Assembly: GCA_013152275.1 (NCBI GenBank)
Contig: JAADGS010000070.1
Coordinates: 1 to 64,000, forward strand
Reading direction: 5' to 3'
Source: Actinomycetota bacterium
Lineage (GTDB): Bacteria; Actinomycetota; Acidimicrobiia; Spongiisociales; UBA4744
DNA: 64,000 nt
In this document: positions 1 through 64,000 of the stretch, one piece after another
Layout of the letters: each line of letters starts with the position of its first letter
How positions within the stretch are numbered: the first letter of the stretch is position 1
Position numbers and translations under genes: made by a program
Notes under the pieces: generated by a model
Database searches by the model: none
What the model saw: the letters and a program-made list of their open reading frames with translations, nothing else
What the model was told of the DNA's origin: nothing

Positions 1-1119
1 GTGCGACTCAACGTCGCCCGGCGTCCGCTGCGGGTCCTGCTGCTGGGAGTCGGCACCGCCCTCGCTGCCGCGATCTACGTCGCATCGACCCTGATCGCCA
101 GCGCATCGGCGACCGCGGTGGTCCGGGTCTTCGACGAGCTGGCCGCGACTCGCGTCCAGGTCGACCTGCCCGTCGACTCTCGCCGGCATTCCGCCCCGGA
201 CGAGGCCGTCATCGAGCAGATACGCCGACTTCCCGACGTCGTCGACGCGGCCACCGTGTGGTTTTCCGACTCGACGCCGCTCACGTCGGTTCGCCGGCCC
301 TGGCTCGGAGTCGACCGCCAGGTTCGCGTCTTTCGCTATTGGGGAGACACCGGCGTCATCGGTCTGAAGATCGACGGCTCGAATCCCGAACCGGCCGTCG
401 GAACGAACGAGATCCTCATCGGGGCAGGTCTGCGGGGGCGACTCGGCATCGATGTCGGCGACGACCTCGAGTTGAACGGACGGCCTGTCCGCGTCGTGGG
501 AGTGATCACCGAGTCGCCGCAGCTCACCGATCTGCTGCTTGGCGTGCTTTCCGTCGAACCGGAGCCGAACTCGGCAGAGTCCGAGGGAGGGAAACTCGTC
601 GTGCAGGTGCGTCTGGGAACCGCCCCGGCCGTCGCCGAGGTCCTCCCCTGGATTCTGGTCCCCGGCGCACCCGAGGTGGTGCTGGTGCGATACCCGCCGG
701 AAGCAACACGGCTTCGCAACGCCGTAGTCACCAAGGTCGACGCTCTCGCCGCCGCCATCGCCGCCGCCATCTTGATCGCGAACGGCCTGGGAGTGGGAGC
801 TGCGGCGATCGCGTCGGTCATGGAGCGCTACCGGGATATCGGGTTGCGTCGAGCGCTCGGCGCCTCTCGTGGCGGGATTGCCGCCATGGTCGCCGCAGAA
901 CTCGCCGCGATCGCTCTCGTCGCCGTCCTGGGCGGGTGGGCGGTCGGAGTCACCGCCGCCTGGGTGTATGACATCGGTCGCGGGCTTCCGTTCGTGTACC
1001 CAGGTGCAATCGTCGGGCTCGGTGTCGGGACGGCGTTCATCGCCACCGTACTCGCCGCCGTCCCCGCGGCGGCGAAGGCAAGCCGGATCGAACCTGTGGA
1101 GGCCCTTCGGTCCACGTGA
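1..1119 (+). CDS. FtsX/MacB-type ABC transporter permease, 5' end possibly cut
   Basis: The 372-residue product begins at a GTG that is the first base of the window, so the true start may lie upstream. It has the FtsX/MacB layout: one N-terminal membrane segment (about residues 10-35), a soluble extracytoplasmic domain (about 40-235), then three hydrophobic segments (about 245-275, 290-320, 330-360). The stretch MERYRDIGLRRALGAS after the second segment is the typical FtsX cytoplasmic motif, and the C-terminus ends in the usual ASRIEPVEALRS. Such permeases work with a MacB/LolD-like ATPase in lipid, peptide or lipoprotein export or cell-wall control. No ATPase is visible here; it may precede the window. 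The substrate is unknown. Confidence 0.85.
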   Translation: MRLNVARRPLRVLLLGVGTALAAAIYVASTLIASASATAVVRVFDELAATRVQVDLPVDSRRHSAPDEAVIEQIRRLPDVVDAATVWFSDSTPLTSVRRPWLGVDRQVRVFRYWGDTGVIGLKIDGSNPEPAVGTNEILIGAGLRGRLGIDVGDDLELNGRPVRVVGVITESPQLTDLLLGVLSVEPEPNSAESEGGKLVVQVRLGTAPAVAEVLPWILVPGAPEVVLVRYPPEATRLRNAVVTKVDALAAAIAAAILIANGLGVGAAAIASVMERYRDIGLRRALGASRGGIAAMVAAELAAIALVAVLGGWAVGVTAAWVYDIGRGLPFVYPGAIVGLGVGTAFIATVLAAVPAAAKASRIEPVEALRST

Positions 1120-1148
1120 CTCTCGCACCGCCGCCGGGCCGCCGCGTG

Positions 1149-1154
1149 TAGGTT
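1149..1154 (+). promoter_or_regulatory. -10 element TAGGTT of a leaderless promoter
   Basis: TAGGTT ends 6 bases before the ATG at 1161 and no Shine-Dalgarno lies between, so transcription should start at or next to the ATG. No clear -35 box is seen. Confidence 0.55.
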
Positions 1155-1160
1155 GACCGT

Positions 1161-2057
1161 ATGGACTTCTCCGAGCTTCGGCGCTTCGTCTTCCCTGCCC
1201 ACGAGAGAGGTGAGTATCAGGCGGCCCTCGACGCCATCGAGCGCTACGAGACGACCGATCCCGACGAGATCGTCGACGTCGCCTTCTGGCATGTGTGTCT
1301 GCTGTCGCTACTCGGGCGAACCGATGCGGCGTGTGCCGAGTTCGCCCGCACACTGGACGGGGGGCTCTGGTGGAGCGAGCGGATGATCGCCGATCACGAC
1401 CTCGACGCGGTGCGCGACGATCCGAAGTGGCAGCGGCTGGCCGCCGTCAGCATCGCACGAGAGTCACAGGCATCGGCCGGACCGTTCAGACCACTCGACA
1501 TTCGGCCGGACGGCGAGCTCGTGGGGACGCTGGTGCTGCTGCACGGGTTCGGATGGCGTCCGCACTCGATCCTCGACCGGTACCGGCCGGCACTCGGCTG
1601 GGGCTATCGACTGATCGCCCTCCACGGCACCGTGCCCGTCGCCGCGGGACAGTTCGCCTGGCCCGCCGACGATGCCGAAGCCGTCGTGATCTCGCAGCTT
1701 CACGACGTCGGTACTCCGGAACACCCCGTCCTCTCCGGGTTCTCCCAGGGTGCGGGCATCGCCGGTCATCTCGCCTGGTCGGGCCGGGTCGACGCCGTCG
1801 GTGTCTTCCTGGTGGCACCATCCTTCGGGCCCCGTGGCATCCCGACCCCGGATTCGGTGACCCGTCGCATCCCCACCGTCATCCTCGCCGGGGACGAGGA
1901 TCGTCGCATCGACAAGATCCGCCGGGCCGTAGCGAATCTCGAAGCCTCCACGGTTCCGGTCCGGTACGACGAGCGTCCCGGCCTCGGCCACGACTGGCCC
2001 GACGACTTCGCCGAGACCCTCGAGGCGACGCTGCGCCGGCTACAGGATTCCCGCTGA
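1161..2057 (+). CDS. alpha/beta hydrolase with N-terminal helical extension
   Basis: 298 residues. Residues about 115-298 form an esterase/dienelactone-hydrolase-like alpha/beta fold: an LLHGFG oxyanion region (126-131), the nucleophile elbow GFSQG with Ser195, a probable acid at Asp245 or Asp247 (AGDEDRR) and His277 in GLGHDW. The first ~100 residues are helical and end in HDLDAVRDDPKW, the kind of ending seen in TPR-like domains that list 'residues until the next peptide'. The ATG is chosen because a TAGGTT -10 box lies 6 bases upstream. The substrate cannot be read from the sequence; a carboxylesterase acting on small esters is the likeliest class. It stands alone, in the same direction as its neighbours but with its own promoter. 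Confidence 0.8.
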   Translation: MDFSELRRFVFPAHERGEYQAALDAIERYETTDPDEIVDVAFWHVCLLSLLGRTDAACAEFARTLDGGLWWSERMIADHDLDAVRDDPKWQRLAAVSIARESQASAGPFRPLDIRPDGELVGTLVLLHGFGWRPHSILDRYRPALGWGYRLIALHGTVPVAAGQFAWPADDAEAVVISQLHDVGTPEHPVLSGFSQGAGIAGHLAWSGRVDAVGVFLVAPSFGPRGIPTPDSVTRRIPTVILAGDEDRRIDKIRRAVANLEASTVPVRYDERPGLGHDWPDDFAETLEATLRRLQDSR

Positions 2058-2124
2058 CGGGGCACTGCCACGGCCATGGCCCGGCCGCCCGTCTCGCAAC
2101 GACCCGACGCTCCCCGGTCTCCGG

Positions 2125-2130
2125 TACCCT
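2125..2130 (+). promoter_or_regulatory. -10 element TACCCT of a leaderless promoter
   Basis: TACCCT ends 7 bases before the GTG at 2138. The spacing supports both a leaderless mRNA and the GTG start. Confidence 0.5.
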
Positions 2131-2137
2131 GCGACCC

Positions 2138-2866
2138 GTGGACACGAAGACCCTCTCACGCAGGCCGGCGCTGCCTATCCGGCCGTGGCGCAGGCATGTC
2201 ACCGGCGAGACGATTGCCACCGGTGCCGCCGGGGCGGTGTTGGGCGGCGCGACGCTGGCACCGATCGGCCTCGGTGTGCCGGGGGCGATCATCGGTGGCC
2301 TGAACGGCATGATCTCCGGGAAGCGCCGCATCTACGACTGGCATCGTCCGTCGGGATGGGCGGCGTTCGTCCTCGATTCGACGTGGGGCCTCATCGGCTC
2401 CGGCGCCGGCCTCGGGGTGCACGCGTTGCAGCAGCTCCGCCGGGACAGGGGCGGGTACCGGGCCGACCTCAGCGCCCGCAAGGGCCGTCATGTGTACGAG
2501 ACGGGGGTGACGATGCGCAAGGGGTTCACGATGGCCGCGGGCAACACGGTCACGAACCTCGGCAAGGGCCAGGCCCGGATAGACCTGCTGGAGCGCCACG
2601 AGATGCTGCACGTGTGGCAGTCCCGCCTGCTCGGTCCGCTGTTCCCTGCGATCTATGGACTCTGGATGATCGGTGGCGCCGCGGTGGGCACCGCCCTGGC
2701 ACTGGGGCGTGGAGAGGATCTGCGACGGACGGTCGACACGATCGCCTACTACGACAACCCGTTCGAGTACTGGGCGTACCGCCGCCAGGGCCTCTGGCCT
2801 CCACCAAACACGCACCCGCGGTACGTCTGGAGCGGTCGCAAACGTCCACCGGTGACGCCCGTCTAG
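2138..2866 (+). CDS. Gly-rich membrane-associated protein with an HExxH motif
   Basis: 242 residues from the GTG supported by the TACCCT box. Residues about 24-60 are a glycine-zipper-like hydrophobic stretch (many Gly/Ala, few charges). Residues 154-158 read HEMLH followed by VWQ, which fits the zinc HExxH motif of gluzincin-like proteases and looks like the HELxHVxQ of DUF4157-type proteins. A hydrophobic segment follows at about 168-190, and FEYWAY at 209-214 could supply a third ligand (Glu210). No signal peptide is evident. I do not recognise the family. Membrane-bound metalloprotease is an inference from the motif alone. The last 4 bases overlap the convergent sugar dehydrogenase gene. 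Confidence 0.65.
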   Translation: MDTKTLSRRPALPIRPWRRHVTGETIATGAAGAVLGGATLAPIGLGVPGAIIGGLNGMISGKRRIYDWHRPSGWAAFVLDSTWGLIGSGAGLGVHALQQLRRDRGGYRADLSARKGRHVYETGVTMRKGFTMAAGNTVTNLGKGQARIDLLERHEMLHVWQSRLLGPLFPAIYGLWMIGGAAVGTALALGRGEDLRRTVDTIAYYDNPFEYWAYRRQGLWPPPNTHPRYVWSGRKRPPVTPV

Positions 2867-4101
2867 CGCACCGGCACCATCCGGAAGATCGTTCCGTCGC
2901 GGGTCACGACGAGCAGTTCGCCGTCCCCGTCGAGGCCGAACGAAGTGACGTTCCCGATCGACTCGGCCCACTGCCGCTCGTCGGTCGCCACCCCGTCCTC
3001 GTACCGGAAGCTTCGGATCCACCCCGAGCAGTAATCCGAGTAGAAGTAGTCGCCGGCGAGTTCGGGGATCGCGATGCCCCGATACACATACCCGCCGGTG
3101 ATCGAACAGCCCTGCGAATGGTCGTACTGGAGCACCGGCAACGTCAGCCCTTCGGTATCACATCCCTTGGACGGCCTGTAACAGTGGTCCCCTTCGACGA
3201 CCGGCCATCCGTAGTTCAACCCGGCCGCGTTCGCCGGCGCCACATCGACCTCTTCGTACTTCTCCTGACCGACGTCGGCGATGTAGAGCAGCCCACCGTC
3301 GAACGAGAATCGCCACGGGTTCCGGAGCCCGTACGCCCACACCTCCGGCGCACCGCCACCGTGGACGAACGGGTTGTCGGGCGGGATGACGTAGCGGTCC
3401 TCAGGAGTCACGTCGAGCCGAAGCAGCGTCGCCAGCAGCGTGTCGGGGCGCTGGCCGTTGCCGAACTTGTCCCCCGCAGCTCCCCCATCGCCCAACCCCA
3501 CGTACAGGTATCCGTCCGGTCCGAAGGCCACCATGCCACCGTTGTGGTTCGACGCCGGCTGAGGGATCTCGAGCAGCACCGCCGCGGAAGCAGGATCGAG
3601 AACCTCTCCGGCGAGCCGATACGAGGCCACGACCGTCTTGCCGCCGGAACCGGTGTAGTCGACGAACACACGAGGATCGTCCGGGTAGTTCGGGTGGAAC
3701 GCCATGCCGAGCAGACCCCGCTCGTTGCCCTTCCGATCGACGACGTCCCGGATGTCCAGGAACAGGGTCTTCTCGTCACCGTCGAGCATCCAGACCCGAC
3801 CGGCCTGCTCGACGACGAACAAACGTGGATCTCCGGGAGACGCCGTGGCGAACAAGGGGTCGACCAGGCCCGTCGCGACGGCTTCGAAGCCGACTCCTTG
3901 GAGCGGTGGCAGAGTGGTGGTCGTCGTCGACGTCGGAGCGGTCGGGGTGGTCGTGATTGTCGTGGTCGTCGTCGAGACCGGGGAGGCCGTCGTCGTAGAT
4001 GCCGTCGTCGTCACGGTCTCGGGAACGGTTGTGGAAACCGGTTCCGAACCCGGAGAGCACGCGGCAACGAGCAGAAACCCGGCGATGACCACACGGCGCA
4101 T
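2863..4101 (-). CDS. secreted PQQ-dependent sugar dehydrogenase (GSDH family) lipoprotein
   Basis: 412 residues. A short signal peptide ends in the lipobox LVAAC (Cys15), so the protein should be anchored on the outer face of the membrane. A Thr/Pro-rich linker (about 22-66) holds the catalytic domain away from the membrane. Residues 70-412 are a six-bladed beta-propeller of the glucose/sorbosone dehydrogenase family: LFVVEQAGRVWML, GLLGMAFHPNY, SNHNGGMVAFGPDGYLY with the probable catalytic His186, VGLGDGG and WAYGLRNPWRFSFD are all present. Family members oxidise aldoses or similar sugars with PQQ; the actual substrate is unknown. The ATG has a TAGGGT -10 box 6 bases upstream and no ribosome site. 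The 3' end overlaps the convergent HExxH gene by 4 bases. Confidence 0.88.
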   Translation of the reverse strand: MRRVVIAGFLLVAACSPGSEPVSTTVPETVTTTASTTTASPVSTTTTTITTTPTAPTSTTTTTLPPLQGVGFEAVATGLVDPLFATASPGDPRLFVVEQAGRVWMLDGDEKTLFLDIRDVVDRKGNERGLLGMAFHPNYPDDPRVFVDYTGSGGKTVVASYRLAGEVLDPASAAVLLEIPQPASNHNGGMVAFGPDGYLYVGLGDGGAAGDKFGNGQRPDTLLATLLRLDVTPEDRYVIPPDNPFVHGGGAPEVWAYGLRNPWRFSFDGGLLYIADVGQEKYEEVDVAPANAAGLNYGWPVVEGDHCYRPSKGCDTEGLTLPVLQYDHSQGCSITGGYVYRGIAIPELAGDYFYSDYCSGWIRSFRYEDGVATDERQWAESIGNVTSFGLDGDGELLVVTRDGTIFRMVPVR

Positions 4102-4107
4102 GCAGGC

Positions 4108-4113
4108 ACCCTA
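4108..4113 (-). promoter_or_regulatory. -10 element TAGGGT of a leaderless promoter
   Basis: On the minus strand TAGGGT ends 6 bases before the ATG at 4101, with no Shine-Dalgarno between them. Confidence 0.55.
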
Positions 4114-4151
4114 TCGTTGGAGTAGATGTTGCGCATCCGAGAGGAGCGGTC

Positions 4152-5414
4152 ATGAAGTGGGACGACACCATCGACGGAAAGCACCTCCACCCCGAGAGCC
4201 TCATGATGAGCTACGGCTACAAGCCGGAGTGGTCCGAAGGCGCAATCAAGAGCCCGATCTTCCAGACCTCGACGTTCGCATTCGAGAGCGCGGAGGAGGG
4301 AAAGGCGTTCTTCGAAGTCGCCACCGGCAAGCGCCCGCCGGAGCCGGGAGAGAAAGTCGGGCTGATCTACAGCCGCCTCAACAATCCGGACCTGGAGATC
4401 GCGGAGGACCGGCTCTGCCTGTGGGACGGCAGCGAAGACGCACTCCTGTTCAAGAGCGGCATGGCGGCCATCGCCACCACGCTGTTCACCTACCTTCGTC
4501 CGGGAGATCTCATCCTGCACAGCGAACCGCTGTATGGCGGCACCGACCACCTCGTGAACAGCGTGCTCCCCGAGTTCGGCATCGGATCGATCGGATTCTT
4601 CCCCGACGAGACCCACGAGGAGATCCGGCGCCGGGTGACCGAGTCCGGGAACCGCCTCGGCATGATCTTCATCGAGACCCCGGCGAATCCGACGAACGCG
4701 CTCTTCGACATCCAGGAGTGCGCAACGGTCGCCAACGCAACATCGACACCGGAACGCCCCGTGCCCCTCGTCGTCGACAACACGTTCCTCGGTCCGCTGT
4801 TCCAAAGGCCGCTCGATCACGGTGCAGATCTGGTGATCTACAGTGCGACCAAGTACCTGGGTGGTCATAGCGATCTGATCGCGGGAGCCGTGCTCGGCTC
4901 GAAAGCCCTCATCGGCCCCGTCCGGGGGATGCGCACGTACCTGGGAACACATTCCGGACCATGGAACGGCTGGTTGCTCATGCGCAGCCTGGAGACACTG
5001 TCGCTGCGCATGCACAGGGAGGCCGACACGGCGCGTGAGGTTGCCGACTTCCTCCGCTCGCATCCGAAGGTGAACTACGTCAACTATCTCGGGTACCTGG
5101 AGCCCGGGGATCCCCAGCACGACATCTTCGTCAAACAGTGTCTGGGCGCCGGTGCGATGATCTCCTTCGAGGTACAGGGCGGCGAGCAGGGAGCGTTCCG
5201 GTTCCTGAACGCTCTCAAGCTGATCCACCTCGCGGTCAGTCTGGGCAGCAACGAATCACTGGCGGAACATCCGGGTGCGATGACGCATGCCGGCGTGCCG
5301 GACGTGGACAAGAAACGGTACGGAATCACCGATGGGCTGGTTCGCGTCTCGGTGGGAGTCGAGCATCCCGATGATCTGATCCTCGACCTGTCGCAGGCGC
5401 TCGACACCGTCTGA
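4152..5414 (+). CDS. Cys/Met metabolism PLP-dependent enzyme (cystathionine gamma-synthase/lyase family)
   Basis: 420 residues, fold-type I PLP enzyme of the trans-sulfuration family (PF01053). Visible marks are QTSTFAF near 38-44, YSRLNNPD (73-80), the FKSGMAAI phosphate-binding region (100-107), VVDNTF (207-212) and the PLP lysine Lys234 in SATKYLGGHSD. The C-terminal half carries SLGSNESLAEHPGAMTHAGV and RVSVGVEHPDDLI, typical of cystathionine gamma-synthase, gamma-lyase, methionine gamma-lyase and O-acetylhomoserine sulfhydrylase. These activities cannot be told apart here. A short insertion at about 57-70 precedes the YSR motif. The start has a good GAGAGGAG ribosome site about 8 bases upstream. 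No other sulfur gene is adjacent. Confidence 0.88.
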   Translation: MKWDDTIDGKHLHPESLMMSYGYKPEWSEGAIKSPIFQTSTFAFESAEEGKAFFEVATGKRPPEPGEKVGLIYSRLNNPDLEIAEDRLCLWDGSEDALLFKSGMAAIATTLFTYLRPGDLILHSEPLYGGTDHLVNSVLPEFGIGSIGFFPDETHEEIRRRVTESGNRLGMIFIETPANPTNALFDIQECATVANATSTPERPVPLVVDNTFLGPLFQRPLDHGADLVIYSATKYLGGHSDLIAGAVLGSKALIGPVRGMRTYLGTHSGPWNGWLLMRSLETLSLRMHREADTAREVADFLRSHPKVNYVNYLGYLEPGDPQHDIFVKQCLGAGAMISFEVQGGEQGAFRFLNALKLIHLAVSLGSNESLAEHPGAMTHAGVPDVDKKRYGITDGLVRVSVGVEHPDDLILDLSQALDTV

Positions 5415-5486
5415 CCCGACAGGGATGGTCGCCGCACGCGCACCCTCCTCACCGCTAGCCTGCCATTGCCGAGCACAGGAGAGGGA

Positions 5487-7664
5487 ATGGCAGCGTTGAC
5501 TCCCGCGTACGAAGGTCTCCCAGACAAGGAGTACCGGCGCAGGATCAGAGCCTGGACCCTCTACGACTGGGCAAACTCTGCGTTCGCCACGACGATTCTC
5601 GCCGCAGTGCTGCCCGCCTACTACAGCTCCGTCGCGGGAGCGACCCTCCCGAGCGCGGCAGTCGCCACCGCGTATTGGACGACGACCCTCAGCATCTCGC
5701 TGATCATCGTCGCCTTTCTGTCCCCCGTGCTCGGCACGATCGCCGATGTGATGCGGGGCAAGAAGAAGTTCCTTTCGATCTTCGTCGGCATGGGCGTCGT
5801 CGGCACGGGGCTTCTGGTCCTCGTCACCACCGGCGATTGGGTCCTCGCATCGGTGTTCTTCATCCTCGGACGGGTCGGATTCGCCGGCGCCAACGTCTTC
5901 TACGACGCCTTGCTGCCACATGTTGCCCGTCCCGAAGACCAGGACGTGGTCTCGACACGTGGCTATGCGATCGGCTACCTGGGAGGCGGACTGCTGCTCG
6001 CCGTGAACGTGGTCATGATCTTCGTGCTCGGCCCGGGAATCGGGGCCCGGCTTTCGTTCGTCTCCGTGGCGATCTGGTGGGCGATCTTCTCGATTCCGTT
6101 GTTCCGCCGCGTCCCCGAGCCGCCTGCGGCCTCTGCTCCGCACGAGCGGGGAACGAGCATCATCACGGCCAGCCTGAAACGCCTCGGTACGACATTCCAG
6201 CACCTTCGCAAGTACCGTCATCTCTTCCGATTCTTGATCGCGTTCCTCATCTACAACGACGGGATCGGAACGATCATCAGTGTCGCCGTGATCTACGGGA
6301 CCGAGCTGGGATTCAAAACCACCGAGTTGGTCCTCGCCATCCTGCTCGTGCAATTCGTGGGTATCCCCTTCAGTTTGATCTTCGGCCGGATCCCCGGCCG
6401 CAAGGATGCCAACCGGGCCATCTACCTGGCCTTCATCGTGTTCAACATCGTGGCCCTTCCGCTCGTCGGTGCCATCGGCGCAAGAGTTCTCCCCGCCGAC
6501 ACGACCGGAGCCCCTCCCGCCCCCTACGAGACCGTCGGTACTGCACTGGGAGAGGGAAGCTACGGGATCGATGCGATCACCTTCGACGGGAGCTGGACCG
6601 AGATACCCGTCGAGACGGTTGCGGATGCGACGCATGGACTCACCAGGGTCGCCGAGACTGCGGCACCGATCCTGCTGCTCATCGGCCTGATCGCTCTCGC
6701 CGCGGCATGGGTGCTGGGCATCAGACGACGAAGGAATCCGACCTCCAGCCTCTGGACCGTTCTCACTCCGTTGCTCACCGGGATCGCCGCGCTGCTCATC
6801 GCCGCCCTCGCCGAGCTTCTGATACTGACGGCCTCGAATCCGATCCCCTACTCGGCCGCCGCAGACTCCTCATCGACGGCAACGTTCACCTTCAACGGCC
6901 GGCGGGTCGAGATCATCCACAGCACAGGGCCCGATCTGGGAGTTTGGGTCGTGTCGATGGACGGGCGACCGCTCATCGAAGACGGTGAGCCGGTCACCAT
7001 CGACGCCACGACCCCCACGACGCGATACGGGGCGCAGGTGACCATCGACGCGGGCACTCCCGGGACGCACGAACTCACACTCCAAGCGTCCGGCGACGGG
7101 CGACTCGCCATCGGAGAGATCAAGGTCCTTGCCCCGCTGCGGACCAGCAACCTCGGCGTCATCCTCGGTCTGATCCTCGTGGTCGAGATCCTCGGTCTCG
7201 CCCTCTCTGCCCTATTCGGCAAGACCTTGTTCTCGAAGCTCGCAGATGCGATGACCACGAAGCGGGCGATCATCCTTGCGATCGGTGCATACGCGATCAT
7301 CGCCGTGTGGGGTTTCTTCCTCGACGCCATCTTCGAGTTCTGGTTCCTCGCATGGATGGTTGCAGTGGTACAGGGCGGAAGTCAGGCCCTCAGTCGAAGC
7401 ATGTACGCATCGATGTCACCCGCCTATGAGAGCGGCGAGTTCTTCGGGTTCTTCTCGGTCATGTCGAAGTTCTCTTCGATCCTCGGCCCGGTCATCTTCG
7501 CCGGTGCCGTCGCCCTCACCGGAAGCAGCCGACCCGCGGTCCTGAGCCTCGTGGTGTTCTTCATCGTCGGCATCGCAATCCTCAAAACCGTCGACGTCGA
7601 CGAAGGACACAGGATCGCCGTGGAGGCCGATGCCGCGATCGAGCGGGGCACGGCGGACGCCTGA
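5487..7664 (+). CDS. UMF1/Atg22-like MFS transporter with a large extracytoplasmic insertion
   Basis: 725 residues from an ATG with AGGAGAGGG just upstream. The N-terminal part is a normal UMF1 (Atg22-like) transporter: YDWANSAFATT (27-37), GTIADVMRGKKKF (83-95), ANVFYDALLPH (135-145), STRGYAIGYLGGG (156-168). The C-terminal part (about 577-725) completes it. Between them, residues about 300-577 hold extra material: a polar loop (333-392), two more membrane segments (393-413, 425-449), a soluble Thr/Gly-rich beta-type domain (460-552) and another membrane segment (556-577). The insertion is flanked by two similar blocks (FGRIPGRKDANRAIYLAF and FGKTLFSKLADAMTTKRAI), as if it arose with a local duplication. 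Normal relatives are about 430-480 residues. Members are thought to export amino acids or other small solutes; the substrate is unknown here. Confidence 0.85.
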   Translation: MAALTPAYEGLPDKEYRRRIRAWTLYDWANSAFATTILAAVLPAYYSSVAGATLPSAAVATAYWTTTLSISLIIVAFLSPVLGTIADVMRGKKKFLSIFVGMGVVGTGLLVLVTTGDWVLASVFFILGRVGFAGANVFYDALLPHVARPEDQDVVSTRGYAIGYLGGGLLLAVNVVMIFVLGPGIGARLSFVSVAIWWAIFSIPLFRRVPEPPAASAPHERGTSIITASLKRLGTTFQHLRKYRHLFRFLIAFLIYNDGIGTIISVAVIYGTELGFKTTELVLAILLVQFVGIPFSLIFGRIPGRKDANRAIYLAFIVFNIVALPLVGAIGARVLPADTTGAPPAPYETVGTALGEGSYGIDAITFDGSWTEIPVETVADATHGLTRVAETAAPILLLIGLIALAAAWVLGIRRRRNPTSSLWTVLTPLLTGIAALLIAALAELLILTASNPIPYSAAADSSSTATFTFNGRRVEIIHSTGPDLGVWVVSMDGRPLIEDGEPVTIDATTPTTRYGAQVTIDAGTPGTHELTLQASGDGRLAIGEIKVLAPLRTSNLGVILGLILVVEILGLALSALFGKTLFSKLADAMTTKRAIILAIGAYAIIAVWGFFLDAIFEFWFLAWMVAVVQGGSQALSRSMYASMSPAYESGEFFGFFSVMSKFSSILGPVIFAGAVALTGSSRPAVLSLVVFFIVGIAILKTVDVDEGHRIAVEADAAIERGTADA

Positions 7665-7738
7665 CCGATGGGAGGGAACCGATGTGACGAACCGCCGTTG
7701 CTCGGCGGACTCCTAACCTGTGGTCGAAAGGAGCTGCC

Positions 7739-8122
7739 GTGACACCCGACAAGGACACCAACGAAACATCTTCATCGCCGCAGCCGGATACGGAACCGGC
7801 CCCATCGCAGACCGAGCCGGTCGTACCGGAGGAGCAACCGGCCCAGAAGAAGGTCTACGTCGGTGCAGGAGTGTCGTGGCCGATCATCTTCGGCGCCCTG
7901 TTGATCGTGATCGTCGCCGTCCTTGCAGCCCTCAATACGGCTGCGGTTCCTCTCGACCTGATCTTCTGGAAGGGCGAGGTTCCCCTCATTTCGATCATCC
8001 TCGGTGTCGCCGCCATCACGGTGATCATCGATGAACTGGCCGGCCTGATCTTTCGACTGCGCCGTCGCCGCCGGCTGCGTCGGAAGGACAAACTGAAGAA
8101 GCTCGAGAAGGGGACACGATGA
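7739..8122 (+). CDS. LapA/DUF1049-like two-helix membrane protein
   Basis: 127 residues from a GTG with an AAAGGAG ribosome site. The first 36 residues are acidic, Pro/Gln-rich and disordered. Two membrane segments follow (about 45-67 and 81-105) with NTAAVPLDLIFWKGEVPLISIIL between them (quoted here as NTAAVPLDLIFW and VPLISIIL), the arrangement of the lipopolysaccharide-assembly-protein-A domain (PF06305). The C-terminus is strongly basic (RLRRRRRLRRKDKLKKLEK) and should sit in the cytoplasm. In Gram-positive relatives the function is unknown. The last 4 bases overlap the next start (ATGA), so it is translationally coupled to the flavoprotein gene. Confidence 0.75.
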   Translation: MTPDKDTNETSSSPQPDTEPAPSQTEPVVPEEQPAQKKVYVGAGVSWPIIFGALLIVIVAVLAALNTAAVPLDLIFWKGEVPLISIILGVAAITVIIDELAGLIFRLRRRRRLRRKDKLKKLEKGTR

Positions 8123-9474
8123 GGCGGCTGATCGTCGTCGGTGGCGATGCCGCCGGAATGTCCGGAGCGAGCCAGGCGCGGCGGATGGATCCCGACCTCG
8201 ACATCGTCGTTTTCGAGCGAACACACTGGGTGAGCTATGCGGCATGTGGCATCCCCTACTACGTAGGCGGCGATGTCCAAGAGTTGCGACGACTCCAAGC
8301 CCGGACACCGGAGCAGTTCGCCAAGATGAGCATCGACGTCCGGCTCCGCCACGAAGTCACGGCGATCGACACTTCTGCCAAGACCGTCCAAGTACGCGAG
8401 CTCGAGGCCGGCACGGACGGCATGTTCGCGTACGACCTGCTGCTGTATGCGACCGGGACAAGGCCTCTGCTTCCACCGATCCAAGGCCTGGATCTCGAAG
8501 GCGTCCATCAAGCCCGCACGCTCGACGACGCCCGATGTCTCCGGTCCGCGCTCGAGGCACAACCTCGTAATGCAGCCGTGATCGGGGGTGGGTACATCGG
8601 ACTCGAGCTCGCGGAGGCGTTCCACAACCTGCACATACCGGTCACCATCTTCGAGATGGCCCCGACGCTTCTCTCACGCACGATGGACCCCGAGATGGGA
8701 GAGCTCGTCGCGTCCCAGGTGCGGGCGCTCGGCATCGAGATCCACACCGACACCCGAGTGGACGCCGTGATCGGAGACAATGGCCGCGCCGTCGGCGTCG
8801 AGGCGGCGGGAACGACCTATCCGGCCGACATCGTCGTACTCGGCCTCGGCTCGGTACCGAACGCCGCACTGGCCGACGCATCGGGTATTGCGCTCGGTCC
8901 CACGGGCGCCGTGGCCGTCGATGATCACCAGCGGACCGGCGCCGACGGCGTCTACGCGGCGGGCGACTGCGCGGAGGCAATCCACCGGGTCACCGGCGCA
9001 CCGGTGAATCTTCATCTCGGCACGGTCGCGAACAAACAGGGCCGTGTTGCCGGTACCAACCTGGGAGGCGGCGACGCGGCATTCCCCGGCGTTCTCGGAA
9101 CGGCCATCACGAAAGTGGCCGACATCGAGATCGCCAGAACGGGTCTCACACTCGCAGAGGCAGCCGATGCGGGCATCGATGCGGTGGCCGCAGGGTTGCG
9201 CAGCGCAACGGCAGCAGGGTATTGGCCGGCGTCGACCCCCATGAGGATTCGCACGGTGGTCGAACGCCTTTCAGGAAGACTGCTCGGTGCCCAGATCGTG
9301 GGAGGTCCCGGTGCCGGCAAGCGCATCGACACCTTCGCCACGGCCCTGTGGGTCGGGATGACCGCCGATGAGCTCGAGTACGTCGATCTGTCCTACTCAC
9401 CGCCGTTCTCAGGCGTGTGGGAACCTGCCAACGTCGCGGCGCGCAAAGCTCGTCAAGCCGCCACGAGACCGTAG
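8119..9474 (+). CDS. FAD-dependent CoA-disulfide reductase/NADH oxidase-like protein
   Basis: 451 residues, pyridine nucleotide-disulfide oxidoreductase class III. An FAD-binding VVGGDAAGMSGA (6-17) opens the protein. Cys43 in SYAACGIPYY is the single redox cysteine of CoA-disulfide reductases and NADH oxidases. A second Rossmann motif, AVIGGGYIGLELAEAF, binds NAD(P)H, and GVYAAGDCAE is the second FAD-contact motif. The C-terminal dimerisation domain (about 330-451) is complete. Possible roles are CoA disulfide, persulfide or polysulfide reduction, or NADH oxidation; the sequence does not choose among them. The start overlaps the stop of the LapA-like gene. The 3' end nearly touches the convergent USP-CBS gene (1 base apart). 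Confidence 0.87.
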   Translation: MRRLIVVGGDAAGMSGASQARRMDPDLDIVVFERTHWVSYAACGIPYYVGGDVQELRRLQARTPEQFAKMSIDVRLRHEVTAIDTSAKTVQVRELEAGTDGMFAYDLLLYATGTRPLLPPIQGLDLEGVHQARTLDDARCLRSALEAQPRNAAVIGGGYIGLELAEAFHNLHIPVTIFEMAPTLLSRTMDPEMGELVASQVRALGIEIHTDTRVDAVIGDNGRAVGVEAAGTTYPADIVVLGLGSVPNAALADASGIALGPTGAVAVDDHQRTGADGVYAAGDCAEAIHRVTGAPVNLHLGTVANKQGRVAGTNLGGGDAAFPGVLGTAITKVADIEIARTGLTLAEAADAGIDAVAAGLRSATAAGYWPASTPMRIRTVVERLSGRLLGAQIVGGPGAGKRIDTFATALWVGMTADELEYVDLSYSPPFSGVWEPANVAARKARQAATRP

Positions 9475-9475
9475 C

Positions 9476-10390
9476 TCAGATCGGAAGGACACCGATGAGC
9501 CGGCCATCGTGATCCACGATCGGGACCGGTGCTCCGTCGAAGAACGAGCCCAGGTCGCTTGCAGCATCGACGGGATCGTCGACGGAGAGGAACACGGGCT
9601 CTTCCATCACGTCCTGTACGGTCGCTCCCTCTGCGGCGTCACGAGCGGTCTCGAGGCGAAACAGGCCGACGAGACTGCCATGTGCCGCAACGGGGACGAC
9701 GGAGGGACCGCCGAGTTTCACCGCCTCGGCGACGGACAGCCACGGTGCAATTGCCGTTGCCGGCTCCGCGGCATGGAAGCAACGCCGGGGGGAGCTGCGC
9801 ACGACGACGATCCCCCCGGGTGCCGCGTGGATCAGTTGGCGGCCAGGCCCGAAGAACTGCCGTTGCAGCCACGAGCCCCCGGGGGCTCCCAGCACGAGCA
9901 GCGCCCCATCGTCCAGGGTCGACAGCAACCCACCGGCACTGGTGACCTGCTCCAGGCGGCGTTCGAGTGCGGGCACGTGCTCACCGATCCTGTCGAGATT
10001 CTCCCGGATGGAGACATCCTCGACCGCGTTGCGGGTGGCCGAGACCAACGATCCCGGAACGCCGAGCGCCACGGCAACCTGTTGGGCCACCCTTCCCGCG
10101 AGCAGCGAGTGCGGCCCTCCACCGACGGCGGCCATCACAGAGGTCACTTGTTTGACGTCGAACTGGTTGGAGGCGACGGAGTCGACGAGGTCGAACGACG
10201 TCAGCCGACGTTGCACGACGAGATCCGCCCTGGCCTCGATGCACTTCTCTCGCAGGTTCCCCTCTGCGAACACCGGCTTTCCGAGAATTCCCGCGAGCTC
10301 CTCGCAGCCGTCGCCACGCGTCCACAGCACCGTCCACAACTCCGGCCCGTTGCTCCGCGCCTCGCCGGGATGCCGCCGATGCCCCATCAT
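9476..10390 (-). CDS. protein with a USP-like domain joined to a CBS pair
   Basis: 304 residues if started at the ATG at 10390. A longer frame to 10474 would overlap the upstream hydrolase by 26 bases and cross an apparent promoter, so I prefer the shorter one. Residues about 90-198 resemble a universal stress protein: GALLVLGAPGGSW followed by GPGRQLIHAAPGGIVVV matches the Gx2Gx9G(S/T) nucleotide-binding pattern and the final 'cPVlVV' strand. Residues about 210-304 hold two CBS-like halves (VVPVAAHGSLVGLF and VPIVDHDGRLIGVLPI with VQDVMEEPVFLSVDD between), which bind adenine nucleotides. The first ~85 residues match nothing I recognise. An energy- or nucleotide-sensing role is inferred. A possible -10 TAGGAT lies at 10419-10424. 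Confidence 0.65.
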   Translation of the reverse strand: MMGHRRHPGEARSNGPELWTVLWTRGDGCEELAGILGKPVFAEGNLREKCIEARADLVVQRRLTSFDLVDSVASNQFDVKQVTSVMAAVGGGPHSLLAGRVAQQVAVALGVPGSLVSATRNAVEDVSIRENLDRIGEHVPALERRLEQVTSAGGLLSTLDDGALLVLGAPGGSWLQRQFFGPGRQLIHAAPGGIVVVRSSPRRCFHAAEPATAIAPWLSVAEAVKLGGPSVVPVAAHGSLVGLFRLETARDAAEGATVQDVMEEPVFLSVDDPVDAASDLGSFFDGAPVPIVDHDGRLIGVLPI

Positions 10391-10448
10391 TCGATCCGTC
10401 TGTGCTGCACGTACCCTGATCCTATCCTGATCGTGTCTGGACGGAGTT

Positions 10449-11219
10449 TCAGGTCCAGAACTCTCTGAGGGCATCGTTGACCCGTTCGGGGGCTTCCACC
10501 GGCGTCAGGTGTCCCGCTCCGGGCACCGTGACCAACGTGGACCCCGGGATCAGCTCCGCCATGGCCTCGGCGACCGTCGGTGGCGTCGGCTGATCCTCCT
10601 GACCGACCAGCACCAGGGTCGGGACGGTGATGGTCGCGAGGATGCCGGTACGGTCGGGTCTGCGAGCCATGCCTTCGAGCGCAGCCACGACCGTCTCGGG
10701 AGCGGTCGACTCGATCATGCCTCGCAGCCGCGCCCGCGCAACGACCGAGGCGTCCAGGGCAAGCAATCTGTCGATCAGGCCATCGACCAATGCACCCATA
10801 CCCTTGTCTGCGACCTGCTCGGCCATGAGTCTTCGCCCCGCTCTTCCTTCCTCACTGTCCTCACCCGATCTCGTGTCGAACAACGACAGCGAACGGATCA
10901 CCTGCGGATGTCGCTCCCACAGCGCAAGCGCCGCGTATCCACCCATGGACAGGGCGACGACGTCGGCCTGGCGATCACCGATGAATTCGGCAAGGTCGTC
11001 TGCGATCCGACTCATCGTCAGGACCCGATCACGCAACGGATCAGACCTGCCGAACCCGGGGAGATCGAGGGCGACGCATCGCCGCACCGGCGACAACGCC
11101 TCCACCTGATCCAGCCACATCCGGTGATCGAGAGGAAACCCGTGAACGAACACCGCAAGGGGACCCTGCCCTCGCTCATGGAAGGCGATCGATTGCCCTC
11201 CGATGTCTCGATACTGCAT
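10449..11219 (-). CDS. alpha/beta-fold hydrolase
   Basis: 256 residues with the full alpha/beta-hydrolase set: HGFPLDHRMW oxyanion region at 26-35, DLPGFGRSD (52-60), nucleophile Ser91 in ALSMGGYAA, a probable acid in LVLVGQEDQPTPP and catalytic His237 in GAGHLTP. The nearest functional relatives are lactonases, enol-lactone hydrolases and esterases (BioH/PcaD-like); the substrate is not deducible. No signal peptide. Its ATG has TAGTGT 6 bases upstream, and it is divergent from the nuclease lipoprotein, whose own -10 box lies only 17 bases away. It ends 58 bases before the USP-CBS gene, in the same direction. Confidence 0.85.
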   Translation of the reverse strand: MQYRDIGGQSIAFHERGQGPLAVFVHGFPLDHRMWLDQVEALSPVRRCVALDLPGFGRSDPLRDRVLTMSRIADDLAEFIGDRQADVVALSMGGYAALALWERHPQVIRSLSLFDTRSGEDSEEGRAGRRLMAEQVADKGMGALVDGLIDRLLALDASVVARARLRGMIESTAPETVVAALEGMARRPDRTGILATITVPTLVLVGQEDQPTPPTVAEAMAELIPGSTLVTVPGAGHLTPVEAPERVNDALREFWT

Positions 11220-11225
11220 ACGACC

Positions 11226-11231
11226 ACACTA
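11226..11231 (-). promoter_or_regulatory. -10 element TAGTGT of a leaderless promoter
   Basis: The minus-strand hexamer ends 6 bases before the ATG at 11219. It shares the 42-base divergent gap with the promoter at 11249-11254. Confidence 0.5.
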
Positions 11232-11248
11232 CTGTCACCCCCGACTCG

Positions 11249-11254
11249 TACCAT
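11249..11254 (+). promoter_or_regulatory. -10 element TACCAT of a leaderless promoter
   Basis: TACCAT ends 7 bases before the ATG at 11262, with no ribosome site. The -35 region of this promoter would lie inside the divergent promoter or the hydrolase gene. Confidence 0.5.
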
Positions 11255-11261
11255 CTCGACC

Positions 11262-12053
11262 ATGAGAAAACTCCTCGCGGCAATCCTGCTGGTGCTGACG
11301 GCGTGCTCTGCACAGCAGGGGACAACCGTCCTTCGCGTCATCGACGGTGACACATTGATCGTTCGACGAGGGGGAGAGAAGATCAGGGTCCGGCTGATCG
11401 GCATCAATGCCCCGGAGCACGACGAGTGCTACGGATCTCAGGCCACCCAGGCACTTCGTCACCTTGTCGATGGGCGAACGGTGACGCTGGTCACCGACAC
11501 CGAAGCATCCGACCAATACGGTCGGCTCCTCGCGTACGTCTATGTGGATGGGAAACTCGCCAATCAAAGCCTCGTGGAGGACGGCTTCGCCCTGGCTCGA
11601 CCCTATCCGCCCAACACCTCCCTTCAACCTGACCTCGATCGGGCGATGCAGCGTGCCAGAAGGGAGCGTGCCGGCATGTGGGCCCCTTCGGCCTGCGGGT
11701 CGAAACCGTCGGCGATCGTCGATATCGGCCGCATCTCCTTCAACCCTCCGGGCCCCGACGGCCAACACCTCGACCAGGAGACCGTGACACTCCGCAACAA
11801 CCAGGAGTCCCCGATCGACCTCTCGGGATGGACGCTCAGAGACGGTTCCAGCGTTCACCGGTTCGTATTCCCCGCCGGGTTCGAGCTTCTTCCGGGCACC
11901 GGCGTCACCGTCCACACGGGTTGTGGGCGAGACGGCTCCGAAGACCTCCACTGGTGTGCCGACGGCCCCATCTGGAACAACGAAGGGGACATCGTCATGC
12001 TATTCGACGATTCGGGAGCACTTGTCTCTTCTATCACGTATTCTCCTCGGTAG
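11262..12053 (+). CDS. thermonuclease-like lipoprotein with a C-terminal lamin-tail domain
   Basis: 263 residues. The signal peptide ends in the lipobox VLTAC (Cys15). Residues about 21-140 are a staphylococcal-nuclease (TNase) domain: RVIDGDTLIV, the catalytic Arg and Glu of RVRLIGINAPEHD, and the second catalytic Arg in SDQYGRLLAYVYVDG. Residues about 155-263 match a lamin-tail domain (QETVTLRNNQESPIDLSGW, WNNEGDIVMLFDDSGALV), a fold often found on secreted nucleases. The predicted role is breakdown of extracellular DNA or RNA at the cell surface, for nutrients or defence; which is unknown. The ATG follows a leaderless TACCAT box. The helical-repeat gene follows 33 bases downstream. Confidence 0.87.
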   Translation: MRKLLAAILLVLTACSAQQGTTVLRVIDGDTLIVRRGGEKIRVRLIGINAPEHDECYGSQATQALRHLVDGRTVTLVTDTEASDQYGRLLAYVYVDGKLANQSLVEDGFALARPYPPNTSLQPDLDRAMQRARRERAGMWAPSACGSKPSAIVDIGRISFNPPGPDGQHLDQETVTLRNNQESPIDLSGWTLRDGSSVHRFVFPAGFELLPGTGVTVHTGCGRDGSEDLHWCADGPIWNNEGDIVMLFDDSGALVSSITYSPR

Positions 12054-12086
12054 ACACAGATCGATAGACACAGAGAGGAGAAGGGT

Positions 12087-12425
12087 ATGGGATTCGCAGA
12101 CACGCTCAAGGGCCTGTTTGGCAAGGCGAAAGAGCAGGCCGTCGAGGCCGCGGACAAGGCGAAGGAAATGGCCGAAGACCTCAGTGAGAAGGCCGCACCG
12201 ATGGTGGACAAGGCGAAGGAAATGGCCGAAGACTTCGGTGAGAAGGCCGCGCCGATGGTGGACAAGGCCAAAGACGTCGCCGCGGAGGCCTTCGACAAGG
12301 CGAAAGACGTCGCCGGAGAGGTTCGGGAGAAGGTCGAAGACAAGATGGACGAGCTGCGCGGTGCCGAAGAAGGCACACCTGCAGAAGAAGCCGCCGGCGG
12401 CACGGAAGGCACCGTCGAAGGCTGA
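12087..12425 (+). CDS. small Lys/Glu/Ala-rich helical-repeat protein (LEA-like)
   Basis: 112 residues, almost entirely predicted amphipathic helix rich in Ala, Lys, Glu, Asp and Met. It contains two exact-length 18-residue repeats (about residues 23-58, MAEDLSEKAAPMVDKAKE type) and a degenerate third. The C-terminal 20 residues are a flexible Gly/Glu tail. The pattern resembles LEA-like or YtxH-type stress proteins and apolipoprotein-like helices; no catalytic motif is present. It has a strong AGGAGAAGG ribosome site and ends just before a long hairpin. The nuclease gene ends 33 bases upstream, so it may be cotranscribed. Function unknown; a stress or membrane-coating role is only a guess. 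Confidence 0.75.
   Translation: MGFADTLKGLFGKAKEQAVEAADKAKEMAEDLSEKAAPMVDKAKEMAEDFGEKAAPMVDKAKDVAAEAFDKAKDVAGEVREKVEDKMDELRGAEEGTPAEEAAGGTEGTVEG
12153..12260 (+). repeat. 54-bp tandem repeat (2 copies plus a partial third)
   Basis: Copies start at 12153 and 12207, and a diverged start recurs at 12261. Each begins GACAAGGCGAAGGAAATGGC and encodes 18 residues of the helical protein. Copies differ at only a few positions, which suggests recent duplication or active homogenisation. Confidence 0.85.
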
Positions 12426-12433
12426 GCACCTTC

Positions 12434-12469
12434 ACGAAGAGGGGTGCACGGTCGTGCACCCCTCTTCGT
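12434..12469. terminator. strong bidirectional hairpin terminator
   Basis: Arms 12434-12449 and 12454-12469 form a perfect 16-bp stem with the loop GGTC. It lies 9 bases after the helical-protein stop and touches the stop codon of the convergent P5C dehydrogenase gene, so it can serve both. No long T-tract follows, as is common in GC-rich actinobacteria. Confidence 0.85.
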
Positions 12470-14019
12470 CAGACGAGCCAGCGCTCGGCGACCGTCTTCA
12501 TCTCCATGAACAGGCGCAGATAGTCGGGGCCCCCCGCCTTCGCGTTCGAGCCGGACATGTTGAAACCACCGAACGGCTGAACTCCGACCAGGGCACCGGT
12601 GATCTTGCGATTGATGTACAGGTTCCCCACGTGGAACTCCTGCCGTGCACGCTCGATGCGGTCCCGCCGCGCCGAGAACAACCCCCCGGTCAGGCCATAC
12701 TGCGTGCCGTTGAAGATCTCGACGGCATGGTCGAAGTCCCTGGCACGAAGAACCGACATCACCGGTCCGAAAATCTCATGCTGTGCAATGTATGCATCCG
12801 GAGCAACGTCCGCGAATACGGTCGGCCGGATGTAGTAGCCGCCGTCGAGATCCACAGGATCCCCACCTGTCAGCAGCTTGGCTTCGCCTCGGCCCCGTTC
12901 GATGTCGGCGAGGATGTTTCGCTGCTGGACGGCACTGATCACCGCATTGACCTGCACGTTGTCTTCTGCAGGGCCCACAGGCAGGGCCGATGTGGCTTCG
13001 ACGACCCTGTCGAGTATCGCGTCGTAGACGTCATCGACCACGATCAGTCTCGACAACGCCGAACACTTCTGGCCTTGGAACCCGTAGGCGCTGACGACGG
13101 CGGCGGCGGCAGCCGCATCGAGATCGGCCGTCTCGTCGACGACAAGTGCATCCTTTCCGCCCATCTCCATGTAGGCCCTCTTGAGCCAGGGCTGACCTTC
13201 GTGCACGACGGCGGCCCGTTCGGCGATCCGCAGCCCCACCTCCATGGATCCCGTGAAGTTGATGAAGCGAGTTCTCGGGTGGTCGACCAGAACATCGCCG
13301 ATTTCGCTCCCGGCTCCGGGCAGGAAGTTGATGACGCCCGGAGGAAAACCTGCATCCTCGACGGCCTGCATGAACATCGCCGCCACGACAGGTGTCGTCG
13401 ACGCCGGCTTGACCACGACCGTGTTCCCGGCGGCGACCGGCCCGGCGGCCATTCCGGCCAGGATGGCAAGTGGGAAGTTCCACGGTGGGATCACAACGCC
13501 TGCACCGATCGGAACCAGATGGGACTCGTTCTCCTCTCCAGGGTAGGAGAACACGGGAAGGGGCCTCGAGAACTCGATGGCCTGCCGTGCGTAGTACTCG
13601 CAGAAGTCGATCGCCTCGGCGACATCGGCCTCGGCCTCCAGCCAGTTCTTCGATGCCTCCAGAGTCTCCCACGCCGAGATCTCATACTTACGATCGCGAA
13701 GAATCGCCGCGAGCTTGACCAGGTGCCGGCCCCGTTCATCGGCGCCGAGTCGTGACCATGAGGCATAGGCGTCCCACGCGGCGAGCAGCGCACGCTCGGC
13801 AGCCTCGGTATCGGCCATCGAAACCGTGCCGATGACCTCGTCGGGATGGGCAGGGTTCAGGCTCTCGATCTCTCGATCGGTCACCACCTTCTCACCGCCG
13901 ATCACCAACGGGTGGTGCGTGAATCGACCTCGAACGCCTCGAAGGGCCTCCTGGTACGCGGCCGCGTTGTCTGGATCGGAGAAATCTGAATACGGCTCAT
14001 TCACGTACGGCTCGAACAA
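12469..14019 (-). CDS. rocA: L-glutamate gamma-semialdehyde (P5C) dehydrogenase
   Basis: 516 residues, the usual length of stand-alone RocA/PruA-type delta-1-pyrroline-5-carboxylate dehydrogenases. It oxidises glutamate semialdehyde to glutamate with NAD in proline and arginine degradation. Visible: IPPWNFPLAI (177-186), the cofactor-loop Lys204 in VVKPAS, INFTGSMEVG (253-262), catalytic Glu285 in MEMGGKD and catalytic Cys319 in GQKCSALSR. The C-terminus has KITGALVGVQPFGGFNMSG, a signature of this subfamily. The start is a TTG preceded by AGGAGG 4 bases upstream, so it is leadered; a possible -10 (TAGGCT) lies about 25 bases upstream. No proline dehydrogenase gene is next to it. Confidence 0.92.
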   Translation of the reverse strand: MFEPYVNEPYSDFSDPDNAAAYQEALRGVRGRFTHHPLVIGGEKVVTDREIESLNPAHPDEVIGTVSMADTEAAERALLAAWDAYASWSRLGADERGRHLVKLAAILRDRKYEISAWETLEASKNWLEAEADVAEAIDFCEYYARQAIEFSRPLPVFSYPGEENESHLVPIGAGVVIPPWNFPLAILAGMAAGPVAAGNTVVVKPASTTPVVAAMFMQAVEDAGFPPGVINFLPGAGSEIGDVLVDHPRTRFINFTGSMEVGLRIAERAAVVHEGQPWLKRAYMEMGGKDALVVDETADLDAAAAAAVVSAYGFQGQKCSALSRLIVVDDVYDAILDRVVEATSALPVGPAEDNVQVNAVISAVQQRNILADIERGRGEAKLLTGGDPVDLDGGYYIRPTVFADVAPDAYIAQHEIFGPVMSVLRARDFDHAVEIFNGTQYGLTGGLFSARRDRIERARQEFHVGNLYINRKITGALVGVQPFGGFNMSGSNAKAGGPDYLRLFMEMKTVAERWLV

Positions 14020-14101
14020 TGCGCCTCCTTTTTCGGCACCCCCAGCCTATCGCGATTGCCACGGGACTCATGTGTGCAGGTAGGTTTGATTCTGCTCCAT
14101 C

Positions 14102-14761
14102 ATGAACGATCCAATCGAAGTTCTGAACACCGCGGCGAGAGATGAATGGGCGGACCCACTGGGGACCGCCGCGGCCATCGCAGAGGCGGTTCGCTCCCTC
14201 GTCGACCAGAACTGGACCGAGGGGCTCGCCGCGGTACAACAACTGCGGCGGCGACGGATGGACAGCCCGCTGGTACTCGCTGTCACGGACCCCGCATTGG
14301 ATCCGGATCCGGAGCGCGTGAAAGCCGGCCTCGGCGAGGTCGAACGCAAGATTCGAGACACATCCTGGACCCAGGAACTCGGCCTTCGCCTCGCTCACCA
14401 CGCTTCGCTCGGAGTTCTGTCGCTCGGCGATGCCACGTTGTCGATCCTCGAAGTCGTAGCTTTCAGAAGCTCACAGGAAACGGACCTCTTCGTCGACAGA
14501 TCGTCCATCGCTCGCGGGCTCGGCTACCTGCGACTTCCGATCGTGGTCGCTCCTCCAGAGGAGGCTGCCGCGGTCCTGATTCCCGTGGCGGCGCGATTCC
14601 GGAATCGAATCTGGACGACCGCTCGAGCTGCAGACATCGCTCTCCGAGCAGAGGCGAGGGCGACGCGTATCGTGCCCGTCGTCCATCCTCTGGCCGTACT
14701 CTCCCCGCTCGCACGGACCGTGTACCGGCCGGCGGCGACCCTCATCGATGTGGAGATCTGA
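14102..14761 (+). CDS. hypothetical protein, possibly a distant eIF2B-like fold
   Basis: 219 residues, soluble, no signal peptide and no known catalytic motif. The N-terminal ~95 residues look helical. The C-terminal half alternates hydrophobic strands and helices (GVLSLGDATLSILEVVAF, LRLPIVVAPPEEAAAVLIPV). The order 'strand - Gly/Ser-Asp - helix - acidic strand' is vaguely like the eIF2B/MtnA Rossmann fold, and the clear family member at 21517-22377 gives a comparison, but the key GADAI-type motif is absent. I therefore leave the function open. A -10-like TAGGTT lies at 14081-14086, 15 bases before the ATG. It is convergent with serC. Confidence 0.6.
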   Translation: MNDPIEVLNTAARDEWADPLGTAAAIAEAVRSLVDQNWTEGLAAVQQLRRRRMDSPLVLAVTDPALDPDPERVKAGLGEVERKIRDTSWTQELGLRLAHHASLGVLSLGDATLSILEVVAFRSSQETDLFVDRSSIARGLGYLRLPIVVAPPEEAAAVLIPVAARFRNRIWTTARAADIALRAEARATRIVPVVHPLAVLSPLARTVYRPAATLIDVEI

Positions 14762-14799
14762 AGTTCGCTGCGCTCTGGCGGCCTGCCGGGCCCGACCTC

Positions 14800-15897
14800 T
14801 CACAGGTGGTCGACGACGTACTCGATGCTGGCGAGAAGTCGCTCGACGTCGGCAGGATCCGTCGCCGGCCACACGCCGATGCGCAGTTGATTCCTGCCGA
14901 GCTTGCGATACGCCTCCGTGTCGAGGATGCCGTTGCTGCGCAGCGCCTCCGACACGGCGGCCACATCCACCGTGAAGTCGATCGTCACGGTCACCGGTGA
15001 CCGCATCGCCCGGTCCTCGACGAACGCCGAGGCGTAGGGAACCTGCTCGGCCCACTCGTACACCCGCGATGACATGGCGCGGCAGCGCTCGACCGCCCAG
15101 GAGAGGCCTCCCTGTTCGATCATCCAGCCGATCTGCGCCTCGAGCAGGAACAACGTGATCAGACCCGGTGTGTTGAGCGTCTGGTCCAGTCTGGAGTTGC
15201 GAAGCGCGCTCTCCAGATTCAGTGACGGCGGTATGGCTCTACCCGATGCCGAGATCCGTTCGATTCGATCGATGGCGGCGGGAGAGAGCAACGCGATCCA
15301 GAGTCCTCCATCGGCACCGAACGCCTTCTGCGGAGAGAAGTAGTACACATCGACCGCCCGCATGTCCACCGGGAGCGCTCCCGCAGCGGACGTGGCGTCG
15401 ACCGCGACGATGCCGGACCCCGGGCGCAGCAGGGGCATCGTGACGCCGGTCGATGTTTCGTTGTGTGTCAGCGCGTAGAAATCGACCTCCGGATTCGGCT
15501 CCGGAACCGGATGGGTGCCGGGAGGCGACTCGATCACCTGGGGGGGCTCGAGATGGGGCATCCCCGCGACGACCGAAGCGAACCGTGCACTGAACGCCCC
15601 GAAGTCGAGGTGCTGGCTTCGTCGCTCGATCAGCCCGAATGCGGCCGCATCCCAGAATGCCGTTGCTCCTCCGTTTCCGAGCACGACCTCGTACCCGCCG
15701 GGAGTCGAGAAGAGCTCGGCCAGGCCGGAGCGGATGCGATGCACGACATCGCGGACTCCGGGCTGCCGATGCGACGTGCCCACGTAACGTGCGCCGATCT
15801 CGACGAGCGCATCGAGGGCTTCCGGGCGAACCTTGGTCGGGCCCGACCCGAACCTCCCGTCGGAAGGCAATAGATGGCTTGGAATCCGGATGTTCAC
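14800..15897 (-). CDS. serC: phosphoserine aminotransferase
   Basis: 365 residues from the GTG at 15897; a longer frame would run into the divergent aminotransferase start. It is a fold-type I PLP enzyme of the actinobacterial SerC type: DGRFGSGPTKVRPEAL at 13-28, GTSHRQPGVRDVV (40-52), GNGGATAFWDAA (74-85), ALTHNETSTGV (142-152), DATSAAGALPVD (167-178) and PLP lysine Lys191 in SPQKAFG. It converts 3-phosphohydroxypyruvate and glutamate to phosphoserine and 2-oxoglutarate, the step after SerA (gene at 49063-50652, not linked). It is divergent from the aspartate-type aminotransferase, with 45 bases between them. Confidence 0.9.
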   Translation of the reverse strand: MNIRIPSHLLPSDGRFGSGPTKVRPEALDALVEIGARYVGTSHRQPGVRDVVHRIRSGLAELFSTPGGYEVVLGNGGATAFWDAAAFGLIERRSQHLDFGAFSARFASVVAGMPHLEPPQVIESPPGTHPVPEPNPEVDFYALTHNETSTGVTMPLLRPGSGIVAVDATSAAGALPVDMRAVDVYYFSPQKAFGADGGLWIALLSPAAIDRIERISASGRAIPPSLNLESALRNSRLDQTLNTPGLITLFLLEAQIGWMIEQGGLSWAVERCRAMSSRVYEWAEQVPYASAFVEDRAMRSPVTVTIDFTVDVAAVSEALRSNGILDTEAYRKLGRNQLRIGVWPATDPADVERLLASIEYVVDHL

Positions 15898-15942
15898 GGC
15901 ATACTCACTAAAGTCTCGGGGAGTCGTCAAACATAGCGGAAC

Positions 15943-17136
15943 ATGGGCAGGATATCTCAACGCATCGGATCAATTGCAGAGTCGAAGACCTTGGCCGTCA
16001 GCGCGAAAGCGAAGGCGTTGCGAGGAGCGGGACACGCCGTCATCGGTTTTGGAGCCGGCGAGCCCGATTTTCCCACGCCGCCGTACATCGTGGAGGCGGC
16101 AGCCAAAGCCTGCACCGTCCAGGCATATCACAAGTACTCGCCCGCCGCGGGACTCCCGGAACTTCGAGAGGCGGTCGCCGACAAGACCACCAGGGACGCG
16201 GGATTCCCGGTCACGGCCGGCCAGGTACTCATCACGAACGGAGCCAAGCACGCCGTCTTTGCGACCATGGCGACGTTGCTCGATCCGGGCGACGAAGTCC
16301 TGCTGCCTTCCCCCTACTGGGTCACCTACCCCGAAGCGATCAAGCTCGCAGGAGGGATCACCGTCCCCGTCGCGGCCGATGTCGAAAGCGGGTTTCGCGT
16401 CGACATCGACTCGCTCGAGGCGGCGTGGACGCCGAGAACGAAAGCGCTCCTGTTCATCTCCCCTTCGAACCCGACGGGCGCGGTGTACCCGCCGGAGGAG
16501 GTCGAGGCGATCGGTCGCTGGGCGGCCGAGAAGGGCATCTGGGTCGTGAGCGACGACATCTACGAGCACCTCGTGTACGGAGACGCCGAGTACCGGTCGA
16601 TGCCCGGAGTCGTGCCCGCCCTCCGAGACAGGGCCGTGATCATCAATGGTGTGGCGAAGGCCTATGCCATGACCGGATGGCGGGTGGGATGGATGGTCGG
16701 ACCTCCCGACGTCATCGCGGCGGCATCCAACCTGCAGTCGCACTCGACTTCGAACGTGTGCAACATCGCACAAGCCGCGGCCCTCGCTGCGCTACGGGGA
16801 GGCCTCGAGCCTGTCGTTGCGATGCGCGAAGCGTTCGACCGGCGCCGCCGCACGATGTACCGGATCCTTCGAGACATCCCAGGGATCCGTGTCCGGGAAC
16901 CGGAAGGTGCGTTCTACGCCTTCCCGTCCCTCGAAGCCTTCTTGCACCGGCCCATCGGTGGACGGGTGTCGGCCACGACCGCCGAACTTGCAGAAGTCGT
17001 CCTCGAGGAGGCGCTCGTGGCGTTCGTCCCCGGCGAAGCCTTCGGTGCACCCGGATACGGCCGCTTCTCCTACGCCCTCGGGGATGAAGACCTGAACGAG
17101 GGCCTTCGCCGCCTGACCGAGCTTCTCACCGGCTGA
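15943..17136 (+). CDS. aspartate-type aminotransferase (class I, subgroup Ib)
   Basis: 397 residues with the class I aminotransferase core. [11 protein letters not shown] (36-46) and the substrate-site [14 protein letters not shown] (62-75) are typical of the 1b aspartate aminotransferases of Gram-positives and Thermus. [10 protein letters not shown] (173-182), the PLP-contacting [10 protein letters not shown] (203-212), Lys239 ([13 protein letters not shown]) that forms the Schiff base, and a final Arg in FSYAL-preceding GRF complete the set. It exchanges amino groups between aspartate and 2-oxoglutarate, and may also accept prephenate or aromatic substrates. No ribosome site is seen. It starts 45 bases from serC on the other strand, so the two may share control. 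Confidence 0.88.
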
Positions 17137-17178
17137 GCCAGACACCAACACGTTTACACTCCCGCCAAGGAGGAGTGA

Positions 17179-18258
17179 ATGACGGGCGCGACTGCCAAGG
17201 CGATGCTGCTGGTCGAACCGCAGCGTTTCAGCGCGACGACGTTTGCGATTCCTGAGGTCGAAACCGGCGGTTGGCTTGCGATCGAAGCGACGGGAGTGAG
17301 CGGATCCGACGTCCAGATCTGGCAGGGGACGAACCGATTCATGCGCTACCCGCTGATCCCGGGCCATGAGATCGTCGGGCGGATCGCATCGGTTGTCGAC
17401 GAAGCGTTCGACATCCCCATCGGAACGCGTGTCGTCGTCGAATCGACCATCCGTTGCGGAGCCTGCCGTCGCTGTTTGAGCGGACTCCACTCGTGCGCGT
17501 TCCGCAAACCGATCAATGCCTACGGTCGGCTTCCCTCGACCGAACCACCGAGCCTGTGGGGAGGGTTCGCAGAGTTCCTCTACCTCGATCCCGGTGCACG
17601 ACTCCATCCGATCAGCGACAATATCCAGGCGCCCGTCGCGACCTTCACGCATGCCCTCGCCGACGGGTTCACCTGGACGGTTGAGACTCCCGCCCTTCGA
17701 GCCGGTGACAGTGTCCTGATCCTGGGACCCGGGCCGCGTGGTCTCGCCGCGCTCATCGCGGCGAAAGAGGCCGGTGCCGGTTGGGTCGGTATCAGCGGCC
17801 TCACCGAAGACGGTGACCGTCTCACTCTCGCCAAGGAGCTTGGGGCGGACATGGTCGTCGACGCACGCCAGGCCGACGTGGCAGGCTCCGTCGCAGACAG
17901 TCTCGGAGCCCGCCCCGAAGTGGTTCTGGACGTGACCAGGGATGATCCCGATGCCATCCACACGGCTCTCGACCTGGTCCGCTCCGGCGGCACGGTCGTG
18001 ATCGCTTCGATCAAAGGCGTTCGTGCCGTCAACCAGCTCTTCTCCGACATCATCGTGCTCAAGGAGCTCAACATCCGTGGAGCCTTCGGGGCAAGCTCCG
18101 CCGGTTATCACTGGGCCGCGCAGCACCTGGAAAAGGATCCTCGCCTGGACAAACTGGTCAGCCACGAATTCCCGCTCGACGAGGCGGAACGGGCCATCGA
18201 GGCGTCCGCCGGCCTCCTCGGGCATGAGGAACTCATCTCGGTGGCCGTCACGTTCTGA
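17179..18258 (+). CDS. MDR-family alcohol/threonine-type dehydrogenase lacking the catalytic Zn cysteine
   Basis: 359 residues with the medium-chain dehydrogenase/reductase layout. A GroES-like domain is followed by a Rossmann domain (VLILGPGPRGLAALIAA). The structural-zinc lobe is intact: CGACRRCLSGLHSC supplies four cysteines. PGHEIVGRI with His63-Glu64 is also present. The position of the first catalytic zinc ligand, normally Cys in 'GICGTDxH', is Ser41 in GVSGSDVQIW, and the following His is Gln46, so the catalytic zinc site is incomplete. It may use another chemistry or ligand set, or be inactive on alcohols. Start: AAGGAGGAG ribosome site just upstream. It is followed 47 bases later by a UMF1 transporter with its own promoter. 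Confidence 0.82.
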   Translation: MTGATAKAMLLVEPQRFSATTFAIPEVETGGWLAIEATGVSGSDVQIWQGTNRFMRYPLIPGHEIVGRIASVVDEAFDIPIGTRVVVESTIRCGACRRCLSGLHSCAFRKPINAYGRLPSTEPPSLWGGFAEFLYLDPGARLHPISDNIQAPVATFTHALADGFTWTVETPALRAGDSVLILGPGPRGLAALIAAKEAGAGWVGISGLTEDGDRLTLAKELGADMVVDARQADVAGSVADSLGARPEVVLDVTRDDPDAIHTALDLVRSGGTVVIASIKGVRAVNQLFSDIIVLKELNIRGAFGASSAGYHWAAQHLEKDPRLDKLVSHEFPLDEAERAIEASAGLLGHEELISVAVTF

Positions 18259-18291
18259 TCGTCAGGTCCCGGGTGACGGCACGCGTTGCGT

Positions 18292-18297
18292 TACAGT
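18292..18297 (+). promoter_or_regulatory. -10 element TACAGT of a leaderless promoter
   Basis: TACAGT ends 8 bases before the ATG at 18306. It supports that start over the in-frame GTG at 18273, which would lie upstream of the promoter. Confidence 0.5.
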
Positions 18298-18305
18298 CGC
18301 CACTC

Positions 18306-19514
18306 ATGGACACCTGGACACCGACACGCACCAGCACGATCTCATGGGTGCTGTATGACCTGGCCAACACGATCTTCGCGTTGGCCGTCGGAAGCCGTTA
18401 CTTCTCCGTCTGGGTCGTCGAAGACCAGGGAGCGACCGACGCCCACTTCGGGTATGCCACCGCCATCGCCATGGTGATCGTCATCATCCTCGCTCCATGG
18501 GTGGGAGCGCGCTCGGACCATGTGGGGAGGCGCAAACCCGCGTTGATCATTGCCACGATCGTCACGGTCGGAGCGACCGCGCTGCTGACGACCGTCGGCC
18601 TGTACCCCTCGCTGGCACTGTACATCGTCGGACAGATCGGCTTCACCCTTGGCAGTGTCGTGTATGACGCGATGCTTCCCGATGTCAGCACCGAGCAGAA
18701 CCGGGGCCGGATCTCCGGGCTCGGCGTCGGGGTGGGATACATCGGCTCGTTCATCGCCATCGGGACCGGTATGTTCATGCTCGACAGGTTCGGATACGGT
18801 CCACTGTTTCGGACTCTGGCGGCACTGTTCTTGCTCTTCGCGCTCCCCGCGTTCTTCCTCCTCAAGGAACGGCCCAGAGCGCATCAGGACACGAAGCCGC
18901 CTCGGTTCCTCGGCTCCCTCCAACACCTCCTCCACGCGTGGCAGCGCGCCCGCCAGTTCCCGGGAGTGACCCGATTCCTCGTCGGACGGTTCCTCTACGC
19001 AGACGCCGCCAACACCGCGTTTCTGTTCGTGTCGATCTTCGCCATCACCGAGATGGGGTTCTCCAATCGTCAGACCGACCTTCTCGCCCTGGCGGCCATC
19101 GTGTCGGCGGTGCTCGGCTCACTGGTCACAGGACGAGTCGTGGACGTGATCGGGCCGAGAAAGGTGCTCCACGGTGCAATCTACACATGGTGCGCGGCAG
19201 TCGCCGTTGCAGTGCTCGCAGCGCTGAGCGGTCACAGCTCCATCGGATGGCTCGTCGGTGTGCTCGGCGGTGCGGCCGCGGGGGCGACGTGGACATCCGA
19301 CCGTGTCTACATGCTGAGACTCTCCCCTCCGGAGCACTACGGGGAGTTCTACGGACTGTATGCCACGGTCGGCAGGTTCGCGACCTTACTCGGCCCCCTG
19401 GTATGGGCGTTCGTCACCGTCACGCTCGGGTTGGGCCGGATCGTTGCCATCGCCACCCTCCTCTTGTTCTTTGCCTCGTCGCGCTGGATCCTCGCCGGAG
19501 TGACCGATCACTAG
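18306..19514 (+). CDS. UMF1/Atg22-like MFS transporter
   Basis: 402 residues of normal family length with about 12 membrane segments. Landmarks: WVLYDLANTIFALAV near the N-terminus (the UMF1 'YDWANS' motif), GARSDHVGRRKPALI, GSVVYDAMLPDVS and RISGLGVGVGYIGSF in the N-terminal half, and SDRVYMLRLSPPEHYGEFYG in the C-terminal half. This set is shared with the oversized relative at 5487-7664, which has the same motifs but a ~280-residue insertion. The substrate is unknown; yeast Atg22 exports amino acids from the vacuole. The ATG at 18306 is chosen on the TACAGT spacing. It converges on the ADP-ribosylglycohydrolase-like gene, 23 bases away. Confidence 0.87.
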   Translation: MDTWTPTRTSTISWVLYDLANTIFALAVGSRYFSVWVVEDQGATDAHFGYATAIAMVIVIILAPWVGARSDHVGRRKPALIIATIVTVGATALLTTVGLYPSLALYIVGQIGFTLGSVVYDAMLPDVSTEQNRGRISGLGVGVGYIGSFIAIGTGMFMLDRFGYGPLFRTLAALFLLFALPAFFLLKERPRAHQDTKPPRFLGSLQHLLHAWQRARQFPGVTRFLVGRFLYADAANTAFLFVSIFAITEMGFSNRQTDLLALAAIVSAVLGSLVTGRVVDVIGPRKVLHGAIYTWCAAVAVAVLAALSGHSSIGWLVGVLGGAAAGATWTSDRVYMLRLSPPEHYGEFYGLYATVGRFATLLGPLVWAFVTVTLGLGRIVAIATLLLFFASSRWILAGVTDH

Positions 19515-19537
19515 AGACGACCGATCCTCGTGAGTTC

Positions 19538-20494
19538 CTACCGCTCCACGAGGGTGTCGGTGGCAAGTTCGTAGTTGAGCACTTCCTCGACCGCGTACGG
19601 GTCGGGGAGGTCCTCGACAATGGCCGTCCGGCGGGCGAGACGTCGGCCGATCTCGGCGAACCAGAGGTCGTTCGGTATCGGCCATGGCCACCGATGCAGG
19701 CCGTTCCGGGCCCCGACGACCGCACCGACGAGCGGAGCCACGTGGTCGGCGTGAGCGACGACACCGGCAGCCTCACGCACGACGACCGCCGCCTGCTCGA
19801 ATCCTGACGAGGAAAGCGCGATCACCATCGCGGAGACTTCGACTTCCGCATCTTCGATGCCCCACGACATGACGGCGACGGACACGTCCTTGGCCGAACT
19901 CCCGACCAGGTCGGGTACCCGCCGGAGCACATCGGAAACTGCCGTGGGGCGATCGATGAATCGCTCGGCCTGAACGGCTGTTTCTCTGGCCCCGTTGACA
20001 AGGTCCCAACCCGTCTGCCCATACCCTGCCGCGGCCACGGCACCCGCGATCACACAGGAGGTGACCGCAGACTCGGGGCGCGTGTGCGTTGCTCTCGCAC
20101 TTTGGGCCGCCGTGGCGATCAAGGCGTCCGGATCCTTCCGATACCACACCCCGACCGGAACCGCTCGGATGGCCGCGCCGGCATTGCGAAACGGCATCGG
20201 TGTCGAGAGCCCTCGCCGAGACTCCTCGAGAAAGGCCATGAACCAAGAATCGGGCGAACGGTAGACGCTCGCCCGTCCATCTTGCGGATAGGCGAACTCG
20301 AGCAGGTTCGCGGCAAAGGTCTCCCCATCGACCGCCTGTGCCCGCATCAGGTGGTACGCGGTCAGGACCATCTGTTGAACACCGAACCCGTACGCGCGAC
20401 GGGTCCCAGAGACCAGTAACTCCCCGGCAGCCGCTCCGAGCAGCGCGCCTTCTCCGCCTGCCTCGTAGGTGGCGGCGTGGCGTGACCTTTCCAT
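19538..20494 (-). CDS. ADP-ribosylglycohydrolase-like protein with degenerate metal site
   Basis: 318 residues from the ATG at 20494. The fold signature of the DraG/ARH family is visible: GEGALLGAAAGELL near the start, SARATHTRPESAVTSCVIAG in the middle and VAPLVGAVVGARNGLHRWP near the C-terminus. The magnesium-binding residues are mostly missing: where the family has 'W(T/S)DDTQM' this protein has YGFGVQQMV, and 'GDTDT' is replaced by HADHV. It may therefore be a non-catalytic ADP-ribose binder or act on another substrate. It is divergent from the lipid kinase with 86 bases between. No ribosome site; a TAGCTC hexamer 5 bases upstream is a poor -10. Confidence 0.7.
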   Translation of the reverse strand: MERSRHAATYEAGGEGALLGAAAGELLVSGTRRAYGFGVQQMVLTAYHLMRAQAVDGETFAANLLEFAYPQDGRASVYRSPDSWFMAFLEESRRGLSTPMPFRNAGAAIRAVPVGVWYRKDPDALIATAAQSARATHTRPESAVTSCVIAGAVAAAGYGQTGWDLVNGARETAVQAERFIDRPTAVSDVLRRVPDLVGSSAKDVSVAVMSWGIEDAEVEVSAMVIALSSSGFEQAAVVVREAAGVVAHADHVAPLVGAVVGARNGLHRWPWPIPNDLWFAEIGRRLARRTAIVEDLPDPYAVEEVLNYELATDTLVER

Positions 20495-20568
20495 GTTTCG
20501 AGCTATCGGAAGACTGCCTGTGGGCCTTGAGGGGAAGTGCGTGCGAAGCCGCGGACCGGGAAGGCCAT

Positions 20569-20574
20569 TACCCT
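20569..20574 (+). promoter_or_regulatory. -10 element TACCCT of a leaderless promoter
   Basis: TACCCT ends 6 bases before the GTG at 20581 and fixes that start; longer in-frame versions would begin upstream of the promoter. Confidence 0.55.
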
Positions 20575-20580
20575 TCGCCT

Positions 20581-21516
20581 GTGCGTTCCCTCCTCCTGAT
20601 AGCAAACCCGGCGGCATCCCGCTTCACCGGTGGTCTCCACCGCTCCGTCGTATTCCGGTTGTCGAAAACCTACGACGTCGAGACCACATGGCCGACAAGT
20701 GCCGGCGAAGTCGAAGCGCGAGCCTTACAGGCCGCCCACGACGGAGTCGACGTTGTCGCAGCAATGGGTGGGGACGGTGTGGTACACCACGTCGTCAACG
20801 GAATATACGGCACACGAGCAACTCTCGGCATCATCCCGGCAGGGACGACCAACGTGCTCGCGAGGATTCTCGGCATCCCCGCCCGCCCGGGACGCGCCGC
20901 CGCGTACCTCGCCTCGGGACCGCCTGCCATCTACGCCCCCGTCGCCCAGATCTCCCTCGATACCGGTGCCGGCACGACCGTTCGATACGCGACGTTCGCC
21001 ACCGGTGTCGGTTTCGATGCAGAGGTCGTGCGAGTCTCCAACCTCGAGCCCTACCGAAAGTACTGGTTTGGTGGAGTGCACTACGCGCGATCCGCCGTCG
21101 GCGTCGTCCTCTCACGCGACAGTCGGCAGCCGCCAAACATGCGCGTCGATGACGGAACACGCTCGGCGAACGCCGCCGCGGTGTTGGTCCAGGTCCACGA
21201 TCCGTACACGTATTTCGGCAGGGTCCCCCTCCGTATCTCTCCCCGCCCGCATGCCGGTCTCGCCGCGCTGCTCGTCGAGCGGCTGACGCTGCCGCGCATC
21301 CCCGCGATCCTGCTGGCGGCAGTCACCGGCAGGGACCTGCAACGGATCCCCGGCGTGCACGTGTGGAAGAACGTTCGGCACATCGACGTGCATGCCGAGC
21401 CGCGATCGCCCCTTCAGGCTGATGGAGAGCTCCTCGGTACCATCGACTCGGTCCGATTCTCGGCTCGACCTCGCGGTCTGCGGGTCATTGCGCCGACTGC
21501 GCCGGTCAACGACTGA
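20581..21516 (+). CDS. diacylglycerol/lipid kinase family protein (DagK/YegS-like)
   Basis: 311 residues. The DAG-kinase catalytic domain (PF00781) is at the N-terminus: LLIANPAASR (4-13), AMGGDGVVHHVVNG, which is the GGDG nucleotide-binding motif, and IPAGTTNVLARILG, the 'GTxN' motif. The C-terminal beta-sandwich typical of YegS/DgkB proteins follows (FATGVGFDAEVV, then LQADGELLG near 285-293). It should phosphorylate a membrane lipid such as diacylglycerol with ATP at the inner face of the membrane; mycobacterial relatives act in lipid recycling. Leaderless GTG start with TACCCT 6 bases upstream. Its TGA is immediately followed by the stop of the convergent eIF2B-like gene, with no bases between. 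Confidence 0.85.
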   Translation: MRSLLLIANPAASRFTGGLHRSVVFRLSKTYDVETTWPTSAGEVEARALQAAHDGVDVVAAMGGDGVVHHVVNGIYGTRATLGIIPAGTTNVLARILGIPARPGRAAAYLASGPPAIYAPVAQISLDTGAGTTVRYATFATGVGFDAEVVRVSNLEPYRKYWFGGVHYARSAVGVVLSRDSRQPPNMRVDDGTRSANAAAVLVQVHDPYTYFGRVPLRISPRPHAGLAALLVERLTLPRIPAILLAAVTGRDLQRIPGVHVWKNVRHIDVHAEPRSPLQADGELLGTIDSVRFSARPRGLRVIAPTAPVND

Positions 21517-22377
21517 CTAAAACTTCAGCTCCTCGGCGACCGTCCGCTCTGCTGCGAGGTCGGCGATCTGGGTGGCCGTGAGAAGCCCGATATCGGACAC
21601 GATCGCGGTGAAGTATTCCAGCCCTACGATCTCCGACAAGGCCCTGCGCCCTCCGAGCTGCGCCGTGATGCGGAACAGGCCGGAAGGAAGTACCTTGTCC
21701 CTGCCGGCAGTGAGGTAGAGGGCCACTCCTGCAAGATCGGCGGCAACGGCCAGCCTCCGAATCCCGGCCTTCGACACCGCGGCGTCAGGTCCGATCGCAT
21801 CCGCTCCCGAGACGACCACATCCACACCCGGAAGGAGTTCAACTGCGGATCCGTCATCGACCACTTCGACGTCGAATCCTGCGACCGTCAGCTCGGCGGC
21901 CATCTCCATGCCCTCTCCCCCCGGCATCGCTTCGGTGCAACAGACTTGGAACGACGATTGCTCCCGGGCAGCATCGAGAACGGACCGCACCGAGCTGGAG
22001 GCGCCGTGGACCAGAACCGTCACCCCCTCGCCGATGAGATGGGCGCCCACCGAACCGATCTTCGCCGTAGACGAGGCGAGGCGGTCGGCGAACTCTCTGG
22101 CGACGTCCACGACACGGTCCGCGCCGTCGGCGAGGGACAGATACAACTCGTTACAGAGAGCGAGGACCGGAGCGCGGACCGCCTGCCGATCGACGAGCAG
22201 CTCGAGCGCATCGACAATCGCCTCGGGGTACGACTCCGGAGCGTAGGTTGCGACACTTCGCGCAAGCTGCTCGATCGCCTCTGCAGCTTCCGCTCCGACG
22301 AACGCGGCGCTGGACACGGTATCGAGTGACACCGCGGTAACACGCCGCCATGCCGCCCAGTCTCGCCATTCCGTCAC
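21517..22377 (-). CDS. eIF2B-alpha/MtnA-like sugar-phosphate isomerase family protein
   Basis: 286 residues with the initiation-factor-2B family domain (PF01008) in the C-terminal half: VLVHGASSSVRSVLDAA (120-136), the CTEAMPGGEGMEMA loop that corresponds to 'ErRP..eG', VDVVVSGADAIGPDAAVSKAG and the final strand/helix run. Archaeal and bacterial members isomerise ribose-1,5-bisphosphate or methylthioribose-1-phosphate; others are only regulatory. The N-terminal ~100 residues are helical as in the family. Length is close to the short archaeal form. Starts at GTG with GGAGGG about 8 bases upstream. Its substrate is not readable, and no methionine-salvage or RuBisCO gene is nearby. Confidence 0.75.
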   Translation of the reverse strand: MTEWRDWAAWRRVTAVSLDTVSSAAFVGAEAAEAIEQLARSVATYAPESYPEAIVDALELLVDRQAVRAPVLALCNELYLSLADGADRVVDVAREFADRLASSTAKIGSVGAHLIGEGVTVLVHGASSSVRSVLDAAREQSSFQVCCTEAMPGGEGMEMAAELTVAGFDVEVVDDGSAVELLPGVDVVVSGADAIGPDAAVSKAGIRRLAVAADLAGVALYLTAGRDKVLPSGLFRITAQLGGRRALSEIVGLEYFTAIVSDIGLLTATQIADLAAERTVAEELKF

Positions 22378-22409
22378 GTACCCGCCCTCCGAGCCGTCAA
22401 CTGTAGCTT

Positions 22410-24071
22410 TCAGCTTCCGGGATCCGCGTTCGATGCGTCCGGTTTGATGCGGATCGGAACCTGCGGGAGCACGGACTCGAGTCTGGCCAGCTCTACACCG
22501 AGCTCCGCGAGGGCCCCTCCAAGCTCGGCGCGGTCTCGCATGACGGTGCGAAGTGGTGTGCCGATTCGTTGATCGACTCTCGCGGCGAGGCGTCGTTCGA
22601 TCGCGACCCGGTACACGCCTGCTGCTCTTCTACCGGCTCTTCTCCCCGACCACCGCACGATTCGGGCGAGCACGACACCGGCGATGAGCGCACCGACGCC
22701 GAGGATGATCGGCCACGGCCACGCGTCTCGCCGCAGCGCTTCGGGGCCTGCCCAGGCCCACACGAACGCAGACACGACGGTGATGACGATCAGCCACTGT
22801 GCGGCCGCTGCGAGCCGCCACCAACCGACCTTGGCCGGCACGGGACGATCGCGCGATGCGGCCAGGACACCTTCCGTGGCCTCTTGCAGTTCGGTTTCGA
22901 CCGTTGCCGGCCCGAAACGCTCTCTGAGCTCGGCACCGAAGCCACCCCCCGACTCGAAGGACAGCTCGGTCACCGTCGAGGCGACCGCTTCGACCGCCTC
23001 TCCGAGCCCGGTGCGATCTTGCCGCCGATGACGTTCCCCTCCGATCGCCTCGTCTTCCGCCGCCGTCTCGAGTGGGCGACCGACGAGGCTTCTCCGAAGG
23101 CCCGCCACTGCTCTTCCGAGAGGACCCGATCCGCTGCGAACGGCGAGAAGCCGGCCGGCATCCTCGGCAGCCTCTGTGACCTCCCGACCGACGAGGAGGT
23201 CCCCCAGTCCCGCAACGACCGCTGCTCGTGTTCGGGCCCAGCGGCGATCGAAGTCGAGTCCGGATCCCGGCTGAACGCCGGTGACGTCTGCGACGCCACG
23301 ACCTGCCCTGCGGATGTCCTCGACCAGTTTCCCGATGACGGTGCGTTTGACCTCCAGGGTGTCCTCGACGAACGCCACGAGGCGCTCGATACCGATCGGC
23401 CGTCCCGCCACGGGATCGGCGGCAGTATCGAACACGACGGGACCGGTGATCCCGTCGGCCTCGAGAAGCGCGATCAGGTCGTCACGAACGAGGTCGAGTT
23501 CTCCGGGCGCAAGACGGTCGATCTGGTTCAGGGCGAAGACAAACTGCTCTCGATAGCCGGACAGCGGACGCAGATACGTCTCATGCAGGGATCGATCGCC
23601 GTATTTCTCGGGGTCGAGGACCCACAGGACGGCGTCGACCCTGGGGATGAGCCGTTCGACGGTCGCCCTGTGCTCGAGAGAGATCGAATCAAAGTCCGGC
23701 AGGTCGACGATGGCCAGGTTCAATGCCGCCGTGTGCTCGATCCGTTCCTCCACACCGAGATCGTCGAGGAGGCGCAGGAGCCCTGGCTCGGGCTCGCTCG
23801 GCAGCCACACGAGCGGCCGGTCCGTCGTCGGGCGGATACGACCGACGGGCGCCACGGACGCCCCGGCGATCGCATTCAGAAGACTGGACTTGCCGGCACC
23901 CGTCCCACCCGCAAGTGCGAGAACCACCGTTTCGCCCAGATACCCCATTCGCGTCCTGGCCTGTCTGGCCACACGGGCATACGGTTCGAGACGATCGTCA
24001 CCGGTAAGGGACCATGCCTTGGCGACCACAAGATCGAGCATGTCGAGGGCCTTGCCCAGATCACCCGCCAT
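22410..24071 (-). CDS. dynamin-like membrane GTPase (DynA-type)
   Basis: 553 residues. GTPase motifs: G1 GGTGAGKSS (55-63), a Thr-rich switch in IRPTTDRPLVW (79-90), G3 DLPDFDS (123-129) and G4 NQID (182-185). A helical middle region follows. Two adjacent membrane segments (about 424-446 and 453-472) and a basic amphipathic C-terminus place it on the inner membrane, as in Streptomyces DynA and related dynamin-like proteins. Those act in pairs at the sporulation septum or in membrane stress. The ATG overlaps the end of the partner GTPase by 11 bases, which implies coupling. It is the last gene of the apparent RR-HK-GTPase-GTPase run. Confidence 0.82.
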   Translation of the reverse strand: MAGDLGKALDMLDLVVAKAWSLTGDDRLEPYARVARQARTRMGYLGETVVLALAGGTGAGKSSLLNAIAGASVAPVGRIRPTTDRPLVWLPSEPEPGLLRLLDDLGVEERIEHTAALNLAIVDLPDFDSISLEHRATVERLIPRVDAVLWVLDPEKYGDRSLHETYLRPLSGYREQFVFALNQIDRLAPGELDLVRDDLIALLEADGITGPVVFDTAADPVAGRPIGIERLVAFVEDTLEVKRTVIGKLVEDIRRAGRGVADVTGVQPGSGLDFDRRWARTRAAVVAGLGDLLVGREVTEAAEDAGRLLAVRSGSGPLGRAVAGLRRSLVGRPLETAAEDEAIGGERHRRQDRTGLGEAVEAVASTVTELSFESGGGFGAELRERFGPATVETELQEATEGVLAASRDRPVPAKVGWWRLAAAAQWLIVITVVSAFVWAWAGPEALRRDAWPWPIILGVGALIAGVVLARIVRWSGRRAGRRAAGVYRVAIERRLAARVDQRIGTPLRTVMRDRAELGGALAELGVELARLESVLPQVPIRIKPDASNADPGS

Positions 24072-25419
24072 AGAAGATCTCCGCAGCCTCCCGTACCGTT
24101 GCCGTTGCATGCCGCAGACCGAGAGTCGAACCCGACAAGAGGGCTTCGACTCGACCGGCGAACCGTGCCTCGTCGGCGTCGAAGACGTCACGCAGGCGCT
24201 CGAGGAGGCCTCGCCGAGCGGCCCCGATCGCCTCCTCGATGCGACCGGTTGCCTCTGGGGCACGCTTCCACAGTGCAGCATCCCCCAGGAGAACTCTGCC
24301 CGCCGGATCGAGTTCCCATGCCGCCGCCGTCTGGGAGGCCGCGAGGTCGAGCCGCCGTGCGACGGAGGCACCAAACTCTTTCCGGCGTGTTCCGCCCTCG
24401 GCGCGGATCAGGGAGTCTTCGTCCAACGCACGGCCGATCTCATCGAGTTGCTCGAAGTATGCCTCCTTGGCGAAACCGATGAGAGCAGCACCTTCCTCTG
24501 CCTCCTGCCGGATTGCAGCCGCCAGGTCGCCGGAACGCGCGACCACGTCTTCAACGGCACCCTTCGTCGTGTCCACGATGACGGCGTATCGTCTGCCGGG
24601 GTCTGCAAATGCTGCGAGCCGCTCTCGCAAGCCATCGACCGCACCCGGGGTGAGACCCATGTACTCGGGGATGATCGTCTGCTCCCGGATCTCGACGATG
24701 GATGGATCGCCCTGGAGGATGTCACGCCGGCGAAGGTGACCGGAGTAGTCGGCGAGGATCTCGGAGACACCGGTGTCGGGAAGTCGGTTCACGACGAAGA
24801 CAATCGGCAGCTTGCGTCGACGGGCCCGATCGAGAAACTCCCAGGGGACCGCGTCGGCGTACCGCTGGGCGCTGGTGACGAAGATGCAGATATCGGCGAT
24901 CGCGAGCAGTTCCGTCACGATCTCTCGATGCTCTCCGATCACCGAGTCGAAGTCGGGTGCGTCGATGAGCGTCACCCCGCGCAGCAGAGGTGCCGTGTCG
25001 GCAACGACGCGCAGGCTGCGGCCCGAGTCGGTGTCGATTCCGTAGCCACTCATGAACGTGTCGCGGTACCGCTGCGCGTGCTTCTCGTGACACCAGATGA
25101 CCGGCGCCTTTGTCGTTGGGCGTATCGGTCCGGTCTGACTCACCGGTCGTTGAGCGAGCGTGTTGACGAGTGTCGACTTACCACTGCCGGTGGAGCCGAC
25201 GACCACCGCGACAACGTCCGTGTCGAGATCGGCGAGACGAGGTATGAGGTACTCGCGAATCATCCACCCGAGCTCGTCTCGAAGCTCTCGGCGGACCTGC
25301 TGATCGGCAGACGGCAGTCCGAAGTCGACCGCGGCGATCTGGTCGCCCAACGCGTCGAGCGCGGCCCGCAACCGTGCCACCGAGGAGATCCGCCGTCCCA
25401 TCGGCGGATTGTCCCACAC
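24061..25419 (-). CDS. dynamin-like GTPase (DynB-type partner)
   Basis: 452 residues. G1 is GSTGSGKST (75-83), the switch region TGPIRPTTKAPVIW resembles that of its partner, G3 is DAPDFDS, and the G4 position reads VNRLPD rather than NKxD. The rest is long alpha-helix with no clear membrane segment, so it should rely on its membrane-bound partner. It starts 18 bases after the histidine-kinase stop. I used the GTG at 25419, which has GGAGA just upstream; the ATG at 25401 has GACAAT 6 bases upstream and is a possible alternative. Tandem, coupled, unequal dynamin-like genes are known in actinobacteria (DynA/DynB, IniA/IniC); this pair fits that scheme. Confidence 0.8.
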   Translation of the reverse strand: MWDNPPMGRRISSVARLRAALDALGDQIAAVDFGLPSADQQVRRELRDELGWMIREYLIPRLADLDTDVVAVVVGSTGSGKSTLVNTLAQRPVSQTGPIRPTTKAPVIWCHEKHAQRYRDTFMSGYGIDTDSGRSLRVVADTAPLLRGVTLIDAPDFDSVIGEHREIVTELLAIADICIFVTSAQRYADAVPWEFLDRARRRKLPIVFVVNRLPDTGVSEILADYSGHLRRRDILQGDPSIVEIREQTIIPEYMGLTPGAVDGLRERLAAFADPGRRYAVIVDTTKGAVEDVVARSGDLAAAIRQEAEEGAALIGFAKEAYFEQLDEIGRALDEDSLIRAEGGTRRKEFGASVARRLDLAASQTAAAWELDPAGRVLLGDAALWKRAPEATGRIEEAIGAARRGLLERLRDVFDADEARFAGRVEALLSGSTLGLRHATATVREAAEIFYGG

Positions 25420-25437
25420 CAGGTCTCCGGTTTCGTT

Positions 25438-26739
25438 TCAAACAGTCGGTGTGTCGCGGGCAGGCCCGAACAACACCTCGACGCCTGCACCACCGTCCGG
25501 GCCGACTCGCAAGTTCAGCGCCCCTCCCGTCGCTTCTGCGGCCCTGCGGACGATATCCAATCCCAGTCCTGTCGACCCGCTCCCCGACTCTCCCCGACGC
25601 GCCGGGTCACCCTCGGGAAAGCCCGGTCCCGCGTCCTCGACGACGAGTCGCACCATCCCATCCTCGGTTCGGTCGACACGGATGTGAAACGGTGTCCCTT
25701 CCGGTGTGTGGGCCAGAACGTTTCCGACGAGAGCGTCGACGACTGCTGCCGCATCCCCTTCGAGAAGCGCCACATGATGGGGTCCCCCATCGACGTCCGC
25801 CGACCAGAGCCTTCTCTGCTCCTGGGCGAGCGCCCCCCAGAACGAGACCCGTTCCTCGACGATGGCTCCCAGATCGGTGCTGGCGCCGATACCCTCGCGC
25901 AACGGGCGGCGAGCCTGCCGGATGAGGTGATCGACGGTTCTCTCCAGTTCGTCCAGATCACCGATGAGACGCTCCGATCGGTCGGGTACGGCCTCGATCT
26001 CGAGCCGCAAGGCGGTCAACGGGGTCCGGAGGCGGTGGGACAGATCGGCTGCCGCCCTGCGTTCCTCCTCGAGAAGCTCGCCGACGCGACCGGCCAGCCG
26101 GTTGAACGCCTTGCCGACTTCGACGATCTCCGCCGGCCCGTCCGGTTCGACGCGCACGCTGAGGTCTCCCCCACCGAGGCGATGCGCCGCGACGGAGAGA
26201 TCATGGACGGGCCGCACCACCGAACGAGCCAGTCGGTCGGCGACCAGCGCAGAGAGCATCACCAACGCGACCCCGAGCGAACCGAGGATGATCCACGCCG
26301 CGGTGACGTTGCGATCCAACAGCTCCGAGGCAACGAAGACCCGCACCACGGCGGCCCGTTCCTCACCTTCGACGAGTACGGGAACCCAGATGATCTCGCC
26401 GTCTTTCGATGGCTCACGGAACGCCTCGCCGGCAGCCGCTCGTCGATACCCATCGCCCAACTCGAACGACTCTCCAACGATCGTCTCATCCGGGAGGACA
26501 ACCGAGAGCAGTCCCCCGCCGGCGAGCTTTCCCGATCCGACGAGCGCCACGACCTCCTGGGGGCGCCCACCGGTGATCACAATGCCGAGTGCTTGCGACA
26601 ATGTCTGTGCATCCCTTTCGGCGGCCACCAGAACCCGGTCCCGCGCAAGTGTCTTGACCATCCCCGCAAGTGGGATCAGAAAGGCGAGTACCACCATCGC
26701 GGTCACTGCGGCCGAGACCACGGCGAGCCGCCTTCTCAC
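25438..26739 (-). CDS. sensor histidine kinase
   Basis: 433 residues. Order: membrane segment (7-28), an extracytoplasmic sensor of about 115 residues with no recognised fold (29-145), second membrane segment (147-170), HAMP domain (about 170-222), dimerisation helix with His235 in DLSHRLRTPLTALRLE, then the ATPase domain with N-box VGNVLAHTPEG, G1 DAGPGFPEG and G2 GSTGLGLDIV. It is an HK of the PhoR/EnvZ type that should phosphorylate the response regulator encoded directly upstream; the start overlaps the regulator stop by 4 bases. The stimulus is unknown. Two dynamin-like GTPase genes follow immediately, which hints at an envelope or division-related signal. Confidence 0.92.
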   Translation of the reverse strand: MRRRLAVVSAAVTAMVVLAFLIPLAGMVKTLARDRVLVAAERDAQTLSQALGIVITGGRPQEVVALVGSGKLAGGGLLSVVLPDETIVGESFELGDGYRRAAAGEAFREPSKDGEIIWVPVLVEGEERAAVVRVFVASELLDRNVTAAWIILGSLGVALVMLSALVADRLARSVVRPVHDLSVAAHRLGGGDLSVRVEPDGPAEIVEVGKAFNRLAGRVGELLEEERRAAADLSHRLRTPLTALRLEIEAVPDRSERLIGDLDELERTVDHLIRQARRPLREGIGASTDLGAIVEERVSFWGALAQEQRRLWSADVDGGPHHVALLEGDAAAVVDALVGNVLAHTPEGTPFHIRVDRTEDGMVRLVVEDAGPGFPEGDPARRGESGSGSTGLGLDIVRRAAEATGGALNLRVGPDGGAGVEVLFGPARDTPTV

Positions 26740-27413
26740 GGTACGACCAGCTTGACACCCACTCCCCGCACGGTGTGGAGATATCGAGGCTCGGCGGCGC
26801 TCTCACCGAGCTTCTTGCGAAGCCACGAAAGATGTACGTCGACGGTCTTGTCGGCCCCACCGTATGGCTGCCGCCAGACCTCTGCGAGGAGCTCGCGTCT
26901 CCCAACGACCGTTCCAGGTCGCTGCGCGAGGTATGCCAGCAGGTCGAACTCCTTTCGGGTGAGTATCAGCGTCCGGCCGTCCAACCTCACATCTCGGGAA
27001 GCAAGATCGATCACCAGATCCCCGAGCGACAGGACGACCTTCTCGGCTGCCTCACCTCCGCGACGAAGCACGGCCCTGATCCTCGCGTCGAGATGAGCCG
27101 CGGAGAACGGCTTGACGACATAGTCGTCCGCCCCTGCATCGAGGAGATGGACGATCTCCTGCTCATCGTCCCGGGCCGTTGCCACGATGACCGGGACATC
27201 GGTCACGGCTCGAATCATCTTCAGGAGCTCGGCCCCGTCGATGTCGGGCAGCCCAAGGTCGAGAATCACGGCATCGGGGTTTCCGGACACCGCGAGCTCG
27301 AGCCCGCCAAGGCCTGAGCCGGCGGCACGGACGTCGTGTCCACGCTCTGCCAGCCTTGCTGCCAGCGTCTGGCGGATCCGGACGTCGTCCTCGATGATGA
27401 TCAATGAAGCCAC
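26736..27413 (-). CDS. OmpR/PhoB-family response regulator
   Basis: 225 residues from the GTG at 27413. A GTG two codons upstream (27419) directly touches a TAGGGT -10 box and would not be on the mRNA, whereas 27413 lies 6 bases after it. The receiver domain begins ASLIIIEDD, has the phosphoacceptor Asp52 in VILDLGLPD and the conserved Lys in DYVVKPFSA. The C-terminal winged-helix domain (about 125-225) shows LTRKEFDLLAYLAQRPG and VDVHLSWLRKKLGE, the OmpR recognition-helix region. It forms a coupled pair with the kinase downstream (4-base overlap). Targets are unknown, but the two GTPase genes in the same run are candidates. Confidence 0.92.
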   Translation of the reverse strand: MASLIIIEDDVRIRQTLAARLAERGHDVRAAGSGLGGLELAVSGNPDAVILDLGLPDIDGAELLKMIRAVTDVPVIVATARDDEQEIVHLLDAGADDYVVKPFSAAHLDARIRAVLRRGGEAAEKVVLSLGDLVIDLASRDVRLDGRTLILTRKEFDLLAYLAQRPGTVVGRRELLAEVWRQPYGGADKTVDVHLSWLRKKLGESAAEPRYLHTVRGVGVKLVVP

Positions 27414-27419
27414 CTTCAC

Positions 27420-27425
27420 ACCCTA
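27420..27425 (-). promoter_or_regulatory. -10 element TAGGGT of a leaderless promoter for the two-component operon
   Basis: Minus-strand TAGGGT ends 6 bases before the GTG at 27413 and directly abuts the alternative GTG at 27419, so it decides the start of the response regulator. Confidence 0.55.
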
Positions 27426-27524
27426 TACGGATGCCACACCGAACCATCGCCGACGCGACCCACTTATCACACCTTTAACCTGCCGTTACCGCTCTCCAAC
27501 GCGCATACCGGCAATACTGCCCAC

Positions 27525-28094
27525 ATGAGCACACGGCGTCTTGGCCTGTTCGCCGCCTGGCTGACGGCGACCCTGCTGGCGATCGTACTCGCCTCCCAGG
27601 CCGTCGGTCTCGTGCGAGACCAGGTCACCGATCGACCCTCCCGGACGGTCTCCACTCTCCTTGCAACGGCAACGACGCCGTCCACTGCAGCTCTCGCCGC
27701 CACGCCGACCGTCATCGACCCCGAAGTCCCCCAGCGCACGGCGAGCCCCACGTCGACAACGATCCCTGCACCGACAACGACGAGCGCCGTACCGACGACG
27801 ACGATCCCTGCACCGACGACGACGAGCGCCGCACCGACGACGACCGCTGCGCCGAGCGTAGATCGGCGTTACACACTCGTCGGTGGCTGGGTAACGGTTG
27901 CCTGCTCCGGAGACGACATCAGCTTCAAATCCGCCGCTCCAAAGGCCGGATTCTCCGTCGAACGCACAGAAGTCGAAGAGAACAAGGTGGATGTCAAGTT
28001 CGAGAGTTCCGACCACACATCCAAGTTCGAGGCCGTGTGCAGTGATGGCGATGTCGTCGAGTCCATCGAGGAGAAGGACGAGCAGGACGACTAG
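27525..28094 (+). CDS. secreted or membrane-anchored protein with Thr/Pro linker, unknown function
   Basis: 189 residues. One N-terminal hydrophobic segment (about 8-30) can act as a signal anchor. Residues about 45-110 are a Thr/Pro/Ala linker with an internal 14-residue repeat (TIPAPTTTSA). The C-terminal globular part (about 115-189) begins YTLVGGWVTVACSGDDISF and contains two cysteines, then a very acidic tail (EEKDEQDD). The fold is unrecognised; a small beta-domain that could bind a ligand outside the cell is likely. It is divergent from the response regulator (about 110 bases between), so it may respond to that system. The ATG has AATACT 6 bases upstream, a near-consensus leaderless signal. 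Confidence 0.65.
   Translation: MSTRRLGLFAAWLTATLLAIVLASQAVGLVRDQVTDRPSRTVSTLLATATTPSTAALAATPTVIDPEVPQRTASPTSTTIPAPTTTSAVPTTTIPAPTTTSAAPTTTAAPSVDRRYTLVGGWVTVACSGDDISFKSAAPKAGFSVERTEVEENKVDVKFESSDHTSKFEAVCSDGDVVESIEEKDEQDD
27759..27842 (+). repeat. 42-bp tandem repeat (2 copies) in the Thr/Pro linker
   Basis: Copies 27759-27800 and 27801-27842 both begin ACGATCCCTGCACCGAC and differ at two positions. They encode the 14-residue linker repeat of the upstream-described secreted protein. Confidence 0.85.
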
Positions 28095-28124
28095 GTCTCT
28101 GCAGTCGGCAGGGATTCGGCCGGA

Positions 28125-28892
28125 TCACAGAAGTGCCGTCGCGGCACGGCCCTCGACACATTCCTCGAGGAGGCCGCAGTACCGGCACCATGGACCGCCC
28201 CTGCGCTCGATGTCCCGCCGCTCGGCCCACGCCCGACGCAACGCATTGACGATACCGGCCACCTGCCGAGCCGTCTCCCTGAGCGAATCGGTCCCGGGCT
28301 CTTCGGTGAACCGCTCCCCGGTACGGATGGATACCGCCTCCACTTTCGACGGGATCTCTCCCTTGTCGAGCACCCACAGGAGTGCGTAGAAGCGCAGTTG
28401 TTCGTGAACCTCCCCCAGCTCACCCGTCTTCCAGTCGACCAGACGAACCCCTCCATCGTCGGAGAACACTGCATCTACCGACCCGACGAGGGTCACACCG
28501 TCGACGGGTTCGACCTGGATCTGAACCTCCGCTCCCTGGAATCCTTCGACAGGGAAACGTCGGAACCGCTCGTAGAGGGCACCCACTTCATCGATGACCC
28601 GTTCGAGACCGGAGGGTTTCATCGACAACGCAGCCATCTTGAAGTTCAAGTTCGAGCCACCGATCTCTTCGCGGCACACTTGTTCCAGCCGGTCGGCAGA
28701 GATCGGTCCACTGCCGAGATGCCGGGCGAACACACGGTGGGCGAGCCCACCCTTGAATGCCGGGACACTCTCCGGTCCCCAGACTCCCTCGATCCTCGAT
28801 TTGGCGTAGTCTGCGCATTCCCCATAGGCCACAAACGTCGAACCGGAGAGCCGAACGGCATCGCCGGGCTCGATCTCTGGAAACACGATCAT
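28125..28892 (-). CDS. stand-alone Cas4/RecB-type PD-(D/E)XK nuclease with four cysteines
   Basis: 255 residues from the second ATG (28892). The first ATG (28901) overlaps a TACCAT -10 box that ends 7 bases before 28892. Catalytic PD-(D/E)XK core: His53 in GLAHRVFARHL, Asp140 in VGSVDAVF, Asp153 and Lys155 in RLVDWKTGE, then the QLRFYALLW helix. Cys26 in YGECADYA plus Cys236, Cys239 and Cys245 (WCRYCGLLEEC) match the iron-sulfur staple of Cas4, AddB and RecB-like PDDEXK_1 (PF12705) nucleases. No CRISPR array, cas gene or helicase is nearby, so a DNA-repair or single-strand end-processing role is likelier than adaptation. It is convergent with the Thr-linker protein and divergent from the VanW gene. 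Confidence 0.82.
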   Translation of the reverse strand: MIVFPEIEPGDAVRLSGSTFVAYGECADYAKSRIEGVWGPESVPAFKGGLAHRVFARHLGSGPISADRLEQVCREEIGGSNLNFKMAALSMKPSGLERVIDEVGALYERFRRFPVEGFQGAEVQIQVEPVDGVTLVGSVDAVFSDDGGVRLVDWKTGELGEVHEQLRFYALLWVLDKGEIPSKVEAVSIRTGERFTEEPGTDSLRETARQVAGIVNALRRAWAERRDIERRGGPWCRYCGLLEECVEGRAATALL

Positions 28893-28899
28893 GAACGAC

Positions 28900-28905
28900 A
28901 TGGTA
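28900..28905 (-). promoter_or_regulatory. -10 element TACCAT of a leaderless promoter
   Basis: Minus-strand TACCAT ends 7 bases before the ATG at 28892 and overlaps the upstream in-frame ATG at 28901, which is therefore unlikely to be used. Confidence 0.5.
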
Positions 28906-28955
28906 TCGACCGACCGCCGAGACCACTACACTCAACTCCCGTTCCAGGGCTGATC

Positions 28956-30899
28956 ATGTCACGTACTTCTCGAATCATCATTGTCATCCTCGGCGTGCTC
29001 GCCGGTCTCTTCCTGATGGTCATCGGGGCATTCGGGATCGACCGCGCCCTGCACATCGGCAAGGTGCTGCACAATGTGCACGCTTCATCCGTGGACCTCT
29101 CCGGAAAAGACGAAGCAGGAGCCGAGCTGACCCTCGTCGCGCTGGAGGACGAGCTCGGCACGACGCCCGCGGTATTCGAGATCGCCGGGACGACCGTGGA
29201 TCTCGACCCGACCACGGTCCGTTTCGACATCGACGAGCCCGACGCTGCGGCCAGTGCTCTCGCCGTCGGACGCGAGGGAACGGTGATCGACCAATTCCGA
29301 TGGTGGATGACACACGTCTTCACGATCGAAACCGTGCCGGTGCATGGAAGCTTGGATGAGGAGGCACTCTCGGCCGTCTTCGACTATTGGGACGAATCCA
29401 CGATTTCGAACCCTCCCTTCGACGGAGCCGTCGAGGTCCGAGGAACCCAAGCCGTCGCCCGATACCCACATCCCGGTACCGGCATCGACCGATCGTCGGC
29501 TTCGAAAGCCATCCTTGCGTCGCTGCTCAACCCGGATCGACCGATCGTCACGATCGCAACGGCACCGCTGCAATCCGACCTCAGTGACGCGGACATCGAC
29601 GCTGCAGTCGACAAGGCACAACAGATGATCGGCCGGTCGATCGTTCTGTCACGTGAGGACCCGGACATCTCGGTGACCTTCACACCCCGGAACCTTGCGT
29701 CCGCCCTGCGAAGTCGGATCGTCCACAACTCTCCGGCACACATCCAACTGAGCTTCGATCCCGAGGTGATCGGCGCGATTCTGCAACCGGCGAGCGCCCA
29801 TCTCGGTGTGCCGCCGCGTGATGCGTCCTTCGAGGTCGGTGAGGACGGTTTGGTCACCATCGTGCCGAGCAGACCCGGACAGATCGTGGATCCGGAGTTG
29901 ACCGCCGGAGCGCTGGAGGTTGCTTCTCGCACGCCCGACCGAACCGGGCGGTTGCCGTTCGAAGATGCCGCCGAGCCCGAGTTCACAACCGAAGACGCCC
30001 AGGCGATGAACATCAAGCATCTGGTCTCGCAGTTCACGACCTACCACCGCTGCTGCCAGAACCGTGTCACCAATATTCATCTTCTGGCGGACATCATCGA
30101 TGGGGTCATCGTTCTGCCGGGCGAGAAGTTCTCGATCAACGAGTACGTGGGCGAGCGGGACACCGCCCGCGGGTTCCTTCCCGATCACACGATCGTGCAG
30201 GGGAAGATGGTCGACACGATCGGCGGTGGGGTGAGCCAGTTCGCCACGACGTTCTACAACGCCATGTACTGGGGCGGGTACGAAGACATCACCCACTCGC
30301 CACACAGCTACTACTTCAGCCGATATCCGGAAGGGCACGAGGCGACGATCTCCTGGCCGGCGCCGAATCTCGTGTTCCGGAATGACTCCGATGCTGCGGT
30401 GCTCATCAAGACGTCCTACACCGACACCTCCCTGACCGTGAGCTTCTACGGGAACAACGGAGGGCGGACTGTCGTCGGAGAGCAAAAGAACGGACGTCTG
30501 CACATGGAGGTCACCTCGGAAGGAGACGCAACCGCCAGAAAGGTCACATCCAGCGTCTCTTCGCGCTTCGATCAGACAGACCCGCCGATCGAGTACACGG
30601 CCAACGACGAACTGCTGCCCGGTGAGGAGATCGTCAACGTGAAGGGCAGAATCGGCTGGACGGTCATCGTGAAGAGACACATCGAATACCCGGACGGTCA
30701 TGTCGACACCCAGCAATGGCGTGTTCGCTACCGGCCACAGCCCCGTGAAGTCGAAGTGAATTCCTGCATGATCCCCCCCGAGGAAGGGCAAGAGCCCGTG
30801 CCCTGTCCCACGACGACGACGGAGTCGACGACCACCACGACGACCACGGCGGCGACTACGACGACCGTGGCGTCGACTACGACGACCGCGACCGACTAG
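28956..30899 (+). CDS. VanW-family cell-envelope protein with peptidoglycan-binding-like domains
   Basis: 647 residues. An N-terminal membrane anchor (6-30) precedes two PG_binding_4-like modules (about 45-160 and 190-340; LVALEDELGTTPAVFEIAGT and DISVTFTPRNLASAL are typical pieces). Then comes the VanW domain (about 350-510): TTYHRCCQNRVTNIHL, LPGEKFSINEYVG, TIGGGVSQFATTFYNA and HSYYFSRYPEGHEATI. A G5-like beta region follows and the protein ends in a Thr-rich tail of about 35 residues. VanW proteins are found near vancomycin-type resistance genes but are widespread and of unknown biochemical role. No van genes are here. A TACACT hexamer lies about 24 bases before the ATG. The last 23 bases overlap the convergent small gene. 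Confidence 0.88.
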   Translation: MSRTSRIIIVILGVLAGLFLMVIGAFGIDRALHIGKVLHNVHASSVDLSGKDEAGAELTLVALEDELGTTPAVFEIAGTTVDLDPTTVRFDIDEPDAAASALAVGREGTVIDQFRWWMTHVFTIETVPVHGSLDEEALSAVFDYWDESTISNPPFDGAVEVRGTQAVARYPHPGTGIDRSSASKAILASLLNPDRPIVTIATAPLQSDLSDADIDAAVDKAQQMIGRSIVLSREDPDISVTFTPRNLASALRSRIVHNSPAHIQLSFDPEVIGAILQPASAHLGVPPRDASFEVGEDGLVTIVPSRPGQIVDPELTAGALEVASRTPDRTGRLPFEDAAEPEFTTEDAQAMNIKHLVSQFTTYHRCCQNRVTNIHLLADIIDGVIVLPGEKFSINEYVGERDTARGFLPDHTIVQGKMVDTIGGGVSQFATTFYNAMYWGGYEDITHSPHSYYFSRYPEGHEATISWPAPNLVFRNDSDAAVLIKTSYTDTSLTVSFYGNNGGRTVVGEQKNGRLHMEVTSEGDATARKVTSSVSSRFDQTDPPIEYTANDELLPGEEIVNVKGRIGWTVIVKRHIEYPDGHVDTQQWRVRYRPQPREVEVNSCMIPPEEGQEPVPCPTTTTESTTTTTTTAATTTTVASTTTTATD

Positions 30900-31206
30900 C
30901 AGCCGTCACCACGAAGAAGTCGCGGATCTGTTCTCCGGCACGGCGAACGCTGCCCTCGTCCCATCCACCGTTTCGCTGTACCGACACCACGTTGAATTGC
31001 ACATACACGTGCCGAATTGCCGGATCCGCCTCGAAGAGACGCTCCGCGAGACGAGCACCGAGGCCGTCCTCGGCCACCGGACGCGTGAACTCCCGGCCGT
31101 CCTGACCTGTAAAGGTCCGGTCCGTATCGAAGATCGCCACTTCTCCGTGGACGGCGCTCTCGACCGCAATACTCTGGCCCACATCTGCTCCCTTCAGGAT
31201 CCTCAC
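30877..31206 (-). CDS. conserved-looking small protein coupled to pyruvate kinase, unknown function
   Basis: 109 residues. Start GTG overlaps the pyk stop as GTGA, so it is probably translated by coupling. The product is mixed alpha/beta (VAIFDTDRTFTGQDGREF, RHVYVQFNVVSVQRNGGW) with no signal peptide, no membrane segment and no catalytic motif I recognise. The last ~10 residues are Ser/Arg-rich and overlap the VanW coding end by 23 bases on the other strand. Association with pyk suggests a metabolic or regulatory accessory, but this is inference from position only. Confidence 0.6.
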   Translation of the reverse strand: MRILKGADVGQSIAVESAVHGEVAIFDTDRTFTGQDGREFTRPVAEDGLGARLAERLFEADPAIRHVYVQFNVVSVQRNGGWDEGSVRRAGEQIRDFFVVTAASRSRSS

Positions 31207-32603
31207 TCGCCGATGGTCTGCAGTTTCATCAGATTCGTCGAGGCGCTGCGGTTTGGAGGGGTTCCCGCGACGATCACGACACCCTCACCGGCCACACACA
31301 CGCCGTTCTCGGCGAGGTAGCGGTCGGCGGACTCGATCATCGCATCGGTCGAGTCGAGTCGTTCGAAGGCGACAGGAGTCACGCCCCGGTAGATCGCCAT
31401 TCTACGGCGTGTGCGCTCCACGGGGCTGAAGGCCATGATCGCCGCTCCAGGACGATATTTCGAGAGCAACCGTGCCGTACTGCCAGACTCGGTGAAGGCA
31501 ACGATGATGCCGAGACCGAGATCCGTCGCCGCTTCCACGGCAGCTCTCGCCATCGCAGACGCATAGCCTGCCTGCCCGGCAAGGAAGCCGATCGACTGAT
31601 GATCGGATCGCGGACGGTCGGCCTCGACCAGGATCCGATCCATCATCGCCACCGTCTCGATCGGATAGTCCCCGATTGCGGTCTCTCCCGAGAGCATGAC
31701 CGCATCCGTTCCCTCCATGACGGCCGTCGCGACGTCGGTGACTTCGGCCCGGGTGGGACGCGTACTGTGAATCATCGACTCCAGCATCTCCGTCGCGGTC
31801 ACCGAGATGAGTCCGGCGGCATTCGTCCGGCGCAGGATGTCCTGCTGCACGAACGGGAGCCGCTCGAGTGGCATCTCGACGCCAAGGTCTCCGCGAGCCA
31901 CCATCACACCATCGGCCACCCCCAGGATCGCATCGAGGTTCTCGAATGCGACTGCGAGTTCGACCTTTGCGATGACCGGCACCCCCGAGAGTTGGCGGAC
32001 CCGCTCCACATCTGCCGCCGAGCGGACGAAGGACGCAGCGACGAAATCCACCTCGATCTCGCGCCCGAACGCCAGGTCCACCTTGTCTTTCTCCGTCACC
32101 GCCGAGACACGCAGATTCGCCTTCGGGAAGGCGGCTCCGCGATGGTCACCCACGGGACCACCCTCGATCACTTCGGCAACGAGTCGGTCTCGGGTCTGCT
32201 CGGTCACTCTCATGCGAACGAGACCGTCGGCGAGTACGACTTCCGAGCCCACCCCCACATCGTTGACGAGACGCGGGTACCCGATCTCGATTCGGCTCGC
32301 GTCGCCGAGCCCCATGCCGGCGACGAGGCTGACGCGGTCTCCGCTCTTCAGTCGGATCCCGCCATCGGGAAACGTACCGACCCTGATCTTGGGCCCCTGG
32401 ATGTCCTGCAGGATCGCAACGGCTCTCTTCTGCCGGGTGGCAGCTTCACGTACGAAGGTCGCCAGTTTGCGGTGCGTGTCATGGTCGCCGTGGGAGAAGT
32501 TCAATCTGGCGACGTCCATCCCCGCGGCAACCAGCCCGTCGATCGCCTCTGCGGTGGCAACGGCGGGACCCAGCGTGACGACGATCTTGGTTTGTCTGGT
32601 CAT
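31203..32603 (-). CDS. pyk: pyruvate kinase
   Basis: 466 residues, typical length. It converts phosphoenolpyruvate and ADP to pyruvate and ATP, the last step of glycolysis. The barrel motifs are complete: TKIVVTLGPA (5-14), RLNFSHGDHDTH, DIQGPKIRVG, the MVARGDLGVEMP magnesium/PEP site and PTRAEVTDVATAVMEGTDAV with GETAIGDYP. The C-terminal regulatory domain (about 345-466) has ESGSTARLLSKYRPGAAI and ends in a short Thr/Asn-rich stretch. The ATG at 32603 is favoured over one 6 codons earlier because TACGCT lies 7 bases upstream. A small gene of unknown function is coupled at its stop. Confidence 0.93.
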   Translation of the reverse strand: MTRQTKIVVTLGPAVATAEAIDGLVAAGMDVARLNFSHGDHDTHRKLATFVREAATRQKRAVAILQDIQGPKIRVGTFPDGGIRLKSGDRVSLVAGMGLGDASRIEIGYPRLVNDVGVGSEVVLADGLVRMRVTEQTRDRLVAEVIEGGPVGDHRGAAFPKANLRVSAVTEKDKVDLAFGREIEVDFVAASFVRSAADVERVRQLSGVPVIAKVELAVAFENLDAILGVADGVMVARGDLGVEMPLERLPFVQQDILRRTNAAGLISVTATEMLESMIHSTRPTRAEVTDVATAVMEGTDAVMLSGETAIGDYPIETVAMMDRILVEADRPRSDHQSIGFLAGQAGYASAMARAAVEAATDLGLGIIVAFTESGSTARLLSKYRPGAAIMAFSPVERTRRRMAIYRGVTPVAFERLDSTDAMIESADRYLAENGVCVAGEGVVIVAGTPPNRSASTNLMKLQTIGE

Positions 32604-32610
32604 GATCGGA

Positions 32611-32616
32611 AGCGTA
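32611..32616 (-). promoter_or_regulatory. -10 element TACGCT of a leaderless promoter
   Basis: Minus-strand TACGCT ends 7 bases before the pyk ATG at 32603. The in-frame ATG at 32621 lies upstream of it and so is probably not used. Confidence 0.5.
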
Positions 32617-32631
32617 CCCACCGGGGCCTGT

Positions 32632-33612
32632 CTAGGCGAGAGCCGGAATCACCTCACGCGCGAAGAGTTCGAGACCGTTGGTGTCATATGCCGCCTCCGC
32701 GAAGTACCCGATCGCGTAGCGCAGACCCGCATCGGCCCAGGGCTTCAGTCTGGCGACGAGCTGTTCCGGCGTTCCGGCCATCTCGCGATACATCGCCTCC
32801 ATCCGGTCGAGCCGATCCTCGGCAACGTACGGCCGATAATGGTCCTTGATCCAACCAAGGCGCTCCTCCACCGCCGCTTCGGACTCTTCGCATACGACAT
32901 TGAAGTTGCTCGATCGAACGATCGTGTCGAAGTCGGTGCCGACGTCCTCGCAGTGCCCTCGAAGAATCTCGGACTTGTGGATGAACTCGTCGACCGACTG
33001 ACCGAAGTTCGTGTAGGCCGCGTACCGCGCCGCCACGTTGAGGGTCAACTTCTCTCCTCCGCCGGCCACCCAGAAGGGGATATGTGGGTCCTGGACGGGC
33101 TTCGGACGGCAGATGGCACCGTCGAGGGTGTAGTACCTCCCCTCATGATGGACCGTGTCCTCGGTCCACATCTTGCGCATGATCTCGATCCCCTCGCGCA
33201 GCATGCCGATTCTGACCGATGCTTTGGGAAACGCATATCCGTACCCTGCGTGCTCGTGCTCATACCATCCCGCGCCAAGTCCCATCTCGACCCGGCCTCC
33301 GCTGATCACATCGATCGAAGCCGCGACCTTTGCCAGATACGAGGGAAGTCGATAGGAGTTGCAGGTGCACATCTGGCCGAGCCGCACGGTGCTCGTGACG
33401 GCGGCCAGCGACGCCATCAGCGTCCAGGCCTCGTAGGTCACCTCCTGAGATGGGACCGGGACCGTGTGAAAATGGTCGTACACCCACAGGGACTCGTATC
33501 CGGATCGCTCGATCGTCGCGGCCACCGACCGCATCGTCTCCCAATGGCGTTCCTCGGGTATGCCGGCGAGGTCCATCCGCCATCCTTGTGGAACAAAGGC
33601 GCCAAAACGCAT
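32632..33612 (-). CDS. LLM-class F420-dependent oxidoreductase
   Basis: 326 residues with the luciferase-like TIM-barrel (PF00296): MRFGAFVPQG at the start, SLWVYDHFHTVP, RLGQMCTCNSYRLPSYLAKVAASID, SGGRVEMGLGAGWYEHEHAGYG and PFWVAGGGE (longest pieces cited separately: LGQMCTCNSYRLP and AKVAASIDVISGGR). The motif order GxGAGW with an early Asp-His pair is typical of F420-dependent rather than FMN-dependent members. Substrate unknown: the family covers alcohol, sugar-phosphate and xenobiotic oxidoreductases. The F420-biosynthesis gene cofC is divergent from it with 68 bases between. A possible leadered promoter (TAAGGT about 35 bases upstream) is present; no ribosome site is clear. Confidence 0.82.
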   Translation of the reverse strand: MRFGAFVPQGWRMDLAGIPEERHWETMRSVAATIERSGYESLWVYDHFHTVPVPSQEVTYEAWTLMASLAAVTSTVRLGQMCTCNSYRLPSYLAKVAASIDVISGGRVEMGLGAGWYEHEHAGYGYAFPKASVRIGMLREGIEIMRKMWTEDTVHHEGRYYTLDGAICRPKPVQDPHIPFWVAGGGEKLTLNVAARYAAYTNFGQSVDEFIHKSEILRGHCEDVGTDFDTIVRSSNFNVVCEESEAAVEERLGWIKDHYRPYVAEDRLDRMEAMYREMAGTPEQLVARLKPWADAGLRYAIGYFAEAAYDTNGLELFAREVIPALA

Positions 33613-33666
33613 CTATGAACTCCGATCGTCTGCGTGCCCACACCTTATGAGTGCTTGCTCCGTAAG

Positions 33667-33672
33667 TACCAT
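33667..33672 (+). promoter_or_regulatory. -10 element TACCAT of a leaderless promoter
   Basis: TACCAT ends 8 bases before the cofC ATG at 33681; no Shine-Dalgarno. Confidence 0.5.
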
Positions 33673-33680
33673 GCGTCTCC

Positions 33681-34286
33681 ATGCCACGACCCCTCATCGC
33701 CGTCCCCGTGAAGCCGTTCGGCGTCGCCAAGCGCCGACTCGCGACCGTGATGGACGCCCCCACACGATCCATCGTCGGCCGCCGGATCGCGGCCAGAACC
33801 TTGGAGGCCGCGCGACAGACGGGAGCGAGCGTCGTTGTGGTCGCCGGCGACCGAGGGGTCCGGCAGTGGGCCGGCGCCCTCGGGTTTGCGAGCATCCCGG
33901 AGCTGGAGCCGGGCCTCACCGGAGCTGCCCGGGCAGCGGTGGACGCGGCAGCGTTCGATACGTGTCCCTGGATCATCGCCCACGCCGACCTCCCTCTCGT
34001 GGAAGTCGATGATTTTCATGCCGTCATCGGGGCGCTCGAAGAAGCAGACGTCGTGATCGCTCCGTCCTACAACGGAGGCACGACGGTGGTCGCGGGGACC
34101 TTGGGCTCGTTCGACTTTCGCTACGGGGAAGGCAGCTTCCGCCGGCACCTCGGCGTCGCATCACGAAAGCGGCTTCGGATCGTGGTGAGGCTGGGACTGG
34201 GCCTCGACCTCGACGGTCCCTCCGACCTGGAGAGCGCGATCAGGCATCCACGCGGAGCCTGGCTACGGTCACTGGTCGATCAGTAG
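33681..34286 (+). CDS. cofC: 2-phospho-L-lactate (phosphoenolpyruvate) guanylyltransferase, F420 biosynthesis
   Basis: 201 residues with the CofC/FbiD nucleotidyltransferase fold. AVPVKPFGVAKRRLA (7-21) is the signature N-terminal loop ('PvKpf..aKsRLa'), VVVVAGDRGV follows, then PWIIAHADLPLVEVDDF with the metal-binding Asp pair, and the C-terminal GLGLDLDGPSDLE is characteristic. The enzyme joins GTP with phosphoenolpyruvate or 2-phospholactate to make the activated precursor of coenzyme F420. Other F420 genes (fbiA/fbiB/fbiC) are not in this window. It sits beside an F420-type oxidoreductase gene. The 3' end overlaps the convergent ABC ATPase gene by 7 bases. Confidence 0.85.
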   Translation: MPRPLIAVPVKPFGVAKRRLATVMDAPTRSIVGRRIAARTLEAARQTGASVVVVAGDRGVRQWAGALGFASIPELEPGLTGAARAAVDAAAFDTCPWIIAHADLPLVEVDDFHAVIGALEEADVVIAPSYNGGTTVVAGTLGSFDFRYGEGSFRRHLGVASRKRLRIVVRLGLGLDLDGPSDLESAIRHPRGAWLRSLVDQ

Positions 34287-35467
34287 ATCGCCGACCCGCT
34301 GTGCCTGTCGAAGAAGTGCAGCTTGGAGGTATCGACGAACAACTGCACCTCATCGCCGAGCCGTGGGGCCGTGTCGGCATTGACACGGGCCGTGAACTTC
34401 GTGAGGTCTCCGAGGACCGATGCGTCCTGACCCTGATCGGCGATCAGCTCCTGGATGTCCGGAGTGACCACCGGTGGAATCAGCTTCTCGAAGTGCACGA
34501 ATGCCTCCGGACCGAGCTGCTCCACGAGCGCCACCCTGACCTTCAACAGCCGATCTTCGGGTGCACCCGGAACGGCCGTGGCCATCTCGAAACACTCTGG
34601 TCGGATGCCGACCACCAGTTCCTTCCCGACATAGCGGCCAAGACCCGGACGTTCGGCAAGGAGCTCGGGAGCGATGCGCAGCCGATCGTCGCCGAACGAA
34701 GCGAACACTCGGTCCTCCTCGGCCCCCAACGTCCCGTAGACGAAATTCATCGACGGTGAGCCGATGAACCCGCCCACGAAAATGTTGACCGGATGGTCGT
34801 AGAGGACGCGCGGCGTGTCGACCTGTTGCAGGGTTCCCTTGCGCATGACCGCCACACGATCCCCCATCGTCATCGCCTCGACCTGATCGTGTGTGACGTA
34901 GAGCGTGGTTGTTTTCAGCCGGGCATGCAGCTCGCCAAGCTCAGATCGCATCTGCACGCGCAGCTTCGCATCGAGGTTCGACAGCGGCTCGTCCATCAGG
35001 AACGCCTCCGGCTCGCGCACGATCGCCCGGCCCATCGCGACGCGCTGTCGCTGGCCACCGGAGAGAGCCTTGGGTTTCCTCGCGAGGAAGTCGGTGATCT
35101 CGAGAGTCCTCGCAGCATCCTCGACCCTGGTCTTTATCTCTTCTTTCGGAAGCTTCCTGAGCTTCAGACCGAACGCCATATTGTCGAAAACAGACATGTG
35201 CGGATACAGCGCGTAGTTCTGAAACACCATTGCAATGTCCCTGTCTTTCGGGGGAACATCGTTGACGACCTTGTCCCCGATCCGCACCTCCCCCTCGGTA
35301 ATCTCCTCGAGTCCGGCGACCATGCGCAAGAGCGTCGACTTGCCACACCCGGACGGACCCACCAGCACGACGAACTCACCGTCGCCCACTTCGAAGGAGA
35401 CGTCCTCAATCGCCCGTGTGCCCCCCGGATAGACTTTGCCGACCTCATCAAAACGAATACCCGCCAC
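34280..35467 (-). CDS. sugar-type ABC transporter ATP-binding protein (UgpC/MsmK-like)
   Basis: 395 residues from a GTG with GGAGG 6 bases upstream. ATPase motifs: Walker A GPSGCGKST, Q-loop MVFQNYALYPHM, signature LSGGQRQRVAMGRA, Walker B AFLMDEPLSNLD and the H-loop YVTHDQ. The C-terminal ~130 residues carry TOBE domains as in multi-sugar import ATPases (MalK/UgpC/MsmK), which can serve several transporters. No binding protein or permease gene is adjacent, so it may be a shared ATPase. The unusual length of the last domain fits the family. It is divergent from the SDR gene and overlaps cofC at the 3' end. Confidence 0.87.
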   Translation of the reverse strand: MAGIRFDEVGKVYPGGTRAIEDVSFEVGDGEFVVLVGPSGCGKSTLLRMVAGLEEITEGEVRIGDKVVNDVPPKDRDIAMVFQNYALYPHMSVFDNMAFGLKLRKLPKEEIKTRVEDAARTLEITDFLARKPKALSGGQRQRVAMGRAIVREPEAFLMDEPLSNLDAKLRVQMRSELGELHARLKTTTLYVTHDQVEAMTMGDRVAVMRKGTLQQVDTPRVLYDHPVNIFVGGFIGSPSMNFVYGTLGAEEDRVFASFGDDRLRIAPELLAERPGLGRYVGKELVVGIRPECFEMATAVPGAPEDRLLKVRVALVEQLGPEAFVHFEKLIPPVVTPDIQELIADQGQDASVLGDLTKFTARVNADTAPRLGDEVQLFVDTSKLHFFDRHSGSAIY

Positions 35468-35523
35468 GGTGTCCTCCACCCATCTCGCGCTGCAGGTGCC
35501 AAAATAGCAAAAAGAAGGGAACC

Positions 35524-36237
35524 ATGATGAGCGATACACGCGTGCTCGTGATCACAGGAGCGACCGGAGGCTTGGGCACTGCCCTGGTTCGTAGGCTCGC
35601 AGCCTCGGACTATCGGTTCGCCGCCACCTACCTCGTCCCGGAAGAAGCACGGGCCTTCGAAGAATCCGTGCTCCTCGATGAAGAGCGACTCCTCCTTGCA
35701 CGAGTCGATGCCGCGAACACCCAAGAAGTGGAAACGTTCATGCAACACACGGCGGAACGCTTCGGGAGCATCGACTCGCTCTGCTGCCTCGCGGGCAAAT
35801 GGGCCGGCGGGCGCGATGTCGTCGACACGGACGATGTCCGGTTCGACAGGATGATCGACACGAACCTCCGATCGGCGTTCGTGGCGGTTCGGGCTGCGCT
35901 CCCCTACCTGAAAACGGCCGGTTGGGGCCGCATCCTGCTCATGGGAAGCCGCGCAGCCGTCGACGCCCCGGCGGGACAAGCCGCATTCAACGTCGCCAAA
36001 GCCGGTGTGGTCGCACTCGCCAAGTCACTCGCTCAAGAACTCGGAGGCGATGCCATCACCGCCAACGTGATCCTGCCCTCGGTCATCGACACGCCCGCCA
36101 CGCGAAAAGCACTCCCCTACTCCGACTACGTCGACTGGCCCACACCCGATGAGATCGCGGCCGTGATGGAATTCATGCTGAGTGAAGCGAGCACAACGAT
36201 CTCCGGGGCAGCCATCCCCGTGTACGGAAGGGCCTGA
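35524..36237 (+). CDS. SDR-family protein with catalytic Tyr replaced by Phe
   Basis: 237 residues of the classical short-chain dehydrogenase/reductase fold. The NAD(P)-binding TGATGGLGTALVRRLA (11-26) is complete, and CCLAGKWAGG sits where 'NNAG' is usual. Ser142 (LMGSRAAV) and Lys159 are present, but the catalytic tyrosine of YxxxK is Phe155 (AFNVAK). The C-terminus ITANVILPSVIDTPATRK and the final GAAIPVYGRA are typical. Without the Tyr-OH it should be a poor oxidoreductase, so a binding or altered role is possible. Starts at the first of two ATGs behind AAGGGA. It is divergent from the sugar ATPase gene and convergent with the exonuclease, 4 bases apart. Confidence 0.8.
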   Translation: MMSDTRVLVITGATGGLGTALVRRLAASDYRFAATYLVPEEARAFEESVLLDEERLLLARVDAANTQEVETFMQHTAERFGSIDSLCCLAGKWAGGRDVVDTDDVRFDRMIDTNLRSAFVAVRAALPYLKTAGWGRILLMGSRAAVDAPAGQAAFNVAKAGVVALAKSLAQELGGDAITANVILPSVIDTPATRKALPYSDYVDWPTPDEIAAVMEFMLSEASTTISGAAIPVYGRA

Positions 36238-36241
36238 TCCC

Positions 36242-36931
36242 TCAACGCCCTGGCCACTCTCCGACGACCGGGGGACGGTCGGCACCGATGCGTGCCAGAT
36301 ACTTGTTGAGGCCGTCCCTCCATGTCCGGTATGCATCGATCTGGAGGGCGACGAGGTCGGGACCGTCGAGCTGCAACTCCGGGTATCTATCGGCGAGAGC
36401 ACGAGCAACGCCGACGGCCGCGATCGCGTCGGCGGCCGCTCGGTGAGATCCACCGACCTTCACCCCGTAGTGCTCGGCAGTGACCGCAAGGGGGCGCCTG
36501 CCTTTCCGATACCGGTCGACGTGCCGGTCCAGAACGAGCGGATCGACAATCACCGCGGGCGGCACATCGGGGAGCGCGCCAAGCCCGTACCGGGCCAGCT
36601 CCTCGGCGAGGAGCGGCCAGTCATACGGTGCGTTGTAGATCGCGATCGGAATCCCGTCGCGAACGAACCGCCGGATGGCACCGAGCGTCTCCCCGAGCAC
36701 GTCCACGGGATCGTCGCCCCGTTCTCGAAGTTCGGCGGTCGTGATCCCGGTGATCTCGGAGGCAGCTCGTGGCATGGGGACCCCCGGGTTGACGAGCCGG
36801 TTCACGATCTCTCGCGCGGTGCCGTCCGGGGCGACTTCGACAAGCGCCACCTCGACGATGCGAGCGGTCGCCGGGTCGACACCGGTGGCCTCGAGATCGA
36901 GAGCGGCAAGCGGTCCTGTGTGCCAACTCAT
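36242..36931 (-). CDS. DnaQ-like 3'-5' exonuclease
   Basis: 229 residues. The DEDDh exonuclease motifs are all visible: ExoI LAALDLEATGVDP with Asp-x-Glu, ExoII IYNAPYDWPLLAEEL with the second Asp, and ExoIII GGSHRAAADAIA with His and Asp. The KPF-like SEITGITTAELRERG stretch lies between. This is the layout of DNA polymerase III epsilon and related stand-alone exonucleases; the C-terminal region lacks a clear polymerase-alpha binding motif, so a repair or RNA/DNA trimming role is as likely. The ATG at 36931 is fixed by a TACCGT box 6 bases upstream. It is divergent from a tiny membrane-protein gene. Confidence 0.85.
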   Translation of the reverse strand: MSWHTGPLAALDLEATGVDPATARIVEVALVEVAPDGTAREIVNRLVNPGVPMPRAASEITGITTAELRERGDDPVDVLGETLGAIRRFVRDGIPIAIYNAPYDWPLLAEELARYGLGALPDVPPAVIVDPLVLDRHVDRYRKGRRPLAVTAEHYGVKVGGSHRAAADAIAAVGVARALADRYPELQLDGPDLVALQIDAYRTWRDGLNKYLARIGADRPPVVGEWPGR

Positions 36932-36937
36932 GCCACC

Positions 36938-36943
36938 ACGGTA
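36938..36943 (-). promoter_or_regulatory. -10 element TACCGT of a leaderless promoter
   Basis: Minus-strand TACCGT ends 6 bases before the exonuclease ATG at 36931. Confidence 0.5.
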
Positions 36944-36987
36944 GCCGACACGTCTGACAGCAAGCCGACGTGGACGGTCGCCACAGG

Positions 36988-36993
36988 TACAAT
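36988..36993 (+). promoter_or_regulatory. -10 element TACAAT of a leaderless promoter
   Basis: TACAAT ends 8 bases before the ATG at 37002. A GTG three bases earlier (36999) is the alternative start with 5 bases of spacing. Confidence 0.5.
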
Positions 36994-37001
36994 CAAACGT
37001 G

Positions 37002-37184
37002 ATGGGACGCTCACCGAGATTGGCGCTTGTCGTGTTCGTATCGGCCTTTCTGGTCAACGTGGTGGTCCAGGGCCTATGGCCTCACCGCCCCATCGATTGG
37101 TATGCGGCGCTCGTCATCGCCGCCGCCACGGCCGTTGCGTTGGTCGTGGTGGACCGGTTCTTCTCTCGCCAAACCGGCCGGTAG
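37002..37184 (+). CDS. 60-residue membrane protein, unknown function
   Basis: Two membrane segments (about residues 7-24 and 34-52) joined by a short WPHRPIDWYA loop, with a basic N-terminus and an Arg/Lys-rich C-terminus, so both ends should face the cytoplasm. No known family. Supported by its own TACAAT leaderless promoter and by coding-like base use. It lies 251 bases before the cold-shock gene and is divergent from the exonuclease gene. Confidence 0.6.
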   Translation: MGRSPRLALVVFVSAFLVNVVVQGLWPHRPIDWYAALVIAAATAVALVVVDRFFSRQTGR

Positions 37185-37261
37185 ACGTCTCGGGCGGACG
37201 AACACGATGCGGCCATCACCGCCGGCAATCGAAAAGATGCTCGTATTCCGGGGTAATCGAC

Positions 37262-37267
37262 TAACCT
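37262..37267 (+). promoter_or_regulatory. -10 element TAACCT of the cold-shock promoter
   Basis: TAACCT is followed 6 bases later by the first base of an 8-bp hairpin at 37274, so the mRNA probably begins with that stem. No convincing -35. Confidence 0.45.
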
Positions 37268-37273
37268 ATGTCA

Positions 37274-37435
37274 GGCCCGAGTCATCTCGGGCCCCGCAGT
37301 CGGTCCTTCATGGCGAAGACCGACCATTCGGTTCTCGCGATTCTCAGGAGTCTGCAGCTCGAACACGCGCGGGAATCACAATCCGGGTACCGATCCCGGC
37401 GCGTCGGATATGACGCACGACCCAGGAGGTCGACA
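37274..37435 (+). promoter_or_regulatory. long structured 5' leader of the cold-shock gene
   Basis: About 162 bases without a gene. It starts with the stem GGCCCGAG/CTCGGGCC (37274-37281 with 37286-37293, loop TCAT). A second short stem CGGTC/GACCG and a third CCGGG/CCCGG follow, then the CCAGGAGG ribosome site. cspA-type mRNAs carry leaders of similar length that fold differently at low temperature and control translation. That this leader is a thermosensor is inferred. Confidence 0.5.
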
Positions 37436-37639
37436 ATGACAACAACCGGAACTGTCAAGTTCTTCAACGAACAGAAGGGGTTCGGCTTCATCACCTCGCC
37501 GGACGGAGACGACGTGTTCGTCCACGCATCCAATATCGCAGGGAGCGAATCCCGCTCGCTCACGGAGGGCCAGTCGGTCCAGTACGAGACCGCACCGGGA
37601 CGCAAGGGTCCAGAGGCGGTCAACGTCAGGCCCGTCTGA
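37436..37639 (+). CDS. cspA: cold-shock protein (CspA family)
   Basis: 67 residues, one cold-shock domain. RNP1 is KGFGFIT and RNP2 is DVFVHAS, with the aromatic residues that stack on single-stranded nucleic acid; [13 protein letters not shown] is the family opening. It acts as an RNA chaperone in the cytoplasm. The start is set by CCAGGAGG, although an in-frame ATG exists in the leader at 37310. The next gene starts 1 base after the stop, so the two form an operon. Confidence 0.95.
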
Positions 37640-37640
37640 C

Positions 37641-37898
37641 ATGGCACGGCGTGGGGCTCAGGCAATGGCGAAGCGGGCCCGGGAACGGGCTCGCCAGGAG
37701 CGACAGGAGGCGAAGCGCGTGCGGCGCCAGTCTGCCTCCGCAGACGCCGCCGACCCGACGGACGCGCCCGATGAGGCCGGACTCATGGAGGAATTCCGAG
37801 TGCTGAGCGAGCGTTACGCCGCCGGCGCGCTCGCAGAGGACCTCTACGCGAAGGAACGCCATCGGATCTTCGTCGAACTCGGCATCGAGTCCGAGTAG
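37641..37898 (+). CDS. 85-residue protein with SHOCT-like C-terminus, coupled to csp
   Basis: The N-terminal 40 residues are very basic (MAKRARERARQERQEAKR), suited to binding RNA or DNA. The C-terminal ~35 residues (MEEFRVLSERYAAGALAEDL, then YAKERHRIF) match the SHOCT pattern of short, paired helices that promote oligomerisation. It starts 1 base after the cspA stop and is followed by a 13-bp hairpin, so the two are one transcript. Its function is unknown; a nucleic-acid partner of the cold-shock protein is a reasonable inference. Confidence 0.7.
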   Translation: MARRGAQAMAKRARERARQERQEAKRVRRQSASADAADPTDAPDEAGLMEEFRVLSERYAAGALAEDLYAKERHRIFVELGIESE

Positions 37899-37925
37899 GC
37901 CGGCCGAGCCTTCCACCAATCGGTC

Positions 37926-37955
37926 CGCAACGACGGCGAATACGCCGTCGTTGCG
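37926..37955 (+). terminator. hairpin terminator of the csp operon
   Basis: Arms 37926-37938 and 37943-37955 form a perfect 13-bp stem with loop AATA, 27 bases after the SHOCT-like gene. No T-tract. Confidence 0.75.
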
Positions 37956-38011
37956 ACCTCGACCAGACACCACACTTGGGTCGGATCAGGCCCAATCCAG
38001 AAAGGAGTGCC

Positions 38012-38236
38012 ATGACGGCACCTTCCCGGTCGCGCACCGTCGCGACCATCGACATCAACCACCTCCGCCGGGGAAAGACGTATACGGCAAGAACCCAGAC
38101 CGGCCTCGTCGCCATCGGCGAGTACCTCGGCATCGAGGTCATCCACTCCGAATGGCGGATCCTCCTCCGCGAGCGGACGGGCACGCGGTCGATCGCCATC
38201 CGTGAACTCGAATCCGTGCTCACACCAGCCGCCTAG
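38012..38236 (+). CDS. 74-residue hypothetical protein
   Basis: Clear AAAGGAG ribosome site 4 bases before the ATG. The product is a compact beta-rich protein: TVATIDINHLRRGKTYTA, LVAIGEYLGIEV, EWRILLRERTG and RSIAIRELESVL alternate short strands as in a small barrel or nucleic-acid-binding fold. No catalytic residues, signal or membrane segment. It lies between the csp operon terminator and a hairpin before the tRNA genes, as a single-gene unit. Confidence 0.65.
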   Translation: MTAPSRSRTVATIDINHLRRGKTYTARTQTGLVAIGEYLGIEVIHSEWRILLRERTGTRSIAIRELESVLTPAA

Positions 38237-38280
38237 GGCGGAATCCGAGATCCGGTGGGACGCGTGGCACATCACGCGCA

Positions 38281-38305
38281 GAGACCCCCGCCGAGCAGGG
38301 GTCTC
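38281..38305. terminator. hairpin terminator, usable by the 38012 gene and by tRNA-Glu
   Basis: GAGACCCC (38281-38288) and GGGGTCTC (38298-38305) form an 8-bp stem with a 9-base loop. It lies 44 bases after the small gene and 3 bases beyond the tRNA-Glu 3' end on the other strand. Confidence 0.65.
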
Positions 38306-38308
38306 GCG

Positions 38309-38384
38309 TGGTAGCCCCGACCAGATTCGAACTGGCGTTACCGGCTTGAGAGGCCGGCGTCCTAGGCCGCTAGACGACGGGGCC
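38309..38384 (-). tRNA. trnE: tRNA-Glu (anticodon CUC)
   Basis: 76 bases including an encoded CCA. The cloverleaf folds well: 7-bp acceptor stem with a G1-U72 wobble pair, anticodon loop CTCTCAA giving CUC, and a GTTCGAATC T-loop. It differs from the UUC isoacceptor at 41982 at three positions only. Confidence 0.93.
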
Positions 38385-38408
38385 GAGCGCGGCGAAACGA
38401 TCGTTTCG

Positions 38409-38480
38409 CTCGGGGGGAAGGACTCGAACCCTCAATGACAGGACCAGAACCTGCTGTGTTGCCAATTACACCACCCCCGA
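38409..38480 (-). tRNA. trnQ: tRNA-Gln (anticodon CUG)
   Basis: 72 bases without an encoded CCA. The anticodon loop TTCTGGT gives CUG. The acceptor stem begins with a U1-A72 pair, the identity element GatCAB uses to pick tRNA-Gln over tRNA-Glu. A TACCGT -10-like box lies at 38491-38496, 10 bases before the 5' end. Confidence 0.92.
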
Positions 38481-38522
38481 AGGGACCATTACGGTACCGA
38501 AGGGGGTTGCTCTCGGCAAAAC

Positions 38523-39437
38523 TCACCGAGCCCGCAGACGCGGATCGAGGATCTCGCGCAGCCCCGACGACACCAGGTAGAACGCCCCGGCGAACAGCGA
38601 AAGCGCCGCAGAGGCCGATACCAGCGCACTCCAAGGCACCACGCCGCTGAACGATCTCGCCGAAGTGACACCGAAGAACACGATCGCACCCCAACTCACG
38701 AGTGACTCCGTTTGTCCGAGAAACGCCGCGAATCCGTGAGCGACGATCGCTCCGACGACCGACAGCATCATGTACAGGACCGCCAGGGGCAGCAAGTGCG
38801 GCACGAGGTGCCTGACCAGGATATGGGGACCGCCCCCGCCGGCGACCCTGGCGGCCTCGATGAAGGGTTCGGCCATGACCTTGAGCCCCTGACTCCGCAT
38901 CACGATCGCCCCCGCACCGAGACCGTTGATGAGCCCGAACACCAGCCCGAACCGGACCGGGGACAGCTCGACCTGCTCGGCGATGATCAGTACGAAGATC
39001 GGTGCCGGCAGCAGCAGGAAGGCGTCGGAGACATGGGACAGCACACCATCGACCCACCCCCTGTAGAAGGCTCCCAAAGCTCCGACGAACGTCGCGATCA
39101 TGCCTGTTGTGATCGCCGCGGTGAGCGCGACCACCCACGCGGGCCGCGAGGCGGCCAGGATCATGCTGAGCACATCGCGGCCAAGGGCGTCGGTGCCGAG
39201 CAGATGCGCGGAAGACGGATCGGCGGGATGCATCATCGTGAAGTCGAATCCGACCAGCGGATCGTAGATCTTGGCCGGCCAGACCGTCCTCAGCAGTAGC
39301 GGATAGATCAACGCGGCGATCCCGAACAGCAGGATCAGCCCGAGCCCGACCACGGCGGTCGGGCTCCCCCAGACGGCCTGCAGAGACCTGCGGACGCCTC
39401 GCCGGCGTGCCCGAATGCGCTCGACCACGAGTTTCAC
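38523..39437 (-). CDS. oligopeptide-type ABC transporter permease (DppC-like)
   Basis: 304 residues from a GTG that overlaps the partner stop as GTGA. A first membrane segment (about 30-52) is followed by a periplasmic loop with HLLGTDALGRDVLSMILAAS, the DppC/OppC signature, then five more segments. The inner-loop EAA-type motif is in EPFIEAARVAGGGGPHILVR. With the upstream DppB-like protein it should form the channel of an importer for peptides, nickel or similar ligands. No binding protein or ATPase is adjacent, so the ligand is unknown. Confidence 0.8.
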   Translation of the reverse strand: MKLVVERIRARRRGVRRSLQAVWGSPTAVVGLGLILLFGIAALIYPLLLRTVWPAKIYDPLVGFDFTMMHPADPSSAHLLGTDALGRDVLSMILAASRPAWVVALTAAITTGMIATFVGALGAFYRGWVDGVLSHVSDAFLLLPAPIFVLIIAEQVELSPVRFGLVFGLINGLGAGAIVMRSQGLKVMAEPFIEAARVAGGGGPHILVRHLVPHLLPLAVLYMMLSVVGAIVAHGFAAFLGQTESLVSWGAIVFFGVTSARSFSGVVPWSALVSASAALSLFAGAFYLVSSGLREILDPRLRAR

Positions 39438-40570
39438 ACGGCCCTCCAGATCCGCGGGTCGAGCACCGCCTGCATGATCTCGAACACAAGGCGCACGACG
39501 AGTGTGAGCACGCCGATCAGCAGCAAGATGTCCATGACGACCGGCATGTCCTGTGCCGACACCGCATCGAAGAGCAGCGTGCCCATTCCGGCCCATCCGA
39601 CGGACTCTTCGATGATGATCAGGCCGCTGAGCAGGTAGGGCAGGCTGACCACGAGTCTGCCGAGGACCGGCAACACGGCATTTCGCGCGGCATGGTGGTC
39701 CCGCACGACTCGATCCGGAAGCCCTTTGGCCGTAGCGGCCATCACGTAGTCCTCGTGCCTGACGGCGGCGATGGACGTTCTCATCACGAGCAGGAAATCA
39801 CCGTAGGAGAGGACCGCGAAGGCGATCGTCGGAACTGCCGCCAGGAACAGCACGTCGATCGCGAAGCCCAGCATCCCCCGGTAGGCCCACCACCCCACGG
39901 AGACCCCCACGACCAAGACGAGCTTGCCGAGCAGGGGCAGGCCCCGCCGCCTCCCCAAGACTCGAGCCCCGACGACCCCGACGGTGAACACGAGGAGCGT
40001 GGCGATCACGATCGTGACGGTCATTCGCCCCATCACGGCTGCGCGATCGACTCCCAACCAGTCGACGGTGGAACCCAACACACCGTTGCGCACATCGACG
40101 AGCCGGCTCCGGAGGAGGTAGACGAGCATGAATCCGAGGAACGGGGGAAAGATCGTGTACGTGGTGACGGCGAGGAATGTCAAGGTCCTTCCCCTCGCCC
40201 CGCGCCGCCAGCCGGCTATGCGTCCCAGCCACGAACCGAACAGGTACGCAACCCCGATTCCGACCATGAACACGAGAGCGGTCGCAGGAATGGCCCTCAT
40301 CAATTCCCCCGGCCCCACCCAGCCCAACGTGGTCGACCCGAGCCCGTGCGTGACCACGTTGCGGAGCCAGAACAGATACCGAATCAGGATCGGGCGATCG
40401 AGGCCGAGTTGGGTGCGCAACACTTCGAGTTCCGGTCCGGACAGGGAGAGTCGGGACGGTGTCGCGTAGTCGCCGGGAATGAGCGCCTCGACGAGCAGGA
40501 ACATGCCGGCGGTAAACAGCACCAGAGCGACGAGCCCCGAGAGCGTACGCCGAACCAGGTACTTGGTCAC
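39434..40570 (-). CDS. oligopeptide-type ABC transporter permease (DppB-like) with extra membrane segments
   Basis: 378 residues, against about 310 in typical DppB. The N-terminus (YLVRRTLSGLVALVLF) and the LRTQLGLDRPILIRYLFWL region are standard. The EAA motif is in DYVMAATAKGLPDRVVRDHH (274-293). The extra ~65 residues lie at about 180-245 and add two or three membrane segments (VTIVIATLLVFTVGVVGARV and LVLVVGVSVGWWAYRG). It starts at GTG with TAGCCT 6 bases upstream, so the permease pair is probably a leaderless two-gene operon. No ATPase or binding protein accompanies it. Confidence 0.8.
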   Translation of the reverse strand: MTKYLVRRTLSGLVALVLFTAGMFLLVEALIPGDYATPSRLSLSGPELEVLRTQLGLDRPILIRYLFWLRNVVTHGLGSTTLGWVGPGELMRAIPATALVFMVGIGVAYLFGSWLGRIAGWRRGARGRTLTFLAVTTYTIFPPFLGFMLVYLLRSRLVDVRNGVLGSTVDWLGVDRAAVMGRMTVTIVIATLLVFTVGVVGARVLGRRRGLPLLGKLVLVVGVSVGWWAYRGMLGFAIDVLFLAAVPTIAFAVLSYGDFLLVMRTSIAAVRHEDYVMAATAKGLPDRVVRDHHAARNAVLPVLGRLVVSLPYLLSGLIIIEESVGWAGMGTLLFDAVSAQDMPVVMDILLLIGVLTLVVRLVFEIMQAVLDPRIWRAV

Positions 40571-40576
40571 CCGATC

Positions 40577-40582
40577 AGGCTA
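40577..40582 (-). promoter_or_regulatory. -10 element TAGCCT of a leaderless promoter
   Basis: Minus-strand TAGCCT ends 6 bases before the GTG at 40570 of the DppB-like gene. Confidence 0.5.
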
Positions 40583-40614
40583 GCGATATCACCATTGCCG
40601 ACCTTCAGGCGTGG

Positions 40615-41859
40615 TCAGGGCGATCGACCACAGATCGTGTAGCGGTGGCCAAGCCTGCTGGTCCATTCATGGCCGCCGTCGGGAAGGGACTGGTATGTCC
40701 ATCCTGCCTGATGGCGAATGCCATGGTCGTGTCGGCACAGAGGCGCCAGGTTCGTGGGATCGGTGGACCCGCCCTGCGCGTAGGGATCTCGGTGGTCGAG
40801 ATCACAGTCGGTGGCCGGCATGCGGCAACCGGGGAACACACAGGTTCGATCACGAGTCTCCACGAAACGTCGTTGCTCGACGGAGGGCCGCCGGCGGGTG
40901 ATCCCATCGTGGAGGGGAAGCCCGGTGTCGGGATCGGTGACGACGAACCGCCACTCGGCCTCTTCTTGCCGTTCGGCCACCTGACGGGCGATGTCGGCAA
41001 TGACGGGCCCGTATCCGGCCAACTCACCGGGAGCTTCCGACAGACCCGTCAAAGTCTCGAGATCGACATGGATGTCGACGACCCCCCGATCCCTGCTCAC
41101 CGCGCCGGTGCCGTCGGTGACGGCGAGGAGGTCCATGAACACGTCGGCTCGGAGTTGATCCATCGTACGAGGCTCGTCGGTGGTTCTGAGGCTTCGAGCC
41201 AACCTATTGATCGTGCGGGCTATGGCAGCCACCCGATGCGGCGGCAGGTCGAAACCCAGCAGATTGGCGGTCCCGGACTCGGTCGGCTGCACCACCACCC
41301 TGCGATCCGCCACCGCTTCGACATAACGCACTTCGGCCTGTTGGGGATCGGTTTCGATACACAGCCGCCGTAACCGAGCCGTCAACTGCCCGGTTGTCCA
41401 CTGTGGGGCCATGTCCAACACCCGCTCCACGACTTCCCGGGCAGTCTCCATCGAAAGATGCGAAGTGGCCACGATGATGGCTTTGGCGCGACGTACATCG
41501 ATGTGGCCGGCGGCCAACAGCCCCCAGACCTGTGGGAGACGCAGCTTGAGGTCCAGCGCCCAGCCCAGCTCTGTGTCGGCGGCACGACGAGTCAGGCGCA
41601 GTGCCGCCCGGATCTCGGCAGCCGCCGACTCCTCGGCCAGTCGCCGATCGTCATCGAGTTGGTGCATGTGGTCGACCACGGCGGCCATGTCCTCATACAC
41701 ATGGGCCGTGTAGCACGACACCATTCGCTGATGGGCTCGCAACACGACAACCCGGTCATGACCAGACAACTTCCCGACATCGATCGACGCCAGGAACGCG
41801 GCCAGAGCCGGCCCCGGCTCCATCTCGGCCAAACGCTGCGGTATCGAGGTATCGAACAT
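40615..41859 (-). CDS. DUF222/HNH endonuclease domain protein (13E12 repeat family)
   Basis: 414 residues. The N-terminal two-thirds is the DUF222 helical domain (RLAEESAAAEIRAALRL, LPQVWGLLAAGHIDVRRAKA). The C-terminus is an HNH domain: CVFPGCRMPATDCDLDHRDP, then GGSTDPTNLAPLCRHDHGIRH, with zinc-type cysteines and the catalytic His pair. These genes occur in many copies in actinobacteria and are linked to mobile DNA, but their biochemical role is unproven. It sits between two near-identical tRNA-Glu genes. The ATG follows TACGAT by 8 bases. Confidence 0.88.
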   Translation of the reverse strand: MFDTSIPQRLAEMEPGPALAAFLASIDVGKLSGHDRVVVLRAHQRMVSCYTAHVYEDMAAVVDHMHQLDDDRRLAEESAAAEIRAALRLTRRAADTELGWALDLKLRLPQVWGLLAAGHIDVRRAKAIIVATSHLSMETAREVVERVLDMAPQWTTGQLTARLRRLCIETDPQQAEVRYVEAVADRRVVVQPTESGTANLLGFDLPPHRVAAIARTINRLARSLRTTDEPRTMDQLRADVFMDLLAVTDGTGAVSRDRGVVDIHVDLETLTGLSEAPGELAGYGPVIADIARQVAERQEEAEWRFVVTDPDTGLPLHDGITRRRPSVEQRRFVETRDRTCVFPGCRMPATDCDLDHRDPYAQGGSTDPTNLAPLCRHDHGIRHQAGWTYQSLPDGGHEWTSRLGHRYTICGRSP

Positions 41860-41867
41860 ACGTTCGT

Positions 41868-41873
41868 ATCGTA
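41868..41873 (-). promoter_or_regulatory. -10 element TACGAT of a leaderless promoter
   Basis: Minus-strand TACGAT ends 8 bases before the ATG at 41859 of the HNH gene. Confidence 0.45.
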
Positions 41874-41981
41874 CCAGGCCCCCCCGACAGAATTGCCGAC
41901 CCGCGATGAGGGACGTACGCCGCCGGACCCGCCGGTACGGAAGGAGAGCGGCCCGTCGGAGAGATCACGAGCGAATCCGCA

Positions 41982-42022
41982 CTGGTAGCCCCGACCAGAT
42001 TCGAACTGGCGTTACCGGCTTG
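41982..42022 (-). repeat. 41-bp exact repeat shared with 38309-38349 (tRNA-Glu 3' halves)
   Basis: The 3' 41 bases of both tRNA-Glu genes are identical and in the same orientation. They flank a 3.6 kb segment holding tRNA-Gln, two permease genes and the HNH gene. Confidence 0.9.
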
Positions 42023-42057
42023 AAAGGCCGGCGTCCTGGGCCGCTGGACGACGGGGC
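41982..42057 (-). tRNA. trnE: tRNA-Glu (anticodon UUC)
   Basis: 76 bases with encoded CCA. The anticodon loop CTTTCAA gives UUC. It is identical to tRNA-Glu(CUC) over its 3' 41 bases and has the same G1-U72 pair. A TATCAT hexamer about 15 bases upstream (42073-42078) is a possible -10. Confidence 0.93.
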
Positions 42058-42132
42058 CACGATGACGGAACGATGATAGGCGCCCAGAAGCATGCCGCCA
42101 GTTGGGCAGCCTCCCCGAAGGCCACGAAGAAC

Positions 42133-42885
42133 TCAAAGCCGTCCCGCCTCGATGATCCTCTGGAGGAACTGTTGGGTCCTCGTCGCTTTCGGATTGGTGA
42201 AGATCTCCTCGGGTGGTGCCTGCTCGAGGATACGACCGCCGTCGAGGAAGCAGACCTGATCGGCGATCTCACGGGCAAAACCCATCTCGTGCGTCGCGAT
42301 GAGCATCGTCATGCCCGAAGCCTTCAGATCGCGGATCACTCCGAGAACCTCGCCGACGAGCTCGGGGTCGAGCGCCGACGTCACCTCGTCGAAGAGCATG
42401 AGATCCGGCTGCATCGCCAACGCCCGAACGATGGCGACACGCTGCTGCTGGCCGCCGGAGAGACGATCCGGATACTCCGACGCCTTGTCGGCGAGGCCGA
42501 AGCGCTCCAACAGCGTCATCGCCGCGTCCTCCGCCTCCTCGTCGTCCACACCGAGAGCCTTGCGAGGTCCGAGGGTGATGTTGTCGAGCACCATCATGTG
42601 CGGGAAGAGATTGAACGACTGGAACACGATCCCGATGTGCCGTCGCACATCGTTCGGACTCACTCCCCTCTCTGTCGTCACCTTGCCGTCGAGCAGGATC
42701 CTGCCCGCGTCGATCGCCTCGAGAAGATTCACACACTTGAGCAGGGTCGATTTGCCGGAACCCGACGAGCCGATCAGACAGAAGACCTCGTGCTCACCGA
42801 CCTGGAGATCTATGTCGTCGAGAACGAGCAGATCTCCGAACGACTTACGGACCTTCTCGAGCATGAGTTTCGGTGTCGCCCTCAT
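42133..42885 (-). CDS. polar amino-acid ABC transporter ATP-binding protein (GlnQ-like)
   Basis: 250 residues: Walker A GSSGSGKST, Q-loop IVFQSFNLFPHM, signature LSGGQQQRVAIVRA, Walker B LMLFDEVTSALDPE and H-loop IATHEMGFA, all typical of amino-acid importers. It starts 4 bases before the permease stop (ATGA overlap), so it is the last gene of a binding protein-permease-ATPase operon. It supplies energy at the inner face of the membrane. Confidence 0.92.
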   Translation of the reverse strand: MRATPKLMLEKVRKSFGDLLVLDDIDLQVGEHEVFCLIGSSGSGKSTLLKCVNLLEAIDAGRILLDGKVTTERGVSPNDVRRHIGIVFQSFNLFPHMMVLDNITLGPRKALGVDDEEAEDAAMTLLERFGLADKASEYPDRLSGGQQQRVAIVRALAMQPDLMLFDEVTSALDPELVGEVLGVIRDLKASGMTMLIATHEMGFAREIADQVCFLDGGRILEQAPPEEIFTNPKATRTQQFLQRIIEAGRL

Positions 42886-43772
42886 ACGAGCATCCCACTC
42901 GACCGGCGCCGACGGTCACGCTCCGCATACCAGTCGGTGAATCGCGCAAGGGGGACACTCACTGCGAGGAACAGCAGTGCCGCCGCGACGAGCCCCGTGT
43001 TGTTGAAATTCAGCGCCGCATAGATCTGCGCTTCGCGCACCGCCTCCCGCGCCCCGAGGATGCTCACCAGCGCAACGTCCTTCTGGAGACTGACGAAACC
43101 GTTGAGGAGCGGTGGGATGACGTTCCGCACCGCCTGGGGCAGCACGACATAGCGCAGCGACTGACCCTGGCTGAGCGCGAGAGACCTCGCCGCCGCACGC
43201 TGGCTCGGGTGCACCGAATCGATACCCGCCCGGTACACCTCCGCGGTGTACGCGCTGTACGAGATGACGAGTGACGCAACGGCCCAGAACACCGGGCTGG
43301 ACGGCACCCCGTGAAGACCGAGGGCGGGGACCCCGAAACCGAGCAGCAAGAGGAGGAGCAGCAGGGGGATACCACGAATCAGATCGGTGTATCCCACGGC
43401 GAGGATTCGCAGCGGGAAGTACACGGGACCGTGAAGACTGCGCATCACCGCGATGATGAGCGAGATGATCAGGATCAGGGCTTCGGCGACGAGGAACATC
43501 TTCACGTCGAGCCAGAACCCGGCAAGCACGTCCGGCCACACCTTGGCGAAATGGGCGCCCGAGAAGAACTGTTTCTGCACTTTCGGCCACGTCGGGGAGC
43601 TCAGCACCGCCCAGATGACGATCGTGAAGAACACGACGGTGCTGCCCATGGCGATCAGCGCGGCCCGCGCCCCTTCCTGGGCACGCAGATCACGCCACCG
43701 CTGAGGCAGGCTCCGACTCGACCACCCGCGGGACGTCGGCTCGACGTCCCGCGGTGGTCCGAACAGTCTCAT
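42882..43772 (-). CDS. polar amino-acid ABC transporter permease
   Basis: 296 residues. A ~40-residue cytoplasmic N-terminal tail precedes about five membrane segments. The family motif (PF00528) is seen in IRGIPLLLLLLLLG, AEVYRAGIDSVHPSQRAAAR and the EAA loop LVSILGAREAVREAQ. His/Glu/Gln-type permeases act as homo- or heterodimers; only one permease gene is present, so a homodimer is likely. It starts directly at the binding-protein stop (no gap). Confidence 0.88.
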   Translation of the reverse strand: MRLFGPPRDVEPTSRGWSSRSLPQRWRDLRAQEGARAALIAMGSTVVFFTIVIWAVLSSPTWPKVQKQFFSGAHFAKVWPDVLAGFWLDVKMFLVAEALILIISLIIAVMRSLHGPVYFPLRILAVGYTDLIRGIPLLLLLLLLGFGVPALGLHGVPSSPVFWAVASLVISYSAYTAEVYRAGIDSVHPSQRAAARSLALSQGQSLRYVVLPQAVRNVIPPLLNGFVSLQKDVALVSILGAREAVREAQIYAALNFNNTGLVAAALLFLAVSVPLARFTDWYAERDRRRRSSGMLV

Positions 43773-44621
43773 CTAGGGAGTGATCACAGGCGCTCCGGTG
43801 GCATCCGAAAGCCACTGCTTCTCGATCCCTGCGAGTTCCCCGTTGTCCTTGAGCTTCTGCAAGGCATCGTTCACACAGGCTCGCAGCGGGTTGTCCTTCT
43901 GGAACAGCATGCCGAACTGCTCGGGATTGTCCCCCACCGACGGGAACTGACCGACGACCGAGGAACCCTCGATCTCGACCGCGCTGATGTAGAACGCCGT
44001 CGGCAGGTCGACGACGATCCCATCGATCTGACCGGCCTCCATCGCGAGTTTCGCGTCGTTGTTCGTGTCATAGACGAACGGCTCCGTGTCAGGCTTGATC
44101 TCGTTCTCGATGTACTGAAGGCTCGTCGTACCGATCTGGGCGCCGAGCTTCAACTTCTTCACATCGGCCATTGTCTTCGCGCTCGCTGCAGGCGAGGTGT
44201 CGAAGGCCACGAGCGCCTGATTGACGTTGTAGTAGCCGTCGCTGAAGTCGACGACCTGGGCCCGCTCCGGCGTGATCGAGATCTGGTTGATATCGAAGTC
44301 GAAGTTCTTCTCACCCGGCTGGTACGAGTTGTTGAACGGAACCACCACCCAGGTGACCTCGTCGGGCGAGAATCCCAGTTCCTTGGCAACCGCGTACGCA
44401 ACCGCACTCTCGAAACCCTTGCCATTCGAAGGGTCGTTCTCCTCGAACCACGGCGGGAACGCCGGGTCGTCCGTTCCTATCGTCAACACACCAGGGGTGA
44501 CGAGCCGCAGGTCGCCCTTCGCGCACGACGTCCCTCCACTACCAGCGGTCGTACCGCTCGAACATGCTGCAATGACCATGGCGAGCACGGCCACGAAAAT
44601 GAGCCAGCGTCCCTTATTCAT
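43773..44621 (-). CDS. amino-acid ABC transporter substrate-binding lipoprotein
   Basis: 282 residues from an ATG behind a strong GGAGGAGGAAGG site. Signal peptide with lipobox VIAAC (Cys20). The mature part is the type-II periplasmic fold of family-3 binding proteins: LTIGTDDPAFPPWFEEND (the substrate-contacting start), GFESAVAYAVAKELG, FDFDINQISITPERAQ and VVDFSDGYYNVNQALV. The ligand, likely a polar or acidic amino acid, cannot be assigned. First gene of the operon. A possible -10 (TAGGCT) lies about 30 bases upstream. Confidence 0.9.
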   Translation of the reverse strand: MNKGRWLIFVAVLAMVIAACSSGTTAGSGGTSCAKGDLRLVTPGVLTIGTDDPAFPPWFEENDPSNGKGFESAVAYAVAKELGFSPDEVTWVVVPFNNSYQPGEKNFDFDINQISITPERAQVVDFSDGYYNVNQALVAFDTSPAASAKTMADVKKLKLGAQIGTTSLQYIENEIKPDTEPFVYDTNNDAKLAMEAGQIDGIVVDLPTAFYISAVEIEGSSVVGQFPSVGDNPEQFGMLFQKDNPLRACVNDALQKLKDNGELAGIEKQWLSDATGAPVITP

Positions 44622-44735
44622 CCTTCCTCCTCCATGCGACTTCCTGAGCCTAGTGCCGCCCCGCCCACGTTCTGACAGAGTCATGGCCGGCACCGGCCTG
44701 GCACGACCCTGTGGACCCGAACGGGAGACCGGCCC

Positions 44736-46190
44736 TCAGGATTCCAGTCGTGCCGCGACGTCGCGGAGGCGGTGAAGGGTCACTTCCTTGCCGAGGATCT
44801 CGAGCGATTCGAACAGCGGAGGGCTCACCGACGATCCGGTCACGGCGACACGAACCGGCTGAAGGCCTCGACGTGCGCCAATGCCCAGATCCTCCAGCAT
44901 CGCGCGAAGCGCAGACTCGATCGCTGCGTGATCCCACTCTGCGAGACGTCCGAGGCGTTCGATCGCAGCCACCAGCACAGCCGGGGCCGTCTCATGGCCG
45001 AGCACTTTCCGCCACGACTTCTCGTCATATTCCAGTCGGTCGGTGAAGACGAAAGCGACCATCGGTGCAACTTCGGTGAGGCTCTTCACACGCTCCTGAA
45101 TCAGCGGCGAGACCTTGCGGAACCGTTCACGCTCGTCATCGGTGAGCGTCCGCCCGATCGAAACTTCCACGAAAGGAACCGCCCTCGACACGAAGCCGTC
45201 GGCATCGAGGTTTCGGATGTAGACGCCGTTCATCCACTCCAACTTCGCCGGATCGAAGACGGCCGGGTTCTTGGAAACGTCGGCAAGGTCGAATCGCTCG
45301 ACGGCCTGCTCCTTCGTGAACACCGTGACGTCCGGTTCGTAGGACCACCCGAGCAGCGCGAGGTAGTTGAACATCGCTTCCGGAAGGATCCCCCGGTCCC
45401 TGTATGCCTGCACGGAGACGTCACCATGACGCTTGGAGAGTTTCTTCCCGTCCGGACCGAACAGCAGCGGCAGGTGGGCGTATGTCGCAACAGGTGCGCC
45501 CATCGCCTTCGTGATGAGGATGTGCTTCGGAGTGGAAGAGAGCAGGTCCTCACCCCGCACGACATGGGTGATCCCGTAATCGACGTCGTCGACCGTCGAT
45601 GCCAGGTGGTAGGTGGGTGATCCGTCGGATCGCAACAGGATGAAATCGTCCACGTCCGCATGGTCGAATCGCATCTCGCCACGCACGAGATCCTGAAACC
45701 GGGTCTCACCGGGGCGCGGGACGGCCAGCCGCAATGCCGACGCCTCTCCGGAGTCCTTGCGCTGCGCGGCTTCCTCGGGGTCGATCAGCCGGCAGACGCC
45801 GTCGTACCCCGAGAACCCGCCTTGCGCCCTGGCCAACTCTCTGCGCCTCGTCAACTCGTCGGGAGTGCAGAAACACCGATACGCCTTCCCTTGATCCAAC
45901 AACGCATCGGCGACCTCCCTGTAGCGGTCGAGTCGGTCGGATTGCCGGTAGGAGCCGTGCGGGCCTCCGACGCCGACCCCTTCATCCCAGTCCAGGCCAA
46001 GCCACCTCAAGCTCTCTTGCGCATCGTCCTCGTACTCGCGGTGGGAGCGAACCGAGTCGGTGTCGTCGATCCGCACGATGAACACGCCACCCTCATGCCG
46101 TGCGAACAGCCAGTTGAAGAGCGCCGATCGGAGATTGCCGATGTGGAGGGGCCCTGTCGGTGAGGGCGCGATGCGGACACGAACGCTCAC
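44736..46190 (-). CDS. gltX: glutamyl-tRNA synthetase
   Basis: 484 residues, class Ic synthetase. HIGH motif PSPTGPLHIGN at 9-19, VRIDDTDSVRSHREY, the zinc-like CFCTPDEL, RGEDLLSSTPKH and the KMSKS motif in KKLSKRHGD. The anticodon-binding domain (about 330-484) is complete. It attaches glutamate to tRNA-Glu. As GatCAB and a tRNA-Gln with a U1-A72 pair are also in this window, it may be non-discriminating and also charge tRNA-Gln; that is an inference. The start overlaps the FAH-gene stop by 4 bases, so it is the last gene of the ilvE operon. Confidence 0.93.
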   Translation of the reverse strand: MSVRVRIAPSPTGPLHIGNLRSALFNWLFARHEGGVFIVRIDDTDSVRSHREYEDDAQESLRWLGLDWDEGVGVGGPHGSYRQSDRLDRYREVADALLDQGKAYRCFCTPDELTRRRELARAQGGFSGYDGVCRLIDPEEAAQRKDSGEASALRLAVPRPGETRFQDLVRGEMRFDHADVDDFILLRSDGSPTYHLASTVDDVDYGITHVVRGEDLLSSTPKHILITKAMGAPVATYAHLPLLFGPDGKKLSKRHGDVSVQAYRDRGILPEAMFNYLALLGWSYEPDVTVFTKEQAVERFDLADVSKNPAVFDPAKLEWMNGVYIRNLDADGFVSRAVPFVEVSIGRTLTDDERERFRKVSPLIQERVKSLTEVAPMVAFVFTDRLEYDEKSWRKVLGHETAPAVLVAAIERLGRLAEWDHAAIESALRAMLEDLGIGARRGLQPVRVAVTGSSVSPPLFESLEILGKEVTLHRLRDVAARLES

Positions 46191-46948
46191 GAGGCCGCCA
46201 CCTGATTGGACAGAACGCCGATGCGGTCGATCTCGATATCGACTCTGTCACCGGGAAGCATCGGCCCTGCTCCGGACGGTGTGCCGGTGAGGATGACGTC
46301 CCCCGGCAGCAGCGTCATCACCTCGGAGATGAACTCGATCAGTTCATCCACACCGAACACCATGTCGGCGGTCGACCCGGACTGCCTCGTCTCTCCATTG
46401 ACCCGCGCCGACACGGCCAGACCCTCTCGAGGATCCAGCTCGGTCTCGATCGCCGGACCGAGTGGACAAAACGTGTCGAACCCTTTGCCTCGCGTCCACT
46501 GCCCGTCGCGGAGTTGCAGGTCGCGAGCCGTGACATCGTTGGCCGCGGTGTAGCCGAAGATGACCGACTCGGCCTCTTCCGCCTTGACATGATGCGCGAC
46601 ACTGCCGATCACCACCGCCAGTTCTGCCTCGTGGTGCACGTTCTTCGAGATCCGCGGATACATGATCGGGGCGCCGGGGCCGATCACCGCCGTGGCAGGC
46701 TTGAGAAACATGATCGGCTCCGAGGGAACACCGGAACCCATCTCCTCCGCGTGTGCAGCGTAGTTCTTGCCGACACAGACGATCTTCGTCGGAAAGACCG
46801 GGGCCAGGAGTTTCGCCTCTTTGTAGGGGATGATGGCGTCGGTCTGTCGCCAGGCCACGAACGGACTGCCCTCGTAGACTCGAATGCCGTCCTGTTCGGG
46901 GACGCCGTAGGCAATCCCCTCGCCGGTCTGGAGCCGCACGACCTTCAT
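46187..46948 (-). CDS. fumarylacetoacetate hydrolase (FAH) family protein
   Basis: 253 residues, C-terminal FAH domain of the single-domain type. KIVCVGKNYAAHAEEMG (51-67), the metal-binding Glu-x-Glu in HHEAELAVVIG, GYTAANDVTARDLQ, KGFDTFCPLGPAI and DVILTGTPSGAGPMLPGD are all family hallmarks. Members include acylpyruvate hydrolases, oxaloacetate decarboxylases and 2-hydroxyhepta-dienedioate isomerases; the reaction cannot be read. No clear ribosome site. It lies 43 bases after the 163-residue gene and is coupled to gltX. Confidence 0.88.
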   Translation of the reverse strand: MKVVRLQTGEGIAYGVPEQDGIRVYEGSPFVAWRQTDAIIPYKEAKLLAPVFPTKIVCVGKNYAAHAEEMGSGVPSEPIMFLKPATAVIGPGAPIMYPRISKNVHHEAELAVVIGSVAHHVKAEEAESVIFGYTAANDVTARDLQLRDGQWTRGKGFDTFCPLGPAIETELDPREGLAVSARVNGETRQSGSTADMVFGVDELIEFISEVMTLLPGDVILTGTPSGAGPMLPGDRVDIEIDRIGVLSNQVAAS

Positions 46949-46991
46949 CGGTGCGACCGCTCGACGTCGCGCACGCCTGAACGACCCTGCA

Positions 46992-47483
46992 TCAGGCGGC
47001 CAGCATGTCGAGAAGCTCGGCCGGGCTCGCGGTGAGCTTCTCGTCCGGCACGGTCCGCAAGAAGGAACGGCCCTTGTCCCGTTCGTGGGCGGCATGGTCG
47101 ATCGCGGCGCGTCTGGCATCCGAAAGGACACCCGCGACTTGTCCCGGAAGACCTTCCGGACGCAACCCGAGCAGGATCAAAGCAACCTCGACATCTTCGG
47201 ACATCGGCCCCCGTCCCGCCAAAGCCGCTCTGGCGCCGGCAACCGTGGCAACGATCCGTTCGAGCGTATCCGGGCGATCGCCTCGATCGAACTCGGCGCC
47301 GCGGACGAGACGCAACACCCAGCCGGCGTCCGGACCGGGACGGCCAAACGACCCGCCCCACACCGCCTGTTCGGGGGTGGTGATCTCTCCGGGCCGCCGT
47401 TGTTTCCAGGCCGCCGCCTCAGACGCCAGACCCGGGCGAGGCAGGTCGGCGCGGTTCAGTTCGATGTTGGGTTGTTGGGCCAC
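46992..47483 (-). CDS. hypothetical protein in the ilvE-gltX operon
   Basis: 163 residues, soluble, with no signal or membrane segment. The N-terminal ~60 residues are polar and contain WKQRRPGEITTPEQAVWGGS. The rest is helical (TLERIVATVAGARAAL, GLPGQVAGVLSDARRAAIDH). No known family. It starts at GTG, and its AGGAGG ribosome site overlaps the ilvE stop region 12 bases upstream, so it is clearly in the operon. Function unknown. Confidence 0.65.
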   Translation of the reverse strand: MAQQPNIELNRADLPRPGLASEAAAWKQRRPGEITTPEQAVWGGSFGRPGPDAGWVLRLVRGAEFDRGDRPDTLERIVATVAGARAALAGRGPMSEDVEVALILLGLRPEGLPGQVAGVLSDARRAAIDHAAHERDKGRSFLRTVPDEKLTASPAELLDMLAA

Positions 47484-47494
47484 CGGTCAGCCTC

Positions 47495-48409
47495 CTACAC
47501 GAAATCCAGCCAGTGGCGGTACCGGTCGAGTTCGCCGGTGACAGTGCCTTTGAACAACTCCTGTGCCCGCTTCGAGACAGGACCGCGCTCGCCGGCACCC
47601 ACCGACCGGCCATCGAGCTCACGAATCGGCGTCACCTCCGCGGCCGTTCCGGTGAAGAACAGCTCGTCTGCGTTGTAGAGATCACTTCTGGTGACCTCCA
47701 TCTCTGCAACGTCGTACCCGTCGTCGCGCAGGAGCTGCATCACCGTTGCGCGTGTAATCCCATCGAGGATCCCGGCGGAGACCGGCGGAGTCTTCACCTC
47801 CCCGCGGCGCACCAGGAAGAGGTTCTCTCCGGAGCCCTCCGCCACGAACCCGCGCATATTGAGCAGGATGGCTTCGTCATACCCGTCTCGAACGGCCTCG
47901 CGTTTCGCGAGCACACTGTTCATGTAGCCGCCCGTCCCCTTCGCGTTTGGCACGAACGCCTGATGGTCGAGCCGCCGCCACGACGACACCCGCACTCGAA
48001 TACCGCGCCGGAGCCCCTCCTCTCCGAGGTACGCACCCCAACGCCATGCGGCGATCGCGGTGCGGGTCGGAACTCCGGTCGGGTTGAGACCGAGCGACCC
48101 CGTCCCGAGATACACCAGCGGACGGATGTAGGCGGATTCGAGCTCGTTCTCTCTGACCACCAGCCGTGCGGCTTCCATGAGCTGATCGACCGTCCACTCC
48201 AACTCGAGGCCGTAGGCCCGTGCCGAACTGTGGAGACGCTCCATGTGCTCCCTGTGGCGGAACACGGCAGTGCCATCGGGAGTCTCGTAGGCACGGATGC
48301 CCTCGAAGACCCCGGTGCCGTAGTGCAGTGCATGAGCGAGAACATGGACGGTGGCCTTCTCCCATGGAACAAGCTCGCCGTCCATCCAGACAAACCGTGA
48401 CGTATCCAT
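47495..48409 (-). CDS. ilvE: branched-chain amino-acid aminotransferase
   Basis: 304 residues, class IV PLP enzyme. FVWMDGELVPWEKATVHV (6-23), ALHYGTGVFEGIRAY (27-41), PLP lysine Lys157 in NAKGTGGYMNS, EAILLNMRGFVAEGSGENLF (two pieces: EAILLNMRGFVAEG and SGENLF) and the C-terminal TGTAAEVTPI are all family marks. It makes the last step of leucine, isoleucine and valine synthesis and the first of their breakdown. It is the first gene of ilvE-x-FAH-gltX. AAAACT lies 6 bases before the ATG, a near-consensus leaderless signal. Confidence 0.93.
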   Translation of the reverse strand: MDTSRFVWMDGELVPWEKATVHVLAHALHYGTGVFEGIRAYETPDGTAVFRHREHMERLHSSARAYGLELEWTVDQLMEAARLVVRENELESAYIRPLVYLGTGSLGLNPTGVPTRTAIAAWRWGAYLGEEGLRRGIRVRVSSWRRLDHQAFVPNAKGTGGYMNSVLAKREAVRDGYDEAILLNMRGFVAEGSGENLFLVRRGEVKTPPVSAGILDGITRATVMQLLRDDGYDVAEMEVTRSDLYNADELFFTGTAAEVTPIRELDGRSVGAGERGPVSKRAQELFKGTVTGELDRYRHWLDFV

Positions 48410-48553
48410 GTCCCTAGTTTTGCAGATCGCGGGCCGTCGGGTGTCGGCCGCGCCTGCCGATGCCGGATCGGAGACATCCACACCCGATCCCGAACCTGTC
48501 CGATCCCGACCGATGAGCTATATCCGGTTCGTCGCAGGCCCGACGCCCCGGGC

Positions 48554-48559
48554 TACGCT
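48554..48559 (+). promoter_or_regulatory. -10 element TACGCT of a leaderless promoter
   Basis: TACGCT ends 6 bases before the pgpA ATG at 48566. The rest of the 156-base divergent gap to ilvE shows no other clear signal. Confidence 0.5.
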
Positions 48560-48565
48560 GACGGG

Positions 48566-49012
48566 ATGCATCGGTTCGTCGCATCCTGGTTCGGTTCCGG
48601 GCTCATACTCAGACGACTTCGGGGTTCCGATGCAGGTTCGGGAACGGTCGCTTCGGTGGTGACCCTGGTCATTGCCCTCCTCCTGCATCCATTCGGGTGG
48701 GGTGTGCAACTCGCAGCCGCACTGGCCGTCACCGCGCTCGCCCTCTGGTCTGCCGGCCCGTTCGCCGAAGGAGACCCCGGATGGGTCGTCGCCGACGAGG
48801 CCGCCGGCATGCTGTGGGCCACGATTGGCCTCGGAGGATGGGCGGCGGTCGTCGCGTTCGTCGTGTTCCGTGTCGCCGACATCACCAAGCGATTCCCCGG
48901 CGTCTCCGAAGCGGAACGCCTACCCGGCGCGCTGGGAGTCACCGCGGACGACATCATCGCCGGCCTCTACGGACTCGCCGCCGGATGGGCGCTCTTCGCC
49001 ATCCTGGCGTGA
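48566..49012 (+). CDS. pgpA: phosphatidylglycerophosphatase A
   Basis: 148 residues with three or four membrane segments. The PgpA signature is present: GWVVADEAAGML, the acidic 'D-E-x-x-G' metal site, and LPGALGVTADDIIAGLYG, the second acidic site. It removes phosphate from phosphatidylglycerophosphate in the inner membrane to make phosphatidylglycerol. The N-terminal FVASWFGSGLI also fits. It stands alone, divergent from ilvE and convergent with serA, 50 bases away. Confidence 0.9.
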   Translation: MHRFVASWFGSGLILRRLRGSDAGSGTVASVVTLVIALLLHPFGWGVQLAAALAVTALALWSAGPFAEGDPGWVVADEAAGMLWATIGLGGWAAVVAFVVFRVADITKRFPGVSEAERLPGALGVTADDIIAGLYGLAAGWALFAILA

Positions 49013-49062
49013 CGACGTGTCGGCTCCACCCGCTCCGGTTCGGGAGAGAGACTCGACGGCGG

Positions 49063-50652
49063 TCAGTGCAGATCCAGTTCGACGGCGACCGCCTCGCCGA
49101 CACCGCGCATGGCCCGCAATCCGTCCAGTTCCGTATCCGACATGCTGCGGTCGACGCTCAGCGCCATCAACGCGATCCCCGGCTGATCCTGTGATCGTCC
49201 CAAAACCATATCCGCAATGTTGATGTCGAGTTCTCCGAGGAGGGTACCGACCCTGCCGATCATCCCCGGGATGTCCTGGTTACGGATGATCAACAGGTGA
49301 CTTGCCAGCGGAAGCTCGAGCGCAAACCCGAGTATCCCGGCGATGAGCGGGCCCCGACCGACCGTGCCGGCAACGGAGATCGCGCGACCGGCCACCATCC
49401 CTGAAACCCGAAACACCGACTGATACCCGCGAGCCTCTTCAGAAGACTCCTCCTCCACCCTGACGCCTCGATCCGCCGCCATCGCGGGAGCGTTGACATA
49501 GGAGACCGGTGCATCGCTGCTCCCGGCGAGCGCCCCTTTGAGCACTCCAAGGCGCAGGGGACGAATCGGGTATCCGCCGAGTCGCCCTTCGGCTCGTATC
49601 GTGAGGACGCGCGGAAGGCCACCGGCGAGCGCCACGAACACCTTGCCGAGATGTTCGGCAACTGCCAGGAACCGCCGCACTTCATCCGAGATGTCCTGGC
49701 CGAGATCGACGTTGACCGCCGAGAGCACGAGTTCACCGTTGAGCGCAGCCACGACTGCTTCGGCGACGTCGGTGGCCGCACGATCCTGGGCTTCGCGCGT
49801 CGAAGCTCCAAGATGCGGCGTGAGTACGACCTGAGGTAGCTCGAACAACGGACTGTTACGCAGCGGCTCCGACGCGTACACGTCGAGGGCGGCACCGGCG
49901 ACCTTGCCCGATCTCACTGCGTCCGCCAGTGCCTCCTCGTCGATGATCCCGCCTCGAGATGTGTTGACGATCCGCACACCGTCCCGCATGAGTGCCAAGA
50001 GGTCGGCTCCGATCAGTCCTTCCGTCTCCCTCGTCCGGGGAAGGTGCACCGTGATGAAATCGGCTTCCGCGCACAACCCTGCCAAATCGGCGGAGAGCTC
50101 GACCCCGACGCGGGATGCCCTGGCGGGCAGAACGTAGGGGTCATACCCGATGAGCCGCATCCCGAACGCCGCCGCCCTCTTGGCAACCAGCGTTCCGATG
50201 TTGCCCAGCCCGATGATGCCGAGGGTCTTGCCGTGCACTTCGACGCCCCGGAACCGCTTTCGGTCCCATGATCCGCTCCGCAACGCGGCATCTGCCTGGG
50301 CGATATTGCGTGCCTGGGCCAGCAGGAGAGCCATGGTGTGCTCGGCGGCCGATATGGTGTTTGCCTGCGGGGCGTTGACGACGAGAACGCCTGCTCGGGT
50401 CGCGGCCTCCAGATCGATATTGTCCACGCCGATCCCCGCACGGCCGATGACTCGCAGCTTGGAAGCTGCCTCGATCATTCCCGCATCGACCCGGGTGGCG
50501 GAGCGAACAACAAGCGCGTCTGCCTCTCGGAGACGCCGTATGAGCTCCTCGTGATCCGCCTCGGTGGCCAGATCCACCTCGGCGTTGACGGCCAACAGTT
50601 GCAACCCTGCATCCGCTATGGGCTCTGCGACGACGATCTTCACAGCCGACAT
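49063..50652 (-). CDS. serA: D-3-phosphoglycerate dehydrogenase (long type with ASB and ACT domains)
   Basis: 529 residues, first step of serine synthesis. Substrate domain start KIVVAEPIADAGLQLL, NAD site LGIIGLGNIGTLVAKRA, VRIVNTSRGGIIDEEALADA and the catalytic His in LTPHLGAST. The long form continues with an allosteric-substrate-binding domain (about 320-450) and a C-terminal ACT domain (about 455-529; HLLIIRNQDIPGMIGRVGTL), which usually binds serine for feedback inhibition. The start at 50652 is chosen by homology. It is divergent from a USP gene with 82 bases between. Confidence 0.93.
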   Translation of the reverse strand: MSAVKIVVAEPIADAGLQLLAVNAEVDLATEADHEELIRRLREADALVVRSATRVDAGMIEAASKLRVIGRAGIGVDNIDLEAATRAGVLVVNAPQANTISAAEHTMALLLAQARNIAQADAALRSGSWDRKRFRGVEVHGKTLGIIGLGNIGTLVAKRAAAFGMRLIGYDPYVLPARASRVGVELSADLAGLCAEADFITVHLPRTRETEGLIGADLLALMRDGVRIVNTSRGGIIDEEALADAVRSGKVAGAALDVYASEPLRNSPLFELPQVVLTPHLGASTREAQDRAATDVAEAVVAALNGELVLSAVNVDLGQDISDEVRRFLAVAEHLGKVFVALAGGLPRVLTIRAEGRLGGYPIRPLRLGVLKGALAGSSDAPVSYVNAPAMAADRGVRVEEESSEEARGYQSVFRVSGMVAGRAISVAGTVGRGPLIAGILGFALELPLASHLLIIRNQDIPGMIGRVGTLLGELDINIADMVLGRSQDQPGIALMALSVDRSMSDTELDGLRAMRGVGEAVAVELDLH

Positions 50653-50734
50653 TGTTGCCGTTTGAAGCCACAAAACCAACATCGTGGCCGGCGATGCCAT
50701 AGAGTTGGGTGAGAAAACTCACTGGAGGTGGCGT

Positions 50735-51181
50735 ATGAAGACATGGGCTCCCAAGATCATCGTTGCGGCAACCGACGGCTCCGAAGGCAGTGTTCGAGCT
50801 TCACAGGTGGCAGCCAACATCGCCCGGGCATGGGGTTCCAAGCTCCTGCTCGTCACCGTGGTACGCCCTCCTGAGGGGTGGTGGGGCATCGGCGGCGCCC
50901 CTCCGACCGCCACCGCTCTCACCAAGGCGCTGGACGAGGCGCAACAGGAAGCACTCGACTCGACGCTCGACGCTCTCGACCTCGACGACGTCGACTATGA
51001 GACGGTCGAGGAGCTGGGCGATCCGGCTGCGACGATCGTCAGTTTCTGCGAGCAGAACAACGCCGATCTACTCGTCATCGGCCGTCGCGGTGCCGGGTTG
51101 ATCGAACGCTTCATCCTGGGATCGGTTGCCGACCGTCTCGTCCACTATGCGCCGTGCCCGGTCATGGTCGTGCCGTTGTAG
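50735..51181 (+). CDS. universal stress protein (UspA family)
   Basis: 148 residues, one Usp domain. IIVAATDGSEGSVRAS opens the fold. The ATP-binding motif is in VIGRRGAGLIERFILGSVAD (G-x2-G-x9-GS) followed by the final strand CPVMVVPL. Nucleotide-binding cytoplasmic stress protein. The ATG has CTGGAGGTG upstream. A possible -10 (TAGAGT) lies at 50700-50705, with a small GTGAG/CTCAC stem in the leader. It ends 1 base before the convergent aldehyde dehydrogenase stop. Confidence 0.88.
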   Translation: MKTWAPKIIVAATDGSEGSVRASQVAANIARAWGSKLLLVTVVRPPEGWWGIGGAPPTATALTKALDEAQQEALDSTLDALDLDDVDYETVEELGDPAATIVSFCEQNNADLLVIGRRGAGLIERFILGSVADRLVHYAPCPVMVVPL

Positions 51182-51182
51182 C

Positions 51183-52556
51183 TCAGAACATCACAAACCG
51201 GAGCTCGGTCATCTCCTGCACGGCGTAGGCGGGGCCCTCCCTCGTGTTCCCCGACTGTTTCACGCCTCCGTATGGCTGCTGATCCGCACGGTAGGTCGGC
51301 ACTTCGTTGATCAGGACGCTCCCGAAGTGCAACGCCCGTACTGCCCGCAGTGCTTTGCCCAGATCGTTCGTGAAGACGCCTGCGTTGAGCCCGAAATCGG
51401 TGGCGTTGGCGATCCCGATGGCCTCATCGAACGTCTCGTAGCCGATCGTCACGACCACAGGGCCGAACACTTCCTTCGTACACAGATCCGTGTCGAGTGG
51501 AGCGTCGGCCACCACGGTCGGTCGCAGCAGGCCGCTCTCGACGTTGCCACCCGCCACGAGCCTCGCCCCCTCCGCGACTGCAGCCTGAATCCATCGCAAC
51601 ACGCGTTCGGTCTCCGCCGCATCGATCAGCGGGCCGACATCCGTCGCCTCGTCCAGTGGATCGCCGACGACGAGGGAATCGACGGCTTTCGCGAGAAGAT
51701 GTTCGAGCGCATCCTTGACGTCCCTGTGGACGAGAATGCGCTGTGTGGAGATGCAGCTCTGTCCTGCATGGGAGAAGCCTGCGGTTCGCACCGCCGAAGC
51801 CACCCTGTCCAGGTCGACGCCCGGTTCGACGATCAGCGGTGAGCTCGAGCCAAGCTCCAACGACACCTTCTTGTGCGGGGCGCGTGCCCGGATCTGCCAT
51901 CCGGCGGCCGGGCTTCCCGTGAACGAGATCAGCGCGGGGATCGGATGATCGACGAGGGCGCCGCCAACGGTCGCCCCTGGACCGGTGACGACCGTGATCC
52001 AGTCCGACGGAAGGCCGGCTTCGATCAAGAGATCCACGAGAGCGATCGCCGACAGCGGCGTCGCCGATGCCGGTTTCAACACGACCGGACAGCCGGCGGC
52101 AATCGCCGGACCCACCTTGTGGGCGACCAGGTTGAGGGGGAAGTTGAACGGGCTGATCGCGGCCACGACCCCGATCGGCACCCGCATCGCAAAGCCGATC
52201 CGCCCTTCCCCGGCTTGGGACGCTTCCATCGGAACCATCTCTCCGGTGAACGTGCGTGCCACCGCGGCAGAGAACGTCAGCGTGTCGACGGCTCGCATCG
52301 CCTCCGCCGTTGCCGTCCTGATCGGCTTGCCGGATTCCCTGGCAATCACCTCTCCAAACTCGCGAACACGGCCTCTGAGCAGTCCCGCCGCCTGTTCGAG
52401 AACACGCGCTCTCGCGTGCCTGGGGAAATCGTCACGTGCAAGCACCGCCGCCGCAGTCCGACACGCGGCATCGACGTCGTTCGCATCGCACAAGGGGACG
52501 GTGCCCACGACCTCACCGTCGTACGGGTTTCGAACCTCGATGACATCGCTCTTCAT
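51183..52556 (-). CDS. NAD(P)-dependent aldehyde dehydrogenase
   Basis: 457 residues of the ALDH superfamily. ISPFNFPLNL (134-143), the cofactor Lys161 in VLKPAS, FTGSPAAGW, catalytic Glu234 in SLELGSSSP and Cys268 in AGQSCIS are all in place; GGVKQSGNTREG near the C-terminus is typical. Its look is nearest to the lactaldehyde/phosphonoacetaldehyde/GapN-like group, shorter than common ALDHs; the substrate is open. The start overlaps the stop of a tiny membrane-protein gene by 4 bases, so both form an operon. It converges on the USP gene. Confidence 0.87.
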   Translation of the reverse strand: MKSDVIEVRNPYDGEVVGTVPLCDANDVDAACRTAAAVLARDDFPRHARARVLEQAAGLLRGRVREFGEVIARESGKPIRTATAEAMRAVDTLTFSAAVARTFTGEMVPMEASQAGEGRIGFAMRVPIGVVAAISPFNFPLNLVAHKVGPAIAAGCPVVLKPASATPLSAIALVDLLIEAGLPSDWITVVTGPGATVGGALVDHPIPALISFTGSPAAGWQIRARAPHKKVSLELGSSSPLIVEPGVDLDRVASAVRTAGFSHAGQSCISTQRILVHRDVKDALEHLLAKAVDSLVVGDPLDEATDVGPLIDAAETERVLRWIQAAVAEGARLVAGGNVESGLLRPTVVADAPLDTDLCTKEVFGPVVVTIGYETFDEAIGIANATDFGLNAGVFTNDLGKALRAVRALHFGSVLINEVPTYRADQQPYGGVKQSGNTREGPAYAVQEMTELRFVMF

Positions 52557-52729
52557 CGCTTGACCGCCCTCAGCAGCGCCAGCGACAGCAGCCCGAATAC
52601 CAATCCCGCGGCGAGAAGACTCACCGCGGCGGGCATGTCCTCCGCTCCAACCGCGTGAACGACCGCCAGCCATCCTGTAACCAGCCCCGAAAGCACGGCA
52701 AACCATGCCGCAGTACCTAGTGCGCGCAT
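52553..52729 (-). CDS. 58-residue two-helix membrane protein
   Basis: Start ATG behind GAGAGGAGAG. Two hydrophobic segments (about 5-25 and 32-54) with a short polar turn (AVGAEDMP) and a basic C-terminus RAVKR. No known family. It is coupled to the aldehyde dehydrogenase by a 4-base overlap and is the first gene of that unit, placed after the terminator of the tungstate operon. Confidence 0.65.
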   Translation of the reverse strand: MRALGTAAWFAVLSGLVTGWLAVVHAVGAEDMPAAVSLLAAGLVFGLLSLALLRAVKR

Positions 52730-52784
52730 CTCTCTCCTCTCGTCACCCTGAAGCTTGGCACACACACGCTCTTCGCGTCACGGC

Positions 52785-52833
52785 GAACCCAGGGCTCGTA
52801 GGGGTCGTGACGACCCCCCTGAGCCCTGGGTTC
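52785..52833 (-). terminator. long two-part hairpin at the end of the tungstate operon
   Basis: Outer arms GAACCCAGGGCTC (52785-52797) and GAGCCCTGGGTTC (52821-52833) pair over 13 bp. Inside, GGGGTCG (52801-52807) and CGACCCC (52811-52817) pair over 7 bp. It overlaps the last bases of the tupA gene and lies 55 bases upstream of the small membrane-protein start. Confidence 0.8.
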
Positions 52834-53620
52834 AAGAGTTTGCGTCGGTGGGCTCGTACACGATCGTGCCGAAGAGCTCCCGGTCGACCCGTCTCTCCGC
52901 TGCACGGCCATCCGGTGAGAGCAGCCACTCGGCAAGGTCGGCGGCCGCTCCACGATTCGAGGCGTGTGCCACGACGATGAGGTGATACGGGTTGACGAGC
53001 CGCGGATCGTCCGACGACACCGGCACGAGCGAAAGTGTCGGCGCGGCGGCCAGATACGCGCCGAGCTCCGCGAGTGTTGCGGCGTTCCGTTGATCAGCGA
53101 CCTGCAGCGTGAATCCCATGCCCTGACCGGTTTCGATATACCAGGGGCGGCCCGTCGGATCGATCCCCGCGTCTCGCCACAACTCGATCTCCTTCGCGTT
53201 GGTGCCGGAGCCGTCGGCACGGGTGACGAACGGGAAGGACCGCCGCGCGATCGCGCGCAGAATCTCCTCGGGTGGACCGGACAGCCCGGAATCGGGAGGG
53301 GCCACGATCACGAATCTGGAGTCGATGAACGGTGCGTACCGAAACGCCAGCCCCTCATCGACAAACCGGCGCTCCTGATCGGGAGCGTGGGTGATGAGCA
53401 GGTCGGCGGATTCGCGCCGCCCCAACTCGAGCACCCGACTCGTTGCATCGCCGACGACGCTCACCTCGATTCCCGGATGCTCGGACTCGTAGATGTCGAT
53501 CACCGCATCGAGGAAGCCGGAGTCGACCACGGTCGTACCGGCGGCGACGATCACCCGGTCTCCTCCTGCGCACCCCACGAGCAGAGCCGCAATCATCACA
53601 GCGACGAGCGCCCGCCTCAT
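52832..53620 (-). CDS. tupA: tungstate/molybdate ABC transporter substrate-binding lipoprotein
   Basis: 262 residues. Signal peptide with lipobox LLVGC (Cys17). The mature protein is of the TupA type: VIVAAGTTVVDSGFLDAVID at the start gives the Thr-Thr-Ser oxyanion-binding loop, then VVGDATSRVLELGRRESADL, FIDSRFVIVAPPDSGL, FVTRADGSGTNAKE with the second Ser/Thr-rich binding loop, and WYIETGQGMGFTLQVA. TupA binds tungstate, sometimes molybdate, outside the membrane. It is the last gene of the order small protein-permease-ATPase-binding protein, coupled to the ATPase by a 4-base overlap. Confidence 0.88.
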   Translation of the reverse strand: MRRALVAVMIAALLVGCAGGDRVIVAAGTTVVDSGFLDAVIDIYESEHPGIEVSVVGDATSRVLELGRRESADLLITHAPDQERRFVDEGLAFRYAPFIDSRFVIVAPPDSGLSGPPEEILRAIARRSFPFVTRADGSGTNAKEIELWRDAGIDPTGRPWYIETGQGMGFTLQVADQRNAATLAELGAYLAAAPTLSLVPVSSDDPRLVNPYHLIVVAHASNRGAAADLAEWLLSPDGRAAERRVDRELFGTIVYEPTDANS

Positions 53621-54594
53621 GTCGGAACGATTCGAACCGCGGTGGCCTTCACGGCAACGGTCACCTCGGATCCGGAGTGAAGGTCGAGCATCGCCTGCGC
53701 ACCCGGCGTGATGAGCGCGACGACTCTGACACCGACGTCGACGACGACTTCGATGAGCCGATCCACCTGCCGAAGGTCGACGACCCTGCCGCGCCAGTGG
53801 TTTTGTGCAGATCCGGTTTTTGCCGCCCCCCCATAGATCGTTACGGCCTCCGCTCCGAACAGTGCCCTGGCGGACGAGCCCGAAGGCAGCGAACCCATGC
53901 CCCACACCTCGACGCTTCCAAGGTCGAGGGCAACGAGCGGATGGACCGAACCCGACGTGCGACCTTCGAGAACGTTCGCCGTGCCGATCACCGACGCCAC
54001 CCTCTCTGTGGCAGGGAGAGCGAAGACCTCCGAGACCGGGCCGACCTGCTGGATGGCCCCATCGATCATCACCGCCACCGAATCTCCCATCGCAACCGCC
54101 ACGTCACGGTCGTGGGTCACGATGACCACTCCACGATCGTCGAGCGCCGCCACGAGCTCGTGGGCGACATCCATGCGATCTCGCACGTCGAGCGCCGCCA
54201 GAGGCTCGTCGAGCAGAACCCACGGCTCCGGTCGGGCAATCGTGCGTGCAAGGACGAGACGCTGACGCTCTCCCCCACTCAACGTGCCCGACGGACGCCT
54301 GAGCACCTCCGGTGCAAGTCCGAACCGCTCGACCAGTTGCCGGGCACGCGCCGCCTGCTCACTCGACAGCCCCAGTCCGAGGTTGTGTCCTGCGCTTCCA
54401 CGGAAGAGGTACGGACGTTGAGGAAGGTAGGCGGTCTCGAGAGCAGGGCCCGGCAGCCGTCCGGCCAGCATTCGCAGCAGGGTCGTCTTGCCGGCGCCGT
54501 TCGGGCCGAAGATCACCGCTTTTCCGTTCGGGTCGAGGATCAGCTCGGGAACGGTGACGACAGACCCGTACCGCAAGTTCGTCAGTACCTTCAC
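53617..54594 (-). CDS. tupC: tungstate-type ABC transporter ATP-binding protein with TOBE domain
   Basis: 325 residues from a GTG that overlaps the permease stop (GTGA). Walker A GPNGAGKTT, signature LSGGERQRLVLARTIA, Walker B PWVLLDEPLAALD and H-loop IVTHDRD. The C-terminal ~110 residues hold a TOBE/mop-type domain that binds oxyanions in molybdate and tungstate transporters, so the uptake may be sensed in the ATPase itself. Coupled to both neighbours. Confidence 0.88.
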   Translation of the reverse strand: MKVLTNLRYGSVVTVPELILDPNGKAVIFGPNGAGKTTLLRMLAGRLPGPALETAYLPQRPYLFRGSAGHNLGLGLSSEQAARARQLVERFGLAPEVLRRPSGTLSGGERQRLVLARTIARPEPWVLLDEPLAALDVRDRMDVAHELVAALDDRGVVIVTHDRDVAVAMGDSVAVMIDGAIQQVGPVSEVFALPATERVASVIGTANVLEGRTSGSVHPLVALDLGSVEVWGMGSLPSGSSARALFGAEAVTIYGGAAKTGSAQNHWRGRVVDLRQVDRLIEVVVDVGVRVVALITPGAQAMLDLHSGSEVTVAVKATAVRIVPT

Positions 54595-55283
54595 GCGCCC
54601 CGCTCCTGCAGCCACGTCAGGGAGAGGTTGACGACCAGTGCAATGGCCATCAGGACGATGCCGAGAGCCAGCGCCTCCCCGAACCGAGCCTGGCGGGCTT
54701 CTTGAACGATCGCTGTCGTCAGCACTCGTGTCTCTCCCCGGATGTTGCCGCCGATGATGAGGACCGCACCGACTTCGGAGACCACGCGCCCGAAGGCGGC
54801 CGCCACGGCTGCCACAACGCCGGGCCACGCCTCTCGAAGGGCGACTCTTGCACGGCTCACCTTCGACAGGCGCAACGCAGCGAGCTGTTCGTGAGCGTCG
54901 CCGGGCAGGCCGCGGATGGCTCCGGACGTGACACCGGCGGCGATCGGTATGGCGAGCATCGTCTGGGCGATCACCATCGCCATCGGAGTGAAGATGAGCC
55001 CCCACGATCCAAGCGGACCTTCACCCCACAGCAGCAGCAACAACAACAGGCCGGCGAGGACGGGCGGCATCCCCATGCCGGTGTTCACCGCCGCAAGGAG
55101 CAGCCTCCTCCCCCTGAATCGGCCAAGACCGAGCGCAGCCCCCAGAGGAACACCTGCGAGTACGCCGAGCAGCGTCGCCGTTCCGCTCACGACGAGCGTG
55201 AGCCACACGACGGCCTGTAGCTCGGCTCCGAACCGGCCGATGATCTCCACCGCCTGGCGGATCACATCCGCGAGAAAGCTCAT
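54591..55283 (-). CDS. tupB: tungstate ABC transporter permease (TupB-like)
   Basis: 230 residues with five to six membrane segments. TupB family signs: LTLVVSGTATLLGVLAGVPL, MPPVLAGLLLLLLLWG, IFTPMAMVIAQTMLAIPIAA and the EAA-like loop in FGRVVSEVGAVLIIGGNIRG. The start overlaps a short upstream gene by 4 bases. With TupA and the ATPase it should import tungstate, used in tungsten-type aldehyde oxidoreductases or formate dehydrogenases; none of those genes is here. Confidence 0.88.
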   Translation of the reverse strand: MSFLADVIRQAVEIIGRFGAELQAVVWLTLVVSGTATLLGVLAGVPLGAALGLGRFRGRRLLLAAVNTGMGMPPVLAGLLLLLLLWGEGPLGSWGLIFTPMAMVIAQTMLAIPIAAGVTSGAIRGLPGDAHEQLAALRLSKVSRARVALREAWPGVVAAVAAAFGRVVSEVGAVLIIGGNIRGETRVLTTAIVQEARQARFGEALALGIVLMAIALVVNLSLTWLQERGA

Positions 55284-55420
55284 CGGATCTTGAAGTACCA
55301 GAGCCAGGCGACGGCGCCGATCACGGCCGCCCAGAGGGCGAGTCTGACGAGTTTCTTCAGCAGCCAGAAGCCGACGAGCACTGCTGCTGCGATCGCGATG
55401 ATCAGCGGCACGTTTTGCAC
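55280..55420 (-). CDS. 46-residue membrane protein heading the tungstate operon
   Basis: Start GTG at 55420, chosen because TAGGCT lies 7 bases upstream. One long hydrophobic stretch (about 5-38) broken by KKLVR, so one or two membrane segments, ending in WLWYFKIR. It is coupled to tupB by a 4-base overlap. No known family; a small transporter subunit or leader peptide are both possible. Confidence 0.55.
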   Translation of the reverse strand: MQNVPLIIAIAAAVLVGFWLLKKLVRLALWAAVIGAVAWLWYFKIR

Positions 55421-55427
55421 AGAACGG

Positions 55428-55433
55428 AGCCTA
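55428..55433 (-). promoter_or_regulatory. -10 element TAGGCT of the tungstate operon promoter
   Basis: Minus-strand TAGGCT ends 7 bases before the GTG at 55420. The whole operon appears to have this leaderless promoter. Confidence 0.5.
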
Positions 55434-55475
55434 ATCACACTCGGCGGTCGACCGTCAGAGACAGCGGGCCACCGG

Positions 55476-56102
55476 CTACTCGAGGACAACGGACGCCGGG
55501 GTGAGACGGGGAACGACTCGATCCGCCGCGCCCAGATCTGCGGATCCGGAGCGCTGGACTCCCACGACGAACATTCCTGCCCGCTTGGCCGCCATCACGC
55601 CCGCAGGAGAATCCTCGACGGCGACACAGACCTCGGGCGAGAAGCCGAGCCGGCGAGCGGCTTCCAGGAAGACATCCGGCTCAGGCTTGCCGGCGTCGAC
55701 CTCGTCCCCTGCGACCACGACTTGAAAGAAGCGATCCAGGCCGGTGGAAGAGAGCGAAAGGGCCAGGCGCCGCCGAGAGCTCGACGACGCCACGGCGAGC
55801 GGGACATCGCGTGCCACCAGGGCTTCCAGCGTATCTTCGACATCCTCAAAGGCTTCCAGTGACGTTGTGAACCGTTGCGAGATCGCGATGGCCAGCTCCT
55901 CGGACAGGCGGCCAGACGGCGGCAAGGCAACTCGCCGGGCGAAATGGTCGTAGGCGTCGGCTTCGGAACGACCCGTCAACAGCTCGATGTCGGCGTCGCT
56001 CGGGGTTGTCCCATATCGTGTGAGCACCGCGCTCCACGCATCCCACGCAAGCGCTTCGGAGTCGACGAGGACACCATCACAGTCGAACACTACGGGAGTC
56101 AT
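55476..56102 (-). CDS. HAD-superfamily hydrolase (beta-phosphoglucomutase-like)
   Basis: 208 residues. Motif I VVFDCDGVLVDSE has nucleophile Asp7 and Asp9; motif II VASSSSRRRL, motif III Lys in AGKPEPDVFLEAARRLG and motif IV VAVEDSPAGVMAAKRAG are complete. A four-helix cap (about 15-85) gives the class of phosphoglycolate-type and beta-PGM-like phosphatases. Substrate unknown; possibilities are small sugar phosphates. Its start overlaps the gatB stop by 4 bases, so it is the last gene of the gatCAB operon. Confidence 0.87.
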   Translation of the reverse strand: MTPVVFDCDGVLVDSEALAWDAWSAVLTRYGTTPSDADIELLTGRSEADAYDHFARRVALPPSGRLSEELAIAISQRFTTSLEAFEDVEDTLEALVARDVPLAVASSSSRRRLALSLSSTGLDRFFQVVVAGDEVDAGKPEPDVFLEAARRLGFSPEVCVAVEDSPAGVMAAKRAGMFVVGVQRSGSADLGAADRVVPRLTPASVVLE

Positions 56103-57535
56103 GCTCTGGAGCGCAGCATCTCGTTGGCGAGTTTCGGATCCGCCTTGCCTCTGGTTGCCCGCATCACTTGTCCCATCAGGAAGCCAAGCACCTTCATGTC
56201 CCCGGTCCTGAGCCGATCCGCCTCCTTCGGGTTGGCGCCGAGCACCTCATCCACGACCGCCTCGAGCACGCCCACGTCGCTCAACTGGAGCAAGTCGCGC
56301 CGCTCGGCGACCTCTCTCGGTGAGCCCTCACCGCTCAGAACGCCTTCGAGAACGGTTTTCGCCGCGCTGATGGACAGGTCGCCACCATCGACGAGGCGAC
56401 ACAGCTCTGCGAGCGCCTCTCCGGAAATGGACGTATCGGACAGTTTCCCGCCTTCTCTGCGCAGGTAGGCGGTGACCTCACCGGTCAACCAGTTTGCCAC
56501 GGTGCGGGCCTTGCCACCCGCGCCGACCGCCACCTCGAAGAGACTCCCAAGGCCCCCTGCCACCAGCGTTGCAGCCGTGCCCGGATCGAGCCCGAGGGCG
56601 ATGTAGCGCACACGTTGCCGGGCCGGCAGCTCGGGAAGTCCGGCCCGAATACGTTCGCGCCACTCGTCGGAGACCACGATCGGCACGAGGTCCGGTTCCA
56701 TGAAGTAGCGGTAGTCCGAACTCTCCTCTTTGGACCGCATGCTGTGCGTCACACCCGCGGCCTCGTCCCAGTGCCGGGTCTCCTGGCTGACCGGCGTTCC
56801 GGCGTCGAGGAGCCGCCTTTGCCGTTCGATCTCAAACGTCAACGCGCGCTCCAGCGAGCGAAACGAGTTCATGTTCTTGATCTCCACTTTGACACCAAGC
56901 GCTTCGGAGCCTTGCGGACGCAGCGAGATGTTGGCGTCAAACCTCATGCTGCCCTCCTCCAGCCTCGCATCCGAGACGTCGAGCGTCGCCACGATCTCCC
57001 GCAGCTCCTGAACGTAGGCGCGAGCCTGTGCGGGGCTTCGAAGGTCCGGCTCCGAGACGACCTCGACGAGCGGTACACCGGCACGGTTGAAGTCCAACAG
57101 GGTGTAGTCGGCGCTCTGAATCCGGCCGTCGCCGCCGACATGTGTCGACTTCCCGGTGTCCTCTTCCATGTGCACCCTGGTCACCCCGATCCGCGCGAGC
57201 TCCCCTTCCGCGATGACGTCGAGGTGACCATCTGAACAGATGGGAATGTCGAACTGTGAGATCTGGTAGTTCTTCGGCATGTCCGCGTAGAAGTAGTTCT
57301 TGCGGTGAAAGACCGACCACGGAGCGATCGTCGAATCCAACGCCAGGCCGATGGCGACGATCCACTCGATGGCCTGCTCGTTGGGCACCGGCAGCGCACC
57401 TGGCAGTCCAAGACACACCGGACAGGTGTGCGTGTTCGGCTCGGCACCGAACTCGGCCGAACATCCGCAGAACATCTTCGACCGTGTCTTCAATTCGACG
57501 TGTGTCTCGATCCCGATGACCGCCTCGTAGCTCAT
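56099..57535 (-). CDS. gatB: Asp/Glu-tRNA amidotransferase subunit B
   Basis: 478 residues. The kinase-type catalytic domain shows VIGIETHVELKTRSKMF, CPVCLGLPGALPVPN, RKNYFYADMPKNYQISQF and HMEEDTGKSTH, and the C-terminal tail domain (about 330-478) for tRNA binding includes ARQRVRYIALGL and RSKEESSDYRYFMEPDL. GatB selects the mischarged tRNA and activates its Glu/Asp side chain with ATP. It is coupled to gatA by a 4-base overlap. Confidence 0.95.
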   Translation of the reverse strand: MSYEAVIGIETHVELKTRSKMFCGCSAEFGAEPNTHTCPVCLGLPGALPVPNEQAIEWIVAIGLALDSTIAPWSVFHRKNYFYADMPKNYQISQFDIPICSDGHLDVIAEGELARIGVTRVHMEEDTGKSTHVGGDGRIQSADYTLLDFNRAGVPLVEVVSEPDLRSPAQARAYVQELREIVATLDVSDARLEEGSMRFDANISLRPQGSEALGVKVEIKNMNSFRSLERALTFEIERQRRLLDAGTPVSQETRHWDEAAGVTHSMRSKEESSDYRYFMEPDLVPIVVSDEWRERIRAGLPELPARQRVRYIALGLDPGTAATLVAGGLGSLFEVAVGAGGKARTVANWLTGEVTAYLRREGGKLSDTSISGEALAELCRLVDGGDLSISAAKTVLEGVLSGEGSPREVAERRDLLQLSDVGVLEAVVDEVLGANPKEADRLRTGDMKVLGFLMGQVMRATRGKADPKLANEMLRSRA

Positions 57536-59001
57536 GGCGCCACCTTTCGAGACGGCAACCGCCGAAACTCCGCCAGACGCTCGACCTCGGCCGCAACCCT
57601 GAACAGCATGCGTTCCCCGAGTGCCTGCGCCATCACCTGGAAGCCGATGGGGAGTCCCTTCGCATCCACGCCCACGGGGACGCTGATCGAGGGATCTCCG
57701 GCAAGGTTCGAAGGGATCGTGCAGATGTCGCTCATGTACATCGACAGGGGATCCTGCGTCCGAGCGCCCAACGCGAATGCCGTGGTCGGACTCGTCGGTG
57801 AGACGAGCGCGTCGACGTTCGCGTACGCCTCCGTGAAGTCCGCGATCACGAGCGTGCGGACACGCTGTGCCTGTCCGTAGAACGCGTCGTAGTAGCCGGC
57901 AGAGAGCGCGTACGTGCCCAGCAGCACGCGACGGGTCACTTCCGGACCGAACCCGGCGTGTCGGGTGCGGGCCATCATCTCTTCGACAGTCCCCCCGTCG
58001 ACCCGGTTGCCGTAGCGAACCCCGTCGAATCGTGCCAGGTTCGCCGAGCACTCGGCCGGAGCGATCAGGTAGTACGTCGACAGGGCGTACTCGGTCGACG
58101 GCAGTGAGACCTCGACGATGTCGGCGCCGGCGTCCGAGAGCCTGTCGACCTGTCTGGTGAATGCGTCGAGGACGTCCGGTTCGATTCCCTCACCGGAGAG
58201 CTCCCGGACCACCCCGATCCGAATGCCGGAGACACCCTCGTCGAGACCGGAGCGAAACTCGGGAGCCTCTCCCCGGTACGACGTCGCGTCCATGGGATCG
58301 TGTCCGATGATGGTCTCGAGGACGGAGACGGAGTCCTCCACCGTGCGGGTGATCGGACCGATCTGGTCCAGGGAGGACGCGAAGGCGATCAGCCCATAGC
58401 GGGATACGAGGCCGTAGGTCGGCTTCATGCCGACGACACCGCACAGCGACGCAGGCTGGCGGATCGAACCTCCGGTGTCGGAACCGAGGGCCGCGAGCGC
58501 GGATCCTGCCGCGACGGTGACCGCCGATCCTCCCGAGGAGCCGCCGGGGACCCGATCGGTATCCCACGGGTTCCGACTGGGTCCGTACGCCGAGTTCTCC
58601 GTGGAAGACCCCATCGCGAATTCGTCCAGGTTCGTCTTGCCGACGAGAACGGCTCCGCCGGCGCGAAGCCCTTTCACGACCGTCGCGTCGTAGGGCGGGG
58701 TGTAACCGGCGAGGACCTGCGAGCCTGCGGTCGTTTCGACACCTCTTGTGACCATGTTGTCCTTGACGGCGACAGGGATGCCTTGGAGCGGTCCGAGATC
58801 CTCGCCCCTGCCGAAGGACTCGTCGGCCGCGACCGCGGCGGCGCGGGCGCCTTCCTGGTCCAGCGTCAGGTACGCGTGCAACTCGGCCTCTGTCCGGGCG
58901 GCCTGCTCCTTCACGGCTTCGAGGAGTTCGACCGCGGAGGTTTCTCCGGAACGCAGCAGTTCGGCTGCCTGCCGGACGGTGAGATCCGTCAGGTCGGTCA
59001 T
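57532..59001 (-). CDS. gatA: Asp/Glu-tRNA amidotransferase subunit A
   Basis: 489 residues of the amidase-signature family. The Ser-cisSer-Lys triad is complete: Lys80 (PVAVKDN), Ser155 (PGGSSGGSA) and Ser179 (GSDTGGSIRQPAS), each one residue later than in the well-known GatA numbering. It releases ammonia from glutamine and channels it to GatB. Its start shares one base with the gatC stop (TGATG). Confidence 0.95.
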   Translation of the reverse strand: MTDLTDLTVRQAAELLRSGETSAVELLEAVKEQAARTEAELHAYLTLDQEGARAAAVAADESFGRGEDLGPLQGIPVAVKDNMVTRGVETTAGSQVLAGYTPPYDATVVKGLRAGGAVLVGKTNLDEFAMGSSTENSAYGPSRNPWDTDRVPGGSSGGSAVTVAAGSALAALGSDTGGSIRQPASLCGVVGMKPTYGLVSRYGLIAFASSLDQIGPITRTVEDSVSVLETIIGHDPMDATSYRGEAPEFRSGLDEGVSGIRIGVVRELSGEGIEPDVLDAFTRQVDRLSDAGADIVEVSLPSTEYALSTYYLIAPAECSANLARFDGVRYGNRVDGGTVEEMMARTRHAGFGPEVTRRVLLGTYALSAGYYDAFYGQAQRVRTLVIADFTEAYANVDALVSPTSPTTAFALGARTQDPLSMYMSDICTIPSNLAGDPSISVPVGVDAKGLPIGFQVMAQALGERMLFRVAAEVERLAEFRRLPSRKVAP

Positions 59002-59288
59002 CAGGTCTCCATCGCGGGCGGCACCCGGAAGTACCCGTCCTCGGTTGCCGGAGCCTGATCGAGGATGACGGAGCGCTCGAGGGAAGGCCGTACATCGTCC
59101 GGACGGAACGCGTTGACCATCGAAAGCGGATGGGAGGTCGGCCGAACGCCATCGGTCGGAAGCTGCTGCACCCTCGCCGCGTGGTCGAGAATCACTCCGA
59201 GTTGATCCCGGTACCGGTCCAGTTCCTCATCGGACAGATCGATACGGGCGAGCCGCGCCACATAGGCGATGTCGATGTTGATGGGCAT
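59001..59288 (-). CDS. gatC: Asp/Glu-tRNA amidotransferase subunit C
   Basis: 95 residues, wraps around GatA and stabilises it. AYVARLARIDLSDEELDRYR at the start and the terminal ATEDGYFRVPPAMET are typical. It is the first gene of gatC-gatA-gatB-HAD. The ATG has TAACAT 6 bases upstream, so the operon is leaderless. Confidence 0.93.
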   Translation of the reverse strand: MPINIDIAYVARLARIDLSDEELDRYRDQLGVILDHAARVQQLPTDGVRPTSHPLSMVNAFRPDDVRPSLERSVILDQAPATEDGYFRVPPAMET

Positions 59289-59294
59289 GCGCCG

Positions 59295-59300
59295 ATGTTA
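59295..59300 (-). promoter_or_regulatory. -10 element TAACAT of the gatCAB operon promoter
   Basis: Minus-strand TAACAT ends 6 bases before the gatC ATG at 59288. It lies directly next to the possible arsC terminator. Confidence 0.55.
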
Positions 59301-59337
59301 GGCGGCAAACGAGGCACAAACCGCATCGGTTGCCGCC
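59301..59337 (-). terminator. possible hairpin after arsC
   Basis: GGCGGCAA (59301-59308) and TTGCCGCC (59330-59337) can pair over 8 bp with a 21-base loop. It lies 9 bases after the arsC stop and directly before the gatC promoter. The loop is long, so the evidence is moderate. Confidence 0.45.
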
Positions 59338-59345
59338 CGCTTCCT

Positions 59346-59918
59346 TCAGGACCCGGAGCCCAACATCTCTTCCAGAAGTGCCTCGACTCTGCGCCCGATC
59401 TCGTCACGTACCGCCCTGACGGCCTCGATGGGCTGCCCGTGAGGATCGGGAAGCTCCCAGTCGATGTATCGCTTCCCCGGGAAGTAGGGACAGGCATCTC
59501 CGCACCCCATCGTCACGACGACATCCGACGCCTCGACGATGTCGTCGGTGAACGGCTTCGGAAACGCCTCGGACATGTCGATGCCGATCTCGGCCATCGC
59601 CTCGACGGCCTGCGGATTGACTTCACGGCCCGGATTCGACCCACCGGCGAACACGATCAACCGGTCCCCCGCAAGGTGCCGGGCCCACGCCGCCGACATC
59701 TGGCTGCGACCTGCATTGTGAACACAGACGAAGATCACCGCAGGTGTCTTCGATCCCTTGCCGAGGATGGAACGGGCAACGAGGCGATCTCGCACGAACT
59801 GTTCGAGATTCCCTTCGTCGTGGTCGCCGACTCCCGCCAGCACCAACCGCGTCTCTTCGATCAGGCCGGCGACATCTGCCGGATCGACAGTGAATTCCTC
59901 CGACAACCGACGCTGCAA
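59346..59918 (-). CDS. arsC: arsenate reductase/low-MW phosphatase-type protein with three-helix N-domain
   Basis: 190 residues. The PTP-like loop VCVHNAGRSQMSAAW holds Cys65 and Arg71 (C-x5-R). Downstream cysteines (GCGDACPYFPGKRY) fit the redox pair of thioredoxin- or mycothiol-linked arsenate reductases, and YIDWELPDPHGQP has the general-acid Asp. The first ~55 residues form a three-helix domain that is common in actinobacterial ArsC. It reduces arsenate to arsenite for export. Start is TTG with GGGAGG 6 bases upstream. No arsenite pump or ArsR gene is adjacent. Confidence 0.85.
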   Translation of the reverse strand: MQRRLSEEFTVDPADVAGLIEETRLVLAGVGDHDEGNLEQFVRDRLVARSILGKGSKTPAVIFVCVHNAGRSQMSAAWARHLAGDRLIVFAGGSNPGREVNPQAVEAMAEIGIDMSEAFPKPFTDDIVEASDVVVTMGCGDACPYFPGKRYIDWELPDPHGQPIEAVRAVRDEIGRRVEALLEEMLGSGS

Positions 59919-60005
59919 CGATACCTCCCGCTCGCAACCCCTACGGTAACGGATCTTCTTCGAAGCCCACTAACGTGAGCATCCGCAACATCGTGGGGCC
60001 GGACC

Positions 60006-61361
60006 GTGAACATACTGATCGCAGCAGCCGAATATGCGCCGCTGGCTCGTACGGGGGGCCTCGGAGAGGCGGTTGCCGGCCTTGCCGGTGCACTGCGACG
60101 TCTCGACGTCGATGTCACCGTCGTCATTCCTCGCTATCGACATCTGGCGGATGCAGGGATACCCGTGACTGAGCCGGTGCCTGCACGCCGTATCGATGTC
60201 GACGGGATCGGCGTCTTGGCACTCGAAGATCCCGAGGCATTCGATCGAGATGGCATCTACGGCCCGACGCCGGGGACTGCATACGAGGACGAATGGTGGC
60301 GTTGGGGTCGGTTCGCGAAACTGGTCGGAGGACTCGCGGGCAGTTTTGATCTTCTGCATGTCAACGACGGCCAACCGGCCCCGGCGGTCCTCCTCACCGA
60401 TACCCCGTCCGTCCTGACCGTGCACAATGCCTCGTATCCGCTGCTCGGTCCCCTGAAGGAATCTGCCGACATCCTCGGCGTCCATCCCCGCCACCGCCGT
60501 CTGGGCGGATCGCTCGAGTGGTACGGGCAGGCGAACTACCTCAAGGCCGGCCTCGTCGGCGCGAGCAGGGTCATCACCGTCAGCCCTTCTTTCGCAGCCC
60601 AGATCATGTCCGACCTCGAGGTGACCGCAGGTCTGAGCGAGGTGATCCGCTGGCTCGATCATCCGGTGCAAGGGATCCTCAACGGAATCGATGTCTCCCA
60701 CTGGATCCCGTCCAACGATGCCGCCCTGCCGGCACCGTTCACCGCCAGGAGGTTGCGTGGACGGGATGAGGCGAAGTCGGCACTCCTGTCCGTGGCAGGT
60801 CTCGAAGAGGGTTTCCTGCTTGGCAATGTCGGCCGGATGACCGAGCAGAAGGGACTGGATCTCCTCGACGACCATCTCGATCGTCTCGTCGATGAGGGGT
60901 TCCGACTGATCCTCGTGGGAAACGGAGACCTCGACGAGATGGTGGACGGATGGGCGGCCAGGCATCCGACGGCGGTCTGGCACGGCCCATACGACGAGTC
61001 GCTCTCCCGGCTCGTCTTCGCCGGCTCCGATGCCTATGTCATGCCATCGCGTTTCGAACCGTGCGGCCTCGGACAGATGTACGCGATGCGGTACGGCAGC
61101 CTTCCGATCGCCCGGCTGACGGGAGGTCTGGCCGACACGGTCATCGACGTCGACGAGCTGCCGGACGAGGCGACCGGTTTCGGTTTTCGTTTGTTCGACG
61201 CGCGGGAGCTGACCAAGACGATTCGACGCGCCCGCCGCATCCATGATCACCGGCGCGGCATCTGGCGGACCATGCAGCGCAGGGGCATGCAGCGGGACTG
61301 GTCGTGGGACCGTGCCGCGGGGGAGTACATGGACGTGTACCGGGCCGTCCTCGATCACTGA
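60006..61361 (+). CDS. glgA: glycogen synthase (GT5)
   Basis: 451 residues. The GT5 start MNILIAAAEYAPLARTGGLG has Arg15 where most GlgA proteins have the ADP-glucose-contacting Lys15 of 'KTGGL'. TVHNASYPLLG, HPVQGILNGIDVSHWIP, LGNVGRMTEQKGLDLL and the C-terminal SRFEPCGLGQMYAMRYG are standard for the fold. The enzyme adds glucose from ADP- or UDP-glucose to glycogen. It is divergent from arsC and starts at GTG about 22 bases after a possible TAACGT box (59971-59976) transcript start. No branching enzyme or GlgC gene is adjacent. Confidence 0.88.
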   Translation: MNILIAAAEYAPLARTGGLGEAVAGLAGALRRLDVDVTVVIPRYRHLADAGIPVTEPVPARRIDVDGIGVLALEDPEAFDRDGIYGPTPGTAYEDEWWRWGRFAKLVGGLAGSFDLLHVNDGQPAPAVLLTDTPSVLTVHNASYPLLGPLKESADILGVHPRHRRLGGSLEWYGQANYLKAGLVGASRVITVSPSFAAQIMSDLEVTAGLSEVIRWLDHPVQGILNGIDVSHWIPSNDAALPAPFTARRLRGRDEAKSALLSVAGLEEGFLLGNVGRMTEQKGLDLLDDHLDRLVDEGFRLILVGNGDLDEMVDGWAARHPTAVWHGPYDESLSRLVFAGSDAYVMPSRFEPCGLGQMYAMRYGSLPIARLTGGLADTVIDVDELPDEATGFGFRLFDARELTKTIRRARRIHDHRRGIWRTMQRRGMQRDWSWDRAAGEYMDVYRAVLDH

Positions 61362-61428
61362 ACATTGCCCCCTTCCCGAAGCGACGGACTTGGGTGACAA
61401 TGGCATCGTGTCGACGCAGGAGGAAGAG

Positions 61429-61638
61429 ATGGCCGTGTACAAGGTGATCGAGCTCGTCGGGACGAGCCCAACGTCGTGGGAGGAGGCAGCGACCAGTGCA
61501 GTCGCCGCAGCATCGAATTCGCTGCAGGACCTGCGCGTCGCGGAGATCGCCGACCTCGATCTGCAGCTTGGCGAGCAAGGTCAGGTGGTCGCCTACCGGG
61601 CCAAGGTCAAGGTCTCGTTCAAGTACCACACCACCTAA
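61429..61638 (+). CDS. dodecin-family flavin-binding protein
   Basis: 69 residues. VYKVIELVGTSPTSWEEAAT at the start and VVAYRAKVKVSFKY at the end give the beta-alpha-beta-beta fold that assembles into a hollow dodecamer. Trp17 is in the place of the flavin-stacking aromatic. It stores or buffers flavins such as FMN or riboflavin derivatives. Good AGGAGGAAGAG ribosome site. It lies 67 bases after glgA and before a strong hairpin. Confidence 0.9.
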   Translation: MAVYKVIELVGTSPTSWEEAATSAVAAASNSLQDLRVAEIADLDLQLGEQGQVVAYRAKVKVSFKYHTT

Positions 61639-61639
61639 C

Positions 61640-61692
61640 CCGTTCTCGTGACGGTTGAGCCGGATTATTCCCGTGAAGCGTCACGAGAACGG
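61640..61692. terminator. hairpin between dodecin and dapE genes, convergent
   Basis: CCGTTCTCGTGACG (61640-61653) and CGTCACGAGAACGG (61679-61692) form a perfect 14-bp stem with a 25-base loop. It begins 2 bases after the dodecin stop and includes the dapE stop codon, so it can end both transcripts. Confidence 0.75.
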
Positions 61693-62748
61693 CTCTTCGC
61701 TGATGAGAAAGCGTCGCAGCGCATCGAACGCGCTCTGAAGGTTGTCGATGGGAACGCTCTCGTCGACCTGGTGGGCACGCGAGGTCTCACCGGGGCCGTA
61801 GTTGGCACCGGGTACGCCCCTTCCGGCGAGCCGGGCCACATCGGTCCACGCCTGTTTCGGCCGTACGACGGCGCCGGTCGCGTCGATCAGCGCCCGCAGA
61901 TATGGGCTCCCCTCCGGTATCGGCGCGCCAGGTGCACGATCGACGATCTCGATGCTGTCTGCGTCGGACGCGATCTCTCGGAGTCTGGCCTCGGCATCAT
62001 CGAGTGAGCGGTTCGGAGCGAACCGATAGTTGAGATTGATCTCGACGGCCGCCGGAACGATGTTGCGGGCGACCCCACCCCGGATCATGGTCACGGTGGC
62101 GACCTCACGAAACTCCAGACCCGCGACATCGACGACTTCGGGCTCACGCTCATGCAGCGCGGCCAGCCACCGTCCGGCCTTGGTGATTGCATTCTCTCCG
62201 GTCCATGGCCGAGCGGAATGTGCAGCCACACCCTCGAAACATACGGTCGCGTTGATCGCCCCGACACACCCCAACTGGAGCTCGAGATCGGTGGGTTCCA
62301 ACACGATCGCAAACACCGCATCGGAAAGCCATTCTGCATACTCGAGAACCGGTTCGAGCCCGTTCTCGTCCGCAGAGCCTTCCTCCTTGTCGTAGAAAAC
62401 TCCGATGACGTCGTACGGGCCGATCACAACGTCGGCATCGAGAAGCAGGTGCATCATGACCGCGAGCCCCGCCTTCATGTCGGAAGCGCCCAAGCCGACC
62501 ACCCGCCCATCGGCCACGTGCGCAAGCCCCTGGCCCTGGGAGGGAACCGTGTCCAGATGACCGAGCAGCAGCACGAGGGGTCGTCCGGTCCGCTTGCCGA
62601 CGAGGACGCTGTTCCCGATGCGTGTAACCGCCGTTCTGCCCCAGATCGGCAGAAACCGCTCGGTGATGTGGGTGGCCAGCCGACCTTCGCCGCCGGTCTC
62701 CGACGGAATGTCGATGATCTCGATGAGGGTGCGAACGAGCTCGTTCAT
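61681..62748 (-). CDS. dapE: succinyl-diaminopimelate desuccinylase (M20 family)
   Basis: 355 residues. Zinc ligands are visible: His64 and Asp66 in LLGHLDTVPSQ, Asp90 in LGASDMKAG, catalytic Glu in YDKEEG (about 122-123) and the distal His in the C-terminal SRAHQVDESVP. The dimerisation domain sits at about 165-270. It removes succinate from N-succinyl-LL-diaminopimelate in lysine and peptidoglycan synthesis. It is coupled to dapD by a 4-base overlap and is the last gene of the dap operon. Confidence 0.88.
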   Translation of the reverse strand: MNELVRTLIEIIDIPSETGGEGRLATHITERFLPIWGRTAVTRIGNSVLVGKRTGRPLVLLLGHLDTVPSQGQGLAHVADGRVVGLGASDMKAGLAVMMHLLLDADVVIGPYDVIGVFYDKEEGSADENGLEPVLEYAEWLSDAVFAIVLEPTDLELQLGCVGAINATVCFEGVAAHSARPWTGENAITKAGRWLAALHEREPEVVDVAGLEFREVATVTMIRGGVARNIVPAAVEINLNYRFAPNRSLDDAEARLREIASDADSIEIVDRAPGAPIPEGSPYLRALIDATGAVVRPKQAWTDVARLAGRGVPGANYGPGETSRAHQVDESVPIDNLQSAFDALRRFLISEEPFS

Positions 62749-63551
62749 ATCTGGACCTCGAAGGTTCGCAACGCGTCGTTGAGCGAGGTCTTGTCATCGG
62801 TCGACGCGGACCGCCTCCCGATGATGAGGGCGGCGGGAAGCTGATAGGTGCCGGCAGGGAAGTCCTTCGCCCGTGTCCCGGGGATGACCACGGAGCGTTC
62901 GGGGACACGCGCACGGTATTCGATCGGTTCGGGTCCCGTCACGTCGATGATCGGGATGCTCGAGCTGAGCACGACGTTGGCGCCGAGCACCGCACCCTGC
63001 TCGACGAGCACGCCCTCGACGAGGATGCAGCGGCTGCCGACAAATGCTCCGTCCTCCACGATGACCGGGCGAGCGCCCGGCGGCTCCAGAACGCCGCCGA
63101 TTCCGACCCCGCCGGAGATGTGCACGTCCCGACCGACCTGGGCGCAGGACCCGACCGTCGCCCAGGTGTCGATCATCGTCCCGGAGCCCACGTATGCACC
63201 GATGTTCACGTAGCCGGGCATGACGACCACGCCCGGCTCACAGAAAGCACCGTACCGAACCGTCCCCGGCGGGACCACCCGCACCCCGGCGTCCGCAAGG
63301 TTGCGCTTCGTGGGGATCTTGTCGTGGTACTCGAATGGCCCGGCAGTCATCGTCCTGACCGCCTGGAGCCGGAAAAAGAGCATGATGGCTTCCTTCACCC
63401 AACGGTTCACCGTCCAGACACCGTCGATCTTCTCCGCGACACGCAGCACCCCCTCATCCAGGGCTGCGACGGTTCTGTCCACCGCATCACGGGCCCCCTC
63501 GAGTAGCGAGAGGTCCTCGTATGCGGCCTCGATCAGTTCCCGGTCAGACAT
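62745..63551 (-). CDS. dapD: tetrahydrodipicolinate N-succinyltransferase
   Basis: 268 residues. The left-handed beta-helix is visible as hexapeptide repeats (VVMPGYVNIGAYVGSGTMID, CAQVGRDVHISGGVGIGGVL, VGSRCILVEGVLVEQGAVLG), after an N-terminal helical domain. KDFPAGTYQLPAALIIGRR near the C-terminus is typical of actinobacterial DapD. It joins succinyl-CoA to tetrahydrodipicolinate. The start overlaps the dapC end by 19 bases, so the three genes are tightly coupled. Confidence 0.93.
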   Translation of the reverse strand: MSDRELIEAAYEDLSLLEGARDAVDRTVAALDEGVLRVAEKIDGVWTVNRWVKEAIMLFFRLQAVRTMTAGPFEYHDKIPTKRNLADAGVRVVPPGTVRYGAFCEPGVVVMPGYVNIGAYVGSGTMIDTWATVGSCAQVGRDVHISGGVGIGGVLEPPGARPVIVEDGAFVGSRCILVEGVLVEQGAVLGANVVLSSSIPIIDVTGPEPIEYRARVPERSVVIPGTRAKDFPAGTYQLPAALIIGRRSASTDDKTSLNDALRTFEVQI

Positions 63552-64000
63552 GAACGCAGCACCTCCACCGCTCTTTCGCACTCTTGCACCGTCGGAACGA
63601 GTGCAAGACGAATGTAGCCCTCACCACCGGCCCCGAACACGCTTCCCGGCGAAACGACGACTCCGTAATCGAGCAGCCGCTTCGCCACGGCCGTGTCGTC
63701 ACCGACGTTGACCCACAGATACAGAGCGCCCTCGGAGGCGGCGACCGTGTACCCGAGATCCTCGAAGGCCTTCCTCAACACCGCTCGCTTCCGACCGAAC
63801 ACCGCCCTGCGCACCGCAACGTGTGCATCGTCGGACCATGCGGCTACTGCCGCGGCCTGAACGAATTCCGGCGCCGCGGTACCGGTCGACGAGCGAAGTT
63901 CGCGAAGCAGGGCGATCGCATCGGCATCTCCGACGATCGCCGCACTCCGGTAGCCGGTCATCCCCGACCGTTTGGAGAGGCTCAGGTACACCAGAAGTCC
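63533..64000 (-). CDS. dapC: succinyldiaminopimelate aminotransferase, cut at the window edge
   Basis: Only the C-terminal ~155 residues are in the window; the 5' part lies beyond 64000. It is a class I aminotransferase: the PLP lysine is in YLSLSKRSGMTGYR near the window end, and ALYLWVNVGDD plus the C-terminal IRLALVPTVQECERAVEVL are typical. Position directly before dapD and dapE, with a 19-base overlap, supports DapC. It makes N-succinyl-LL-2,6-diaminopimelate from N-succinyl-2-amino-6-ketopimelate. Confidence 0.85.
   Translation of the reverse strand, partial: GLLVYLSLSKRSGMTGYRSAAIVGDADAIALLRELRSSTGTAAPEFVQAAAVAAWSDDAHVAVRRAVFGRKRAVLRKAFEDLGYTVAASEGALYLWVNVGDDTAVAKRLLDYGVVVSPGSVFGAGGEGYIRLALVPTVQECERAVEVLRSCLTGN

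Follow-up and report, generated by a model that had tools for sequence, protein, structure and literature searches.

The window, i.e., the whole stretch of 64,000 nucleotides analysed here, contains a gene for a membrane transporter whose chain is interrupted by a long insert. This locus raises the questions of what the insert is composed of, how a transporter may have come to carry it and what role it may play. The reading that we prefer, to which we assign a probability of about 50%, is that the protein is a secondary transporter of the UMF1 type that carries an extracytoplasmic accessory domain of its own. The relevant features are as follows (AF2, AlphaFold2).

4152..5414, + strand: Cys/Met metabolism PLP enzyme (NF005455, cystathionine gamma-synthase family); 72 bp separate it from the transporter downstream
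5487..7664, + strand: UMF1/Atg22-type MFS transporter with a nested insert, 725 aa (ORF, Pfam, AF2 model)
5523..6389, + strand: core helices TM1–TM8, residues 13–301 (AF2 model; MFS fold)
6318..6488, + strand: copy 1 of an apparently duplicated unit, TM8 (278–301), loop and TMa (310–334) (model, HMM-HMM, window scan)
6393..7250, + strand: whole insert in loop 8–9, residues 303–588 (alignment with insert-free UMF1)
6513..6626, + strand: beta domain, part one, residues 343–380 (profile match, AF2 model)
6636..6827, + strand: two-helix hairpin (384–416, 423–447) with an Arg-rich turn, inside the beta domain (AF2 model)
6834..7142, + strand: beta domain, part two, residues 450–552 (profile match, AF2 model)
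7152..7319, + strand: copy 2 of the apparently duplicated unit, TMd (556–588), loop and TM9 (591–611) (model, HMM-HMM, window scan)
7251..7586, + strand: core helices TM9–TM12, residues 589–700 (AF2 model)
18273..19514, + strand: insert-free UMF1 paralogue, 413 aa (ATG22, E 1.9e-30)

The reading frame 5466–7664 is open and unbroken, and from the ATG at 5487 it encodes 725 residues. With 230.4 bits (E 5.2e-68), the protein passed the gathering cut-off (24.1) of Pfam ATG22 (PF11700), MFS_1 being a further Pfam assignment; this confirms the UMF1/Atg22 transporter that an earlier note on this DNA had read at 5487–7664. The same note had mentioned a paralogue without the insert at 18306, and the insert is indeed absent from the 413-residue protein listed above. 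The whole-protein AF2 model, which was built on 81 sequences, has a mean pLDDT of 92.5 and a pTM of 0.89. It contains 16 long helices, and all 12 core MFS helices are found among them: TM1–TM4 (13–50, 57–89, 92–112, 118–141), TM5–TM8 (149–181, 183–208, 244–273, 278–301) and TM9–TM12 (591–611, 615–643, 646–678, 681–700). When the model was compared with MFS structures (VIA), the Z values were 28.6–32.5 over the best 50 rows shown. SV2A (9pc9) was in the top row (Z 32.5, 393 residues, rmsd 3.2), rows within 1 of it being regarded as tied, and MelB (7l16) gave Z 30.9 over 407 residues with an rmsd of 3.0.

The insert (about 286 residues, approximately 303–588) sits in the loop that joins core TM8 to TM9. 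In four insert-free UMF1 rows, the FGR/FGH of TM8 is continuous with the RxGxK part of the loop before TM9; relative to these rows, the insert begins after the FGR/FGH ending TM8 and ends before the RxGxK of the same loop. The previously given span of about 300–577 is correct in location to within about ten residues, and its limits are corrected here. Four long helices, rather than the three extra hydrophobic segments claimed before, are present in the modelled insert, namely 310–334 (TMa), 384–416 and 423–447 (the hairpin) and 556–588 (TMd), while beta strands occur at 357–373 and 455–547. The soluble domain that had been delimited as 460–552 is of the beta type as described, but it comprises residues 343–380 plus 450–552 and is split by the hairpin: the profile of the domain gave a single end-to-end match over 343–552, in which the hairpin is one insertion of about 67 residues. 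With its 16 helices and the beta domain, the chain differs from the uninterrupted 12-helix chain of the insert-free paralogue and relatives. The structure prediction that the earlier note had proposed as a check yielded an ordered insert, whose block-mean pLDDT values in the whole-protein model (84–98) rule out disorder. An assembly error is likewise ruled out by the recurrence of the insert in many genomes, including a genome of the same genus that carries an insert protein at 93% identity.

A clue to the origin of the extra helices is provided by two similar blocks at the ends of the insert, in which an internal duplication had already been suspected. These blocks were found to be the loop parts of TM8-loop-TMa and TMd-loop-TM9. 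In an HMM-HMM comparison, the two helix-loop-helix units matched with a probability of 93% (E 3.6e-7, 33% identity over 43 columns), and when 11 segments of the protein were paired, no other non-overlapping pair scored as high, the runner-up reaching 59%. In the window scan, TM8 (282–301) scored 16.9 against residues 560–579, all the others of the 691 windows giving 1.2 or less, and one positive register was found between TM8 and TMd among the twenty printed. Both results support the suspected duplication: the TM8-loop-TM9 unit appears to have been duplicated in tandem and in register, yielding two extra helices. Since TM8 and TM9 resemble those of the insert-free UMF1 rows, TMa and TMd would be the diverged copies.

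The likeness between TMa and TM9 is weaker, with +1.8 in one of the 18 registers printed and −18 or lower in the rest. A different origin, in which an unrelated membrane protein donated the TMa-beta-TMd block as a whole and the likeness of this block to TM8/TM9 is convergent, would be in accord with the divergence of TMa and TMd, with the absence of TM9 from the five best windows of TMa in the scan, and with the slightly higher scores of TMd and TM9 for hairpin windows than for their supposed partners (TMd, 11.7 with window 393 and 10.2 with TM8; TM9, 3.1 with window 392 and 1.1 with TMa). We nevertheless consider this origin improbable, since the combined helix-loop-helix matches in register at the above E value and exceeds all the other non-overlapping pairs, the TM8/TMd match is unique in both score and register, and TMa/TM9 is positive in its one register. 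The hairpin itself was also considered as a further copy of TM8-TM9 and was rejected: it matched copy 2 with a probability of 28%, and although some of its window scores equal those of the true partners, the likeness is tentatively judged to be compositional, the hairpin columns of the scan comprising five sequences.

The fold of the beta domain was examined using the isolated domain of a relative, L057 (AF2 pLDDT 97.6), the window's own domain having been modelled within the whole protein. The L057 domain has a CE2_N/CBM-like beta-sandwich fold. Its best match in the rescored Foldseek list was 3nqh (Z 15.2, 116 residues, rmsd 2.0); the CE2 esterase 2waa (Z 13.0), the mannan esterase 6hfz (Z 12.7), MiXBM 7ehg (Z 12.3), CBM35 and CBM6 modules (Z about 10–11) and the C-terminal domain of DipZ (Z 10.5) were also matched. 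For the sequence comparison, the beta domains were collected in the alignment A3, which contains 66 of the 74 domains passing a length filter, eight having been left out by hand; the rows dropped by the filter were the five with the hairpin and the two lacking the beta domain. Weak Pfam matches to CE2_N (PF17996) were obtained for 33 of these 66 domains (best E 1.4e-4), the best of the 66 scoring 22.3 bits against a gathering score of 27.9. Thioredoxin_10 was weakly matched by 13 of the 66 and PCC_BT by 14, the latter being an unrelated-looking family that was counted against the reading as an accessory binding domain. Against solved proteins, the sequence profile of the beta domain gave only chance-level hits (E 0.31 and 0.78), so that the relation to these proteins comes from the fold comparison and from related modules and not from the direct profile.

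Such modules were found in other proteins. In the phylum, the beta-domain profile matched at least 46 of 396 genomes at E 1e-6, and among ten matching stretches that were fetched, two encoded further UMF1 transporters with the domain (L127 and L128) and eight encoded other proteins. The carriers include a GH35 beta-galactosidase (L119), an RHS protein (L121), an Ig-domain protein (L122) and an M28 peptidase (L123); according to their annotation, proteins of the L119–L123 type would act outside the cell. Three of the module proteins (L121, L124 and L126) pass the CE2_N cut-off, which ties the beta domain of the transporters to the CE2_N family through intermediates. The beta domain is related by descent to a module of enzymes and surface proteins. 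Its conserved columns, a GPxxGxxxVxxDG stretch and a GxH turn, are mostly common to the other modules; they are therefore likely to be structural and do not allow a binding site to be named. In the window's genome, no second copy of the domain was found besides this gene at E values up to 1, all 16 candidates having been scored, and none of the 98 pattern-matching stretches in viral contigs encoded a relative. A further carrier, from a different genome of the phylum, is a FliD flagellar cap protein (L120:814–3144), in which a module of the same type lies close to the C-terminal end.

The sidedness of the domain was read from the charges and the helix count. Basic motifs occur in loops after TM2 (MRGKKK), before TM7 (RKYRH), after TM8 (GRKDANR), in the hairpin turn (RRRRNP) and before TM9 (TTKR). 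With the basic loops placed inside, the TM8–TM9 loop would be cytoplasmic, TMa would lead out, the beta domain would lie outside and TMd would lead back in. The beta domain is probably located outside the cell on this basis; such a location, which the earlier note had raised as a possibility, is the best account and fits both the CBM-like fold and the flanking loops read as cytoplasmic.

We then consider how widely the insert is distributed. The 80 best of 280 relatives were kept, and four of the 80 loci gave two proteins each. The alignment A1, consisting of 80 rows and the window, left out L025 and L079 (contig ends), L036 (in-frame stop) and L063 (start motif not found). In this set, in which insert-bearing proteins are over-represented because the search patterns included insert peptides and the best 80 of 280 were kept, the beta domain was found in 78 of the 80 rows besides the window, most of them titled Chloroflexota or Acidimicrobiia, and the recurrence in related genomes that the earlier note had suggested looking for was found in these 78. 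In L044 and L055, which come from two genomes in both of which the short form was found again, both extra helices are kept and the beta domain is absent. The hairpin was seen only in the window and L001–L004 among the 81 aligned proteins, and the hairpin loop varies in length in other rows too (e.g., L021, L022, L026 and L056). Of 59 genomes, the window's own and those of 58 relatives up to the order level, 57 gave a UMF1 match, and in eight the hairpin form was found as one unbroken full-length match.

More broadly, the domain profile matched at least 22 of 296 genomes in the class, 21 of them belonging to the window's order. In the class of L033's genome (titled Chloroflexota), at least 20 of 199 genomes matched at E 1e-15, some of which may represent other proteins; eleven of these 20 reached 4.4e-32 or better with open frames of 435–719 aa, and the other nine were weaker. 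In the phylum of L033's genome, 4 of 301 genomes matched at the E 1e-15 level. The counts of 22 of 296, 46 of 396 and 20 of 199 are lower bounds because the first candidates per genome (up to 12, 9 and 19, respectively) were scored. The transporter is a variant of the known UMF1 family with a nested insert, widespread enough to be real.

A tree of 94 rows was made from the core only, the insert columns being removed, by a quick search without bootstraps; long branches meet in it, and the positions of L127, L128, L026, L028 and L098 are unsure. The 85 insert-type rows fall on one side of a branch with an SH-aLRT of 100. The insert-free UMF1 rows are just nine, all from the window's order; for this reason, a single gain of the insert is likely but not proven. 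L044 and L055 lie deep within the insert-type side, adjoining L046 (83), and this nesting suggests that they probably lost the beta domain. The five hairpin rows can be accounted for by one change, but on a branch without support. Two metagenome-derived contigs bear the titles of other phyla, L066 (titled Pleurocapsa minor) and L026 (titled Verrucomicrobia; its place is unsure, on a long branch), but their insert-type genes group with Chloroflexota-titled ones, for which either mis-binning or gene transfer may account. In L036:3600–4817, an in-frame stop is located within the beta domain, behind which the same frame stays open for the remainder of the gene; this may reflect either a sequencing error or a broken gene.

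The insert is under purifying selection. Between the window and L082 (same genus), dN/dS was 0.12 for the core and 0.19 for the whole insert, with 0.07 for TMa, 0.09 for TMd, 0.18 for the hairpin, and 0.25 and 0.27 for the two beta parts. Between the window and L083 (another genus), where dS rises to 1.6, the corresponding values were 0.11 for the core, 0.24 for the whole insert, 0.13 for TMa, 0.08 for TMd, 0.43 for the hairpin, and 0.12 and 0.31 for the beta parts. These values indicate that the extra helices are constrained about as strongly as the core, while the outer domain changes faster but is also constrained.

The preferred reading can be expressed as a sequence of steps. The TM8-loop-TM9 unit of an intact 12-helix MFS core would have been duplicated in tandem, adding two helices to it; between these new helices, a CBM-like beta-sandwich module would have been placed; and in the window's lineage a further two-helix hairpin would have interrupted the sandwich, which brings the number of long helices to 16. 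The beta domain would face outward and may dock on a partner, on a glycan of the envelope or on a substrate linked to a glycan; this docking could position or gate the transporter, movements being passed through TMa/TMd beside TM8/TM9. Since the carrier helices stand beside the TM8–TM9 loop, the position or occupancy of the domain could be coupled to the transport cycle. Yeast Atg22 functions in amino-acid efflux; by analogy, the core probably carries a small amino-acid-like solute, and the Cys/Met enzyme encoded next door weakly suggests the same. A more specific form, a single-chain "transporter plus receptor" with a capture domain gained via the TM8–TM9 duplication and with transport controlled by the binding of an external glycan or substrate, is in our view doubtful. 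If true, it would be the secondary-transporter counterpart of binding-protein-dependent uptake, with the capture domain hard-wired to the helices beside the gating loop.

The absence of the beta domain from L044 and L055 and the structural appearance of its conserved columns were counted against the accessory-domain reading, and two other roles of the insert have to be weighed. The beta domain may serve as a protein-protein contact, for dimerisation or for the docking of a partner, and not as a binder of sugars or solutes. The Foldseek list also includes beta-sandwiches that make protein contacts (MAM and Eph ligand-binding domains), and in L027, L030, L035 and L039 two different insert-type genes lie side by side, a tandem arrangement that would suit a heterodimer; the closest folds, however, are those of carbohydrate-active proteins, and across the clades no partner gene is conserved beside the transporter. 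We regard a contact function as possible, though clearly less probable than the preferred reading. It is very unlikely that the insert has little function and is simply tolerated as a decoration. Its occurrence is patchy (at least 22 of the 296 genomes in the class and at least 20 of the 199 in that of L033, some of the latter perhaps being other proteins), it changes faster than the core, and the beta domain is lost in L044 and L055; against this stand purifying selection (dN/dS 0.19–0.24), the presence of the insert in two phyla as titled, and the retention of both extra helices where the beta domain is gone.

From the reading as a UMF1 transporter with an accessory domain, a traceable route suggests itself for how MFS transporters may acquire an extracytoplasmic domain: a helix hairpin is duplicated, a module of surface proteins comes to lie between the copies, and the module is then itself interrupted by a hairpin. 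Proteins that have an unsplit beta domain, a split one or just the extra helices occur naturally, and this series is a ready test set for the role of the domain in transport. The function of the UMF1 family (TC 2.A.1.24) is given as unknown in the available part of a survey (PMC3924187), and an attached binding domain could offer a way into the function of its bacterial members.

Compared with known systems, the window protein is like the UMF1/Atg22 family in the core sequence, the TM1 motif YDWANSA(F/Y) and the 12-helix MFS core, and differs in the added insert of about 286 residues in loop 8–9 with four helices and a beta domain. SV2A is alike as an MFS protein with a beta domain inserted in its C-terminal half on the non-cytoplasmic side. 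In the available text of PMC11026379, LD4 of SV2A is a beta-helix inserted directly between TM7 and TM8; it is a precedent for an MFS protein that carries a large beta domain as an insert, whereas the window protein has no beta-helix there but a beta-sandwich that is borne by an extra helix pair and lies between TM8 and TM9. The 14-helix DHA2 transporters (MHAS2168/Rv1410 and QacA) also have two extra MFS helices. As far as the available portions describe them, the linker helices of MHAS2168 lie between TM6 and TM7 (PMC10576003), whereas the extra helices of the window protein enclose a beta domain and are located between TM8 and TM9; the extracellular EL7 hairpin of QacA is needed for efflux (PMC10425836) and provides a precedent for an extracellular element needed for transport away from the vestibule. 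The N-domain of CE2 esterases, CBM35, CBM6 and the C-terminal domain of DipZ share the beta-sandwich (Z about 10–15), with a direct sequence similarity that is weak and becomes clearer via related modules; in contrast to these modules, the transporter domains score below the Pfam gathering score and are embedded in a transporter, and that of the window is split by a hairpin. The carbohydrate-binding module of EmbC is likewise a domain of the sugar-binding type on a membrane-embedded envelope protein, but in the available part of PMC3044687 it is C-terminal on an arabinosyltransferase, while that of the window is inserted in a transporter. No prior description of such an MFS insert was found among the matches listed, in titles and abstract openings within open-licence PubMed Central.

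Finally, the neighbouring genes were examined. The PLP enzyme upstream of the transporter scored 566 bits versus 504 for NF005455. Relatives of this Cys/Met enzyme, of a LapA-domain gene and of a CoA-disulfide-reductase-like gene of the window were found in four of the 80 loci (L001–L004). Across the 80 loci, the neighbours point to no common pathway and differ between clades, and because the sequence of many loci stops no more than a few kb from the gene, absences of neighbours mean little. Two groups of ORFs mark the Chloroflexota-type loci. One is an upstream group on the opposite strand (18 of 67), taken as PIN-domain proteins, PIN matches being obtained for 16 of the 133 neighbours scanned. 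The other is a downstream group of the UbiE/MenG type (13 of 71; L012, L014, L016, L019, L031, L037, L038, L040, L042, L047, L049, L058 and L062): PF01209 was matched by 13 of the 133 scanned neighbours, and the three ORFs tested were all above the TIGR01934 cut-off. In L019, L038 and L047, this methyltransferase ORF overlaps the transporter by four bases, which suggests an operon. In five Anaerolineae loci, the upstream genes are mutually related, and that of L007, the one tested, is an LCP glycopolymer transferase, which was counted in favour of the preferred reading. A gene of the glucose/sorbosone dehydrogenase type occurs near the transporter in the window (2863–4101, − strand), and similar genes were seen in eight of the 80 loci (L001–L004, L027, L045, L078 and L080). 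The two adjacent insert-type genes in each of L027, L030, L035 and L039 are diverged from each other, and the second copy in L035 ends in a charged tail of roughly 45 residues.
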